Positions 1-64,000 of a stretch of DNA of 64,000 bases are shown here, piece by piece. Both the position numbers and the translations under genes were made by a program. Source of the DNA: Calonectria ilicicola (lineage: Eukaryota; Ascomycota; Sordariomycetes; Hypocreales; Nectriaceae); the NCBI GenBank assembly GCA_020809705.1, contig CP085827.1, positions 1,922,001 through 1,986,000 of the forward strand, given 5' to 3'. The stretch's first letter is position 1; every line of letters begins with the position of its first letter. Below the pieces are notes generated by a model. It was not told the origin of the DNA. It did not search any database and saw only the letters and a list, made by a program, of their open reading frames with translations.

Positions 1-233
1 GGGTTGGCGCCCGAGCTATCGAGCTAAAGTAGTCGGAGGTCGATGCCGACATTATCTTTTCGTCCAGTCATGTAAGCCGCTCGGCGGTACAGAGAGTCGA
101 TTGCGGGAATGGGAGCCGCCGGCGGCCAAGTGACTTGGGAATTGATATAAGTAGTGCACTCAGAGTAGACGAGAAGATGGTGCTTGTAATTAATTCCCCT
201 CATAAATTTAAGTCTCATTTAAAAAATACAATC
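1..233. other. 5' flank of the aminotransferase gene
   Basis: No gene is assigned here. The minus strand has an open frame from 218 to 24 whose last 45 or so codons are GC-rich and protein-like (it contains PAIDSLYRRAAYMTG). A minus-strand gene ending here would have to overlap the aminotransferase, so this is more likely chance or a gene remnant. Confidence 0.4.
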
Positions 234-1715
234 ATGGTTTTCTTTGATGATGTTAAGAAGGGGGCTCCCGACCCCATGTACACCCTCAAGGTGCAGGCGG
301 ACGGAGACACTAGCCCTCAGAAGGTCGATCTAGGTGTTGGCATCTACCGAAATGAACAGGGCCGTTACAATGAGATGAAGGTGTTAAAAGAGGTTTGTGA
401 CGATCCTCTAGCTATCTAAGGTGTGACCTATTTACTTACTATATCGTAGGCCAAGGCTGCGCTGGCTGCTGCCAATCCCGATCACGATGTAAGTCGCGCT
501 TATCAGAACGTGCTCTTCACTCGTTGACCACTCGGCTATAGTACGAAGTCACTACTGGCAACCCTAGTTATCTTAAAAATGCTGCCAAGGTGGTTTTCGG
601 CAAAGAATCTCCATTAATTAAGTCAGGACAAGTAAGTTCATCTCTATCAAGGCTTATCTAATCATGTGTTGATTAATTATCTAGGTTGCTTCGGTGCAAA
701 CAATCTCCGGCACTGGCGCTGTCCATCTCGCCTTTGAACTGCTAAGCCGTTCCGTCCCAGGAATGTCAAAGGCTGCATATGTAGGAACTCCCGCATGGGG
801 AAACTATGTGCCCATGCTGGGCTACGCCGGCCTTGAGGCCAACACATATCGTCATTACGATGCCGAGACGGGCACCGTTGACTGGGAGTCTGTCCTGAAC
901 GCTGTTCGCACTGCTCCTGAGGGCAGTATCTTTATCCTTCAGGGATGCTGCCACAACCCCACGGCTGCGGATTTTACACAGGAGCAGTGGCAAGTGCTCT
1001 CAGTGGAGCTGAAGGCCCGCAAGCATTTCCCCGTGTTTGATGTTGCCTACCAGGGTCTTGGACACGGCCTCGAAGAGGACATTTACGGTGTGCGACACTT
1101 TGCCGAGCAGGGATTCGAGCTTCTTGTTTGCCAATCATTCGCAAAGAACTTTGCCTTGTACGGCGAGAGAGCCGGTGCTCTGCACGTTGTCGCTGAAACA
1201 GCAGAGAGCGCCGCTGCAGTACACGACCAGCTGCGTTTTCTCATTCGCTCCGAGTTTTCATCCTCTCCTGCATATGGCTCACGCCTTGTTGACATTATTC
1301 TTTCCGACCCCGAGAGGGAAGCTGCTTGGTAAGATTAATTTCTGATATTCATGTAGCCCTGTCGTGCTGACCTTGATTTGTAGGAAGGAAGAGCTCGATG
1401 GCGTCCACCAGAGGCTGCATTATAACCGAGCCAAGCTCCTTGGACTCTTGACCGATGTGTATAAGACCCCAGGCGACTGGAGTGTCATCACAAAAGGAAA
1501 TGGCCTCTTCGCGTACGTTTATGCCCTTGGTTTGAGATGACTCTATCACTAACGTCGATAGTCTTCTGCCCTTGACCCCTGCCCAATGCGAAACCCTCAA
1601 GAAGGAATATCACATTTATCTGGTTAACACCGGCCGTATCACCGTCTCTGGATTGAACGAGAGCAACTTCGACTACGTAGCGAAGTCAATTGATGCTGTT
1701 GTTAGGCAATCCTAG
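234..1715 (+). CDS. Aspartate aminotransferase, cytosolic type
   Basis: PLP enzyme of fold type I that exchanges amino groups between aspartate/2-oxoglutarate and oxaloacetate/glutamate. Six exons: 234-392, 450-488, 542-631, 685-1328, 1384-1512 and 1562-1715, giving 404 aa, the usual family length. Visible family marks are DLGVGIYR near the N terminus, TGNPSY, QTISGTGAVH, CHNPTAAD (substrate/PLP Asn), FDVAYQG (Asp to the pyridine N), QSFAKNFALYGER with the PLP lysine at K250, and NTGRITVSGLN near the C terminus with the carboxylate-binding Arg. The start ATG at 234 gives MVFFDDV and leaves no mitochondrial presequence, so the cytosolic form is favoured; a signal in an undetected upstream exon is not excluded. 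All splice sites are GT-AG. The neighbour PEX14 is convergent. No lesions were seen. Confidence 0.93.
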
Positions 1716-2165
1716 GCTAAGTGGTGGATGACAGAGCAAGCTTTGCGACACACAAATTAACTACTGGGGCTGCCCTGCTTAGATTATCTAGAGTGGCACA
1801 TGTATTACAAATTTTAGAGCTTGGAAACCTATATTATAGCCATTGAGAAAAAAAAGTAGGGATATATTAGAGCAAAGCGTTGATCTGGGTCATTGAATTA
1901 TAAATGTCATGGGGAATTAAGTGACTGGTTTGTCGGTAGTAATTGCAATACTTTCGCGCAAAGGCTTGATAGGGATACAAAAGGTATCAGCACAACCAAA
2001 CATATTGTGTGCCGTTTACCTGACGTCAGAATTGGCTGCATGGTATACTAAGCCTAACAAACGACTCCCAGTAATTATTTGCCCTATTACCCAGAATACA
2101 AAGAAACCCCTAATTTTAAATACAAATATTGATAGTACAAGTGCCTGCCCTCAATACACGCGACC
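1716..2165. other. Convergent 3' flanks, AAT and PEX14
   Basis: AT-rich 3' regions of two convergent genes. A plus-strand open frame here (1921-2508) runs antisense into the PEX14 coding end and is not taken as a gene. Nothing else seen. Confidence 0.6.
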
Positions 2166-3438
2166 TCATGTGCTGCTGCTGGCGCCTGCATCTTGTGCTT
2201 CCTCAGGCTTGGCCAGGGTTGACGAGGTGTCGTTTTGCTTGGCCATGGCCATTTGCCAGGCAGGGATGGATGCCTTTCCTGTTGAGGATCCTAGTCCCGA
2301 GGTGGAAGCTCGGTTGAAGGAGCTGGTTGGGCGGTGCACTTGGCTGGGAGTGGAAGCGGGAGCGGGAACGGCAGCGGGAACGGCAGCAGGGGCGGTCGTA
2401 GCGGCGGCAGCGGAGCTACCAGCTTCCGCGGGCTTCTCTCCGTTAGTAGTGGTGGTAATAGTAGAAGCAGCTGGGGTCACAACTCCGGTACTGGAGCCTC
2501 GGAGGTAGGTTGATGAGGCTGGAGTGGAGGCATTGGAAGTCATGCGCTGAGAAACGAGGGTCTTGAGGCTTGTCAACTCGGTGTTGAGCTCCTTGAGTCG
2601 GTCATCGGCAAGCTGTTTCTGGTTCTCCAGGGCCTTGGGGATGGCATCCTTGAGAGACTTGACTTCGTCCCGAATGCGTTGTGAATCGTCCTCACGTCGT
2701 CGGTTCGCGGCCTTGAGGTCGGACATGACATTCTCGAGCTCCGTGATTGCACCATCCAGCTTGTCGTTCCTTTCCCGCTCTGCCTTCTTCAGCTCCTCCG
2801 TATCCTTGGCGAGTTGTTCGACGAGAGTAAACGCGCGATCAAACTGGTCCTCGATCGACTTCTTATCCTGCTCGAGCTTCTCAGGGGTTGGGGGAGCGAC
2901 AAGAGGGTATACGTATCGCTTCATCAGTTAGTCAGGTATTCCGAGACATCCCCGAGATTCAACATACCTTGCCCAGCGAGTAGATGCCATAGGACACGCC
3001 GCTGACTACAGTTGCCATGATGAACCAGTCTCTCCAGTCTCTCCTTGGGGGAGGCGGTGGCTGCCAGGCATTGGGAGGATAGGGATAGTATTGCTGAGGA
3101 ACAGGAGGTCCTGGGGGAGGAGCGGTCGGGTACGGCGCGTTGGCTACGGGACCTTGAGCCGGAGGCGCATTGCCCCCGACTCGGGACATGGCAGCGTCAA
3201 TCTCCTCCTGGGTCAGGTTCTTGGATCGCAGGAACGAGATGCGGTTCTCGACCGAGGACGAAGCGACACTGGGATCCTGGAGGACTGCGGTGGGTTAGTC
3301 ATGCGCTGAGACCGGGGATGAATCTGGGGATACGGACATTGAGTCTGTCATGGGTCAGCTTCGTCATCACAGTCGCGGTGGTTGGGGCGCGGGAGCACTA
3401 CTTACAGCAGAGGTGACTAGATCCTCACGAATCGCCAT
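2166..3438 (-). CDS. Peroxin 14, peroxisomal import docking protein
   Basis: Docking factor for the Pex5/Pex7 cargo receptors on the peroxisome membrane. Exons on the minus strand: 3438-3406, a 7-nt micro-exon 3344-3338, 3284-2968 and 2918-2166, giving 369 aa. The N-terminal Pex5-binding domain (residues 1-45) reads MAIREDLVTSA then TQFLQDPSVASS and NLTQEEID. A proline-rich stretch follows, then one hydrophobic segment (WFIMATVVSGVSYGIYSLG, about residues 100-118), the conserved RYVYPLVAPPTPEKLEQDKKS block, a long coiled coil and a low-complexity Ala/Thr/Ser tail. The micro-exon is inferred: the outer exons are out of frame without it, its 7 nt restore the frame, each flanking intron has its own branch site, and the product has the family spacing before FLQDP. 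Weak point: the donor after the micro-exon is GTCCGT. Divergent from NDC80. Confidence 0.92.
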
Positions 3439-4071
3439 GGTGAAGGTTAAGGCGCAGACGGGCCTTCACCGTATCACCAAGTGGCAGAGATGGAAATGGA
3501 AATGGAAGAGGAGGATGTGCACGCGATGATCGGGAGGCGGCGGTTGGAAAGGTAAAATGCATGTGCCTCGCGCTCAGTTCTGGGGTAGCGTCGCTGTGGA
3601 GGCGGAACAGGACCCGAGCCGGGGGAAAATGCGTGGCCGATCTGGGCCGAGGCTTGATAACGCGGTGTCGGTGTCGGGTGCTCTTTCCTGTTTCGTGTCT
3701 ACGTGTCTGGTTGGCTGAACGCATGAGGTAATCAGACAAAACGGTGGAGGAAAACGGCAAGAACGGTAATCGGCCTCGGCCTCTGTCATGGCATAAACTA
3801 CGGTCACGTGCCGACGTGCCAACCGTGCAGATTATTCACGCCAGCACCCCACTTGGCCCAAGCCTTATCCCTGTATCCAATCAATGCTCGCCTCACCCCT
3901 TTGTTTACTTTCCCGCCGAGCAACACAACTTTTGAAATCTGCGACAAGGCCGCCATCCCGCCCGACTACATCATCCCAACGACAAACCTCCCCTGACGTC
4001 GCCGCATACCTCTGCCGCCGAAGCAGCGCAGGTATCTCATCGCAGTCGCAAACTGTTATTCACACCATATC
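3439..4071. promoter_or_regulatory. Divergent promoter, PEX14 and NDC80
   Basis: 633 bp between two head-to-head genes. A CACGTG palindrome lies at 3805-3810, a CCAAT box near 3878 and a TGACGTC (CRE-like) site at 3994-4000, 72 bp before the NDC80 start. Which gene each serves cannot be told from sequence. Short open frames here look like chance. Confidence 0.5.
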
Positions 4072-6409
4072 ATGTCCCAGGATACGGGACTGTGGAGCGT
4101 CCGCAGACCCAGAGAGGTAAGACCTTGTGCGCCGCTGCGAGCGGCCCTTAGTCGCATCTGGATTTGTTCCTCTAACCCTTACCCTGGATATAGACACTCG
4201 GAGGACTCAGCTCGAACACTGCCCTCCCTCAACCCGGTTCCACCATGAAGCGTTCCGCCAACTCAACCAACAACTACCCGGGCAGCCATGTCCGCTCAAT
4301 GTCGGGGTCTAGGCAATCCCTCGCCATGTCGCGGCCCAACCAGCCCCTCTTCCAACGCTCCTCGTCCGGTACCAATCTTGCAGACATAGGTCTGTCGTCA
4401 GTCAAGCGTTCGTCCTTCCAGCAGCCTAAGGGCGTCTTCACACCTGGACCAGCTACCCGTGCCCCGCGTCAGTCGATGGATGTTAGCAACGACCGACGCA
4501 GCAGTGTTTACCGACCAAGACAGTCTACCGCCGTGGCCCCGGTAGCCCACCAAAGCTTCTTCCAAGCCACGCCGCAAGCCGCCGGCGTTCCACGAGATCC
4601 TCGCCCTCTCAGAGATCGTTCTTTTCAGGCCAGACTTGGACAGGAGTTGCTTGAATATATGATCCAGAACAACTTTGAGATGGAGCAGAAACATGTGCTC
4701 TCGCAGAATGTCATGAAGTCACCAACGCAAAAGGACTTCAATTACATGTTCCAATGGTTTTACAAGCGAATTGATCCGAGCTACAAGTTTCACAAGAGCA
4801 TCGATCAGGAAGTGCCGCCCCTTCTTAAGCAAATGCGCTACCCTTATGAGCGAAGCATCACCAAGAGTCAGATTGCTGCTGTTGGTGGCCAAAACTGGAG
4901 TACCTTTCTCGGCCTGCTGCATTGGATGATGCAGCTAGCGCAAATGCTCGATGGCTATGCATCTTGCAGGTATGATGAGGCATGCATGGAGAATGGTACT
5001 GATGTTAGTGGCGACCGTATCATTTTCGACTTTCTCAGCAGTGCGTATAGGGATTGGCTCGCAATGGATGAAGATGTGAGTGATCGTGAAGCGGAGCGTA
5101 TATTGGCCCCACACGTTGAGTCGATGGCTGCAGCCTTTGAGCAGTCAAACTCAAAGTATACGGAGGAGCTTGATATGTTGGAGGCAGAAAATGCCCGGCT
5201 TCTGAAGGCGATTGAAGACCTGGAAAAGTCGACGCCCGACCCCGCTATTTTGGATAACAACTTTAAGATTATGGAAGAGGACAGAGGCAAGTTTGAGGAC
5301 TACAACACTCTGGCTATGCAACGATCCGAAAAGTACGAACACAGAACACAGCTATTACAAGAGGAGTTGGACAAGCTCATGGAAGAGCTTCATGAGGCCG
5401 ACGAGGAGCGACGCAGTTTGCAAAAGGCCGTCGACGCCCAGGGAATCAGCATGCAGGATATCGACCGCATGACGGCTGAGCGTGAGCGATTGCAAAAGAA
5501 CCTTGAATCTGCCGGACAGAGACTGGAGGATGCGAAAAAGAAGGTGTCCGAGAAAGAAGCAGAGGCAAGCCAGAAGTTGGATGAGCTGGAGCGCATGGTG
5601 CACCAGTACAACACTGTGGCATATCAGACGGCGCTTATTCCATCTACAGCAGCCAACGCCAAGGGAACCGATTTTGAGCTACATATCATGGTGGGCGACG
5701 GCGATTCCGATTTCACAGCGACAAATCTTAAAGACTCCGCTGCAGCATCTTCATCAGCAGACCGGTTGCTAGTTAACGCGACAACTGGCTATCAACCGGG
5801 TCATGTGCTCAACCTTGATCTTCGAGGTCAAATCCGAAAGAGACTCATTGATTTGCGCAAAGAGATTTCAGAACGACGTAGCACTACTATGGAAGATTTA
5901 ATATCGAACCAAGATCTCATGGCTGATTTCAAGGAGGCGATTGAAAACCGTCGCAATGACGTCGAAGCGCTGCATCATCGTGTGCGAGCAGCTGAGGAGG
6001 AGTATGAAGCTACAAAGGAGACAACGACACAACAGAAGCTGGCTTCAGACGCACAGATTGAAAAGATGGAAAAGGATTTGGCTCGACTTCGAACGGGCCT
6101 GTCAGAGTCCGTGCAGCTCTTGGAGCAACGCGAGATTCACACAAATATTGAGTAAGTGTTGGTTTGTTTAGTGAGGCACCTGATGATTTGCTAACGGCAA
6201 GTTTTAGATATGAGCAATTGGTTCTTCGGGCCAACTCGCTTCGTGAAGAATTGCATACCGAGATTGACCGAATGTTGCACGATGTCATCAAATTCAAGCT
6301 TCACATCCAGAAGAACATGGACGAGTACGAAGGATTCGTGACAGAGGAGATGGAAAAGGAATTGGGAAGTGGAGACATGGGAGAAGACACGCGGCCAATT
6401 GACGCCTAA
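4072..6409 (+). CDS. Kinetochore protein Ndc80 (HEC1)
   Basis: Microtubule-binding subunit of the Ndc80 complex at the outer kinetochore. Three exons: 4072-4116, 4194-6151 and 6208-6409, giving 734 aa. The start is in a 15-codon first exon ([15 protein letters not shown]) joined in frame to TLGGLSSN; this opening is, as I recall, typical of ascomycete Ndc80. A start at 4245 would lose 32 residues. A basic Ser-rich tail (Aurora-type phosphorylation region) is followed by the calponin-homology domain (about residues 140-275), with [29 protein letters not shown] and [16 protein letters not shown] long coiled coil starts near residue 300 and is interrupted by the loop region (about 490-540), ending with the Spc24/25-proximal segment. 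Introns are 77 and 56 nt with clear branch sites. Divergent from PEX14. Confidence 0.96.
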
Positions 6410-9014
6410 TTGAAGACTCTGATGAACGACTTATGAATATATGTGTTTACGGGAGGTCTTTGGTTGGGAGGCGTTAATGTGGCGGAACGTTGTCAGGTGG
6501 GCTGGGCCAACCCCCCATTGTTCGACTATGTTGTGTTCTTGGCTTTGTGGGCTATGTGTCTGGGAGCGTTGGCGAACTTTTTTGTTTTTTGCAACGAGAT
6601 ACCATGATGTTTGAGGTCGAGCTACATACCAGTGCTAGAAAGAAGATGGCTTGAATTCTTGACTTAGCTTTGTGAGACAATGACCACATGGCTACGAATA
6701 ACTTGCGAGATTGGGATAGTGCATGCATGTCTCTAGCCCAATGGACGAGGGGGCTTGTTCCAGCAATTGCCTGTTTCGGGAACTGGCCATGTTCGAGACC
6801 AGGACGTGTCGCATGGGCTGCATCAAAGTGTTCCGATGCCATGGGATATAGGGTGCAAGGAGGCTCGGGGAGGGGACGACACAATGCGCACGGATGCGCC
6901 TCGTCGGGCAAAGTCTATTAGGTGGCTCCTCCAACCGCAAACCTACTGCAACTTCAGTGAAGGACCCCCGCTGTAGCGCGGCGCTGTCGACGCTGTGCGG
7001 GCGTGGTGCCAGGGGCCCAAGGGACTATTTCCATGGGCCCCTGCCGCTTAGCAATGAATCCATCGGACGACATCTCCATTCGCGGCGCCAGAGGGCTCGA
7101 CGGTGGGGCTGGCGGCCTAACCATGTCGAGGGAGGAAGAGCCCGGAAAATAATAACAAGTGCGGACGGGGAAGACCAGCCGGGGGAACCGTCACCTCCCG
7201 GGGGCCCAGCCCAGGCCTCTCCCGTGGCAGTCGGTGGCAGGGCAGGTGGCTTTCCGGGGAGGCGTCAATCTTCGGCCTGGCGCGATGCCATGTGCTGTGC
7301 TGGGATCTTTCTGACGTTGAGATGGGATGGCAAAGCGTGCGTTATTGATTCATCATGGTGCTTGGCGCATTTGGTTTGGCCTGTGCTATAATGCGCGGCG
7401 GGTGTTTCGAGTTGTGCTGTTGCGCAAGCGAAGGGAAGGGCTGGTTGGTTGGTGGTTTATGGATGGAGGCGCGTTTGTCAAGGTCGTTTAAAGTGCGGGA
7501 TGAGCGAGCATGCGGAAGCAGGGTGTATACGAGTCAAGACGAGTGGGACAGCAGGGCCGTGGGTTTGCGTGTTGAGGTACCCTGGTCTCTGTCAGTGCAT
7601 TACGTGCTCGTTCCCTTTTCCCTTCTCCGGCTTCTGGATGGAGATGAAGCAAAAAGGAAGGGAGAAAAAGAAGCGAGAAAGAAAAACCAAACCGGTTTTC
7701 GAGGTGCTGGAAACGAAACAGAAGCGGAGGCGACCAGTTCTTGGGCGGTTCGTTCCAGCTTCTGTCTCAGATACAGCGCAAGAATATCTACGGTCCAAGC
7801 TCCCTCGCTCCCCTCCAGATGGTCCGGGCACGCAAACGCCACGAGAAGAATGACATGCGGAGCTCTCCCGACAGGTGGATGAATAGTGATGTGGATGAAC
7901 GGTGGACTCTAGAGTTAGCTTTTGAAAGTTACGCGTCCTGGGCAGAACCTGTCGGACTCGGATAGATCCCGATCCCGATCGCCGTGCATCTTTTTGCATC
8001 CGATGCTCAGTGTGGCAGTACACACAGCTATCAACACTCTTGAATCCAGCTCAATGCCGCTTCGGAGAGATACAGAGGGAGAGAGGGTGTGATGTATGTA
8101 TGCATGCGCGTGCGCCTGTGTTCCTGCGGATGGCCCGGCATCGGGATTCCAGTGGATAACAGGTCCAAGGCCTTGAGAGGCGTCCTCCACGCCGGGCGTA
8201 GGTGTTAGTGCCTCTAAAGTCCGCTAGGGGCGCATTCGGTATTGACCAAGAACGGATTCCGAAGCTGCTGTGGGGTCATGACCGTGGTATTGGGAGCGAG
8301 AAAGCGAGAGGGCGACCAGGGATCCCTTTTTTTTCTTGTGTTCCTCCTCGTCGGTGTTGACGCCCAAAGGATTTGGATGGATCAGGATCGCATCGGCGGG
8401 ATCGGCCTCCAAGGGAAAGAGGATGGCTCAATAAAGCAAAGTAAAGGAAGGAAAACTTTTGTCCCTATCGTGCCAAGACTGCTGCTGATTTCAAGGTTGG
8501 CAAAGAATGTAACCGTGAGAGTTGAGAACGAGATGATGTACGCCCTTCCTGATCCATCCCATCGCCGTTGCCCATGGCCCGGTTTGCATTGTGGATATGC
8601 GGAGTTGTGCTGGCCATGACCGGGCGTTTATTCTTGGCTTTGTGTGTGCTTTGTTGCTGCATGGGATAAACACAAAACACAAAACACAAATCCCATGCGG
8701 ACTTTGGTTCAGGGTGCGCCAAGTCCAAGGTGGAAAAAAGGAAGCAGCCTCGTCCCATTCCCATGCCGTGCCATCCATCCCGTCCCAGTCGCTTTGCGCT
8801 TTTCTTCTGGGCCACGGCGACCTGATTAACCACAACTGTTTAGTTTCCTTTAGGTTGCGCAACCTTTTTTTTCTTCTGGATTCCCCCTCTTCTCCTCTGA
8901 TACCTTTAAACTTGTTCTTCATTGCTGTCTTTTGCTTGTTCTGCTCCTCTCCTTCTTTCTCACGTTCGCCATAGGAGATCGGATAACGCCTCACCTTGGT
9001 TTCTCCCCTATTGT
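6410..9014. other. 2.6-kb GC-rich region without a recognised gene
   Basis: This holds the NDC80 3' flank and the long leader of the next gene. Several open frames of 100-175 codons occur on both strands (for example 7355-7882 plus), but they overlap each other, are rich in Arg/Gly/Trp and match no family I know. A CT-rich stretch around 8780-8990 probably marks the core promoter/leader of the hydrolase. A purine-rich run lies near 7650-7690. Confidence 0.55.
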
Positions 9015-10568
9015 ATGAGACGATTTATTCGTCCTACATCCCATCGTTTCTGGTACTCGACCCTCAAACCTGCCGCTGCCGCCTCTGCTGCTGCAGCGCA
9101 CCGTCTCCCGCCCATCATGACGACCCCAGCGCAAACCGACGCTCCGACCACTGGCGCAGACCATTCTCCAACACTTCCTCCCACTACCCCTCCAGCCAAC
9201 GACGCCAACAAGACCACTGTTGATAGTCCCGCTTCTGCCGATACATCATCCGTCGCCTCGGCCGATGCTCCCGTTGACATTCCCGACAAGGCGCCAGTAG
9301 AAACAGCAACATCCGAGCCCATCACCGCAGCGTCCAGCTCCACCATCTCAGTTGCTACAGCCGTTTCCAAAATTCCTGGCCGCTCTGCTCTCCCCGATGA
9401 GGCCACCTCCAACCCTCACCACCTCCTGAAGCGAGGCACCGTTGTCGGCTTCAAGAATCCGTATCCTTCATGGTCGCACAGCGTCGGCTTCAGCACCATT
9501 TTGCGACGGGTGGTCTGGTAAGCCGCCACCATTCCAATTCCACCTCCCGCCCCTTCAGCCCAGCTAACCTCGTGCTTCACCAGGCCTACCGTGACTGGCG
9601 AAATCAAGCAGCCTGACACCAAGCCACCCACAGTCCCTGTTGTCAAGCCCCAATGGCTTCCCGACCGTGACGCGTCAGACAAGATCCGGGCCACTTGGCT
9701 CGGCCACGCCTGCTACTACGTCGAGTACCCCTCAGGCCTGCGCGTGCTCTTCGACCCCGTTTTCGAGGATCGGTGCTCCCCATTTACCTTTATGGGCCCT
9801 AAGCGATATACCCCTAAGCCCTGCAACATCAAGGATATCCCCGTCGTCGACGCCGTAGTCATCAGCCACAGCCACTATGACCATCTTTCGCACGGCTCCA
9901 TCCTCGAGGTGCAGAAGTACCACCCGGAGGCGCAGTTCTTTGTCGGTCTCGGCCTGGAGACATGGTTCCGCAAGACTGGCATCGACCATGTTACTGAACT
10001 CGATTGGTGGGAGGACGCTGACCTAACTGTTACCATCAAGGAGGGCGACAAGTCACGCCAGATCACCGCTCGTGTCTCGTGCTTGCCCTGCCAGCACACC
10101 TCTGCCAGAACACCCTTCGACAAGGACACTACCCTGTGGTGTTCTTGGGCTGTCCGCTCTGACGAAAAGTCGGTTTGGTTTGGAGGTGACACGGGTTACC
10201 GTGGTGTCCCATACCTCCCTCCCACGACGGACGATTATGGACCGGAATACGACCACCTCCCTCGATGTCCCCAGTTTAAGCAGATTGGCGAACTGCGTGG
10301 TCCCTTTGACCTGGGCCTAATTCCTATTGGTGCCTACTCGCCCCGTGCTGCATTTTCCCCAATGCATGCCAACCCCTTTGACTCGGTCGAGATCTTCCAA
10401 GACACCCGATGCAAACGCGCTATGGGTATCCACTGGGGCACGTGGGCGTTGACAATGGAGGAAGTACTTGAGCCTCCAAAGATGCTGAAGAATGCTCTTC
10501 GTCGCAAGGGCATCGAGGAAGAGGGAGTCTTCGATGTTTGCGACATTGGTGAGAGCCGGGAGTTTTAA
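9015..10568 (+). CDS. NAPE-PLD-type metallo-beta-lactamase hydrolase
   Basis: Zn-dependent phosphodiesterase-like enzyme. The family includes NAPE-hydrolysing phospholipase D, which releases N-acylethanolamines, but substrate here is inference. Exons 9015-9517 and 9584-10568 give 495 aa. The start at 9015 gives MRRFIRPTSHRFWYSTLK, a mitochondrial-type presequence with Arg, Ser and no acid; a second Met (MTTPAQ, 9117) would give a cytosolic form. An Ala/Thr/Ser/Pro-rich linker follows up to residue 140. The catalytic domain shows WLGHACYYVEY, the metal motif SHSHYDHLS (H263, H265, D267, H268), WFGGDTGY (metal Asp), and LIPIGAYSPR and MGIHWGTWALT, as in the NAPE-PLD branch. The 66-nt intron has a CTAAC branch site. 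Confidence 0.9.
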
Positions 10569-11312
10569 AGCCTTGACAGCCCTAAGGGTGATCTCTGCTG
10601 GAAGTGAGGTAATGAGCGTGATTGATTAGGAATCTGGAATCCGTTGTAAAATACCCTTTTCTTGTATGCTTAGGATTTTTTTTTTTTTTCAGGAGCCTAC
10701 GATCTTGGAGTTGGCTAGGTCGCTGCGATTTTGGTTTACTATATGAGCCCTCGTGAGATTGACCAGTGTAGTCAAATTTAGATTAAAGAGCTAAGAAAAA
10801 CGAGAGGCAATGGCTCTCTTTGAAACCACCATGTCAGATTCGCCAAGGAATGTCTTTGTAAGAAAACGGATGATGGTGCGTTGTCGTAAGCTCTCCTTGC
10901 TTTTTCGCTTTGCAGGCCGTCGAAATGAGGCTCTACTGCAACTGGGCGTTTGGCCTTACGGAGTCGGCGATTTTATTTACCCGAAATATGCTGTGTTGGA
11001 TTCTGCCTAATTGTATCCCAACAATCTTCGGTATCATCAAGACCTTTCGCCTGGTGGTGGCGTTGATGCTTGTCAAAGCTGGTTTAAGTCTTGGGTTGCC
11101 TCTGGTAGGGCCCCAGCCACACTTGGCGGGGCGTGACGTAGTTCACTCGCCACGCTGCGGTATAAGACGGGACTGAACGGTCCTCTCTAGCAATGCTTCA
11201 TCTTCCACTCCCACTACAATACCAAAAGCAAAAACAAAAAAAAGAAAGGCATTCATCAAGGAGCCTTTATAATAAACACAGCCACCTCTTCTATCCCCCA
11301 CACACAACAACC
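10569..11312. other. Intergenic region with promoter of the small gene
   Basis: Hydrolase 3' flank followed by the promoter of the 72-aa gene. There is a T-rich run around 10678-10690. A CAA/AAAG-rich leader lies at 11220-11312 directly before the start codon. No coding signal was seen. Confidence 0.5.
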
Positions 11313-11531
11313 ATGGGCCTCCCCGTTTACTCGTCCGACAAGGACCAGACCCAGCAGACACAGCAGCAAGAGTCCAACACCCCCGCTGCGGGGGGTGCTG
11401 TGGCTACCGGAGCTGGCGCAAACACCGGCGCTGGCGTGACACGGCCTAAGACGGAGGAGGAGCTGGAAGCTGATCGTTTGTATGAAGAGGCGATGGAGGA
11501 AGAGTATGCTAAGCGTGATGGTGGATGCTGA
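11313..11531 (+). CDS. Small acidic conserved fungal protein, function unknown
   Basis: 72 aa, single exon. The start is chosen because the context (CAACCATGG) is a strong fungal initiation site and the leader is A-rich. The N terminus (MGLPVYSSD) is followed by a Gln/Thr-rich and Ala/Gly-rich linker, then an acidic helix (TEEELEADRLYEEAMEEEYAKRDGGC is split here only by position: residues 46-72). Short proteins with a similar EEYAKR-type tail are, as I recall, widespread in filamentous ascomycetes and uncharacterised. It ends in Cys but has no CAAX box. Gly2 is present, but Tyr at position 6 argues against N-myristoylation. No neighbour relation explains its role. Confidence 0.7.
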   Translation: MGLPVYSSDKDQTQQTQQQESNTPAAGGAVATGAGANTGAGVTRPKTEEELEADRLYEEAMEEEYAKRDGGC

Positions 11532-12450
11532 GGTACGAATTATGGAAGTTGAAGGAGGCATACGGTATGACTTATGATGCACGGAATGGCTTATGTGGTG
11601 TATATTAGGGCGGGTTTCTCAACTCATTACATGAAATACAGGTTTCATCTCCGAGCCATTGCCACCTCAATAGGTACGCCAGATTGTCAGTGCCGTCCTA
11701 TTATGAATATAACTTGGCAATGCAGCCAACTCCTATATGGAACTGAGGCCATGATTTGCCGGTTGAAGTCAGGCGGCGGTACCCGTGAGAAGAAGCAAAC
11801 TTAGCCAATCGCATCGATTCCATGCGCCATATGACCTCAGACAATTCATATACAACTTCACTAACACTCGACATTGCCCAGGCGATAGTCGCATGGAAAA
11901 GATTGCATTCAACTGGGTAGCCATTTACCCATTCTAGCATCTGAGATATTTTAAAGGCTGCGCTTATATCTTTTTCTCCCTTTTAAATATACTTAAATGC
12001 CCCTCAAACCTGGGTTCAATCACTGCTGGAATGCTTTGCGAAAGCTGATGATGGTATTGAGACTCGGGAAAAATAGATCTTATTATGACTGTCATCGCGA
12101 ACTTGACAGCAATTGCACCACTAAACTGGATCAAAACATGTGCTTTAATTGTGATGCTTGGAAACTAGCGCTGAATTCCCACCGCCGATGTTAGTGTGCA
12201 AGTACAGGTACCCAGCTACGTAAGCATGGGACGCGTTTGGCAGCTGAGGCGATCGGGACAAGGCTGACTTCTGATTTAGTTCTAGCCTTTTCTTCTTTTT
12301 CGATGCTGAACTATCTCTGCTAACGATTTTACAATTCCGAATATCGGCATAGCAGTTTCAGTTGATGATCAATTTATGGCGTTGAAGCCTACACTTTAAC
12401 CTCGAGGCGCCTAGTCGATCTCTCAACCTCACCGCCGTCAAGCCAAAATA
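11532..12450. other. Intergenic, no gene seen
   Basis: 919 bp between the small gene and the NLR-type gene. Only short, overlapping open frames on both strands. The end of the region (12380-12450) is the likely leader of the NLR gene. Confidence 0.5.
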
Positions 12451-15400
12451 ATGTCTGACCTAGATCCCAACGCATATAACGTGGCATGGATAGCTCCACT
12501 TGAGATTGAAGCCCAAGCTGCCTTATGTATACTGGATGAAAGACACCGTGGGAGGTTCCCCATGGGCCCCGGTGATGATTATGTCTTCCTTGCTGGTAGT
12601 CTTTCTGGTCACAATGTGGTGATAGCCACGCTACCTGCTGGTCAGCAATACGGTACAGGTTCTGCTGCAGCACTTGCGAGCCAGCTTCGGAAATCTTTCC
12701 CAAACCTATGGTTTGGTCTCCTCGTCGATGTTGCAGCAGGACTGCCCAATCTCTCTCGATGTCCCCAACGTGATATCCGCCTAGGCGATGTCCTTGTGGC
12801 TTTGCCTGATGGCGAAAGCGCAGGCTTGGTCGCATACGACCTGGGAAAAGCGACAGGGAATGATACTTTTCAACTTTTGCGTTGCGGACACGGTTTGGCT
12901 ACTACCGAAACTGTCGTTAGGTCTGCAATTAAAAATATAAAGTTAACTGCGCCAAACGATGCAGACGTTTTTCTCCCTTATTACGAAACCATCAAGCATA
13001 AACAACATTCTACTGGTACTTTCATCGACCCTGGTCAACATAAAGACCGATTTTACGATTTTGACGATCAGGGGGAACAAGTGGAAGTAGAGCGTTGCAG
13101 GCGACTAGACTCCTAGCGTACGCGAGTATGGTATGGACCGATAGGTTCTGGCGAGAAGCTGATGAAAAATGCGAAGCAACGAAATGAACTGAGGGACAAA
13201 TACAATCTGATAGGCCTTGAGATGGAGGCAGCTGGTACTATGTGCTCCATACCAGTTGGCGTCATTCGAGGTGTTTGTGATTATGGTGATGAGCGTAAGA
13301 TCAAGGAATGGCCGCCGCATATGCTAAAGCAATCCTGTGTGAAATAACACCAACACATAGTGAGTACATGCAAACTTGGATAACCGGTGACATAACGAAA
13401 TTAAATTCCGAACCTGGAAACTCAAACCGAAAGCTTGGATAGGCTGTGCAATAAGCGCATACTGGATGACTATCTTGATCATAGCCCTGCACAAGATCGA
13501 CACTGCGTATTTGGTCGCCAGACCACACATCACATTGGTCCAGGATGTCAAAAATCCCCTACGGGCTCTAATCTAGGTAGACTAGGCAGAGGACAATGGG
13601 ATAGTAAGATGCAAGCACTAAATCGTCTCAGCAGATGTCTCTGCGCCGTTCATATCGGACGAAGAGCAGATCAATAGTAACTGGCCGCTGCATCAGAACG
13701 AACGACCAGCAATCTCTTCAAGGTTCTTAGACCGACACGATATCCCATCTATTATTCAGCCCGATGGTGAGGCATGGCGCACAAACGAGCGAAGAATACC
13801 ATGGACAGCCGTTGTATATGGTTTAGCAGGAATTGGAAAGAGCCAGGTTTGCCTTAAAGCCATTGCAGAAAATGAAAAACGGTTCGTTTTAGCTTATAAA
13901 ATGCCCGGAAAGATGCTAATGATACTAGATTTTGATGCATATTTTATATTGATGCAAGCAATAATACATCAGCAAACAACAACTACCTGGAAATTTCTCG
14001 AGTTTGCGGATTCCAAAACTATTGGGAAGGCATTGAACTGGATGAACAAATTCGACTAACGAGATCTTGGCTTGCCTGCCAAAAGGCACCATGGTTATTA
14101 ATGGTTGATAATGCAGACTCTGCCAGCGTATCCTTGTTGAAGTACATACCAACAGGAGGCCCCGGAACTGTAATCATCACAACAACCGATGAACGGCTCG
14201 CTACATGTAGAAACAGTTTTAGCAAACTTGGCCCTATGAATGACCAGAACGCTGTGGACTTATTAATGAGTTACAAGAGACCTGAGAAAGTCCTAGACGG
14301 CGCTGAACGAGACGCTTCTGTTTTCCTTGCGGTGTCTTTGCTTGGTGGAGTACCGTTAGCTATTACTCAAGCCGGCTCATACATCTTCAACAAATACTGC
14401 ACTTATGTAGACTGTTGCCAAGAATTTCTAGAGTCACCACAAATCCCGCTCTCATACGAGTTAGATCTGTGGAACAAGAGTGATAGACCAGTATGGAGAA
14501 CCCTGACACTGTCCCTGAGCCGGATCCAAGAATTACTAGAGAGTGGATCTAGCTAGGCAATTGAGCTTCTTCGAACTTTATGCTTTCTACATCACGAGAG
14601 CATTTAAGAGAAATTGTTTCACGAAGCATGGAAAAACATAAAAAACTCATCACCATGGTCACAATCAGTACCGTTACTTGACTCATCTTGTACTCGGTGG
14701 GACACACCTGATCTGCGAGCAGCATTCGAAATCCTTTGCCGATACAGCATTCTCAGCCATACATTGCTTCAGACCCAACAATACTCGCTGCACAGACTTG
14801 TGAAGGTTATCTGTAGAGAGAGCCTGACTCCTGAACAACAGGACACTTACGGTTTCGGTACAATGTCTCTGATGGCCGCTGCGCTGTCTGGAATACGAAC
14901 CCCTCTACCTTGGATTGAGAATCCGGCAGGATTTGATTTGCAAAAGTCCCTGTTACCCCATATTAAGGTATGCGTAAATGATCAAATTGGGTCAATTTTT
15001 CGGCATCAGACCAGGGAGAACCAACATATCAGAGCTGAGATGTTACTGATTTATGCTAAAGCATATTCTTCAACTGGTAACTTTTTAGAGGCACTCAGTA
15101 TCTTGGATAAAGCATGTGAGGCCTTGGAGGTGTGTGAGGCCTTGGAGGCGGACGAAGCCTTGGAAGACTTGAAAGCGCGTGGTGCTTTGATCACGCATGT
15201 GAAACTGGATGCGCAAGAGGCCTTGAGGATGAAGAAATCCCCCAAGATAACCCAGCCAACATTATTGCAAGCCTTAGAACAGAAGGCGTCTTGCCAAGCT
15301 TGCCTTGGTCAACATATGAGGGCACGTGAGCTTCGAGAGAGGATCATTCAGGTTTACACCACAAGCCCCGTAGAACCGGGGGATTATTATGTGGCAATGA

Positions 15401-17028
15401 TGAACCTTGCGGATAGCAAGTGGATGACTGGCTATCGAGAGGAAGCTCTCAGAACGTCACAATTGGTGTTGGAGTATCGAAAGAAAGCGCTACAGTGCAA
15501 CGATCCTAAGCTTCTCAGAACTTGGCGGAAGGTTGCCGAGTATCTTCACGGGACAAACCAAAGGAAGGAAGCCCTCGAGCTAAGGAAAAAGGTTTTTGAA
15601 GTATTCGAAGCTAGAAATGATCTATCGAACGTAGAATATCTCGACGCTTTGGCTTCTAAAAGCGCGTTGGCTGATAGCTACCAATGCGACGGACAACTGC
15701 TTAAGTCGTTGGAACTGCGCGAGGACGTTTATCAGAGAATATTGAAAATTCTTGGAAGGGAACATCCCGAAACGTTACTATCCTACGATAGACTGCTCGG
15801 GATTAAATCCTGCCTCGCCCCCACAGCCAAAGCGCATGAAGAAATTTGTCACCAGAGAGAACAATTGGTGGGTGTATGGAGACAGCTATTTGGAGATGAT
15901 CATCCATACACCCTTGAAGCAAGAGTAAGCCTTGGCCACAGTTACAGTGCGATCCAAGAATGGGACAAGGCCTTCCAGGAACAAGCAGGCGTTCTTGAGA
16001 TTCGAAAGCGTCGCGTGAAAGACCAAAAGCTGCCCGAAAATGAGTCAAAATACTTGTCCTCAATGGGTAACGTTGCCAGTATATTATCCAAGATGGGAAA
16101 GGAAAGAGAGGCTTTGGAAATGAGAAAAAGCGCTTTGCAGGCTGCGGAGGATTACGGCGGACCCAACGATCGAGCAACCTTCAAACTAAGCCATCATGTT
16201 GCTAATCGTTTTGCAAGACAGCGCACTCGGGACTCTTTAAACACTGCCTTGAAGGCCAGGCTTTATATACTCGACAGACAGCAGGAGTGTTTTGAAGCGA
16301 ATGATATCGACATTTTAACAACAATGTCGTATTTGGCGGGGGACCTTGTGCATCTCAAGCGCAATTCCGAGGCCGTCGAAGTTCGAAGAGATCTGTTAAG
16401 TCGGCAGGAATTTGTGCTTGGAGAGAGAAACCGTGCCACACTAGAAAACATGAAGAAGCTGGCATGGGCTTTGGTGAATACTCCTTTGTTGAGTCGGCGA
16501 CAAGAAGGCAGAGAACTGATGGAGAAGGTTGAACGCATTGAATCTGAACTGCTCGGTGAAGAAAGCAAAGGTATTATTAGCACAAGAATGGGGCTCCATC
16601 GCGTCTACCGCCGCATTGGAGAAAAAGGCAAGGCGAAACAGATTCTACCCAGAATTGTGAAGAATAATGGGGATTTCGAAAACATGAGTCACGGCGATCT
16701 CAAACACTTCATTCGAGCTCGTGATGGCCCTGAAGTGAAATTAGACGTCGATGAGGAGGTAGAAATAATTTCCCAGAGGATACGGAAGCGTTCCAATATT
16801 CGAGGTCCAGGGCAGTCGGGTGGCATGCTCTCTTTTTTGGCCAGGGGCGATGACATGGCTGAACTATCCTCTGTGGAACCTGCCGCTGACGGAGAAGAGG
16901 ATGATGAAAGTGATGACATGAGCTTGCTGAGCGCTTTTCAACAAGAGTACTTTTCGTCAAGTGAGAAATATAGTGAGGAGTCAGGATCTGAAGTATCTGA
17001 CAGCGAATGGCCGTGGAGCACGATCTGA
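12451..17028 (+). pseudogene. NLR-type gene: phosphorylase, NB-ARC and TPR, front half broken
   Basis: STAND/NLR-like receptor of the fungal type (heterokaryon incompatibility or innate-immunity-like signalling, by family). The head (12451-13359) is a nucleoside-phosphorylase domain with MSDLDPNAYNVAWIAPLEIE, DVAAGLPNLSRCPQRDIRLGD, VWYGPIGSGEK and GLEMEAAGTM. The NB-ARC part (about 13630-14550) has a P-loop GLAGIGKSQ, Walker B WLLMVDNAD, GTVIITTTDER and GGVPLAITQAG. An uninterrupted 804-codon frame of TPR repeats follows (14614-17028) with an acidic Ser-rich tail. Breaks seen: TAG at 13114-13116 just before RTRVWYG, a frame shift by deletion near 13305-13312 (MAAAYAKAIL continues in another frame), TGA at 13933-13935, TAG at 14554-14556 and TAA at 14605-14607. 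A 47-nt intron is likely at 13882-13928. The linker 13360-13630 is unresolved. The TPR half may still be expressed alone. Confidence 0.85.
15115..15166 (+). repeat. 18-bp tandem repeat inside the TPR frame
   Basis: The unit TGTGAGGCCTTGGAGG appears at 15115-15130 and 15133-15148, with a diverged third copy at 15151-15166, spaced by 18 bp. It encodes repeated EALE/EAL steps within a helix of the TPR region. The frame is kept. Confidence 0.8.
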
Positions 17029-17352
17029 GATACGATTGGAGGTCTAGTAGAGGAGTGAAGGGCCGACTGGCTTGAACATGAGTGGAGTTTTGGCTAGCTG
17101 GTTCCATGAATTGTGAGATTTTGAGTAATGCTCTTTGCCTTTCTGTGAGATGACTAACCAACAAGACCACAGGGACAATATCATGAGTCTAGTTTAGATG
17201 TAATGTTAAAATATTATGTGAAGTTTTATTTATGCGTAGTCGAGTTAAAAGAGTCATCGCTCTCTAATGTATGGGAATCCCGGTTTTAGCTTATGCTATC
17301 TCATCTTCTAGAATCTATAATCTCCATGTGGCTGGTTCACTATCTACACACC
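17029..17352. other. Convergent 3' flanks
   Basis: AT-rich 3' regions of the NLR-type gene and the convergent glycosyltransferase. No feature seen. Confidence 0.5.
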
Positions 17353-18630
17353 CTAGACTTCTCTCAGCAAAGGCCCCTTCTTTATCGGCTCTGTAACCTC
17401 AATCTTCAGTGGTGGCGGGATGTCTTTCTGATTCCAATGGATCGTTGCATATCTGAACCAATGGGCATATGTGCCGGGCACGTTGTCGGTCCCGATGTTC
17501 TTCCTCCATAACGAGCTTAGGGTATCGCCCATAACCCTCAGAATCATTCCTGTTGCAAGTTTGAACCCGAAACTCCGTGTCAAACACTGCACCACGATGT
17601 CCCTTGCTCGCGCCTGGTCCGCACTCTCCTCTGTTGCTTGCTTTGGTAGTGGCAGGGACATGAGCTCAAACTGGCGCGGCCCATTCCAGGTCGTCAGCTC
17701 GTTGATAAGCTGGCTTCCAACCATGAAGTCAATTGCGTAGACTTTCTCACTGCAGTATTTTGGCCCGTCCCAGTCGTCTTCCTCGTCCACTAGGCCCAAA
17801 ACCAACTTCACGACCTGTCCCTGAATGATGTAGTCGGTGAGCATGCGCTTGACCTCGGAGGGGGTGTAAACACGTCCGTTCTCGGTGAAGGTGAGAGAAT
17901 CGTCGCCCATTAATGACAGACCCTTCAGTAGGGGACTTTCGTGCATTCCCTCTGTGCACGTTTTACCACCGTCGGCAGCCCACAGCGCCAATAGAAGTTT
18001 GTGGCAGCGTGCGAATAGTGCATTGTTGCGATTCGAGACCAGGAAGTAGTTTGAAAGTGTCGTGCCGTACGAAATGACTTCATAAGGAGACTCTGGGTTA
18101 CCGACCGTCTCGTTCCACAGACGGTCCAGATCGCCAATCTGCACCACGCCTACATCGGCGTAAACACCTCCATATTTGAGCAGCAGCGGCCACCGCACCA
18201 AGTCGGAATAGTGCTGGGTCGCATAATCGCCGCCGATGGTGCCGTTGCGGAACGCATCTGGGAAATTTTCCGGGTCGGAGAGGTCCACGAAGTTGCCAAT
18301 ATGCAGTGAGGATCCCGGCTCGCGATCCACAACGCGAATGACCCAGCCGAGCTTGCTGAAGCGCCGGTGGTAGGCGCGGACAGTACGCTGGGCGTAAGGG
18401 TGCATCTTGACAAAACCAGAGTGCCAGTAGAACCAGATGTTCTTCTCATCGGTGACGGCACAAGGATGAAGCAGATCACTATCTACCTCAGACTCTGGTC
18501 GCAAATCTAGAAGGTGATCTGGAACCGCGTAGACGCCTTCAGGAATGTCATAATCGAGGTCGGTGTTGTCCATGTTGCTGTTATTGTTGCTCGCTAATGC
18601 TGCTGTGGGTATTAGATTTATCGCAGTCAT
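17353..18630 (-). CDS. Capsule-synthesis-type glycosyltransferase
   Basis: 425 aa, single exon. It resembles fungal proteins of the Caps_synth / glycosyltransferase-sugar (GT32-like) group, which transfer sugars from nucleotide donors. Visible: NIWFYWHSGFVKMHP near residue 64, VRWPLLLKYGGVYADVGV in the nucleotide/metal region (about 144-161), then FLVSNRNNALF. The metal motif reads D-V-G rather than the usual D-x-D, so metal binding may use other residues or be weak. No signal peptide or clear membrane anchor is seen at the N terminus, which is unusual for a Golgi enzyme. An inner Met (MDNTDLDYD, residue 20) is a possible start. A TATA-like TATATTTAT lies about 40 bp upstream of the start. 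Convergent with the NLR-type gene. Confidence 0.75.
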   Translation of the reverse strand: MTAINLIPTAALASNNNSNMDNTDLDYDIPEGVYAVPDHLLDLRPESEVDSDLLHPCAVTDEKNIWFYWHSGFVKMHPYAQRTVRAYHRRFSKLGWVIRVVDREPGSSLHIGNFVDLSDPENFPDAFRNGTIGGDYATQHYSDLVRWPLLLKYGGVYADVGVVQIGDLDRLWNETVGNPESPYEVISYGTTLSNYFLVSNRNNALFARCHKLLLALWAADGGKTCTEGMHESPLLKGLSLMGDDSLTFTENGRVYTPSEVKRMLTDYIIQGQVVKLVLGLVDEEDDWDGPKYCSEKVYAIDFMVGSQLINELTTWNGPRQFELMSLPLPKQATEESADQARARDIVVQCLTRSFGFKLATGMILRVMGDTLSSLWRKNIGTDNVPGTYAHWFRYATIHWNQKDIPPPLKIEVTEPIKKGPLLREV

Positions 18631-19952
18631 GCAGGGGATTGAATAGAGAAAGTCTAGAGGATTGCAACGCTATATTTATTTGCAACAAACGACCTGCTTT
18701 TTGCGTGCTCTACCGCCACGCAGCTCTGTTGGTCTAAAAAGCCCCCACGACTAACCAGTTTGGACTCCTTAGGATATCACTCATAATGACTTGCGATTAT
18801 TATTGTGGGGGCCTCACAGCCCACCGCTGTTGTCCTTGAATGGTAATTCGAGGTGCCGTTTTTACCAAGCGATATGCCCTGGAAATTGTCTTAGCACTTG
18901 AACATCAGCGGTGAGTCATAGACCATGGACATTGGGTCATCCACGATTGAAGCTTAGCTAGTCTCGGTTCCTATGAGTGATTGGCTGCTGTTTATACTGA
19001 ATCAATAGTGACTGCGATTAATTGTCAAATTCGGAGGGATTTGTTGAGGAAGGATGGAGATCATGACGTCTTGGAAGACACGATTAAGTCAATATGAGCC
19101 ATCGGAAATGCTCTTCAAATGCTGAGCTGCGTGAAGAAAGCAGAGGGTTGATGGGAAATTTTGAACAAATTGAATCTAAACTTTTTACTAACGAGAACAA
19201 AGTTGCTGGCAAGAGAGCGCAGCTACATCACATCTCTCACCGGATATGAGAACCATCCAAAGTGCAACAGATTTCACCAAGGACTTGAAGGACAAGCAAA
19301 TATTTATTTGTTAATCATTGACTTTTTTCTTCTTAAAAACAATCATCAAATATGGACGCTTGAAACAGTTCTTCAGGAATCCTAATAGTGAGTAGGCTGA
19401 GAGGTGGAAAGACGTCTCGTGCTAGGACAGAAAATGTCGACCATCGTCAACACCTAGCACAGTTTTCAAGGAGCGCCCACCCCCTTTTCCCCTCATGTCA
19501 AGAGCCACAAGGTAGCTAGACATTTCTCTTTTGGTGAATGTCCTCGTGGCGAATGAAAAGCGGACACGAATCAACCTCTATGTATGCTATGGGAAGTACA
19601 AGATGCTGTGTGCCCAGAACTGAGCAAGTGAAGATGCTACTGTCCGGGTAGCTGGCATTACAGCTCCTAACTATCCTACTACTGCCCACTACTGATCGAA
19701 CGATGGGAATTCTTGCTGGTTATCGGCGTGCCAGGCCGTTTTTAGTGAATTGGCCCGTTGGCATACTCCAACTACGCTGTGCATATGAAACAGCGAATAT
19801 AATTTGTATACTCAGTAGGGAAGGCCAAGTAGGCCCCCGTATAGATGCTCCCATATTGTCTCTAAAACATGAAGCATGAATAGCACGGCTTTGCGGTTAA
19901 GGAGGTACCAATCGCTCCACGATTGGGCCTGACCGATGGAATTTTCATCCAC
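18631..19952. other. Intergenic, 1.3 kb, no gene seen
   Basis: Promoter side of the glycosyltransferase and 3' side of RAD10. One 74-codon plus-strand frame (19161-19385) is AT-rich and unlike any family I know. No repeat or RNA gene was seen. Confidence 0.5.
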
Positions 19953-21172
19953 TTACTGATCATCCTTTGAAGCTTGGCTGGCCTTCTTAGCTGCCTCCGC
20001 TTCCGCCGTTCTCTTTGACTCTTCGATGGCCGCTGCGAGCATCGCCTCTTCGTCATCTTCATCGTCTGTTGTGTCCATAAACTGGAACTGCTTCCCCGCT
20101 GACGCGCTTGAACCCGCTACAGGTGGCGTTGCTGAAGCTGGGGGAGCTCGGGAGGATTGGCTAGTGGAGGGCATATCTCTTAGTGGCACTTGCGACAATG
20201 GTTTGGCCTGCTCTAGCATAGCGCTACGACTAGAAGGCTTTGCTGTCTTCTTTCCGGCTTTTTTTACCCGGAACGGCTCTTCCACCGCCGATATCCATCG
20301 CTTGACCTTGGTGCCACCCCAGCCGGGTAGCATGCTGAGCTGCTCAGCGTCGGCATTGGTGGCATTCTTCAAGCTGCCAAAGTTGCTCACGATGGCGACG
20401 GCATCTGACTTGTTGAGGCTACGGGGTACTGTGACAAACTCGACCAATCTCTCACCATAGTTGGAGGGCTGCTGTCCGCGAATGGCGCCAAAGGTTGCGT
20501 GCTCATAGCTCTTGTACAACTCGAGGTAACGTGCGGCTTCGGCGGCGGACCAGCACAGGATCATGGTGACATTGTGCACGAGGGATGTTTTGGAAAGCTC
20601 CTTCAGAGAAGCTTCGTGGTTGGGGATGTCGACCATGGTGAGGATAAGGCGGAGGTTGTATTTGCCTTGGAGGTTTCGAATGCGTGTGTAGATGTACTCG
20701 GGGTGGAGGCGGTGGTATTTGAGACTGTCGAAGGTGTCCTCGAGTTAGCCTCCTCTGGCTCGAATGTCGCAATGGCTCATGCATTGGAAATGAATGCTTC
20801 TTACCTGAGAAACAGAGCACAAGTGCCCAGCCCAAGGACGTAGTCGGCCGGAATATCGCTGTACTCCCAAGCTGTGGTTCGGATGCTCGTGAGCACTGGG
20901 TTTCCTCGCTGGCGCGGCGACACGAGAATCGTCGACCCCGACCCAGCTCCAACTCCCTTCCCCGGCAGGGCCTGGGGCGTCGGCTGGACGACTTTGCTCC
21001 CCGATGAGTTGCCCGCCGAGTTGGAGGGAGGCGCCTTGTCTAGGCGCTGGGGGGTTGGCTGCTGGATCTTCTGCGGCGTGGGCTGCTGCACTCGCGGGCG
21101 CGCGGCGGGAGCCTGCTCGACGGCGGCCATGGCGGCCAAGAGGTCGTCGTCGGCGCCGTATTCGTCGTCCAT
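19953..21172 (-). CDS. DNA repair protein Rad10/Swi10 (ERCC1)
   Basis: Non-catalytic partner of the XPF/Rad1 endonuclease, which cuts 5' of lesions in nucleotide excision repair and removes flaps in recombination. Exons (minus) 21172-20805 and 20724-19953, with an 80-nt intron, give 379 aa. The N terminus has PTPQ repeats. The central domain starts at [25 protein letters not shown] split over residues 77-102, then [38 protein letters not shown] and [14 protein letters not shown]. The helix-hairpin-helix part follows with [26 protein letters not shown] and VEEPFRV. The acidic C-terminal region near residues 344-360 ([14 protein letters not shown]) fits a ubiquitin-interacting motif. The splice junction was placed to give the family sequence [11 protein letters not shown]. 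Confidence 0.94.
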
Positions 21173-21967
21173 GGTGTCGATGCTCGGCCGGGTTGTGCGA
21201 TTGATCCTGCCGTGTCTACAGGGGCTGGGCAGCAGCGGCGGCGGTGTTGGCGCTGCGTCTAGTCCACGCGGACCCGAGGCATTGTTGAAGCCGTGAACGT
21301 GTGGCCCATGACATGGCGCACGCAGCTCTTAGCGGGGTGCTTGTGCTTGTGGTGCACGCTCCAGGCGCTGGTCCACTCTATCACACAAGCACGGCAAGCT
21401 ACCATCAGCATGTCCCGATTTGGCACAGGCCCCATCACCTAGAGTCAACATCACCTCTTCTCTCGTCCGTGGCATCATCGGTTCTTTCCGACAACATGGT
21501 TTCCCTGTGTAAAAACCACCCGAAATGCCGCAAGAAGCCCCAAGCAGGCCTAGTTTTCGCGTTCCGCCACTGCCACTGGCACCTCGAGTCCTATCCGTGC
21601 CAGCTCATATCTGCATGGTTCAACGCTGCCAAAAACCGCCCCAGGCGGGGGAAGGTGACGAATGTGGCTCCTCGCTTGCCCAATAAATATAGAATCCTGG
21701 TGCTTATCACGGGAACCCCGCCACCCAAAGAGGCCACCTGCACGCGCTCGATTAACAATGTTTTCATTTCTGGCTTTAACCGAAGCCTTCCTTCTATGAT
21801 ACACGATGACATTTGCATCGCCCAATCCCTAGCAGCCAAGTGACCAAACGCCAAATCCGATATCCGTTCATAAAATCCTGGTGGGTTGCCCCGCGGTAAA
21901 TCCGTTACAGTTTAAATTCGCTCGTCAGTCTTCCCCAATGCAACCCCAGTCCTGCTTCTGCTTCTGC
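21173..21967. other. Promoter of RAD10 and 3' flank of the unknown gene
   Basis: Upstream of RAD10. A 180-codon plus-strand frame (21301-21843) lies here, but its composition (His, Pro, Arg and Cys scattered) and lack of any motif suggest chance. It is not counted as a gene. Confidence 0.5.
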
Positions 21968-23197
21968 TTAGTCCACCTCTTCTTCCAGACCTAGATATTC
22001 GCTTTCTTTGGGTACTGTGCCGTCCGTCATCGACCGATGGATCGTATACAGCGCACCAAGCCATGAATCGAATATGTGGCCCACTTTTCCAATTTCAGGG
22101 TTCCCTGCTGCCATCTTTGTGACTTGGTCCCGTAGTCGCTCGTAGGCCTCAATCATGATCCAAATCTGTAGTGCCGCATTGTCAGGCCCAGTGCGAAGCG
22201 GCCTATCCGCTACGGCGCTCCCGAGCTCTCGCGTTAGGAGGTCGAGACACATCTGTAAGCTCTGACTATCCTCAGATCCTGGACGATTGATGGTCGGCAA
22301 ATCCGAATATGGCCTAAATAGCCTCAGGGAAGGCTCGGGTGAAGTCTCGTTAGAAAAGGAGATTGGCTTAAAGTAGATGACATCTTCTTCAAAGCCCATG
22401 ATCTCTTCTTCCTGGTCATAGTACTCATGCTCCTCGTGATAAAAGCTTCTATCGACGGCCGGGCTGAGCTTTAAAGACTCCAAGTGGGGCCGAGGGCTCG
22501 GTTGAGGTTTTGCTTGAGTAGATCCCAGCATGGAACTGAATCGTACATCGAGAATGTGTTGCCATGGTTCCGTCTGTAGCTCCATTGGTGGCTCTGTCTG
22601 TGTCTGAGAATCCGCGTAAATCGAGCCCGTCTCTGCTGCGTCTCGAGACTCTATTAGTGCTTGGTACTGCTCAGCGATCAAGTCGACGCTCGAGGTTTTT
22701 TCCGCAATGTCCAAATCTCTCCCGTACCATGGCTGTCCTTCTGACTGTCCGATTCTGAAAACCGGAGTTCTGGCTTGGCGGCGCATGGTTGATGTGGTGC
22801 TGGTTGAAGCTGGTGACGGAATTGAAGAGCTGTCAAGCGATGGCCGGGCAGCTGGATCATGAATGGTAAGATGGGTGAATTCTGGAACAGCGCGTTGATT
22901 CTGCTGCTTAGGTACTTGGAACATTGGCTTAGGCGCGGGTTCGGGAGACGCAGGACTGATGATTGTTTTGGGCCGTAGGTAATGACTCCATTTGGAATCG
23001 CTCAAATCTGGAGCTCCATTCTGAATCGGGCGAGGTGATGGAAGAGGTGTCGAAACATCAGTTTTGCGACTAGACGTAGAGTCGGCAGACCCACGCTTAG
23101 ACTTAGATGCCTTGAGCTTAGGATCGCATTTTTGGAGCTTTCTTCTTGGCGGTTTGGTTGGACTCTTGGGGCTTGCGAGTGCTGGTTGTCGATCCAT
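21968..23197 (-). CDS. Unrecognised fungal protein, 409 aa
   Basis: Single exon. The start at 23197 (MDRQPALASPKSPTKPPRR) is preferred: the frame is open a further 81 codons upstream, but that part looks like leader sequence. The first 200 residues are low complexity, rich in Ser, Pro and Lys with proline-directed SP/TP sites, and probably disordered. The segment from about residue 215 (WYGRDLDIAEKTSSVDLIAEQYQALI) is ordered-looking. The C-terminal 110 residues are predicted helical (LQMCLDLLTRELGSAV, LQIWIMIEAYERLRDQV). No signal peptide, membrane segment or enzyme motif. Function unknown. Divergent from RPC1. Confidence 0.75.
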   Translation of the reverse strand: MDRQPALASPKSPTKPPRRKLQKCDPKLKASKSKRGSADSTSSRKTDVSTPLPSPRPIQNGAPDLSDSKWSHYLRPKTIISPASPEPAPKPMFQVPKQQNQRAVPEFTHLTIHDPAARPSLDSSSIPSPASTSTTSTMRRQARTPVFRIGQSEGQPWYGRDLDIAEKTSSVDLIAEQYQALIESRDAAETGSIYADSQTQTEPPMELQTEPWQHILDVRFSSMLGSTQAKPQPSPRPHLESLKLSPAVDRSFYHEEHEYYDQEEEIMGFEEDVIYFKPISFSNETSPEPSLRLFRPYSDLPTINRPGSEDSQSLQMCLDLLTRELGSAVADRPLRTGPDNAALQIWIMIEAYERLRDQVTKMAAGNPEIGKVGHIFDSWLGALYTIHRSMTDGTVPKESEYLGLEEEVD

Positions 23198-24842
23198 GCT
23201 AAATGGGTTGCGCTTTAGTGCTAGTTGGAAGATGTATTTAAGGCGAATGCATTTGGCCACGACAATAGCGATAACGGATGACGCTCGGTCCTCATTCAAG
23301 AAAAGATTTGAGGAGACCAATGCTGGGTTAAAAGTCGTATTTAAACGATTGAATCGGTGGTTGACAAAGTCTTGGTTGCTGGGTGTAGGCCAATGGGTCT
23401 GGAGTGCGGAGGGTCGAACAAGCGATTGATGGAAGAACACGGCAGATATGACGGAAGCGCAGGGGCAGAAAAAACAGGATGGGAAGCAAACAAGTACTTA
23501 GAGGCTGCAGCCCAGTTGGCAATTCCTTACCGCCTCCCAAAGAGGGACGGGCGTGGGAGGGACCTGGGACCTGAGCTACAAGAAGTGGCTTTGCCCTGCA
23601 AGTGTGTAGGCCTGCATACGTAGTGTGGGCGCCCAATGGTGAGAGCTGCGAGGCGGGCGAGGTGCCCACGTCATGGACCCCAGCGATTTCCACGAGCCTA
23701 GGTCATGGATAGGCAGGGATATGGTCGCTTCGCTTCGCGATTCGCTCAGTTTGACTCGGGGAACTGGGTTTAGAAAGTGACATCCCGATCAGCTGTCTCA
23801 GGCAGGGAGCATGTACCTGATCGGCCTCGAGGGGATTCTATGTTTACACGCGCAAGTAGTTTTTTCTCGTTTTTTTGCTTCTTCGCTTGGAGCGCATCTC
23901 GAGGTCGGGGCCCCGGCCGGCTTACGCCAAAATTTTTAGCTCCATATCGTTCCGACGAGCTGTTGGTTGGGAGTCGGCAGCCCGTCCAGGACTGGGGACG
24001 GAACGGTAGACCGTTGATGGGGCGATGGCCCATGCCGAGAGGAAGCACTCGGCTGATGTCATGTGCGATGCTACAGCACAACTCCAGGTTTCCCTACCTT
24101 GGGTAGTGCCCCACTAACCCGCCTCCCACCCACCTCGCACCCTGTTCTCCTGGTCTGTGAGTCTAGCGCTGCAGGAAAACAATACAGCCACCTGCGATTG
24201 CGTGTCCGTGCCTGGTTTCTTGCTGGATGTCTTGTTTTTGGGTCCTCACCGGCGCTGTAGGTCCTGTACCTTCGGTGAATGTTACATCGAACAGCAAGTC
24301 TCAGTCTCGCAGTGGCATGGATAGTACATCCCCACGCAAGGGAATTCTGAATTTTGGCTCAGCTGGTGACATATCGACACCTCGGCAAATGTCTGTCCTT
24401 TTTTGCTTTTTCTTTCATTTTTTTTTTGTTGCGGCTTGTTCGATTTGGTCAAAGCATGCATACTACAACGTAACATGCAAGGGAGACAAAAAAGCACGTC
24501 CCACCGAGCGAGCTGGTGGGCTGGCGGGGGCTGGATGCCTTCGGCGTTACTATTTCCCGCACCGAAGCTGTCTGATCAGCATTCTGCCGTCCTAGACCGC
24601 CCAAAAGTAGCCGTGGAGCTCAGCCATTGTCAATTCGGATGGCGGGGCACGACGCAGATGCGCCTAGGCCTGCAAAATTTCGCGGAGCATTGCGAGAGAC
24701 TCATTCCATCTGACTCACCTTTCTAAATTGCGCTTCGGCCTTCATTTCTTCGCTGCTGGGGCGTCAGAACCTTTGAGTCTCTTCCTGGGCCTTGTTGCCC
24801 CGCTTCTTCTCTCCCCCATCGAGATTGGCGACGTAGGAAGCC
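23198..24842. promoter_or_regulatory. Divergent intergenic region before RPC1
   Basis: 1.6 kb between two head-to-head genes, so it must hold both promoters. Overlapping open frames on both strands near 23770-24110 are taken as chance. A T-rich run lies at about 24400-24430. No specific site can be assigned with confidence. Confidence 0.45.
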
Positions 24843-27800
24843 ATGATAGACTCAACCGATAGTCCCGTCAAGCAGCAGCTTGTCGACAAGCTGCCGAAGC
24901 GCTTTCGCGGTATCAAATTCGGCATCCAGTAAGAGCCCATTGTCTCGCTTGTAGTCGCGTCGCATCGCGCCACACCTTCTTGCTAACCATTGCTTTTTTT
25001 CCTCCTCGCACAGGTCGAACCAGGACATCGCGAACCAGGCTGTCGTGGAAGTTTCCAACCGACTGCTCTACAACATCGAAAATAACCGCGCTCCTTACCA
25101 CAATGGACCCCTTGATTCGCAACTGGTGAGCCATCCATTACATATCACCTAATCATTCGCGCCCTTCCGAATGCTAATCCAATGCCTCTCTCCAGGGCAC
25201 CTCCAGCAAAATGGCACCTTGTGCCACTTGCCAGGAACCGCTGAAGAATTGCCATGGTCACTTTGGCTATGTCAGGCTGCCGCTTCCGGCCTTTCATGTT
25301 GGATATCTGCGCTTCATTATGTCTATTTTGCAAGAAATTTGCAAGGTATGTACCATGACGCAGTTCCATATTTAGACCTAGATATTGACTAGCATGTGCG
25401 ACAGGATTGCGGTCATGTGCTACTTGAGGAGCCTGATCGACAGAGTTATCTTAAAGAACTTCGACGACCACACCTAGACAACCTGCGCCGCACGCAAATT
25501 TGCAAGAGGATCAACGAACAATGCCGTAAGGTGAGAAATTGTCAGTACTGTGGCGCCGTCAACGGCCAAATTCGCAAGATTGGCGTTCTCAAGCTTGTGC
25601 ACGATAAATTTTCTTTTTTCAACAAGTCCACCTCTGCGAAGAAGGTTCCGCCTGAGAGCAAGGTCAAGTTCGATGCGTCTTTTATCGAGGCTAGCCGCGA
25701 GAATCCTGAGCTCAACAAGCATTTGCGCAAGGCTATGGAAGATTTGAACCCATTGCGCGTTCTAAATCTTTTCAAAACCATTAGCCCGTCGGATTGCGAG
25801 CTGCTCGGTTTGGATCCAGCTGAGGGAAGACCTGAGATGTTTATCTGGCAGTTTGTTCCGGCCCCGCCAGTATGTATCCGACCCTCTATCGCTCAAGACA
25901 ACGCCAGCAACGAAGACGATTTGACAACAAAACTCGCGGACATTGTATGGGTCAGTGGTATGATTCGTTCAGCCCTACAAAAGGGCTCTTCCATCCAGAC
26001 CATTATGGAACAGTGGGAGTATCTTCAGACTCAAATTGCCATGTATGTCAACAGCGACGTTCCCGGTCTCCAACAGCCTGGTTTTGGAAAGAGCACAAGA
26101 GGGTTCTGCCAACGACTGAAGGGAAAACAGGGTCGATTCCGTGGTAATCTTTCCGGAAAGCGTGTGGATTTCTCAGGTCGTACTGTCATTTCCCCAGACC
26201 CTAATTTGGGTGTCGATCAAGTCGCCGTTCCCCAGCTTGTTGCCAAGAACCTCACCTACCCCGAAAGAGTCCAGCGACATAATATCGAAAAACTACGTCA
26301 GTGTATTAGAAATGGCCCTAAAGTCTGGCCCGGTGCCAATACACTCATCGTCAAAAAAGATGATGGTGAATACAAGCAAGATCTCAAGTTTGGCAATAGA
26401 GACATGATCGCACGCGACCTTCACTTTGGAGATATTGTCGAGCGTCATCTCGAGGATGGGGATATTGTGCTCTTTAACCGTCAGCCTTCGCTTCACAGAT
26501 TGAGTATCATGAGCCATCTTGCCAAGGTTCGCCCTTGGAGAACTTTCCGACTTAACGAATGTGTTTGCAACCCTTATAATGCTGATTTTGACGGAGACGA
26601 AATGAATTTGCACGTTCCACAGACCGAGGAAGCTCGTGCTGAAGCCATCAACCTAATGGGAGTCAAGCACAATCTTTCAACACCAAAGAATGGTGAACCT
26701 ATTATTGCAGCGACTCAGGATTTCATTACGGCTGCATACCTTTTTAGTAGCAAAGATCGGTTCTTTGACCGAAAGACATTTACCTATCTTTGCACACACA
26801 TGTTGGAAATCGATGTTCCCCTGGATCTCCCTCCCCCAGCTATTATTGCACCTAAGGCGCTTTGGACAGGCAAACAATTGTTTAGCATCATGATTCGACC
26901 AAACAAGAAGTCACCCGTCAAGATCAACTTGGACGCCAAGTGCAAGACTTACAAATCACGCGCAGGTGTGTTCCCTGATATGAGCGCCGACGATGCCTGG
27001 CTCGTTATTCGCAATTCCGAAGTCATGTGTGGTCTCATGGACAAGAGCACGGTTGGGGCAGGAAAGAAGGACTCGGTGTTCTATGTGCTTCTCCGTGATT
27101 TTGGACCTGATGAAACTGTGAAGGTCATGAACCGATTGGCAAGGTTATGCGCCAGATCTCTCACCAACCGAGGCTTCTCTATTGGTGTGGGCGACGTCTT
27201 CCCGTCTGATGCTCTGACCGCAGAAAAGGAGAATCTCGTGGCAACCGCATACCGAAAGTGTGATGACCTCATCGAAAAGTTCAAGGCCGGCAAGCTTGAA
27301 AAGGCTCCGGGTTGTAATATGGAGCAGACTTTGGAAAACTCAATCTCTGGTATTCTCAGTAAAGTTCGACAACAGGCCGGTGAATATTGTGTGGAAACTC
27401 TTAGTCGAAACAACGCTCCGCTCATCATGGCCCGATCCGGTTCAAAGGGTTCAGACATTAACGTAGCTCAGATGGTCGCTCTGGTCGGCCAACAGATTAT
27501 TGGTGGCCAGCGAGTTCCTGATGGATTCCAGGATCGAAGTCTGCCGCACTTCCACAAGAACGCTCGTCAGCCTCCTTCGAAGGGTTTCGTGAAGAACAGT
27601 TTCTATACTGGCCTATTCCCTACTGAATTTTTGTTCCACGCTATCTCCGGTCGAGAAGGTCTGGTCGATACAGCTGTCAAAACTGCTGAGACTGGTTACA
27701 TGTCACGAAGATTGATCAAAGCTTTAGAAGATCTCTCTACTCAGTACGATTACACGGTTCGAACCTCTGGTGGTACTGTCGTTCAGTTCCAATATGGTGC

Positions 27801-29397
27801 CGACAACTTGGATCCCTTGGATATGGAAGGCTCTAGCGGCCCAGTCAACTTCCAGCGAACGTGGACGCATGCTGAGAGCCTTACTTGGGACAACGAGGAG
27901 ATTTCATTAACTCCCAACGAAGTAAGGGCTTTCTGCGACTCTATGCTTGACACCGAGCGCAAGAAGTTCCCACGCAAGGGCTTGGTGCACGGTGAAGCGA
28001 TTGATTACGAAGACAAGAGCGATTATGCAATTGATGAGCACGAGGGTGCACGAAAGTTTTTAAGGGAGATTGAGGAATATGTCTACAACTTGGCTAGCCG
28101 AATGGAGAGGATTCGAAAGCTCGCTGGCATTGAAGGCGATAAGATTGTCAAGTCAATCGGCCAAGATCATGCGGACAGAACAGCCAAGGTATCGGCAACT
28201 ACGCTGAGGCTATTTATCCGATACAGTCTTGAGAAGTATAAGAAGGCCCATGTGGAGCCCGGCCATTCTGTTGGAGCTATCGGAGCCCAATCCATCGGTG
28301 AGCCTGGAACCCAGATGACTCTCAAGACTTTCCATTTTGCTGGTGTCGCCGGTATGAGTATCACACAGGGTGTTCCTCGAATCAAGGAGATCATCAACGC
28401 CTCCAAGCTGATCAGTACTCCCGTCATCACTTGCCCACTTCTTAATAATGAACAAATCGAGGCTGCCAAGGTTGTCAAGGCCCGTATCGAAAAGGCGTAC
28501 ATCTCAGACGTCCTCAGCTTTGTTGAGGATGAATGGCGCATGCAGCACAGCAACGTTGTTTTGCAAATCGACACCAACGCTCTTGCCAACATGCACTTGG
28601 GCATTGGTCTCACGGACATTGCTCAGGCCATTTGCATGCAAAAGAAGTTCAAAGTCCAGCCTCAAGACATCGAAATCAACGGAGATCAGATTATTGTTCG
28701 TGTTAGAGACATCACTGAAACGACAACGAGCAGATCTACAAAGAAGGCTGCTGAAGAATCTGGCGATCTCCTGCTCCGAGCCAATTTCCTCCATCGAGTC
28801 CTTCCAACCGTGCCTATTTCGGGTTATCCAGAAGCTACCCGTGCTCTCATTGAGACTTCAGAGGAGAGCACTCACCGAGTCTTGGTGGAAGGATATGGTC
28901 TACGAGCCTGCATGACAACAGAGGGCGTGATAGGCACAAAGGCTCGTTCAAACAGTGTGATGGAATGCAATGAGGTGCTCGGAATTGAGGCTGCCAGAAC
29001 TACCATTGCCAACGAGATCAATGATGTCATGGGATACATGGGTATCGATTTCCGACACATGGAACTTTTGGCTGATGTCATGACATTCAAGGGTGAGGTT
29101 CTCGGTATCACCCGATTTGGTCTTTCGAAGATGCGAGACAGCGTGTTGCATCTGGCTTCATTTGAGAAGACCCCAGATCACTTGTTCGCAGCGGCAGCAG
29201 GTATGAAGGCCGATAGAATTGAGGGTGTGAGCGAAGGTATCATCATGGGACAGACCATGACAGTTGGAACTGGTGCATTCCAGGTCGTGCGACGACTGGG
29301 AATTCAGCCAGACAATCTGCGTCAAAAGCCAACTTTGTTTGAGGATGCTTGGAAGTCTGAAGTGGCAAGGAAAAAGAAGGGCGCGCAGACAGCATAA
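24843..29397 (+). CDS. RNA polymerase III largest subunit (Rpc1/Rpo31)
   Basis: Catalytic subunit of RNA polymerase III, which makes tRNA, 5S and U6 RNA. Exons 24843-24928, 25014-25125, 25196-25345 and 25405-29397 give 1446 aa, the usual length. The first exon reads MIDSTDSPVKQQLVDKLPKR. The clamp zinc site has C75, C78, C85 and H88 (CATCQEPLKNCHGH). A second cysteine set is present (C118, C149, C156, C162, C165). RGNLSGKRVDFSGRTVISPD and NRQPSLHR lie ahead of the active-site loop NADFDGDEMNLH with the three metal-binding Asp at 510, 512 and 514. The bridge-helix/trigger-loop region shows GHSVGAIGAQSIGEPGTQMT. The Pol III type is shown by the Rpc1-like N terminus and the lack of a heptad C-terminal domain. 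Confidence 0.97.
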
Positions 29398-29529
29398 GCA
29401 ATTGCATCGGTGGAAAAGTCAAATGTATGAATTGTGTGCATTTCGGCCCTCGCCTAGATGGGAAATGAGTGGCCTCGATATTATCAATGGTGTATGGGAG
29501 CATGGGCGTTTATAGCCAATACCTGTTGT

Positions 29530-31617
29530 TTAAGAAAAGTCCAAAATAGACATTACGCTGGGGTTTACATATATGTCCTCAGCAGCCAACTCCAGCTGAT
29601 CAGCTCCTATATTTGGACCAGTTTGCTGCTCGTTATTTTGCGTCTCGCGTGCACTCAGTGAGGGTATTGGATCAATTCCCACTGCAATTGGTGGCCGTGA
29701 AACAGGTTGTAAAACCACGGGTTCCTCCTCTCCAGCATAATCCCAACGGCTGAATGTGCTACCCTTTCCAATTACTTGCTGCGCTAATTCCGTTAAACTC
29801 ACCTTTATGGCATGAAGCCAACCTCTATCGGCCTCACTTAGTGGCCGTGGGGTTGACACGGAGAAAGGCGCCGCCGAGTCGCAAATTGAGGATGTAGTAA
29901 TGAGCGAAGCCAGCTGGTTCATGGCAGCAGCACTTTTATGTGCCAACTGCCAATTCTTAGGGAATGCAGCCATAATATCTGCGCATATCGAAACCTCCTC
30001 TCCGCCAGGGAATTTTCCATCTTCATAGGAGTGGGATAGGAAACAGTGCAAAAAGATCATGCATACGGGGAAAAGACGGCTCAAAGTGAGCTGGTTGAGT
30101 GGGAGATGCTGCTGCTGCCAGCGGACTGCCGTCGCTTGAACATGCTTTTGTGCGAGAGACACCAGCTCGCTTCTAGAGATGAGAGACGTGGTGGGGTTGA
30201 AGTGGGAAGGGTAGTAGAGAAGCAAGAGAAGATTGTAGTATCGCGCCGATAACCATGAGATACGAATGTGAGCCATGGCTTCATCTGGGCCCGTGGACTT
30301 TAGGAGGCACCCGTTACTATACCAATTTTCGATATCGGTTCGCAGATCGTTAACGATCCCGCGGCGGTCGGCCTGTGTGAGGTTCCTCATCGCTTTGTGA
30401 TCTCGAAGGTGAATTTCGTTGAGAACTTTGTCCTCAAGGATCCGGAGCTGGATTATGTGGCGGGATACTTGCAGGACTGATGTATGCTCAATGCGGTCAT
30501 TGGATGTAAATTCATCGATTGTTATGCCCGGAAGGGGAATGTCCATGTTGGTGTCGTTCAACGCGACAGGAACTCCAGTGGACATGGCGACAATGCGGTC
30601 CCAAACATATATGCTCCAAAATAAGCGGCGTCGTCTCTCAGCTTCTTCCGGGGTACACCCTTCCTCTATCGTATCGCGTCGAGTTAACCCAAGCCGAATG
30701 GCCTTTCGAGCCAGAATATCCACAATCGGCCATGCGGTGCATCCATTAGGATCGAATTGAGAGTAGATGGCCAAGAGAAGCAAGACTTGCACCGCGCCTA
30801 TAGTTTCCTCGGCCAAATATTCGGCGAGGACTTCCTTGTAGTTGATTGGGAAGGCTGTGTTTGAATTCGGTTGACCCTGTCCTGCCCGGTGGAGAGAAGC
30901 GTATCCGATAGCGACGACCAGATACGCGATTGTGGCGTCAACATCGCGCAAATCCAAGGCGAAGATAGAAGTCTCCTTCCTCTGCAAGCTGGCAACTACA
31001 TTTTCTCGATGCACAAAGGGATAGGTGCGATTGACGTCTCGAAAATAGGCATCTACGAAAGAGTAGAAGTCTAGTTTATGATGTGAGGGAGTCTGAGGTG
31101 TCGCGGTGGTGAGGGTGTCATCTGATCCCATACTAAGACGCGTTCTTTTCGCTGGAGGTTCATCATTTTGGACGTCATCTACCCGCTGACGAGCCGGTCC
31201 TTCATTTGTATTGTTCGAGGCCTTGGTATTGGTCTGCTCAGCGAAAGGCGTGTTCACTGAATGGGCCGAGTTCGGAGACGTTTCGCCGATGAGATTCGGA
31301 ACCTCAGCGCCCGTAGGAATGTGCTGGATGCTCTGATTCTCTCCAAACAATTTTGCTTTGTTCACTATGCCCTCTATCCAGGCCAATCGCGCCTGCAAAG
31401 CCTCTGTCTCCGCCAAGGCAGGGCGTAATCTAGTGCTACCACAAGATGCGCACTCAAGCCATGGCTTGTCTCGTGGCGATTCAAGGTTATTTCCGGTGAT
31501 ATATGGGCTGATGCTTTGCGCCGGAATCCTACCTATAGGGGGCTGGGCTGGCAGTGTCCTTGTTACAGGTTTCTTAGAAGAGCGCGTAATGCGAAAGCGG
31601 CTCATGTGAGACTCCAT
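29530..31617 (-). CDS. Fungal-specific transcription factor, Zn cluster incomplete
   Basis: 695 aa, single exon, of the fungal_trans (middle homology region) type. The homology region runs from about residue 175 (LDFYSFVDAYFRDVNRTYPFVH) with ERRRRLFWSIYVWDR near 300. The N terminus carries only WLECASCGST with two cysteines, followed by an EALQARLAWIEGIV coiled linker of the kind that normally follows a Zn2Cys6 cluster. The first half of the cluster is not seen here or in the 150 bp upstream in a joinable frame. Either an upstream exon was missed or DNA binding is lost. It lies 1 kb from, and divergent to, 5-oxoprolinase, so regulation of that gene is possible but unproven. Confidence 0.85.
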   Translation of the reverse strand: MESHMSRFRITRSSKKPVTRTLPAQPPIGRIPAQSISPYITGNNLESPRDKPWLECASCGSTRLRPALAETEALQARLAWIEGIVNKAKLFGENQSIQHIPTGAEVPNLIGETSPNSAHSVNTPFAEQTNTKASNNTNEGPARQRVDDVQNDEPPAKRTRLSMGSDDTLTTATPQTPSHHKLDFYSFVDAYFRDVNRTYPFVHRENVVASLQRKETSIFALDLRDVDATIAYLVVAIGYASLHRAGQGQPNSNTAFPINYKEVLAEYLAEETIGAVQVLLLLAIYSQFDPNGCTAWPIVDILARKAIRLGLTRRDTIEEGCTPEEAERRRRLFWSIYVWDRIVAMSTGVPVALNDTNMDIPLPGITIDEFTSNDRIEHTSVLQVSRHIIQLRILEDKVLNEIHLRDHKAMRNLTQADRRGIVNDLRTDIENWYSNGCLLKSTGPDEAMAHIRISWLSARYYNLLLLLYYPSHFNPTTSLISRSELVSLAQKHVQATAVRWQQQHLPLNQLTLSRLFPVCMIFLHCFLSHSYEDGKFPGGEEVSICADIMAAFPKNWQLAHKSAAAMNQLASLITTSSICDSAAPFSVSTPRPLSEADRGWLHAIKVSLTELAQQVIGKGSTFSRWDYAGEEEPVVLQPVSRPPIAVGIDPIPSLSARETQNNEQQTGPNIGADQLELAAEDIYVNPSVMSILDFS

Positions 31618-32628
31618 GGTGCGAGTCGGTCGGAGGAAGCAGAAAGCTGCATAAATGGTGCAAGGGAGCCGTGGCGTTCAACGGCTTCCTCGTGGTACGA
31701 GCACCGATCTAATTGCAGATATTGTTGCGGCCGATTGCTGAATGATAGTGAGTTATCGTCGCGATAGCCGGACTGCGTATCATCGCCATCTAAAGAGAGT
31801 GGAGATCCGGATCTCGGGCTTTGAAACGGCGCCCAGGCCCCATATACTTAGAGTACAGCCCCGCAACGCCTCTCGTGTCACACGCATGCCATGGCGGCAA
31901 TACTGGGAATCGGTGCTTATTGATGAGACGCTCAATTGCACTACTGTGAATAGACGGGCTATATTCGACGAACCAACTACATCAGTTCGTATTCACCCAT
32001 TCGAGAATAGACAAGCAACACGATGCTTTGCGAGGAGCGATCTGTTTGGCAGTTGGCCACGAGTCAACGAACAGTCCAAGTCAAAAACATATTTATTGTA
32101 GGGAATAGCCAACGACAACTCAATGTCCCAGACTCAAATACCACCAGAAGAGCCATGAGCAGTAACCTAGCGATGCTTAATTACGCCAATCACTCCGCGA
32201 TTGCGCAACGGGTTGGGAAAGATGGGGTGGGGACTGAAGAGTTTCTGCTTGCGGCAATTTTTTTCTTAGCGTACATTTCCTCACTCGGACATGGTCCACA
32301 GAAGAGGAGAAGTTGGACAATCACAGCAATTGTAATCGAGGAAACTCGTAGCCTTATCAAGCGACTAGCGATGGCGTGATTGCACCAATTCCTTCCAGCT
32401 CTCCGTCTGGAGCATCCCATGACAAAATTTCCGAATGCGCATTAGTGTACCTTCCTTGATAGGTAATTTTTGTGTACGCAGCATCATCTCTTTCAGCATA
32501 GCTATCCAGCATTGCTACTTAGAAACGCGATATTTCCATTGCCATTTATACATATATTTATTCGTCCTCTTCTTGCCTTTTTTTTCCTCTTCTTTTTATG
32601 GCAGTTGTACCCTCACTACAAACACAAC
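31618..32628. promoter_or_regulatory. Divergent promoter, transcription factor and 5-oxoprolinase
   Basis: 1 kb. The last 100 bp before 32629 are T/C-rich (TTTTTTTCCTC type), typical of a fungal core promoter/leader. No palindromic zinc-cluster site stands out. Short open frames only. Confidence 0.5.
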
Positions 32629-35600
32629 ATGACTTCTAAGGTTACGAATCAACCTGGAGGCATCAAGCCCACCCCGGACATCAACATCTCTATCGACCGA
32701 GGTGGAACATTCTGTGATGTGATCGCCACAGTACAAGGCCATGAAGACATCATCTTCAAACTATTATCAGAGGATCCAAACAACTATGCCGACGCCCCAA
32801 CTGAAGCAATTAGACGAGTTTTGAGCCAGGTTGAGGCTCGCGACATTCCTGTCGGGGAGAAGTTGGATGCATCTAGAGTTGGTAAGGAAGGCCATTAAAG
32901 CCCACCCCACCTATCTACTTACAATGCCTCTAGCATCCTGCCGAATTGGCACAACAATTGCCACGAATGCCCTTCTTGAACACAAAGGCGAGAGGTTTGC
33001 GTTCGTCACCACGAAGGGTATGCGCCATGTCCCAACCCCAGTACGTCAACTGATCACCTTTTAGGATTTAAGGATGTGTGTGTCATTGGCGACCAAACCC
33101 GGCCAAAAATCTTTGCTCTGAAAGTTGAAAAGGCCAAGGCCCTTCACCAACGTGTCATCGAAGTTGATGAGCGCATCACAGTTGAAGACTATGACTTGAA
33201 CCCATTCCCTATGAACAAAGAAGCCGAGATTACAGACCCTGAATTACTACGGACCAAGAGCGGAGAAATTGTTCGCATTCTCAAAAAGATTGATCCGGAA
33301 GAAGTCCGCCTACAGCTCCAATCGCTTCGCGACGACGGCTACGAGTCGGTCGCCATCTCATTCATGCACTCATACATCTACCCTGACCACGAAGATGAAG
33401 TTGCAGCCCTTGCAAAGGAGGTGGGGTTCAAATACATTACCACTTCTAGTCAAACCAGTCCAACCATCAAGTTCCTTCGAAGGAGCGCTTCCGCCTGCTC
33501 TGAGGCATATCTTTATCCCGTCATTCGTCGCTACGTCGAAAACTTTGAGTCTGGTTTCAATCAGTTGCCGCAGCGCGTCGAGTTCATGTGCTCTGACGGC
33601 GGACTGAAGCAATCTCAAAAATTCAGCGGCAACGAGGCGCTTCTCAGTGGCCCTGCTGGGGGAGTAGTCGGCATCGCCAAGTCTTGCTACGATGATGCAG
33701 AAGGCACAGCTCTCATCGGCTTTGACATGGGTGGAACCAGCACCGACATTTGCCGTTTTGATGGCAAGTATGACTATCTCACTGAGACAAGCATCGCCGA
33801 CCGAACCATTACTGTTCCCATGTTGAACATCCAAACCGTCGCTGCGGGCGGAGGCTCCATTCTTTTCGCCCGAAATGGGCTCTTGGTCGTCGGTCCCGAA
33901 AGCGCTGCTGCATTCCCAGGCCCTGCAAGTTATCGAAATGGTGGACCGCTGACGGTTACGGATGCGAACCTTTTCCTGGGAAGACTGGACTTGGCCTCGT
34001 TTCCCGCTATTTTTGGAAAGAATGCCAGCGAACCCTTGGATACCGAAATTGTCAAGAAAAAGTTTTATGAAATCACCGAGGATTTCAACTCTCAAACATC
34101 GCAGAACCTTACTCCTGAGGAGGTTGCGCTTGGATTCTTGAACGTCGCTAATGAGACAATGAGTCGTCCTATTAGGAATGCAACTGGTAAACTTTATCTG
34201 TTTTCTTTTACTAAGAAGCTGCCGCTAATTTGGATACAGAGGCGAGGGGCTACGCTCCAGAAAAGCACAACCTTGTCAGCTTCGGAGGAGCTGGTGGTCG
34301 TACGTAAAATGCCATCACTTCATCACCACATTTCAGCTAACGAAATAGAACACGCATGCTCCATCGCTGAGAAGCTGGGAATTAATCGTATTCTCATTCA
34401 TAAGTGGTCCTCGTTGCTCTCTGCCTATGGCATCTCCCAGTCTCAGCTTCAGCAAGAAGTTGCTGAACCATATTCGGGAGACTTCAAAATCGAGGACTTG
34501 CCCCGAATTAATGAGCGAATCCGAGTCCCGAAGCAAGCTGTGCGAGAGGAACTTATCTCCCAGGGTGCCAGTGAAGAGTCGTTGCAATTTGACGAGTCTC
34601 TAAGCCTACGATACTTTGGTACCGATACCAACCTGTCCATTTCTAAGCCTGCCAACGAGGACTATGGTGCTGCCTTCATAGCCGAACATATGAGAGAATT
34701 CGCTTTTGTTCTGGGACGCAGAATTGTCGTCGACTCAATCCAAGTTCGTGGCGTTGGCAATGCTGGCGCAGTCACCAGAAACATTCCACCAACGGAGGAA
34801 CTACAGCGGGTTAAGGAAAGCCCCAAAACAACCAATACACAAAGCCAACAAAAGATATACGTGGATGGTGGATGGAAGGACTCCAAAATTCACCTTCTCG
34901 CTGATACACCTCTAGGCACCGCCATCGATGGTCCGAGTCTGATCCTGGATAAGACGCAAACCATTTTTGTTGAGCCTCGATTCCGTGCATACATTCTCTC
35001 AAATCATGTTGTTATCGAGAAAGTCGACAACGCTGCCGTCAGTCAGGAAACGGGAGACGAGGCATCCAACCCAATTCAGCTCTCTGTATTCGCTCACCGA
35101 TTCATGTCTATTGCAGAGCAGATGGGCAACACACTTCAGCGAACCTCCATTTCCACAAGTATTCGCGAACGACTTGACTTTTCATGTGCCATTTTCTCGC
35201 CAGATGGCCGACTTGTGGCTAATGCTCCGCACATCCCCATTCATCTTGGTAGCATGCAGATGGCTATTCAATCCCAGCACCAACATTGGCTTGGCAAGTT
35301 ACAGCCCGGGGATGTTCTCATGACAAACCACCCCGAGTGGGGTGGCACACATCTTCCTGACATCACAGTTGTAACACCAGTCTTTGTTGGTGGGGAGATT
35401 GCGTTCTACACAGCCAGTCGAGGTCATCATACAGATATTGGTAAGCCATCACCCAATCCACACTTTCGGAAGATCGGACTAACCAGTGGAAAGGTGGCAA
35501 GGGAATTACTTCGATGATGCCAGACTCGACAGAACTATGGGAAGAAGGCGTCAATGTTAAATCGATGAAGATTGTGAGCGGGGGTAAATTCCTCGAAGAG

Positions 35601-36719
35601 GAAGTCCGCGAGGCTTTTAATCGTGCAGGAAGCTTCCCCGGGTGCAGTCCTACACGACGCATCCAAGACAACCTTTCTGACCTCAAAGCCCAGACCTCTG
35701 CCAACCAGCGTGGTATCACCCTCCTTCAAAAGCTTTGTGACGAGTTTACTCTCCCAATTGTGCACAAATACATGAAGGGTATTCAGGCCAATGCTGAGGT
35801 TGCCGTGCGTGAATACCTAAAGAAGGTTGCAAAGGAGCATCCGAACGGTCTTGAAGCCGAGGATGTCTTTGACAGTGGAACAAAGCTGAAGTTGAAAATC
35901 ACCATTGACCCCAATACAGGTTCGGCAATATATGACTTTGCAGGAACCGAGGCGCAGACTTGGAGCAACATTAACTGCCCCATCTCTATTACCCATTCTG
36001 CTGTCATTTATACCATCCGATGCCTAATTGACATCGAAATACCACTGAATGAAGGGTGTCTCTCACCGATTGACATTCGCGTTCCAAAGGGCTCCGTTCT
36101 TAACCCCACTCCTTCCGTGGCCATCTGTGGAAGCACTATTGCCAGCCAGCGAGTTATTGATGTTATTCTACGGGCATATAAGGCGGTTGCTGCCTTCCAA
36201 GGATGTGCCAGCAGCTTTGGTTGGGGAATGGGCGGGCGCAACCCAAAGACTGGTGAGATTGAGCCCGGTTGGAATTATGGCGAATCCATTGGTGGAGGTA
36301 CAGGAGCAGGTCCGGGGTGGAACGGAGAGCACGCAACACATGCTCACTCTACGAATACTCGCATCACTGATGCAGAGGTTATTGAGAAGCGAACACAAGT
36401 CATTGTTCGGCGATATGAAATAAACAAGGGAACTGGCGGCCGTGGAAAGTGGTCAGGAGGAGACGGCATCACTCGAGAAATTGAGGCCAGAATCCCGCTC
36501 AAGTCAAGCATTTTGAGCGAGAGACGTGTATTCCCACCCTACGGTATGAAAGGCGGCGATCCTGGAAGCGTGGGAAGAAACTTTGTGCTTCGATGGAATG
36601 ATGAAGGTAAACTGGACAAGATTAGCCTTGGTTCTCAAGCCGTTGTCAACTTAAGACCTGGTGAGAGGATGCAAATCAACACCCCAGGTGGCGGTGGTTG
36701 GGGTAGGATAGAGTCTTAG
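32629..36719 (+). CDS. 5-oxoprolinase (ATP-hydrolysing)
   Basis: Opens 5-oxoproline to glutamate with ATP in the gamma-glutamyl/glutathione cycle, in the cytosol. Six exons: 32629-32881, 32934-33017, 33065-34186, 34240-34299, 34349-35440 and 35494-36719, giving 1278 aa, the family length. The hydantoinase A half has [14 protein letters not shown] at residues 19-31, [47 protein letters not shown] (nucleotide-binding type) and VAAGGGSIL. The hydantoinase B half starts near [20 protein letters not shown] with [41 protein letters not shown] and the C-terminal [10 protein letters not shown]. Introns are 43-53 nt, and each junction was fixed by family sequence (for example [13 protein letters not shown]). 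No lesion was seen. Confidence 0.95.
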
Positions 36720-37225
36720 ATTGGTTACAAACTAGCATTTACGAATATACCACTGCACACGTCCAAGACGCACCAAGAGAGGAATCTCCAATCCAAGTGC
36801 TGTCAACTTCAATCATAACCAGAGTTCCCATACGTCACATCTTGGAGATACTCAGACCATTAAAATCTGTGCCGGTAAGTCAATTAGCAAATACCAAACT
36901 AAACAAACATCCAATCTTGCTTTTCCTTCCGCAGAAGTGAGCAAAGAAAAAAATCAGTTAGGACTGAGCTACGACCGAGTCAATGATAGCCCAATTTATA
37001 TTCAAACCACAGTCACGATCTTTTTCTGGGAAGAAATTCTTGTGGAGAGAGCTGTGGAGCTCAACATTGCATTAAGCAGTCAGAGAGTATTGAAGGCTCG
37101 AATCTGAAATCTGTGGAGCCGGCCGCAAACTCAGCCTCTGCCATCACACCAAAGCAGCCTTGAGGTCCTAAAAGAGGGCATCTTGACGACAGGGCGGTAA
37201 TGGATGCAGTCAAAAAGATAGTCCT
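36720..37225. other. 3' flank of 5-oxoprolinase up to the tRNA cluster
   Basis: No coding signal. The right end holds the T5 terminator of the first tRNA gene (listed separately). Confidence 0.5.
37212..37216 (-). terminator. Pol III T5 terminator, tRNA copy 1
   Basis: On the minus strand five T follow the tRNA 3' end after 9 nt. Four or more T is the normal Pol III stop. Confidence 0.75.
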
Positions 37226-37352
37226 TGCGGTTTATGTGGATCGAACACATGACCTTCAGATCTTCAGTCTGACGCTCTCTGTCAGTGAAGGTTAGTATCG
37301 TATTTCGGATGTGGGTGTTCAGAACAACATACCCCAACTGAGCTAAACCCGC
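37226..37352 (-). tRNA. tRNA-Phe(GAA) with an mRNA-type intron in the D-loop
   Basis: Without the 54-nt insertion at 37279-37332 this is an exact 73-nt tRNA: 5' GCGGGTTTAGCTCAG, anticodon arm CAGACTGAAGATCTG with anticodon GAA, and T-arm ATGTG-TTCGATC-CACAT. It has no intron at the usual site after position 37, unlike the two copies beside it. Its T-stem differs from theirs by a paired change (G-C to A-T), which keeps the stem. The A box (TAGCTCAGTTGG) and B box (GTTCGATCC) are both intact and a T5 stop follows, so Pol III could transcribe it. A functional tRNA needs removal of the insert. It could instead be a decayed copy. Confidence 0.88.
37279..37332 (-). other. 54-nt spliceosomal-type intron within the tRNA
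   Basis: On the minus strand the insert starts GTATGT, has a perfect TACTAAC branch box and ends CACTGACAG, so it has donor, branch point and acceptor in the tRNA sense. It sits between G20 and A21 of the D-loop (TTGGG|AGAGC). Its length matches the mRNA introns of this window (43-80 nt). The exact joint can slide by one base without changing the product. It does not resemble the 20-nt tRNA intron of copies 2 and 3. Confidence 0.85.
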
Positions 37353-37428
37353 TGTGTGATGATGGTTTAGGGCCAGCAAGCATTAACTCGGCGAGTCCAG
37401 CTGATTGAATGATCAAAAATACAGAAAC

Positions 37429-37433
37429 AAAAA
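37429..37433 (-). terminator. Pol III T5 terminator, tRNA copy 2
   Basis: Minus-strand T5 run 8 nt past the tRNA 3' end. Confidence 0.75.
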
Positions 37434-37441
37434 GAAACGGT

Positions 37442-37534
37442 TGCGGTTTGTGTGGATCGAACACACGACCTTCAGATATCACTTTCCCGAAGTTTGACTT
37501 CAGTCTGACGCTCTCCCAACTGAGCTAAACCCGC
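37442..37534 (-). tRNA. tRNA-Phe(GAA), canonical 20-nt intron
   Basis: 73-nt mature tRNA with a 20-nt intron at 37478-37497 placed after the base next to the anticodon (ACTGAAG|intron|ATCTGAAGG), the normal eukaryotic site. Cloverleaf: acceptor GCGGGTT with AAACCGC (one G-A mismatch at 5-68, shared by all three copies), D-arm GCTCAGTTGGGAGAGC, T-arm GTGTG-TTCGATC-CACAC. The intron contains TTCGGGAAA-type bases able to pair with the anticodon region. Confidence 0.97.
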
Positions 37535-37611
37535 TTCGTTGAGCCGTCGATGGGGAAGGCGTGTATTTCTGCTCCGGCGGAGGTGAGAAGAGAAAAAGGG
37601 AAACGAAACGC

Positions 37612-37618
37612 AAAAAAA
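37612..37618 (-). terminator. Pol III T7 terminator, tRNA copy 3
   Basis: Minus-strand run of seven T, 5 nt past the tRNA 3' end. Confidence 0.8.
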
Positions 37619-37623
37619 TGAGT

Positions 37624-37716
37624 TGCGGTTTGTGTGGATCGAACACACGACCTTCAGATATCGAATTCCCGAAGTTTAACTTCAGTCTGACGCTCTCCCA
37701 ACTGAGCTAAACCCGC
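37624..37716 (-). tRNA. tRNA-Phe(GAA), canonical 20-nt intron
   Basis: Identical in its mature part to copy 2. The 20-nt intron at 37660-37679 differs from that of copy 2 at a few bases. A and B boxes are intact. Spacing to copy 2 is 89 bp, and the flanks are not similar, so this is an old rather than a fresh tandem duplication. Confidence 0.97.
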
Positions 37717-38389
37717 TCAATTCATTGGCTGCTCTGCTGGCAATTCGTACTATGCAGCCGAGCTGCCACCGCTCGCCCATGTCAACCAGGAAACACCCAC
37801 CCTAAAGAAAGAAATTGCTAGCATTATTGCTAGGCAGGGGAACTGTGACAGCAAAATGCAATCAGTGGAGTTCCTAGTTTTTTAAATATTTCTCACTTAG
37901 TCAAATTTCCTGTGAATTATCAAATTTAGACTTCTATTTACAAACTTATTCTTTTTACGTTTTGTCAACAAAATTCTACCAAACACTGAGAAATCTAACC
38001 CAATATATATATTGGTTTAAAAATATTACCCCCCATTCCAACAAACCAGAAACATGTCACTTTAGACTTAGCAGTTCATTTGTATACCCAAAACAATACT
38101 TGAATTGGCCAAAGATGTGTTCTATTAATCGTGCTTGCATCACCTATGGTCAAGATTCTGCATGGAGAGAAGCCCGATTTCAGTGGGCCGGAGCTAACTG
38201 AATCAAGTAATTCTCTTGGACCACCACGTTAACCCAAAGACCCGCCTTGTGAAAGATCAAGATCTTGATTCCTGTTTCCTTTGGGTTTTTAACTTAAATT
38301 TCTGAATTTTCTACCTAAATTGGACTTTTCTTTTTGATAACCAAATCCTCTCAGTCATTTGTCACAACTTGGTCTACGACCCAGTCATC
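37717..38389. other. AT-rich intergenic region
   Basis: 5' flank of the tRNA genes and promoter side of the reductase pseudogene. The stretch 37860-38010 is strongly AT-rich. No gene seen. Confidence 0.5.
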
Positions 38390-39506
38390 ATGGCTTCACC
38401 GTATGTGAAATTACCTTTTGCTTTGCCTATTTAAATAAGCGATTAACACGGTTGAATAGTCAATTTGTCCTTGTGACTGGTGCAACCGGCTTTATCGGTG
38501 CTCATGTTGTTAACACCCTTTTGGCTCGGGGCATCCGCATTCGTGGTGCGACTCGTTCCATTTCCAAGGGTCATGCTATGATCAGCGCTCGTCCGCGCTA
38601 CGCAGATAAGCTTGAATTTGTTCAGATTGATGATTTTGAAAAGCCTGGAGGATTGCTAGAAGCAGTTGAGGGAGTCGATGGGATTATTCACGTCGCTAGC
38701 GTAAGAGAGCCGTCGTGTTTAGAAGGGCGAAATGCTAACATAAATTTCTAGCCATTTACTTATACACAACAAACAACGAAAAGGAATTAATTATCCCTGC
38801 AATTAACGGAGTCCGCGCTATACTTGAAGCAGCTTCATCAAACTCACAGATCACTCGCATTGTCATCACATCTTCATTTGCCTCCGTTGTTGATATCGAT
38901 CGCAAGAGTCCACCATACTTTACCTATACCGCTGCCGACTGGAATCCTCTATCATAGGAAGAATCTATTCATCCGGACACAAGTGCCGTGGTTGCATATC
39001 GCGGCTCGAAAAAGTTTGCGGAGCTGGAGGCCTGGAAATATGTTGAGGAGCATAAGCCAGCCTTTGACATTGTCACCCTCTGCCCCCCGATGACGTTTGG
39101 GCTAGTCGTTCATCCAGTTGCGGGTGTTGATAAACTGAACGAAACGAATGCAATGCTTTGGCACGTTGCTACAGGAGCCAAGCCGCTTCCCGTAGCGCGG
39201 GTTCCATTTTGGATCGATGTTCGAGATCTTGCTGTTGCTCATGTAGAATCGCTACTCCATAAAGAGGTTGGTGGTAAAAGGTATACGCCGGCAGCACCGG
39301 AGAGGTGGTCTTACGGCCTTGTTGCCCAGATTATGGTTGATGAGTTTCCACATATGAAAGAAGCAGTGAACCTGGAAACTCAGGAAATCGACAACAGCCA
39401 TGGCCTTGACGGTGAAACTGCCGGAAAGGAACTTGGGTTTCAATATCGCACTTTCCGAGAGACCGTTCGGGATTTCATGACACAGGCCCTTGAGATGAGC
39501 AAGTAA
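38390..39506 (+). pseudogene. NAD(P)-dependent epimerase/reductase, broken
   Basis: Extended short-chain dehydrogenase of the aldehyde/dihydroflavonol reductase group. Exon 1 is 38390-38400 (MAS), exon 2 38460-38700 with the Rossmann motif VTGATGFIGAHV and GIIHVAS, then 38752-39506 with IVITSSFASVV, the catalytic-type YRGSKKFAE (Tyr-x3-Lys), VTLCPPMTFG and FWIDVRDLAVAHV. Two breaks: one base is missing near 38768 (the frame ends at TAA 38788, while NNEKELIIPAINGV continues in another frame) and TAG at 38955-38957 stands where the family has Tyr (NPLS-stop-EESIHP). An alternative acceptor at 38783 would mend the first break but lose about ten residues; the second remains. The rest is well kept, so loss is recent or a sequence error is possible. 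Confidence 0.82.
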
Positions 39507-39882
39507 TGTTACCAAATATGATTAGCATTGATGATTGCAACTAATTTAAAGCTCCATGTGATCTAAACTTCCTGGGTTGCAATGCACCAATCTCCCAACA
39601 CTGAACCGTCACCCGAATCCTCAATCGCGTTGTACCTTTTTACCCCGAGGAATTTTCTTGATTTCGTCCTCGCGATGGGAAACCTGGATCATTTCGAACA
39701 GGTGTGTATCCTTGCGGGGCTTTTCAGGGCCCTGGATGAACTAGGCTGTCGATGCCTCTCTTATGGGTCGAGCCTTTTTAGACTTCTGGATTGGGTCTTT
39801 TGACGGTGGGGCTAATCCTGGTACCATTTTCGGCCCCGAAATGTTCGTCTGGAATCTGAATTAGCTTTGCTCTTTAGATTAC
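39507..39882. other. Intergenic, convergent
   Basis: 3' flanks of the reductase pseudogene and the convergent secreted-protein gene. A 73-codon plus-strand frame (39582-39803) is not supported by any motif. Confidence 0.45.
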
Positions 39883-40329
39883 TTAGTGACCAATGTAGTT
39901 ACCTTCGTCTTGAGTCTTAATTGCTGGCCCTCCATTGGACAAGCCATTGCTCGTAATCACCGGAACTTCAATGATATCCATGTCCCTTTTGGACTTCCCC
40001 GTGTCCTGAGACTTGGTGATTTGACCTTCATCAGGCAGGCCATTGCTTGTAATGACTGGGACCTCGACGATGTTCTTTCTGGTGTCAACGCTTACGCCTG
40101 GAGCCGCAGCCTGTTCATTTGAAGCCACAGGTTGTTGAATAGGAACGGCAGATCCCTGCTTTTGGGAAGCTTGCCACCCATCAACCTGCTTAATAAGGTA
40201 GTCTGGGCTAATATTCAGGCCATGGTGCGTGCGGCCCCCTGCGCAGTTGCAGCTATGGTTGGGGGGGATGACCAAGGCACTCCCAGTGGCGGCGGCAGCG
40301 AGGACCGCCATTGCAGTGTAGACCTTCAT
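39883..40329 (-). CDS. Secreted repeat protein with a possible Kex2 site
   Basis: 148 aa, single exon as drawn. The start at 40329 gives a clear signal peptide (MKVYTAMAVLAAAATGSALV). The mature part has two cysteines close together (CNCAGG), then a Gln/Ala-rich spacer and two copies of a unit centred on IEVPVITSNGL (about residues 88-99 and 120-131), separated by a stretch with Lys-Arg (GKSKRDMD), a Kex2 cleavage signal. The layout recalls Kex2-processed repeat precursors, some of which give ribosomal peptides, but two units are few. A possible late intron (GTAACT to CTAATTCAG) would replace the last residues and adds no repeat. No peptide-modifying enzyme is seen nearby. Function unknown. 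Confidence 0.72.
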   Translation of the reverse strand: MKVYTAMAVLAAAATGSALVIPPNHSCNCAGGRTHHGLNISPDYLIKQVDGWQASQKQGSAVPIQQPVASNEQAAAPGVSVDTRKNIVEVPVITSNGLPDEGQITKSQDTGKSKRDMDIIEVPVITSNGLSNGGPAIKTQDEGNYIGH

Positions 40330-40969
40330 GATAAATGAGTGGACTATATTATCCTTGGTTGGGTTGTTCGAGTGGATTATGAACAAGATGCGAGGTAAAG
40401 ACCGGAACAATCTTTTTCGAATGGGTTGTGCCGGTTCAGGTTTGAAGGTGATGAGGATGGAACTTTTTGGAGTGACCGTCAAAGAGAGGAGCTGGCCTTA
40501 TATCTAGTCTTCTTTGGCCCTCCAGGTGATCTATCGGAGATATGACCATGGGGAATTTTCTGTCGGAGCTTTTGAGGGGATCTTATGACTGACAGTACCA
40601 CTGAATGTGAAAGCATACATACCCGTATCGGTAGAATTAGGTTGGTTGTTTTTTCGGCCGGGCAAATCATGACCAAGCAAAGTAAATATATCTACCACCT
40701 TTATGGCTTTAAAGCTCCCTCCGGGTCCAGCCCACTATTTGGTTTTGAACTAGACCAAAATAAATTCACCATACTCGAATTCAGAAGGAAACATACATAT
40801 GGGTGTTGTATCCGTAAACAGTCGACTTTAGAACAGAGATATGAGTATTATTGATTAAAATTGAAAAAAAAGAAAAATGACATTAATTCTACAGGTCTAC
40901 CCCAAATACCCACATGCCACGCAAAGCAACATTATTTTACACTGATAGGTAAAGATACTCGCCTATGAC
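40330..40969. other. Intergenic, AT-rich
   Basis: Promoter of the secreted repeat protein and 3' flank of the reductase. An A-rich stretch lies at 40855-40880. No gene seen. Confidence 0.5.
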
Positions 40970-41969
40970 TCAAAATTTGTGTATCTGGTCCCGCCTGAAC
41001 CCGATCTGAGTCAAAACGCTTGATGAGTTCCTCTTGCCCACAAGGGACTCCTCCATTGCCGGGGGTCCACACACGAAAACCTTAGTATTCCGCTTATCTA
41101 CTGGTAGGATTTCTTCCAGTAGCTGCTTGGTGACGTAGCCTTTTCTAAAAGGAGATCCCTCACTTGGGTTGCTGACTGTGTAGATTGCCTCGAAGCGCCC
41201 TGGGAATTTGGTTGAGAATTCTTCAAATTCCTTCTTGAGGAGCACATCCTGGTCGCTGTTGACACCAAAAACTAGTGTAATGGCTGTCTTGTCTTCAGGA
41301 TTTCGGAGAATACCCTGAGCGAGTTGGTACAGAGGGGTTATTCCTGCCCCACCTGCAATCATCGTAACATGGGGGACCTCATTAGCTTTCCAGGCGTAAC
41401 CCTTGAGGGCCGCAGCAAAGAACAGTTTGTCGCCCGGCTGTAGGGAATGAAGGTGGTTGCTGGCCTTTCCCTTGGGATATCTTTTGACTAGAAGATCCAC
41501 AAAACCTGGCTCATCTTTATTGAGTTAGACTACAGTATTCGAGAAATACTTTCCAAGTGACATGACTTACCAGAAGAGCTCACGGGAGTGTATGGGCGTG
41601 GGACGGGTATCCAGCTTCCGTTGGGGAACGAGACAGTCAATAAAGCGGCTGTCGGAATAGTGGTCAGTCATGAAGAAGATAAAAGAAAGCATGATATTTT
41701 TTACATGTAAGAGGAAGCCCAGTGATTGCATCTTCGTTTGGCAACTTGAATCGAAGACGCTTGGTGTTGTGATTGACAGACTCGGAGCTTTCAAGGGGCA
41801 AAGACAAGAGGGCAGGGCCGCCTTTGAAAATCTTCTGGGGAGAGTTGGATTGAGCAGACGCATTTCCAAAGACAAGCTTGGAGAAGATTCCAAGGCCAAT
41901 ACCGCCAGCCGCGAGGGTTGCGACGATGGGTGCGGGTCTGGTTTGACGGAAAGCAACGGTCCAAGACAT
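40970..41969 (-). CDS. NADH-cytochrome b5 reductase (Mcr1 type)
   Basis: FAD enzyme passing electrons from NADH to cytochrome b5 or ascorbate radical, usually in the mitochondrial outer membrane/intermembrane space. Exons (minus) 41969-41705, 41648-41571 and 41514-40970, two 56-nt introns, give 295 aa. The N terminus MSWTVAFRQTRPAPIV followed by the hydrophobic ATLAAGGIGLGIFSKLVFG fits a targeting/anchor segment. The FAD site is RPYTPVSS, with the LQPGDKLFFAAALKG region after it; NADH-binding parts are GGAGITPLYQL and CGPPAMEESL; the end is DQIHKF, as in the family. It is somewhat shorter than usual for Mcr1 because the loop before the last helix is reduced. Gene symbol given by similarity only. 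Confidence 0.92.
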
Positions 41970-44900
41970 GGTGGAATGATGTTTCTTTGAACAATTTTTT
42001 GCTTATGATGTCGGAATGATACAATTGAGAGCTTGGCTAAATTTAATGTAACAACGGAACCCCTGTGCACTTATATTTGTCGTTTTCATGTTTGCGAAAG
42101 CGAATGACATGACGTGAGCTTTTGGGCGGATATCGGACAACCAGCACTTGTCCGGGACCGAACAGGTGCGAGGTCCCCACAAAATTGCTCGATGGCAGCG
42201 CAGCCCGGACCCGACAGTCGCGTGTTACCCGCTAAATACTCGCCGGGCGATCCCGCTGGCTTAGCGCATTGCCCTCACGTGTTTTGACGGCGGATTTTAC
42301 AACAAAATCCGTTGTCCGCGACTTGATGCCGACGACTGCCTGGTGCAATCAATTCGCCAATGTGGTTTTGCATTATAAAACCTACTACAGAATTAACCTC
42401 TGGGCCGATGTGTGCTAGGTAGATTTTCTCCTCTAGTAGTGAATGGCATTACGTCCCTCCCAAGCAGCCGTTTTGGACTTGGCAAAGTTAATTGAGTGCC
42501 AAGATTTCAGGTTTCCATAGCCGCTTTCAGACAATCGTGCGCCTACTCCTATTACACCACCCACCCGAAAATCATAACAATACCAGATGCATTCAACTTG
42601 ACATCTTCCATAAATAGCAAAAGTCATAGTAAAAAAATTTTGTGGAAGAAAATACTGTTCTCAGCCCAAAGTTGGCAACTTTATACGGAGCACAAGCTTA
42701 AAACGTTCATGCATGAGGTAAAATGCACAAGGTGAATATAGTTACATGTTTCGCGACAACAATGTGGCACGCATATTCTATCTATCTAAATAGTTGTGGG
42801 ATTAATCCGATCTGAGGGCTTGGCAATCTGATTTTAATTAATAAGGCTAGTCCATACCTTCACCGTGCATCAGCGAGCAATGGGTAAATGCTTTTTTGAC
42901 TGGGCCCAAGTTGTCACCCTGTAGGGTAGGGGCATGTTGACATGGAAGATAATTTGAACGTTGGGATTAGGATGTATAATGGCTTTTTACACCAGCTTGG
43001 GAGAAGCTACTGGAGCTCATACGAGAAAATTGGATGAAGAAATGTCTTGCTTTTCTCTTTCCCCCATTTTTTATCCATATTTGCCTCTGATGTTTGCTTG
43101 TCATTCTGTGAATATTGTGGTGCATTATTAATGTTGGGGTACAGGGCATGGAATATCCAATGCACTGGAACAAGTCTGCTATGGATTTTGGAGGGGCAGA
43201 TTGTTTTCGAGTGCGCTGCTTTATGGCCATGTATGAGTTGGGTATCACACATCGGTATAACATCCCACCTTGCACAAGTTGACTTTTGGAGTAGACAGGC
43301 AAAATATGAATACCGAACAGTTGTGAGTGAGGGTTTGCTATGACGTACACAGATTTGAGATTCAGGGTGGAAAGCTAATGGCAAAACTGCAGTTCCTCCA
43401 TGAAACTCCTCCGCTATCCCGCTCTTGGTGCGCTTGAAACTAAGAAACGCAAATCGTGAAGCGAAGGAGAACCTTGTGTAGATCGGTGGCGACTGACTCA
43501 GAGGCTGCACGGGATGGGATTTGAAGCACCCAAGATATCCGAGGACGGGTTTGTGCTTTGGTCGTTGACGACAATGGCGGTTAGACTAAAACTTCCGAGC
43601 TTTTGGATAGGGGAACGACGCTGAATGGTAGAAAATTGATTTATGGAGATATTGATGAGATGATGGTGAACAGACCCACCGTCGTTTCAGAAGATTCTTT
43701 CCTGGTTCTGGTTGCGGGCAAGGTTCGCAGTCTATTTATTAGAGTATTTTAGTGGTTACAAAATAAATTATACACTGGCCGTCTCCACAACCCCGTGTTG
43801 TTCGCTGCCTGCCCCTTTCTTGGTAAAACGCAGAGATGAATATGAGAGATGAATAATTATTTACTTGTGCAGCCTGTCAGCAATCGGGCTGCAGGCACAC
43901 TGCCCAGCCTCTCTGCGTGCGACGTGGTGTTTCTTGGCGGGGGACAAAAAGCGGAGTGCTGGCTTTCAGCTCCTGTTCCGCTGTGCATGCAGGCACTAAA
44001 TTTAAACCGCCTTGTGTTGACTTGGGCTCGGGCCCTCGCCGATAATCCATCATCATAATCGGTGGCCCCAGCTCATGCAAACCTTCACAAACGGGCGCAA
44101 GGATCACTTGTGAGGTCATGTTTTGGTTAGATTGGTGAAAAGCACAGTTGGACCCTTGAAAACCTCTTGGACGAAGGGTCCCAAATGTGGTAGTTGGTGA
44201 CGGACGCTAGAATACCATCGGGCTCCCCGCGTCTCGGACGGTTGACGGTGCGCGCACACGGATGCTTCACGGATCGCTTCTAGATGTTCTGCCGGGAGAA
44301 AAGAGAGTTTTTTTTTCGAGTGGGAAACATAATGCAACGAAAGTCCCTGCACAGCTGCGTGCGACGTGTGCATCCGGCGCCCCAAAGGGCTAGGATCGAC
44401 GCAAGCCGCGCATCCGAGTACGGCAAACACCTCAAGGCAAGAAAGGAAGAGGCTTTGCAATGCAGGTCGCGGCCTAGTATTCATGCGTCAGAAACAGTTC
44501 ATAATTGGCCCTGTGGATGATGTTGGCTTGTTGCTGGGGGGAGAGTTGTCAGCTGGAGCTGCACGAGTGGAACATGGCGGGTGGATGCGATTGGGCACAA
44601 CGGCCCGTGTTTATTGTTTCCCCACGATGTCTCTCCTCTCCCCAACGCACACAAGGGCGTACTGAAGCCGCCAAAAAGGGCATATGCTGATGCCATGGCT
44701 CGGCAGTGTACCCATAAGCTGATTATTTGAAGCAATCGGGGTTTTCGATTAGCTTGGCCAGCCTGCTTTCAGTGCCGAGCTCGCCGTTCCTCATCGCCAA
44801 AGTCAGTAACTCGATGTGGATTGGCCCATGGAAACAGCGGCGGTGTCTTCTGGGGACTACTGCTGGCGAGCTGCTGTCTGACACGTCTAGTCACTAAGGA

Positions 44901-45259
44901 TTACAGGAGGCTGGGCCCTCTGACATGATTCGCCCTGGCAATGCTTGGCAGTCAACACATCGATATTAATTGACAAATTAATGTCGCTGACAGTGCCCGC
45001 TCGTTAATTAATATGCATAAGTTTCATAAAATACGAGGCTGGTCTCAAGCCACGCGAGCAGCGACCGGACGATCTTCCTACCAACGGCATACCCGGCTTC
45101 GATATTAACGCATCCGCAGTCTATTTATTTAGATCGGCACTCTCCCACATCCCATCACATCCGCTCCTAGCATCTTCTCATCTCATCTCATCTAATCTCG
45201 TCTCTTTGCCCCCCCAAAAAGCCCAACACTTCAAATTTCTCGCCTGCTAAGCCTCCGCC
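41970..45259. other. 3.3-kb gene-poor region
   Basis: Between the divergent reductase and the But2-like gene. No gene was recognised. It holds the inverted repeat at 42291-42311 and a CACGTG at 42276-42281 in the reductase promoter. Open frames of 100-167 codons near 42967-43510 and 44116-44665 overlap on both strands and look like chance. A TCATC-type short repeat (about 45175-45205) lies in the leader of the But2-like gene. Confidence 0.5.
42291..42311. promoter_or_regulatory. Inverted repeat CGGATTTT-N5-AAAATCCG
   Basis: Perfect 8-bp arms with a 5-bp spacer, flanked further out by paired GAC/GTC. CGG and CCG half-sites in inverted order are what Zn2Cys6 factors bind. It lies about 320 bp upstream of the reductase start. 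Function is inference. Confidence 0.45.
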
Positions 45260-45847
45260 ATGTCTTTCTTCACCAAGGCCGCCATTTCCGTCCTCTGTTT
45301 GACAGGGTTCGCCGCTGCAGCCCCACGCCATATGCCCCGCGCCTGTACTTCGGGAACCGTCAATGTGCCTGAGATGTACAACCTATACCCACAGGAGCCC
45401 AGCCGCACCTCATCCGCCATTTCGCAGTGGCATGTTGAGACTTTCTCCAACAAGTCCCAACTCGAGCAAGCTGCAGTCTTCTCGAAAATTCCTGCCGAGG
45501 CCAAGTCTTGCTACCTGCGATGGAAGCAGGCTGGCAAGAGCGACCGCACGTTTATTGTTGACGGCAGCAATGCCCTGGTCCGTGTTCGCCAACTCTCGGG
45601 CTTTCCCACCGCAGATGTGTCTTACACCTCTGTAAAGGCCTTTGACACACTCGACCCCAAGACAAACCCTGTCGCTCTTGACCTCACCGCTTGGGATGAC
45701 ATTGATGTCGCCACTCACAACGGAGGGAACATTGACTGCGCCGAGGAGATCCACCTTCTTCTCTACCTTGACAACCCCAACGGCAACACCAAGGCTCTCC
45801 TTGAACAGGATGCCAATAATGGACTGTACATTGACTACACCTGCTAA
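45260..45847 (+). CDS. Secreted protein with But2 C-terminal-type domain
   Basis: 195 aa, single exon. The signal peptide MSFFTKAAISVLCLTGFAAA ends near A20-A21. The rest fits the fungal But2 C-terminal domain family: FSKIPAEAKSCYLRW, a VRQLSGFPTADVSYTSV segment, LTAWDDIDVATHNGGNIDC and the end NNGLYIDYTC. Four cysteines outside the signal (C29, C84, C160, C195) could form two disulfides. Such proteins are abundant in secretomes of fungi; their role is not established despite the domain name. CT-rich leader just upstream, good start context (CCGCCATG). Confidence 0.85.
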   Translation: MSFFTKAAISVLCLTGFAAAAPRHMPRACTSGTVNVPEMYNLYPQEPSRTSSAISQWHVETFSNKSQLEQAAVFSKIPAEAKSCYLRWKQAGKSDRTFIVDGSNALVRVRQLSGFPTADVSYTSVKAFDTLDPKTNPVALDLTAWDDIDVATHNGGNIDCAEEIHLLLYLDNPNGNTKALLEQDANNGLYIDYTC

Positions 45848-46811
45848 ATCCGGCACATCATAGTAGCCAGAGAAATGCACCAACAAGAGTTGCAGCAGTC
45901 AAATTGCACAACCACGTCGCACCGGGCATCTAGTGCCCTGGCACCTTCATAATCATTCTTGTATATAATTTTTTCCCTCCGGGGTATGGAATTGGGTTCG
46001 GTACAGGCCAAGGAGAATACGATGGGAAAATTAATGACGGATTTACGAATAAACTAGACAGGCAGGTAATGATAGTTATTATGAATATAGGAGTACACGG
46101 TACTATTAAAAGAATTTGCGCCCGCTTCGTGATGTTGCATTCATCTAAAATAATTGGATTACTCAACCGAGAAAAAACAAGTTCGCAATTGGTCTGATTG
46201 CAATCTCTTGTTTAGTACAATTATTTGTGTCTTTGATGTCTGATTCTGTTACAGACACAGTGGAGGTCAGTATGCGTTTTTCAGAACATGACTTTGAAGC
46301 AAAATAAAATACACTGCTTTCACCGTAATATTGATCCTGGTTTATGTGCATCTAATTGATGATATTTCTATTGGTTTCCTGATAAAAGTTGGGCTCATAC
46401 CCGTGAAATTACTGTCAAGCGTGTCTCATGACTCAATTTGGTTCAAAACCGCAATTTGAATGATCGCTAAACTGATGTGTAACAGCCCCCTTTGGTCTAT
46501 CGCCCGAGACAAGAAATTAAAAAGGCTTCAATGCGATCAACATGGTAGTATGACAGGAGCACTAAAGCAAACATGTCGTTGTCGTTGTTATTGTCGGTTT
46601 AGGTAGGAGTCTTGTTGTGTCGATCCCACCGCTTTAGCTCCGTGTCGACACTCACTGTTTCTTTATAGGCAGAGAAGGTGTCCCTAAAGCTAAGGATAAT
46701 GGAATAGTAATCAACTAATGTTGCTAAAGGACCGAGAGCTTGTCCGCAATATTTTTGGCTCGTATGACACAATCGACTTGTCTCGCCCAAACTTAATATA
46801 CGCCCAACAAA
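45848..46811. other. Intergenic, no gene seen
   Basis: 3' flank of the But2-like gene up to the transposon. AT-rich with short open frames only, including a 63-codon minus-strand frame at 46599-46790 that matches nothing I know. Confidence 0.5.
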
Positions 46812-46819
46812 ATTTCAAT

Positions 46820-47063
46820 GAGTCTTGCTGCGCGCACACATACATTTTGCTAGGTGCACACATAAGGCCCTGTATTTAACATCAAAATAAAGAAATAAGA
46901 ATAAAATAAATAATTTTATATATAATTCTAAACTTATTTATGATAAAAATAAATTAGGCCTTTAGTACTTTCTTTGGACTGTCTTAGGATTTCCCAGAAA
47001 AGCCCGGCTAAGTAGTTTGATGTGTGCACCTAGCAAAATGTATGTGTGCGCGCAGCAAGACTC
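46820..47063. mobile_element. hAT-type MITE, copy 1 (244 bp)
   Basis: Terminal inverted repeats of about 44 bp, almost perfect, beginning GAGTCTTGCTGCGCGCACAC and ending in its reverse complement. It is flanked by 8-bp direct repeats ATTTCAAT (46812-46819) and ATTTAAAT (47064-47071), one mismatch. An AT-rich core has no coding capacity. The 8-bp duplication is typical of hAT transposons, so it was probably moved by a hAT transposase made elsewhere. The TIR holds the alternating GTGTGCGCGC tract. Confidence 0.88.
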
Positions 47064-47071
47064 ATTTAAAT

Positions 47072-49370
47072 TATTGATGATTGCTTTGTATTAAGCTACA
47101 ATCTGCCTTGTGTTTCAGTTTCCCGGGTATTCTAGACTAACCTATTAGCAAGGCTTGCTGGTCTTCATGTCATTCGTCTTCCATCTAGGCCTCTATGAGG
47201 CGAGGTTCCTTTGACGATTTAGCCAGTGCTTGTTTTACACTGAGTTTGAGACGCACTTCACGGAGACAGCAAATGTGTACATTTGCTGAGAAGTTCTCAC
47301 CAAATGCATTTTTTCCCTGGAAAGCGATAAATCATCCATCATCGTGTGATGTCATTCATGGTTTTGTGGGACGGACCACGATGTTCTGAAATGTTGAATG
47401 TAAAATAAGACAATTACCTGTAATATTTAGATCACTGCGAGCGTAATAGGCAATAGAGTCTTGTCGCTTTGGCCAGGCCAATTCTAGATCAATCACCGCC
47501 ATGTTAAAAGGAAGATCTAGAATCGGTCTGTCACCGCCATTGCTGGTTTGCCCCAATCTGTTCATACTCACCAAGAGGGTTTGACTTTCTGTTTTATTAC
47601 CAGCCGTTGATGAAAAAGATTAAACTCAGTTTTTGGTGATGCAATAACGCTCCCGGATGCTTGTGTCGTGTTAGCATACACAATGCGTCATTAGTCTAGG
47701 TCATGCGGCGGCGAAAATGCTTATGCAGATTCTTTATTTCAAAACAAGCTTGTTAACTTTTCTGCGTGTCTTATGAAGCTGCGCAAGGCTCTGCACACCT
47801 CCAAGTCTCACTGAGAAGCTCAAGGTTAAGCACCACCCAACGGAACCTTCCGATCAACCCTTAAATCGGTGTGTGTAACAATGAAAGCTCGTTTTGGTAA
47901 GCTGTTGCCTTCAGAAAGATGCACCATTCCTATTTCAACCCCGCGGGCATCGTTAGACGAAAGCTTGTTGGTCTTCGTCACCCGCTGCCAAAAATGGTCG
48001 GATTCCTTTCTCATGCCGGTATCCTTGTGTGGCTTTACTTAGAGCGGATCCGTCGGTGGAATGGATTCCTGCCCGGAACGACGGGTGCCGATCCAAGCTA
48101 CCAAGGTACGTGCTTTCTGGGGTATCTCGGGTCTCCTCCCGCCTCACTCGGCCGATAATGTCCATGGTCAATGATCAAAGCATATGGCGCAGCCTGTTGC
48201 CCCTGGTCACTCCCAATCTCCCGGTGATTTGTCTGTAGTAATCGTGGGTTTTCTCCGTGTACGCGCGTGGGAAACAAAAGCAAAAAAAATGATCTCAGAT
48301 TAGTCGTGAATTCTCGCGTGGTGTTCCGACCTGCACAACAGGATCCGCGCTTCGCGCAGCCCGGTTGGTTGGCAATGCCGGCAGCATATCTAGAAACCCG
48401 CGCCATGCCTTATAATGCGCGGGTCGGCCGAGTTATAGCATCCCACCATTCGGCAGCCCGCCGGCAATAGCTGCCTGATGACCCTGGTCAATCGGCGGGC
48501 CTCTCTTCGGAATGCCCACTCTCTGTTCGCCCGGGCCGGCCGGATATGTTGCCGTCTTCGCTCTCAGCAGGAAACAGCGAGAATCTAGTTGATGAGTGGA
48601 GAGCGTTGGTTCATAGCGTAGCTTTGCCGTAATTACGCGAGAGGCCGCACCTTGCATGTGAATGACATAGACTGCACGTGGCTGGCTGCTCTATACCGCG
48701 CTTGGGCTTAGATTTGCTTCTGCTGGGCCTGGATGGAGGCTATGGCTGGAATCTGCTGAGTGGCGGCCAGCGACCAGAGGCTAGACTGGAAGATGTCTCA
48801 AATCTAAGCACTAACCAGCCTAGAGCGAAGTGACCCATGGATGGCAGAGTTACGTCGGCTGAAGCCACGAACCCCGCAAAAAAACAGACAAGATGTCGCA
48901 GAGTTTCAACCTGTGCGATAGCGAGGCCCAGCCCGCCTCAACCCACTTCCCGTGGCTGGAAGCATAACCTCTTTTTGAGATCGCCGCGTTGGTAGCTGAG
49001 ATTAGGATGCTTTTAAAGATGGGGCACCTTGCTCAACTCTCACCAGGACCTCGAGATTGTGGCCAATTCTCCCGGACGCCGATCCACAAGTGGCTTGGAA
49101 CACGCAACACCCGTTGGTGAATCTATCAAAACAGGGTCCTACTGAACCCCGTAGATGCGCCACTTTGTCACTAGACTGTGATGTTCGGCATCTTTTGGCA
49201 ACTCTATGTCGCTTAAAATACCTGTGTTCCACCCGTTTCCCGTTGAATTAGGGGCGGTCTGAAATATCATAAGGAACACAACCCCCCACGCCTTCAGCTG
49301 CTCCGTCATCACGACGTAATTCGTTCACCACGCCACATGGTTTGGCGACAAGGTATCATGATTCATAAAC
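47072..49370. other. 2.3-kb gene-poor region
   Basis: Between the MITE and the rhodopsin-type gene. No gene recognised. The part 47950-49000 is more GC-rich than its surroundings with open frames on both strands but no motif. An isolated 72-codon minus-strand frame at 47356-47574 could be a relic exon; support is too thin. Confidence 0.45.
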
Positions 49371-50564
49371 ATGGCTAAGACTGAGATTTCTGGAAGGCAG
49401 CTCCTTGTAAGTAATCCCGCGAGATCGGATGTGGTGTATCGCCAAGAGGAATCGCTAATTCAGCTCCTTAGATTGCCGAATGGTGCCTGGTTGCTATTTC
49501 AATATTCTTCGTCGCCGCCAGACTTGGAGTGCGGTATTGGCAGAAGAATTGGTCATTTTGGGTGTCGGATGCCATCCTCGTCTTCTCCATTTTCCCGTTT
49601 CTTTCTCTCATCATTGGAGACACAGTTCTGTTGACTAGTGGTGAAAATCTATTCCTTGAGCCAACAACGAGACCTGGATTGAACGTAAGGGTTTACTAGA
49701 CATTTCTAATTGAACATGCGCTAACACAAAGTGTAGTGGAAATTTACCGAAGCAATTGTCTACGATGCGGCTTTCTACTTTCCACGATTCAGTCTACTCG
49801 CATTTTACCACAAACTATTCCCAATTACCGAGCCTAAACTACGGATATGCCTATACATTACGCTGGCATATACAGTTGCCGCATTTTTCACAGCCATATT
49901 ACTCGACGTTTTCTGGTGTGGAGCAGACGTCTCTCAGAACTGGTAAGTTTATTGGGCCAAATCTCGGTTTTAGTACCATTACTGACAGGTTGGGCTGCCT
50001 GAAGGTCGAGTGATGAAAGTGCATGTGCAGTATGGAAAGAAGTCACAACTATATATATCAATTGGCCGATTGGTATGCTCTCTGAGATACTAGGTAAGCT
50101 CAAATTTACGCTTGAAACACCATCTGGCATTTTACGTTATTGACGTCTTTGTGATAGTTTTTATTTTGCCATTCGGAATGCTCAAGACACTGAAGGCCCT
50201 TCAAGGCGGAGAACGAATTGCACTGATCTGCATCTTCCTACTCGGTGGTTTGACGGTTTCTGTCAGCATTACTCGGTTCATACTGCTCACCAAAGGCCTT
50301 TTGCTGTATTCTACTTGTGAGATATCCTCAGATCTGGCAACTAGGCCTCTTTGCTAATTACAGATAGATCTTGCTGCGTTGGTCGAAATGGCAACCCAGA
50401 TAGTCATTACAGCACTGCCAGCGCTACGCCCGCTACTTCGTGTTGGATGGCAAAGAGTCTCCAGCCAAATGGGCTCCAAAAACCAAAATGGGTCTGGCAA
50501 TCGAAAAGGGTCTCACACTTCTGAAGCAGGATTCATGGTACATGATATTGGGACTATTGAATAA
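49371..50564 (+). CDS. Rhodopsin-type seven-helix membrane protein (PTH11/Sat5-like)
   Basis: 299 aa from six exons: 49371-49406, 49472-49684, 49737-49942, 50005-50093, 50158-50316 and 50368-50564. All introns are GT-AG (46-65 nt) and all phases agree. The product begins MAKTEISGRQLL and has about seven hydrophobic segments: WCLVAISIFFVAARLGV, ILVFSIFPFLSLIIG, the FYFPRFSLLAFYHKLF region, LAYTVAAFFTAILLDVFWC, NWPIGMLSEILVFILPF, ALICIFLLGGLTVSVSI and LAALVEMATQIVITAL. Order and the FYxPRxSLLxFYxxLFP and CxxDVxxNW elements are those of the fungal rhodopsin-domain family, which includes PTH11-like receptors and membrane proteins of toxin clusters. No CFEM domain. The ligand is unknown. No single-exon frame shows it whole, so it is easily missed. 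Confidence 0.87.
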
Positions 50565-51518
50565 TCCCCAAAGTACAAAACTGAAAAAAAGACCAAAAAA
50601 GAAAAACCACGTTGGTGGTGGGAAAAGGGCAGGAAATTTGAAGATGGCATAGAAACAGGTATACCGGTCGGAATCATTGCAATGTTTGGGAATGAGCGGG
50701 TTCAAATGGAAAAGCGAAGGAATTTCATGATTCTCCGTCACATGAGATGGAGTCGAACGTAGAATGCGACCTGTATATGTGTAATATCTATTGTGTAAAC
50801 ACAAAGAAGAACGAATTTCATCAATGTTTCTTACTGTCTTCAGTGTGAAGCAAGATAATCAACCTATCCCAAACGTTGTTCAACCGTCTGCGGTTTAAGG
50901 TCCATCGAAGCAATAGAATCCAAATGTCCCAAAGGATGGATCGCACTGATTATGATACGTGATTCAACATCCTGGAAGGATAATTGGTTTCCCAGGTGCT
51001 TTGTATTGACTGGGACTCTTCGTAACTCCTCGGAAAGCTAAATTATCGAACTCCCTTAGTAGGACCGTCAAATTAAGGATGAATGTTGCTAAAGCTGGAT
51101 GTAGTCAGATATCTAACGGCTGTTTGAGTCATTGATGGGAGTACATAGTACTGATGCTGCATTCTTTCTTTCTAGAGGAAGTTCTGCGAGTTGACTAATT
51201 CCCTAGCTCTAGGAATGGATAATAAAGTAATCACTTAGAATTCACGAATATCAGCGAGTGGTAACTCAGGCGTAGCGGAATTCTGCTCGAGATAGGATTT
51301 TCTATTACTCGGTCTTGGACGAGGATCAGATTAAACAATAATGAGTCTATTTACCACTCCTTGCAACATTTTGAATCGGAAACTGATTGCCGTGACGCCA
51401 AACTAAACACCACGCAAAGGCATCCATAATCACTGTGCTTGATGTATCTCCGGATGCTCCAGTTCATTTGCCATCGAGAACACGCTGTTGAGCTAATAAG
51501 CACATCCCAAACATCCTT
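50565..51518. other. Convergent intergenic, no gene seen
   Basis: 3' flanks of the rhodopsin-type gene and of the convergent transporter. AT-rich, short frames only. Confidence 0.5.
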
Positions 51519-53118
51519 TTAATCAATCCCTTTAATCCCATGCCCCCCGAGCTGAGTGCTAGTTGGCGAATTAGAAGCCGTGGATCTTGCCCTTTTTTCT
51601 TCGTATCTTTTTTCTATCTCTTCGAGGCTACGCCCTTTGGTCTCAAACATGAACATGCACACCAGTACCGTGCAGACCAGACTGCACCCGGCAAAAAGGA
51701 AGTACGCTCCGAATGTAGACTTGGAGATGAGCACTGGAGTAATTAATGCCACGATATAATTTGAACACTGAAAAGTTTATTAGCAAGTGTGAAAACTTGG
51801 ATTTTGAATCACGACTTACCCAATTCGAGCATTGAGCAAGGCTTGAAGCGCTGCTCCTTGTCTTCCTAGGCATACTCTCTACCCCCCAGGTCCGGAAACC
51901 AATAGCCCAAGTGAAGCTATAGGACATTGCAAATAGATAGATTGATACGATAACAATCCACCTGCCTGCACCGTGATCGGGGTAGACTTGTCCCGCTGCA
52001 TATAGAGATCCCATTATCACCATCAAACTCGTGATGAGCACTCCGCCGAGTATGCCCGAAGTGCGGCGGCCCCAGCGGTCGGCGAAGATTGTTGCAGGAA
52101 TCGTAGCAGCCATAATTACTAGTGCAGAGACACCTGAAGCTAGAAACGAGGCTCGCTCGCTGCTAAGTCCAGCTTGAGTGAAGAGAATCGGCGCATAGTA
52201 GAGTACGCCGTCGATACCGCTAAACTGCTGAATTCCCAAAAAGAAACAGGCAAGCGCAGTCCTAGATCGATAGGGGCCAGAAAAGGCCAAAGCAAACTCC
52301 TTGAAGGTGTGGGTGATGCTCTGCCAAAACGTAGCATCTGGGTCCATAGTCTCATCCGGTGATATCGATTGGGAAAGAAGCTCCTTTTGTTCAGCCTCAT
52401 CCAAACCCAGCCGAGCGACGACAATTTTGGCCTCTTCGAGTCTTCCTTTGGAAAGTAGCCAACGAGGCGACGGGGGTGTCACAAAGTATGTTAATGATAA
52501 TACTAGGCCAAGAAACGACGCAATTGCAGGTGGTAGACGCCACGTAATGGAAGAACTTGAATCTCCGAGGCGCGATGTCCCATAGCAGACAAAATAGCCA
52601 GTCACTAGTCCAGAAACAATCAAGAACTGGGGGAGGGCTGTCATGATTCCCCGAACACGGTACGGCGAGATCTCCGACACTTGGACATAGACATTACTGA
52701 GAAACAAGCCCTCTCCAATGCCCTTTATTAGCCTCCCCAGCACAAAGACACCTAACTTGGGAGCTCCGCACTCGATACCTGCTCCTACTCCGTATGTAAT
52801 GGAGCCAAGGGCAATAAGGCTAGTGTGACCGAAATGATGAGCTAGAGCACCAGCTATGAGAGCTGTGATTGCCCCTGGAATAAGAGACGAAGAAACAACT
52901 AATCCGTGCACAGTTGCTGAGAAATCGCCGAATGAGTCTTTGAATGCGGTCATCGTTGTTACTGAGCCAATGCTGCCTGTATCATATCTGAACCAATATC
53001 AGCGAAATTGAGTCTCAATAAGTAACCCAAGACATGAGCTCTCCACGCACCCAAATAAAAAGGCAACACATGATGTGATGATGCCTGCAGTCACATAGAA
53101 AGGAACCTTGGGCGCCAT
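51519..53118 (-). CDS. MFS sugar transporter
   Basis: Proton-coupled hexose-type transporter in the plasma membrane. Exons (minus) 53118-53051, 52987-51820 and 51767-51519, giving 494 aa, 12 predicted helices. Start MAPKVPFYVTAGIITSCV, then FGYDTGSIGSV (helix 1 motif), GRLIKGIGEGLF with EISPYRVRG, PPSPRWLLSKGR (normally PESPRW), QQFSGIDGVLYYAP (helix 7), GRR after helix 8, and the closing FETKGRSLEEI. The cytosolic loop has normal length. Substrate cannot be told. QQFSG replaces the commoner QQLTG. The exon 2/3 joint (AQCSNW|CSNYIVALITP) keeps the family pattern. Confidence 0.92.
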
Positions 53119-54223
53119 GATTCCAAGCTAAACCTCTGACGAGGTATGCTGCCGAAGTGAATGTGAGGAGCAAGTTGTTGCAAACTTGAAGGTGCAAAGT
53201 CTTGAGCTGTGTGCGACTTATCTAAAGTGGACTCTCGGCAAGCCGCTAAATGGTTTTAGCATGCCCTCGACAAATGATAAGGTTTTTGCGTTACGCATCC
53301 ACAAGCAACACAACCATCTGGGTGGACCAGTCGGCATGTTTTCCATTTGGGCGCCCAACCACATACCTTGCTGCGATTGCGACTTCTTATTTCCGTGCTT
53401 GTTTTTGCTCGAGGGACAATGGCGATATCTCAACAAGAGGGTCAGATGCTCAAGCCAGGTGGGCTTACCGAAGATGCGCTACAAGGGTTTTCCGCGGCGT
53501 GTGGGTCGCAATACTAATGAAAGGAGATGCGGTGAGATTCCCGAACGGAGTTTCCTTTACGGGGTTGTGCAGGGTCTGCAATTCACAATTTTTCTTTGCT
53601 CAAATGGCTGAACACGGCTAAAAAAAAGAATTAAAAATGAACTATTGATTCCGTCGCTAATGCGCGGGCGAATGAATAGTTTATTCACAAGGTTTCTGCC
53701 GACGATCAACTTCCTCATGTTGAGGATGGCTCGCCCGGAAACAGCAAATCCGAGCCTCCCAAAAAGGCAGGCTGAAGAGCACATCACAAAGAAGCTGGTT
53801 CCTAGTAGACGATAATGAAAAATGCCAAGGTCACCTGGGATGCGAAATTTGGTTGGTTGGGTTGCTATCAAAATTTTTTCACAGGGTCTGGGTGGCATAA
53901 AACTGGAGGGGATGTGGATGTATAAAGGATTCATGTTCTTTTCGAGTTTTCACATGCTGCAGCAATGGACCAGCACTGGCCCACGAACCAGAACTAGTTG
54001 ATATGTGCCTGAGTGGCGTCGCAATTGATTGGGTCCAGGCGGTTAGTCTTGCCTGTTAAGGATCCTGGTGGTGGTTGCAAGACGAGGGAATAGTGCCGAA
54101 AGCTGATGCCCAAAATAAACGCGGGATGCAGAGACCCATTTTATTATGTACCCTAGTTATTTGATGTCTAACTTTTTCGAAGCAGTTTCTTCATCCATCG
54201 CACATCCTATCAAACACCCAAGT
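53119..54223. other. Intergenic, no gene seen
   Basis: Promoter of the sugar transporter and 3' flank of the next gene. Open frames of up to 141 codons on both strands overlap and are without motifs. Confidence 0.5.
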
Positions 54224-55120
54224 TCAACTTCTGGCACGAGCGAGCGAATTGGCATTCTGACCAACGGTCGCAGGAGCAGCGGTAATGTCATTGTAATCAG
54301 CCGAACCAAAGTAGAACCAGCCAATCCCATTCTTAACGAGATTTTTTACGTAGCTAGTCAGTAACGAAGCCGACGCAGCCTCACCCTTGTAGTCGCGACC
54401 GGTAAACCTGTTGAGGATAACGGCGCTGCGGGATCTGTACTTGATCACAAAATTGCTATCAAGAGTCGTCTGACCCTTGTACTGAGGCCCGTCGCGGCAG
54501 TTGAGGCAGCTTTCAAACCCAACCACAATGTCGCAAATGCTGTAAAATTGGTCGGAAGTTTTGACGCCAAAGTTGCAGGCTATAGTAATGGGTTTGCGAA
54601 ATGTTTTGCGAGCAAAGGCGATGGATTCATTCAAGTAAGAAAAATTGTTATTTGACTCGTCGAAGAATAGCCCATTTATGGAAAGGTCCAAGCCCTTGTA
54701 AGAAGACCAATTTGCCCACTTCGTAATGTTGGCTTGTAGTTCCTTCATGGGAACTTTCGCATAGCCTGTGTGAACGTATCCGATCGTCTTGACGTTATTA
54801 AAGGCGTTTAATTGCGACACACCGCTCTTAACGTTGATGTCATTGTCGCCGGGTTGTCCAGTCAATCCAGGACCGTTGTGGGGATTAATGACGACAATCC
54901 AGTCAATGGTAGGATAGGCCTTGGCAGCTTGGAATACTGGCTTCCAGTTTGCAGCACCATCATTCCATTTAGCTGAAGGGTACACGTAAAGAGGCAATAG
55001 AATCCCAGTGGCAGATACAGATGTGATCAAGCTGATCAGAGTGACCAGAAAGCAAATTGATAGCATGATGTTATTTAGGGAGATGGAAATGCCGGTGGGA
55101 TTGCAGATGAAGGAGGCCAA
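54224..55120 (-). CDS. Secreted spherulin-4/GH135-type glycosidase
   Basis: 298 aa, single exon (280 if the inner start at 55066 is used). The inner Met gives a cleaner signal peptide, MLSICFLVTLISLITSVSA. The domain is the spherulation-specific family 4 type. The characterised member Sph3 (GH135) cuts galactosaminogalactan, the sticky exopolysaccharide of some moulds. Visible: LLPLYVYPSAKWNDGA, WIVVINPHNGPG, VKTIGYVHTGYA, GLFFDESNNN with acidic D154-E155 and IVVGFESCL with E203, matching the three acidic residues of the family active site in order (numbering from the first Met). About ten codons of N-linked site signals (N-x-S/T) are present. Substrate is inference. No galactosaminogalactan synthesis genes are nearby. 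Confidence 0.85.
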   Translation of the reverse strand: MASFICNPTGISISLNNIMLSICFLVTLISLITSVSATGILLPLYVYPSAKWNDGAANWKPVFQAAKAYPTIDWIVVINPHNGPGLTGQPGDNDINVKSGVSQLNAFNNVKTIGYVHTGYAKVPMKELQANITKWANWSSYKGLDLSINGLFFDESNNNFSYLNESIAFARKTFRKPITIACNFGVKTSDQFYSICDIVVGFESCLNCRDGPQYKGQTTLDSNFVIKYRSRSAVILNRFTGRDYKGEAASASLLTSYVKNLVKNGIGWFYFGSADYNDITAAPATVGQNANSLARARS

Positions 55121-56361
55121 GTGGAGGCCAAGAACTGAGTATATATCTTCAGATGTAAGACTGTCTGAAACAAAACGCCTTTGATCAACATCGAGGCAAG
55201 GTGAGTACCCTCTGATGTCTTGACTTGCGCAGAACTCCGGCGGTCAGCTTATGTGAGTGAGACAAAGCGCTCATGTCGCAGATGTTGTGATACGGGCCAC
55301 AGAGGTGACAAATATGCGCTGTATTAGTACTTGGCAAGATGGTTCTCATGGGTTGAGCTCTGTATGTTTGTTAGATTTATCGAGCCCATCGCGGGCATTT
55401 TCCGTAAAAATACTTTGAAACGGAAACAAGACCGTTCGGATTACCTCGGTGCCTAGATGTGAGACTGGTGTACCTATCCTAGCTGTAACCATGTATTACG
55501 CAAAGCTAATCACTGCGGTTTGTACAGAGTTTTGAGACATTCAACCAAATTATGTGAAACTCAACAAAGCAAGAATTACCATTGAAACACAGTACTGTCT
55601 ACTTCAGTAGATTCATGGATTGAATCTTGAGCCGTTGCTACAGTGGCGTTTTAAACCTTGGAATAAGAAAAGGTCATGGCGCATCGAAGAGAGTCTAACA
55701 GAAGTGTGGTTATAAGCTTAATTATACCCATACTGTGTCTTGGAGTAAGATCTTTGGGCCCATCCGTTTGGTGGCTGGGAATTGCATCTACCTTGTCTGA
55801 TAGTGCTGGTGTCATTTGGCTGTTCCATGATTAGTTGCATGGGTTCATGGAGGGAGGCGGCTTTCAGCTCTTGTCGCGAATAGCATATCAAGCTAAAATC
55901 ATTGGTTGTTCTACGAAACTAGCGGGGAGGTGCGAAATTAAGTTTCCTGCCGAAGCACCTCGACAGAGTTGTTTCGGAGGAGCTGAAAGTGGAAGAAGCA
56001 AATCGAAAAAGTAAAATCCTCTCGGCGACTCTGGCATTTGGTAAGAATGGGTTCAATCTTGCGCTTGTGTGCACCGAGATGCGCTATGAATAAAACGTGA
56101 CAGAAAAAGAAATGAAAAAAGGGAGGTAAAGGTGGCACCGAGAAAAAAAGAGATGGGGTTCTGAATTCACCATATTCTAGTGGTAATTGATTCGATAATG
56201 AAGGATTGATTGACACAAATGCTAAATATTGTCGACCACAATCGCTATCCATGACTTGGGTTTATGCGTAATGTATGTAGCCGCATTCTAGAATAACGAT
56301 TACAGATACAAAATCTCAAATGACGTTCCCATATCCAAAATTACTATCTCTTCATTTCTAG
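55121..56361. other. Intergenic, no gene seen
   Basis: Promoter of the GH135-type gene and 3' flank of the transporter. One 104-codon minus-strand frame (55938-56252) is Phe/Pro-rich and unsupported. Confidence 0.5.
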
Positions 56362-57885
56362 TTAGCTCTTCTCCGGAGTTTCAGAGATTACGGCGCCTGC
56401 GCCGCCAGGCAGCTGAACATCATCAGCCAAGGCCTTCATATCATCTTCACCCATCTCGCCATCCCAGCCGTTTTCAACAAGGAAAGCTCGGAATCTCTCG
56501 TCATTTTTAGAAAGGTCTTCGCCAGTGACTTCAGGCACGAAGAACCAGGTAACAAGCATACCAGCGACACCACAAATGGCAGCAATAATAAAGGTCCACT
56601 TCTTTCCAAGGTTGGTCTGGATAGGTGTGAATGCCTCAGTGCCGATGGCAGCACCAGCCTTACCAACAGCGGCGCTGATGCCGTAGCATGTACCGCGAAC
56701 GCTGGTGGCATAACTCTCAGAGGACAAGAGGCCAAGCATGTCTCCAGGCCCCATGTTGCCAGAGCTCATCATGAGGCCATAGAAGACGACAAAAAGAGGT
56801 ACAATTTTGATAATTTTGTCATACGCACACCCAATAATTAGCCCAAAGATGAGGTAACCTCCAAAACCAATCATCATTGTGTTCTTGCGACCGACACGGT
56901 CGCACATCCAAGCACCAAGAAACACACCGGGAAGGGCGATTGCACCAAGCAACAATTGCCACTCACCAGTGTGCAGAATAGTGTTTCCCCCTGAGGGTAC
57001 AACGGAAGCCAAGATTGTACCAGAGAAAACGCCGTTGGGGAATGTGATAAAGTCGTACAAGAACCAGGCACCACAAGTTCCAATCAAGCTCTTCCAGTAA
57101 TATCGGAGCACCAATTTGTAGGGAACGTGCTTCTTGATAGCGCCGCGACGATACAACTTCGAGTTGAGCATGCGGATGCGGAAGTAGAAGACGGTGAGAG
57201 GCAGGATGATACCAATACCGAAGCACACACGCCAAACAGTCGAGAGATGATTGGTACCCGCAGCCGAGAGCACAATCAGAAAGACGGATACAGCAAAAGG
57301 TCCACCAAAGGACAGGGGCAAGTTAGTGACAAGAATAAAGATGGGGCCACGTCGGTCCAGGGCGTGTTCATTGGCAGATTCAGATGCAGAGACGCTGCTC
57401 GCGGGGTACTCGCCACCAGTGCCAAAGCCAACAACTCCTCGGGCAATAGTCATCATCCAGAACATGCCATCGATGGTATTTCCATGTGAGGCACAGGCCA
57501 GAATACCACCGACAACAATGCACAAGGTGGTCAGAACAATAGCCGTCTTGCGACCCATGTAGTCGCATGTCAAACCGATGACGATCTGGCCGAGAATCTC
57601 ACCGACGAGAAGAGCGTTGGATACACGAGTGCTCACAGGCGAAGTGTATTGATCGGGATACTCTTTCTTGAACAGTACGTTGGACATGGTCATCAAGTTG
57701 TTCTGGTATCCGTCCGAGATCAACGCCGCACCGGCACACATAATGGTGAAGAGGTCGGAGATGCGCTGACGGGTGCTTGAAACTGCAACAGGCGCAGCTT
57801 CGATGTCAACTTGGTTTTTGGCCTCTACCGATGCATTTTTGGAGTTGGATGAGGCCTCGGCCGCATCCAATTGCTGTTCGGTCAT
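56362..57885 (-). CDS. MFS transporter, GIT1/phosphate-permease group
   Basis: 507 aa, single exon. Start at 57885 (MTEQQLDAAEASS) is preferred over an upstream Met at 58008, because the upstream part is a run of Phe/Leu derived from a poly-A/T tract in the leader. Motifs: AALISDGYQNNLMTMSNVLF (helix 1), GQIVIGLTCDYMGRKTA (MFS loop 2-3), GFGTGGEYPASSVSASE (as in Pho84/Git1), WFLYDFITFPNGVFSG (helix 7) and SSGNMGPGDMLGLLSSE. The family includes yeast Git1, which takes up glycerophosphoinositol, and phosphate permeases. The exact substrate is inference. A long acidic C-terminal tail is cytosolic. Confidence 0.92.
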   Translation of the reverse strand: MTEQQLDAAEASSNSKNASVEAKNQVDIEAAPVAVSSTRQRISDLFTIMCAGAALISDGYQNNLMTMSNVLFKKEYPDQYTSPVSTRVSNALLVGEILGQIVIGLTCDYMGRKTAIVLTTLCIVVGGILACASHGNTIDGMFWMMTIARGVVGFGTGGEYPASSVSASESANEHALDRRGPIFILVTNLPLSFGGPFAVSVFLIVLSAAGTNHLSTVWRVCFGIGIILPLTVFYFRIRMLNSKLYRRGAIKKHVPYKLVLRYYWKSLIGTCGAWFLYDFITFPNGVFSGTILASVVPSGGNTILHTGEWQLLLGAIALPGVFLGAWMCDRVGRKNTMMIGFGGYLIFGLIIGCAYDKIIKIVPLFVVFYGLMMSSGNMGPGDMLGLLSSESYATSVRGTCYGISAAVGKAGAAIGTEAFTPIQTNLGKKWTFIIAAICGVAGMLVTWFFVPEVTGEDLSKNDERFRAFLVENGWDGEMGEDDMKALADDVQLPGGAGAVISETPEKS

Positions 57886-59309
57886 GGTGTTTTGATTTGT
57901 TGAGGGCGGCGGCAATTGTTCGCGGATAACAAGACCACAACGATAAAATAGAATAAGATATAAAAAAAAAAAAAAGATCAGCGTCGGATGTAACCGTATC
58001 TGATGCAAGACAAAATGCCAATATTAAGCATATGTCAACAAAAGTAATGCGAACGGATGCGGCTTGCCCACATGTTGCGTGGACACTAGGGCTTGCATCG
58101 CTTTATACAGAGCCTGCATCTCGCACGCGACACTCGCCAAGCCAAGCGCTGTGCCGCCAGCCCACATCCCTAGACGACGGGAACTGATGGACGGTGCCGA
58201 TATTCCGTGCATTGCGTCTGCGCTGCTCATTTGGGTAATTGCAACGACGCTCCGCGCGGGAACCGATCCCAAGTAGCACTGGCGATATCAATCGTCGGCC
58301 ACGTATAACCGAGTCAGCCTATGAAACGCCGCTGCTGAACCACGGGATGTGGTGTCGGCATGCTCCACCCGACCAAGATCCACAGCAGTCTCCGTTTTGA
58401 TGGCACGATAGAGATGGGATAGAGCAAAAACCATATAAATTTTCCCTGCCATGTTGGTCGTGTAGGAAAACGTGGTGGCAATGCGCCTTTCTCGATGGCA
58501 AACCCGTTGGCTACTAGCTTTTTGCGACTAGGATTTATCCGGTCACCGAGGTTGGTTCCAATCGACTGAGTGGATTCCGACATTACGATACATGCTTAAC
58601 GCTAACACCACCACGACGCGGGTCCCAGGTAAACGGAACCTACGTCTAGGTTTGAATCCTTTCATTCTTCTCACTCGAGTTTATTCCCGCTTCGTGAGCT
58701 GAGAGTGAGGTGGAAAAGATGAGTTCTTCGGCGATCCTGCCCGACGCGTCTCCACATACCAATGCAGCAGGAAAAAAAAAATCTTGATTGGGGTTCTGAT
58801 TCTGGACATAGTCACATTGAGTAAGATTGGACCCTAAGCATCAGCCTCGGCACGTCTTCATATTGGGCTCATCGTTATCTACTTATCGTCCTAAAGAGTC
58901 TTGGACAAACCACACATATCAATGTCGCTTGCTGACCATTTAGGATAGTGTTGGCGATTTGGCGATGAGCAATTGTGCTCCTCCAGGACCATTCCAAGTA
59001 TCTACGACAACTAGAAGTCAGTAAGTGAAAGGTTATTTTAACAAAACAAGCTATCGGGTTTTCGTGAAACTTCTGAATTTCGCTTGCGTAATCCTACCTC
59101 GGTTGGGTCATGCAGACTCTCCTCAATTATTGTGTCGGTTTTCCGATCCGTCGGGAATAACGATTCGCTTGTCGCAACTGCTTCGCCCGAAACTCTAATT
59201 AGAATCAATATTTTCTCAAAATCAAAAGACTAAGAGATGAAACTCACTGATTTTTTTCCCTCCAAGTGCAATCGTATTTGAAACGAGTTGGATTTGAACA
59301 GTTTTCTTA
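57886..59309. other. Intergenic, promoter of the transporter
   Basis: A poly-A run at about 57961-57974 lies in the transporter leader. The rest has only short frames. No RNA gene recognised. Confidence 0.5.
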
Positions 59310-59536
59310 TGAGTCTTTCTATGTGCACACATACATTTTGCTAGGTCCACACATAAAATCATGCAGCTTTAGCCATTCTAGAAGAATCTCAAGAAAATAA
59401 TAAATAATAATTTGTTTTCTTAGAACTAAGCTTATGAATTATTTGTTTTTATTTAGTTTTTCTTTTTAAAAATATCTTAGATCTTGGTTTGTATGTGTGC
59501 ACCTAGCAAAATGCATGTGTGCGCCCAGGAAGACTC
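59310..59536. mobile_element. hAT-type MITE, copy 2 (227 bp)
   Basis: Diverged copy of the element at 46820-47063. Its ends share the block ACATTTTGCTAGGTGCACAC with small changes. It is flanked by perfect 8-bp direct repeats TTTCTTAT (59302-59309 and 59537-59544), which fix the element ends. AT-rich core, no coding capacity. Older or less constrained than copy 1, as its two TIRs differ from each other at several bases, though its target duplication is intact. Confidence 0.88.
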
Positions 59537-61801
59537 TTTCTTATTATCTTGAGCGAAAGGGTGCGGGAGAGAAGTTTCCCTTGTGTTGCGTCGGTTGCCT
59601 AAGACTTTTGAGCCCAAGAAGCTGACTGAGGAAACCAAGTTGTTCGTGAAGAAGCGAAGGCCCCGAACTGCGTCAAGTCTCAACAGGTTTCAAAAAGAAG
59701 TATCAGATAGTTGGGTTATGTAAGGAATGAGAGGCATATATTGTAATCTCAAGATAATGTTAAACCAAAGAACCAATTCAACAACTGTTACCTACCCCGA
59801 GAGACTGATGGAAATGAGAAATATTTTGGTATCTCGTATTAAGTAGAGAGAATGCTATCTCAAGATTTGCAAATTATTCTCTTCATCAGTGTTTGGGCGT
59901 CAAGTTTCTCTCAAACAAATCTCCCGTAAAATCCCGTGATATTCGACTTGAATCATGTGAAACAGAACCTCTTTTCGGGCCAATGAATGCTTGACAAATA
60001 TGATTGAGTTCTAGAGTCGAAGAATCTATCTTCGAGTGTCACTCCCCCTATTAGTAAGATAAATGGTCATGCGATATTCATCATATGATTAACCTGGCGC
60101 AGTCCTCCTACTTGAAGTTTATATTGACACTAGTGGCTTGGTACCAGAGCAATCCGTATTTCTTGGAGGCAAACATTCTTGTCGAATTTCAGTATTTTAG
60201 GCGTCCCATATTTTCTGTCACTTCTTGCTGAGCACTTTAGCTGTTCAAAACCGAACACTTGTGCAGATTTAGGTTTTTCCATCTCAATTATTGCCTCTTT
60301 TTTCAGCATTCACATCATCTTTAAGCTAATGCAGACTTGACCCTGGATTGTTTCTAATAAGCTGACCTCATAGACTGCGCTCAAAATTCCAACGGTGTAA
60401 GCAAGAGATATAGAAGTTCATCCTTTTGGCTGTGCAGAAAGAGCAGCTAGCTACTCTCCCCGACATATGTTGCATTACACGTTCTCCTAGTATTGACGGC
60501 AAACGAAATGATGCACTCGAGGAAAATTGCCAATTACTTAAAATAAGTGAGTGGCAAATCACTCCAATGATTGATTCACGCGATTGGGTTGATTTTTTAC
60601 TTGGTACATGGCTTCTCCTTCTGTACATTCAAAAGAAATTCGCCACAGCGAATGAAACAGACAGCATGACGTTAGAGCGCAACTGATTTCGGGTCGTCGG
60701 CAAACTAGATGCTAAATTATATCCAGTAGTCTGGTAGTATGTATAGATCCTGTTGAGATTTTCAAATGATCGCCATACCAAGTACTCGTGTCATACTTTA
60801 GTATTGTTTTCATGTAGCATGTCAGCACACATCCACCAATCCATCCGCGGGGATCAACATCCTGATCGACCATCCCGCCAATTCCATCACACTCATCACA
60901 TCACTGTTAAAAGAATTTTTTCAGCTCGAATCTACGACCTATGCTGCATAGTTTGCGGTATATCAGCTTACAGAGCCGTCCATATCACTTGCATTCAGCT
61001 GAGATGTAACCCGTCCTAAATGTGTGTGCTCATAATTCTCATGTCGTCATCATGATAAATAGTGTGCAAAATAATGTGGCTTTGCTTGACAAGAAGTTGG
61101 CTTGGTATGTTCGGTTATGTCAATAAAATTGTTATGAAGTGCTATGAATTGTCAGCGCCGTCCATCCCTTGCGGCGTGGAAAGGACATGTGTAAAATCAG
61201 TACCGAATTAGTACGGGTGATGCGCTTGATCAATATAAATTTCCTTTAAACTGTGAAAGTGGAGGGAGAAGAAAAGCCGCCGTGTTGATTCTAAGTGCTT
61301 TGAAACCCTTTCAAAAGAAAGGCTATGTCATCTGAGTAAGGCAAGCTGATCTAAGATATTGGCCTAGGTAGCATTATATTAAATGTGTGAGCTTCATGGA
61401 GAGAGGAAATATTACAGCTTAAGCCTCCATCCAATAGTGTGTAAATTATTGAAGCTGAGAGCTGGAGCTGAAGAGTCCGGAAGCTGATTCAGAAGCCGAT
61501 TGGGTGCATCAACCATACCCCAGCATCTCTGTTCACCGACCTTTGCTCACAAACAAAAAATACGACTTCAAGTGCAGATCTTGAACGTAAGTGGAATTAT
61601 ATCAAATCAACCAACACAATAATGCAGTGGGGGCGGATTGAGACAACATGAACAGTTTCACAGACTATTTTCGGTACTCCCTTGATCTATAAAAGGAGAC
61701 GCTCAATCATTGCAATACCAGATTAAAATTTCAACACAATACCATACTCTATCCCAACACATATCAACCTTACTGATCCTTTCGTACCCACGCTCGACAA
61801 C
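59537..61801. other. 2.3-kb gene-poor region
   Basis: AT-rich. Two 86-88 codon frames (60426-60686 and 60753-61019, plus) have no motif or signal peptide. The last 200 bp are the promoter/leader of the cysteine-rich protein, with a TATAAAA at about 61689. Confidence 0.5.
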
Positions 61802-62155
61802 ATGAAGGTCACACTTTCTTCCATCTTTTTGGCTGTTACTTTGGCTATGTCTGCTAGGTAAAAACCCAATTCCTCTCCAAAAGGTTTCGAAAATTGATGT
61901 CTCATAAAAATAAGCGTCATGGCAACTGACTGCCACTGTACTACCCAAGAGGGAGGGGTTGCAAAGGATTGTACGAAGACCTGCTGTCACAACGTCGGCG
62001 GCACTCTCAATCAGAATGGAAAAGTGAGAAAATATTCATTTCTCTACAAAGATTATTGGTTTCTAATATTTGAATAGAACTGCGCCGGTTCATACAATGA
62101 GCATAAATTTCAGACATGTGCCGCGAACCACGGCCACAGCACATCGTGCGACTGA
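61802..62155 (+). CDS. Small secreted cysteine-rich protein, 80 aa
   Basis: Three exons, 61802-61857, 61915-62023 and 62078-62155, with 57- and 54-nt GT-AG introns and matching phases. The signal peptide is MKVTLSSIFLAVTLAMSAS, followed by a mature part of about 60 residues with eight cysteines (25, 27, 38, 42, 43, 57, 69, 79), including a C-x-C and a C-C pair, ending Cys-Asp. This is the profile of a fungal effector-like or antimicrobial-like protein with four disulfides. I do not recognise the family. A TATAAAA box lies about 110 bp upstream. It sits alone in a gene-poor, AT-rich stretch 2.3 kb from a MITE. The exons are too short to stand out as open frames. Confidence 0.8.
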
Positions 62156-64000
62156 GCTATTTGGCTCAAGATTGTGGATGAAATCAATATTGGACACTTT
62201 TCTTCTTACTAGGCAATCGGCTTTCAACAATCCGACTAGAATGAAGGGATGAGAAAGATTGAGAATCATCTGATCTTAACTTTTTGGTTACACGTTTTTG
62301 TATTTTTGTTCTTCAATTCCACACCCAATATTTTTTGGTGCTGGTTTAGTCATTCCTTATAATTGAGAAAACCCATTGGATCCACATTCTTCATTTACCT
62401 AAACTGAAATGCTTGTCGCGATCGTATGGGAAGCCAGGCTAAGATTTGCTACAGTCCCATGCCCGTTTGTAATCACACATTAATAGTGAAACTGTAATTC
62501 TCTCCAGACTAATTCTACTCGCAGCAAGATTTCTCATGAGGCTGATGTCAACAGCGACTCCATAATCAATAATGAAAAGCGAATGACCCGTGAGTTCTGA
62601 TATATCTACTGTTTCCAGCCCAAAAATGAAGGACCTGTATCTTCAACAATTCTCCGATATTGCATGAGAATCCGATGCCAAGAGTGGAATGCATATTTTG
62701 CGCCAAACAATGTTAGACAAAACGAATCACGGGACGTTGTGTAAGGGACTGTCATGATGAGCCTTTTGAATCAACAGTTGGTCATAATAAGACATTAGTA
62801 TTGACGCATTAAGTGAACAGTAAATAATTTATTCCCGGAGAAAAAAATGATCAGGTGAGTGCAATTGTGTTGATGCATTCAATAATAACCGTCCATTTGT
62901 TCTGACAATAGCATGTCACTCAAATAACACTCCAGCGCCAACCTTACTCCTCATAAAGCTACAGGAATATGAACAATGTAAACCATGTAAAGGCTTCATG
63001 TGGGTGAGGTGATTTTCAAATTGGGTGGGTCTGGCTGACCCCTTGTCAGTGATAAACATCACGATTGTGAGATGATGGGCACGGGTCTGTTGCCGAAGGA
63101 CACGGATCATACTAAATTCTCACTCCCAACCCACACGCTACTAATTTGGACGAATAGCCGATCCAAGTCTTCGCTAGCATTAAAGTTGAAGTCAACGACA
63201 CCACCCACTCACCTCAGGTCTAGCTGGACAGCAAAATCGAGTTCGTTTATCTTATTTTCTTAGACTAAGTCAAGTGGTACATGCTATAGCTATATTTTAC
63301 GAGGTTTACTGATTCTATAAACCGCGTGGCTATATTTAGTAGGGCGAGGTTGGCTCATCATGCTTGGGCAAAAATGGAATTGATGGTGGTGGAAACAATT
63401 GATGCGTAGAATTCCGTGTTTGAGGCAGGGGTCAGGATATCCAGACCCCATCTTGCGACCGAGAGGATCATTACAGAGATCGACCCAGTCTTAAAGATGG
63501 TGGACTAGAGGACATAGATGCGGTTCTCTTCAATGTAAAAAAAAAATGTGGCCACATACCCTGGATAGATTTTCAACCCGTGTGTGGGTACATTTTTGCC
63601 TAACAAAAGCTGACTCATTGGATTGTATGAAGTGAACATCCGAGAATGTCACAGAATGTAAGATTGATCTGGAAATATTTCTTCTAGGTTTGAAATGTCA
63701 AATCTTTACACCGTGAGCAGGCTGAGCCGTTGGTATTCGAACAACTATGCCGCTGACCCGGAGAAGAATACGGGACGTTCCGGATTAATACGGTCAGGAT
63801 ATTCCAAATAAACGGATTATTTATATCTATTGCAACGAGTACAGGAGGTCTAGCTTCCTCGGACCTCATGTTAAATGCTATATGCGTTAGCCTCTGTGCC
63901 ATGACCATCCGGCTACGGCAAGCCTAGGCCAAATTGATCACTGTAAGGTAAGACCATCGGGTGAAGGTATCTTAGTTAACAAGTTTTTGGTGGGCTTAAT
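62156..64000. other. Right end, no gene recognised
   Basis: AT-rich. A possible exon lies near 62513-62595 (CAG before, GTGAGT after; product with DSIINNEKRMTR), but no partner exons were found. A weak tRNA-like stretch on the minus strand near 63850-63913 lacks a full cloverleaf. Confidence 0.4.

Follow-up and report, generated by a model that had tools for sequence, protein, structure and literature searches.

A tRNA-Phe(GAA) gene of Calonectria ilicicola carries in its D-loop a 54-nt insert that, to judge from its sequence, is most probably a U2-type spliceosomal intron removed from a Pol III transcript, and one of eleven such inserts found in the tRNA genes of this genome. The gene lies in the window, the stretch of 64,000 nt of contig CP085827.1 from which the original prediction was made; the genome searched comprises 69.9 Mb in 12 contigs. 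In its 5′ splice site, branch site, 3′ splice site and length the insert agrees with U2-type introns. A tRNA in need of the spliceosome had been proposed from the window alone. This is now the best explanation of the sequences, strengthened by eleven interrupted tRNA genes, representing four isoacceptors and four insert positions, and by the introns in both U6 loci found.

The window gene and the tRNA-Phe family

The coordinates of the gene, its parts and the related loci are collected in Table 1. The original prediction, that a minus-strand tRNA-Phe(GAA) is split between G20 and A21 by 54 nt of the form GTATGT...TACTAAC...CAG, was exact in its coordinates. When the 54 nt are taken out, a 73-nt tRNA remains that ARAGORN names tRNA-Phe(gaa), and its restored D-arm is that of the ten ordinary copies in the genome. 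Position numbers for this and all other inserts were counted on the cloverleaf by us; the A box corresponds to tRNA positions 8–19 and the B box to positions 52–62 (PMC3978253). Because G is the last base of exon 1 as well as of the insert, the boundary can slide by 1 nt (by 2 nt in tRNA-Cys). By alignment alone two or three registers are allowed, with GT...AG among them. The window gene is missed by ARAGORN and by Rfam at its gathering score, which call only the two neighbours. A permissive Rfam scan scores it at 22.8 bits, short of the gathering score of 29, and takes the 3′ end of the insert as a false D-arm.

Table 1. Locations of the window tRNA-Phe gene, its parts, and other loci discussed in the text (plain ranges are window positions).
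Feature	Location	Strand	Description
tRNA-Phe(GAA) gene with D-loop insert	37226..37352	minus	127 nt; no classical anticodon-loop intron
Exon 1, acceptor 5′ strand and D-arm to G20	37333..37352	minus	20 nt; ends TTGGG
Insert, read as a probable U2-type spliceosomal intron	37279..37332	minus	54 nt; site empty in 10/12 tRNA-Phe loci
Putative 5′ splice site	37327..37332	minus	GTATGT
Putative branch site	37291..37297	minus	TACTAAC; branch A 13 nt before insert end
Putative 3′ splice site	37279..37281	minus	CAG
Exon 2, A21 to discriminator	37226..37278	minus	53 nt; starts AGAGC; anticodon GAA; T-stem ATGTG/CACAT
A box	37334..37345	minus	TAGCTCAGTTGG; intact in exon 1
B box	37238..37247	minus	TGTTCGATCC; intact in exon 2
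Predicted Pol III terminator	37212..37216	minus	T5 run 3′ of the gene
Neighbour tRNA-Phe(GAA), ordinary	37442..37534	minus	20-nt classical intron; empty D-loop site
Neighbour tRNA-Phe(GAA), ordinary	37624..37716	minus	20-nt classical intron; empty D-loop site
RPC1 gene	24929-29397	plus	Pol III largest subunit
Second insert-bearing tRNA-Phe gene	C3:1557568-1557710		55-nt insert GTAAGT...TCTAACC...TAG
tRNA-Arg(UCG) gene (L115)	C8:3569310-3569480		12-nt classical intron and 53-nt T-stem insert; site CCAG/GTTCGAC
tRNA-Cys(GCA) gene (L035)	C1:804013-804085		Diverged, insert-free
L113	C1:4134730-4134920		Read as tRNA-Asp(GUC)
U6 snRNA locus (L078)	C1:6580508-6580615		mRNA-type intron, 55 nt
U6 snRNA locus (L079)	C3:884181-884349		mRNA-type intron, 58 nt

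A T-arm pattern allowing up to 3 mismatches finds twelve tRNA-Phe loci. Ten of these have a classical intron of 19–20 nt after position 37 and an uninterrupted D-loop (TTGGG/AGAGC); the other two lack the classical intron and carry a D-loop insert at the same site. In both window neighbours the 20-nt intron follows position 37 and the D-loop is uninterrupted, which bears out the claim that the window insert is unlike theirs. The exons of the two insert-bearing genes are identical at 71/73 positions, and both differences belong to one compensated T-stem pair. The copy-specific T-stem that had been described is borne out as well, ATGTG/CACAT in the window copy standing against GTGTG/CACAC in the 11 others. 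The bodies of the two inserts match at 18/36 aligned columns (50%, where shuffled bodies average 47%), and GTAWGT, CTAAC and AG are conserved between them despite this divergence.

Inserts in other tRNA genes and in U6

The genome was surveyed for similar genes with patterns of A-box/B-box spacing alone, splice signals being no part of the query. Four patterns combined an A box TAGC, TGGC, TAGT or TGGT with a B box 72–102 nt away, and a fifth combined TAGC with a spacing of 103–133 nt. They gave 24, 40, 12, 39 and 18 matches (133 in total), and reversed-pattern controls gave 31, 25, 49, 50 and 46. The survey was not exhaustive, and most chance matches were judged by eye from 80 letters, tRNA-like ones from fetched sequence. 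Eleven tRNA genes carry inserts of the kind described here: two for Phe, five for Cys(GCA), three for Val(UAC) and one for Arg(UCG). The longer spacing (TAGC A box only) and the TAGT and TGGT A boxes added no further insert of this kind by eye. Outside this genome, searches of viral_contigs for the Cys, Phe and Val arrangements and of genome_contigs for that of Cys, both collections of non-fungal scope, yielded no match. The same survey returned four Leu(CAA)-like genes (one fetched and so named, three from printed letters) and two Arg(UCU) genes, all with extra length at the anticodon loop, and its remaining matches look like chance or hold an ordinary tRNA. One further locus, L113, is read by us as tRNA-Asp(GUC) and by ARAGORN as Tyr (gta). 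Its AT-rich insert of about 57 nt lies at the anticodon loop without GT..AG signals, and may be a long classical intron, an insertion or the mark of a dead copy.

The eleven inserts lie between 20 and 21 in Phe, between 24 and 25 in Cys, after 20a in Val and in the T-stem in Arg; none is found after position 37. Joining the exons at the sequence level restores a tRNA in the insert-bearing genes. ARAGORN gives the expected anticodon for 10/11 spliced forms (Val L075 is read as ttt) and for 0/11 unspliced forms. The features of Pol III-type tRNA genes are present, with A box and B box in place and a T-run of 5 to 9 directly behind all eleven genes.

The tRNA-Cys(GCA) family comprises eight loci, five with the insert (L054, L060, L066, L068 and L070) and three without it. 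The insert site is GAG/CGAG. Two of the three insert-free genes are, letter for letter, the spliced form of L054, L060 and L070, which is to say of 3/5 interrupted genes. The Cys exons are identical at 68–72 of 72 positions, whereas the insert bodies agree at only 51–73%. A compensated T-stem change is found in L066, and the same pair is present in the insert-free L035. The latter gene has diverged, with one extra D-arm base (GGTATGAGC) and an anticodon stem that is changed yet paired. We also observed that the five Cys inserts, although they have diverged elsewhere, all keep an unchanged TGTCTC in their middle.

In the case of tRNA-Val(UAC), all three loci found by a search with the 3′ half, within 3 mismatches, carry the insert (L075, L076 and L077), at the site GGTT/AAGGC. 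An uninterrupted stretch from D-arm to anticodon was not found within 3 mismatches, a search that would overlook a UAC gene whose sequence is very different. Given this, and given that a tRNA-Val with inosine-34 may also read GUA, tRNA-Val(UAC) made from these genes need not be indispensable. The first half of the three Val inserts, GTAAGTAGCTC..AGCTCCACC, is nearly invariant, and in predicted folds its AGCT..AGCT forms a small hairpin beside the 5′ splice site.

Beside the new insert, the Val(UAC) genes and the interrupted Arg(UCG) gene also have a classical intron, of 7 and 12 nt respectively. For tRNA-Arg(UCG) we found one gene with the insert and at least two complete genes without it. The last G of the Arg insert preserves the B-box reading GGTTCGACTCC in the DNA. 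We set the length of the insert at 53 nt because the T-stem is then restored; ARAGORN accepts 49 nt as well as 53 nt.

The U6 snRNA genes found in this fungus are interrupted too. Two loci reach the Rfam cut-off, among 47 of 4404 candidates scored, and both contain an insert, although at different sites: one before ACAGAGA (55 nt), the other after ACAGAGAAGAT (58 nt). Each insert has the form GTAAGT...ACTAAC...CAG and holds a B-box sequence, GGTTCGANTCC. Since an uninterrupted U6 should score higher and none was seen, the fungus presumably must splice U6, and thus a Pol III transcript. With introns in both of the U6 loci found, it is very likely that this organism splices Pol III transcripts. 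Taken together, the 13 inserts in Pol III genes (11 in tRNA genes, 2 in U6) all measure 53–58 nt and have 11–13 nt from the branch A to the end.

Splice signals and alternative readings

All eleven tRNA inserts begin GTNNGY, contain a TAAY branch site, end in NAG and are 53–57 nt long. Their 5′ splice sites fit GTRNGY in 8/11 cases, the other three being GTTAGT. The branch site is CTAAC or CTAAT in 9/11 and TTAAC in 2/11, with the branch A 11–13 nt from the end, and the 3′ splice sites are CAG (6), TAG (2) and AAG (3). Fusarium mRNA introns have a median length of 57 nt (range 42–529), a CTRAY branch site in 91% and TTRAY in about 4%, and RAG at about 6% of 3′ sites, so that AAG is the rarer form (PMC5677156). 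The signal pattern is present in 10/10 inserts tested and in 1–6 per 200,000 shuffles of each; the Arg insert was outside this test. Copies of the same isoacceptor are not independent, but with four different sites the evidence amounts to about four separate cases. Inserts of different isoacceptors, one each from Phe, Cys and Val, align at 55–56% (34/61, 32/57 and 35/62), little above the mean of 47% for shuffled bodies. T-runs of 5 or more are absent inside all eleven inserts. This absence is consistent with the stopping of Pol III at T-runs, the sample of mRNA introns being too small for comparison. A TTTT in one Cys insert might bring Pol III to a stop.

The original prediction had equated the length and signals of the Phe insert with those of the mRNA introns of the window. 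This holds roughly; the length of 54 nt falls just under the range of those introns. The four window mRNA introns measure 56–85 nt, with GTAAGA, GTAAGT or GTGAGC at the 5′ end, CTAAC or CTAAT branch sites, YAG ends and 13–27 nt from branch to end. Two of them are from NDC80 and one from RPC1, bridged by homologous proteins, and the fourth is an RPC1 candidate from a pattern scan. The window NDC80 shares 83% identity with its counterpart in Mariannaea sp. PMI_226, and RPC1 shares 81% with the protein of Ilyonectria destructans, which places the fungus within or close to the Nectriaceae. The pattern-based scan of the window yielded 18 candidates, compared with 11–15 for control patterns, and so cannot serve as a clean set. 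Intron finders based on hexamers or on codon bias picked up no usable signal in the window. Junctions of an MFS transporter gene were dropped from the set, since its homologues disagree (49, 109 and 49 nt). The RPC1 gene and the tRNA cluster are about 8 kb apart, which is probably coincidence.

The inserts could instead be ectopic introns of the endonuclease type, cut at a bulge-helix-bulge and then ligated, as in the red alga Cyanidioschyzon merolae, in which D-loop and T-loop introns are known (PMC3978253). The insert junctions were tested for this motif, with bulges on opposite strands, and the Arg insert and nine classical Phe introns were included. The Arg insert forms a full bulge-helix-bulge, with 4/4 central and 4/4 flanking pairs, and 0/1000 shuffles are as good. 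For this gene an endonuclease intron is therefore a live reading, although spliceosomal signals are found at the usual distances too, and its insert is ambiguous between the two kinds. The ten D-arm inserts, in contrast, are at shuffle level, with 182 to 922 of 1000 shuffles as good (391 for the window copy). The power of the test is doubtful, because it also fails to distinguish the nine classical Phe introns, which 133 to 519 of 1000 shuffles equal. The endonuclease model also gives no reason for the occurrence of GTNNGY, of TAAY 11–13 nt from the end and of AG in 11/11 inserts, and as an account of the whole set it is very unlikely.

If the insert-bearing genes were dead or untranscribed copies, their inserts would be fixed and never removed. 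Insert-free genes do exist for Phe (10), Cys (3) and Arg(UCG) (at least 2), and the insert-bearing Phe genes, 2/12 of that family, could be silent. Such decay is at odds with tRNA-Val(UAC), for which every locus found carries the insert, and with the Cys genes, whose exons have been kept far more closely than the insert bodies. The promoter boxes and terminal T-runs have likewise been kept, and the T-stem changes are compensated. Those in the window Phe gene and in Cys L066 speak for selection on the folded tRNA, although both are single events and the pair of L066 also occurs in the insert-free L035. We consider it quite improbable that the insert-bearing genes are dead or untranscribed.

A recent introner-like insertion into a tRNA gene, which the original prediction had offered as a second possibility, gains no support from the Phe insert. 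In tRNA-Cys the same AG closes both exon 1 and the insert, as duplication of a short target would produce. However, a whole-genome DNA search with the window Phe gene and its insert, the sole insert searched, in which only the best candidates were scored and common words were skipped, found the insert elsewhere only in the second Phe gene. Furthermore, the Phe and Cys insert bodies are strongly diverged between paralogues, a divergence that indicates age. This reading is very improbable. It is barely plausible that the tRNA-like exons belong to Pol II transcripts (long noncoding RNAs or untranslated regions) and are spliced within these, not as tRNAs: splicing is normally coupled to Pol II, but the genes have the promoters and terminators of Pol III, the two exons together form one tRNA, and the same arrangement occurs in U6 of the same genome.

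Proposed processing and relation to known introns

For the preferred reading, spliceosomal removal, we propose the following route. Transcription by Pol III, driven by the internal promoter, would run across the insert and end at the T-run. The U1 and U2 snRNPs would recognise the insert by its GTNNGY start and its YTAAY branch site. The two-step lariat reaction would then join the tRNA halves while the RNA is still in the nucleus, and only afterwards could the D- or T-arm fold. Trimming of the ends would come after removal of the mRNA-type insert. In Val(UAC), and in Arg(UCG) if its insert is of the same kind, the classical intron of 7 or 12 nt would then be cut by tRNA endonuclease and the halves joined by ligase, so that precursors of Val(UAC), and possibly of Arg(UCG), would need both splicing machineries. 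Since no insert-free tRNA-Val(UAC) gene was found, this isoacceptor would depend wholly on the spliceosome route.

The inserts resemble the classical nuclear tRNA intron, found at position 37/38 and removed by endonuclease and ligase, in that they interrupt a tRNA gene, but they differ from it in position, length and signals. Spliceosomal introns are known in fungal nuclear rRNA genes, and these too are mRNA-type introns in the gene of a structural RNA; their host, however, is a Pol I transcript and not a tRNA. Like the U6 intron of Schizosaccharomyces pombe, which holds a B box, the inserts would be mRNA-type introns inside Pol III-transcribed genes. The U6 host is a component of the spliceosome, with the intron near its catalytic bases, whereas the hosts described here are tRNAs. 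The U6 introns of the present genome also contain a B box, while none of the Phe, Cys and Val inserts provides a promoter box. In S. pombe the U6 intron is of the mRNA type and is spliced out during maturation (PMC10484740).

The ectopic introns and permuted tRNAs of C. merolae, and the ectopic introns of nucleomorphs, interrupt the D-arm or T-arm, sometimes with further disruption (PMC3978253). The Arg insert can form the bulge-helix-bulge of introns of the C. merolae type; the ten D-arm inserts, in a test of doubtful power, show this motif no more than expected by chance. The C. merolae-type introns are cut by endonuclease, and the part of the source that treats them makes no mention of GT, branch and AG signals (PMC3978253). 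Among the papers listed in searches of the open PMC literature, judged by titles and abstract openings and with subscription journals and preprints outside the search, no description of spliceosomal introns in tRNA genes was found. Thus, spliceosomal introns in Pol III genes were already known, and tRNA genes as their hosts are new as far as open PMC searches reach.

It is probable that this fungus regularly uses its spliceosome to process tRNAs, obtaining in this way part of the Phe, Cys and Arg(UCG) supply and all of the Val(UAC) supply, with some precursors spliced twice by unrelated machineries. In the same proposal, the introns of Pol III genes (tRNA and U6) form a class of their own with a fixed distance of 11–13 nt from branch to end. 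Similar genes may be absent from other genome annotations, given that ARAGORN and the Rfam gathering score miss the window gene.

The textbook division assigns tRNA introns to the tRNA endonuclease and mRNA introns to the spliceosome, and the sequences suggest that this line has been crossed repeatedly, at several tRNA positions. If this is true, U6 is not the only Pol III transcript on which spliceosomes assemble, and the supply of tRNAs for Phe, Cys, Val and Arg codons would be tied to splicing. C. ilicicola could then serve as a natural system in which to study how RNA genes acquire introns.
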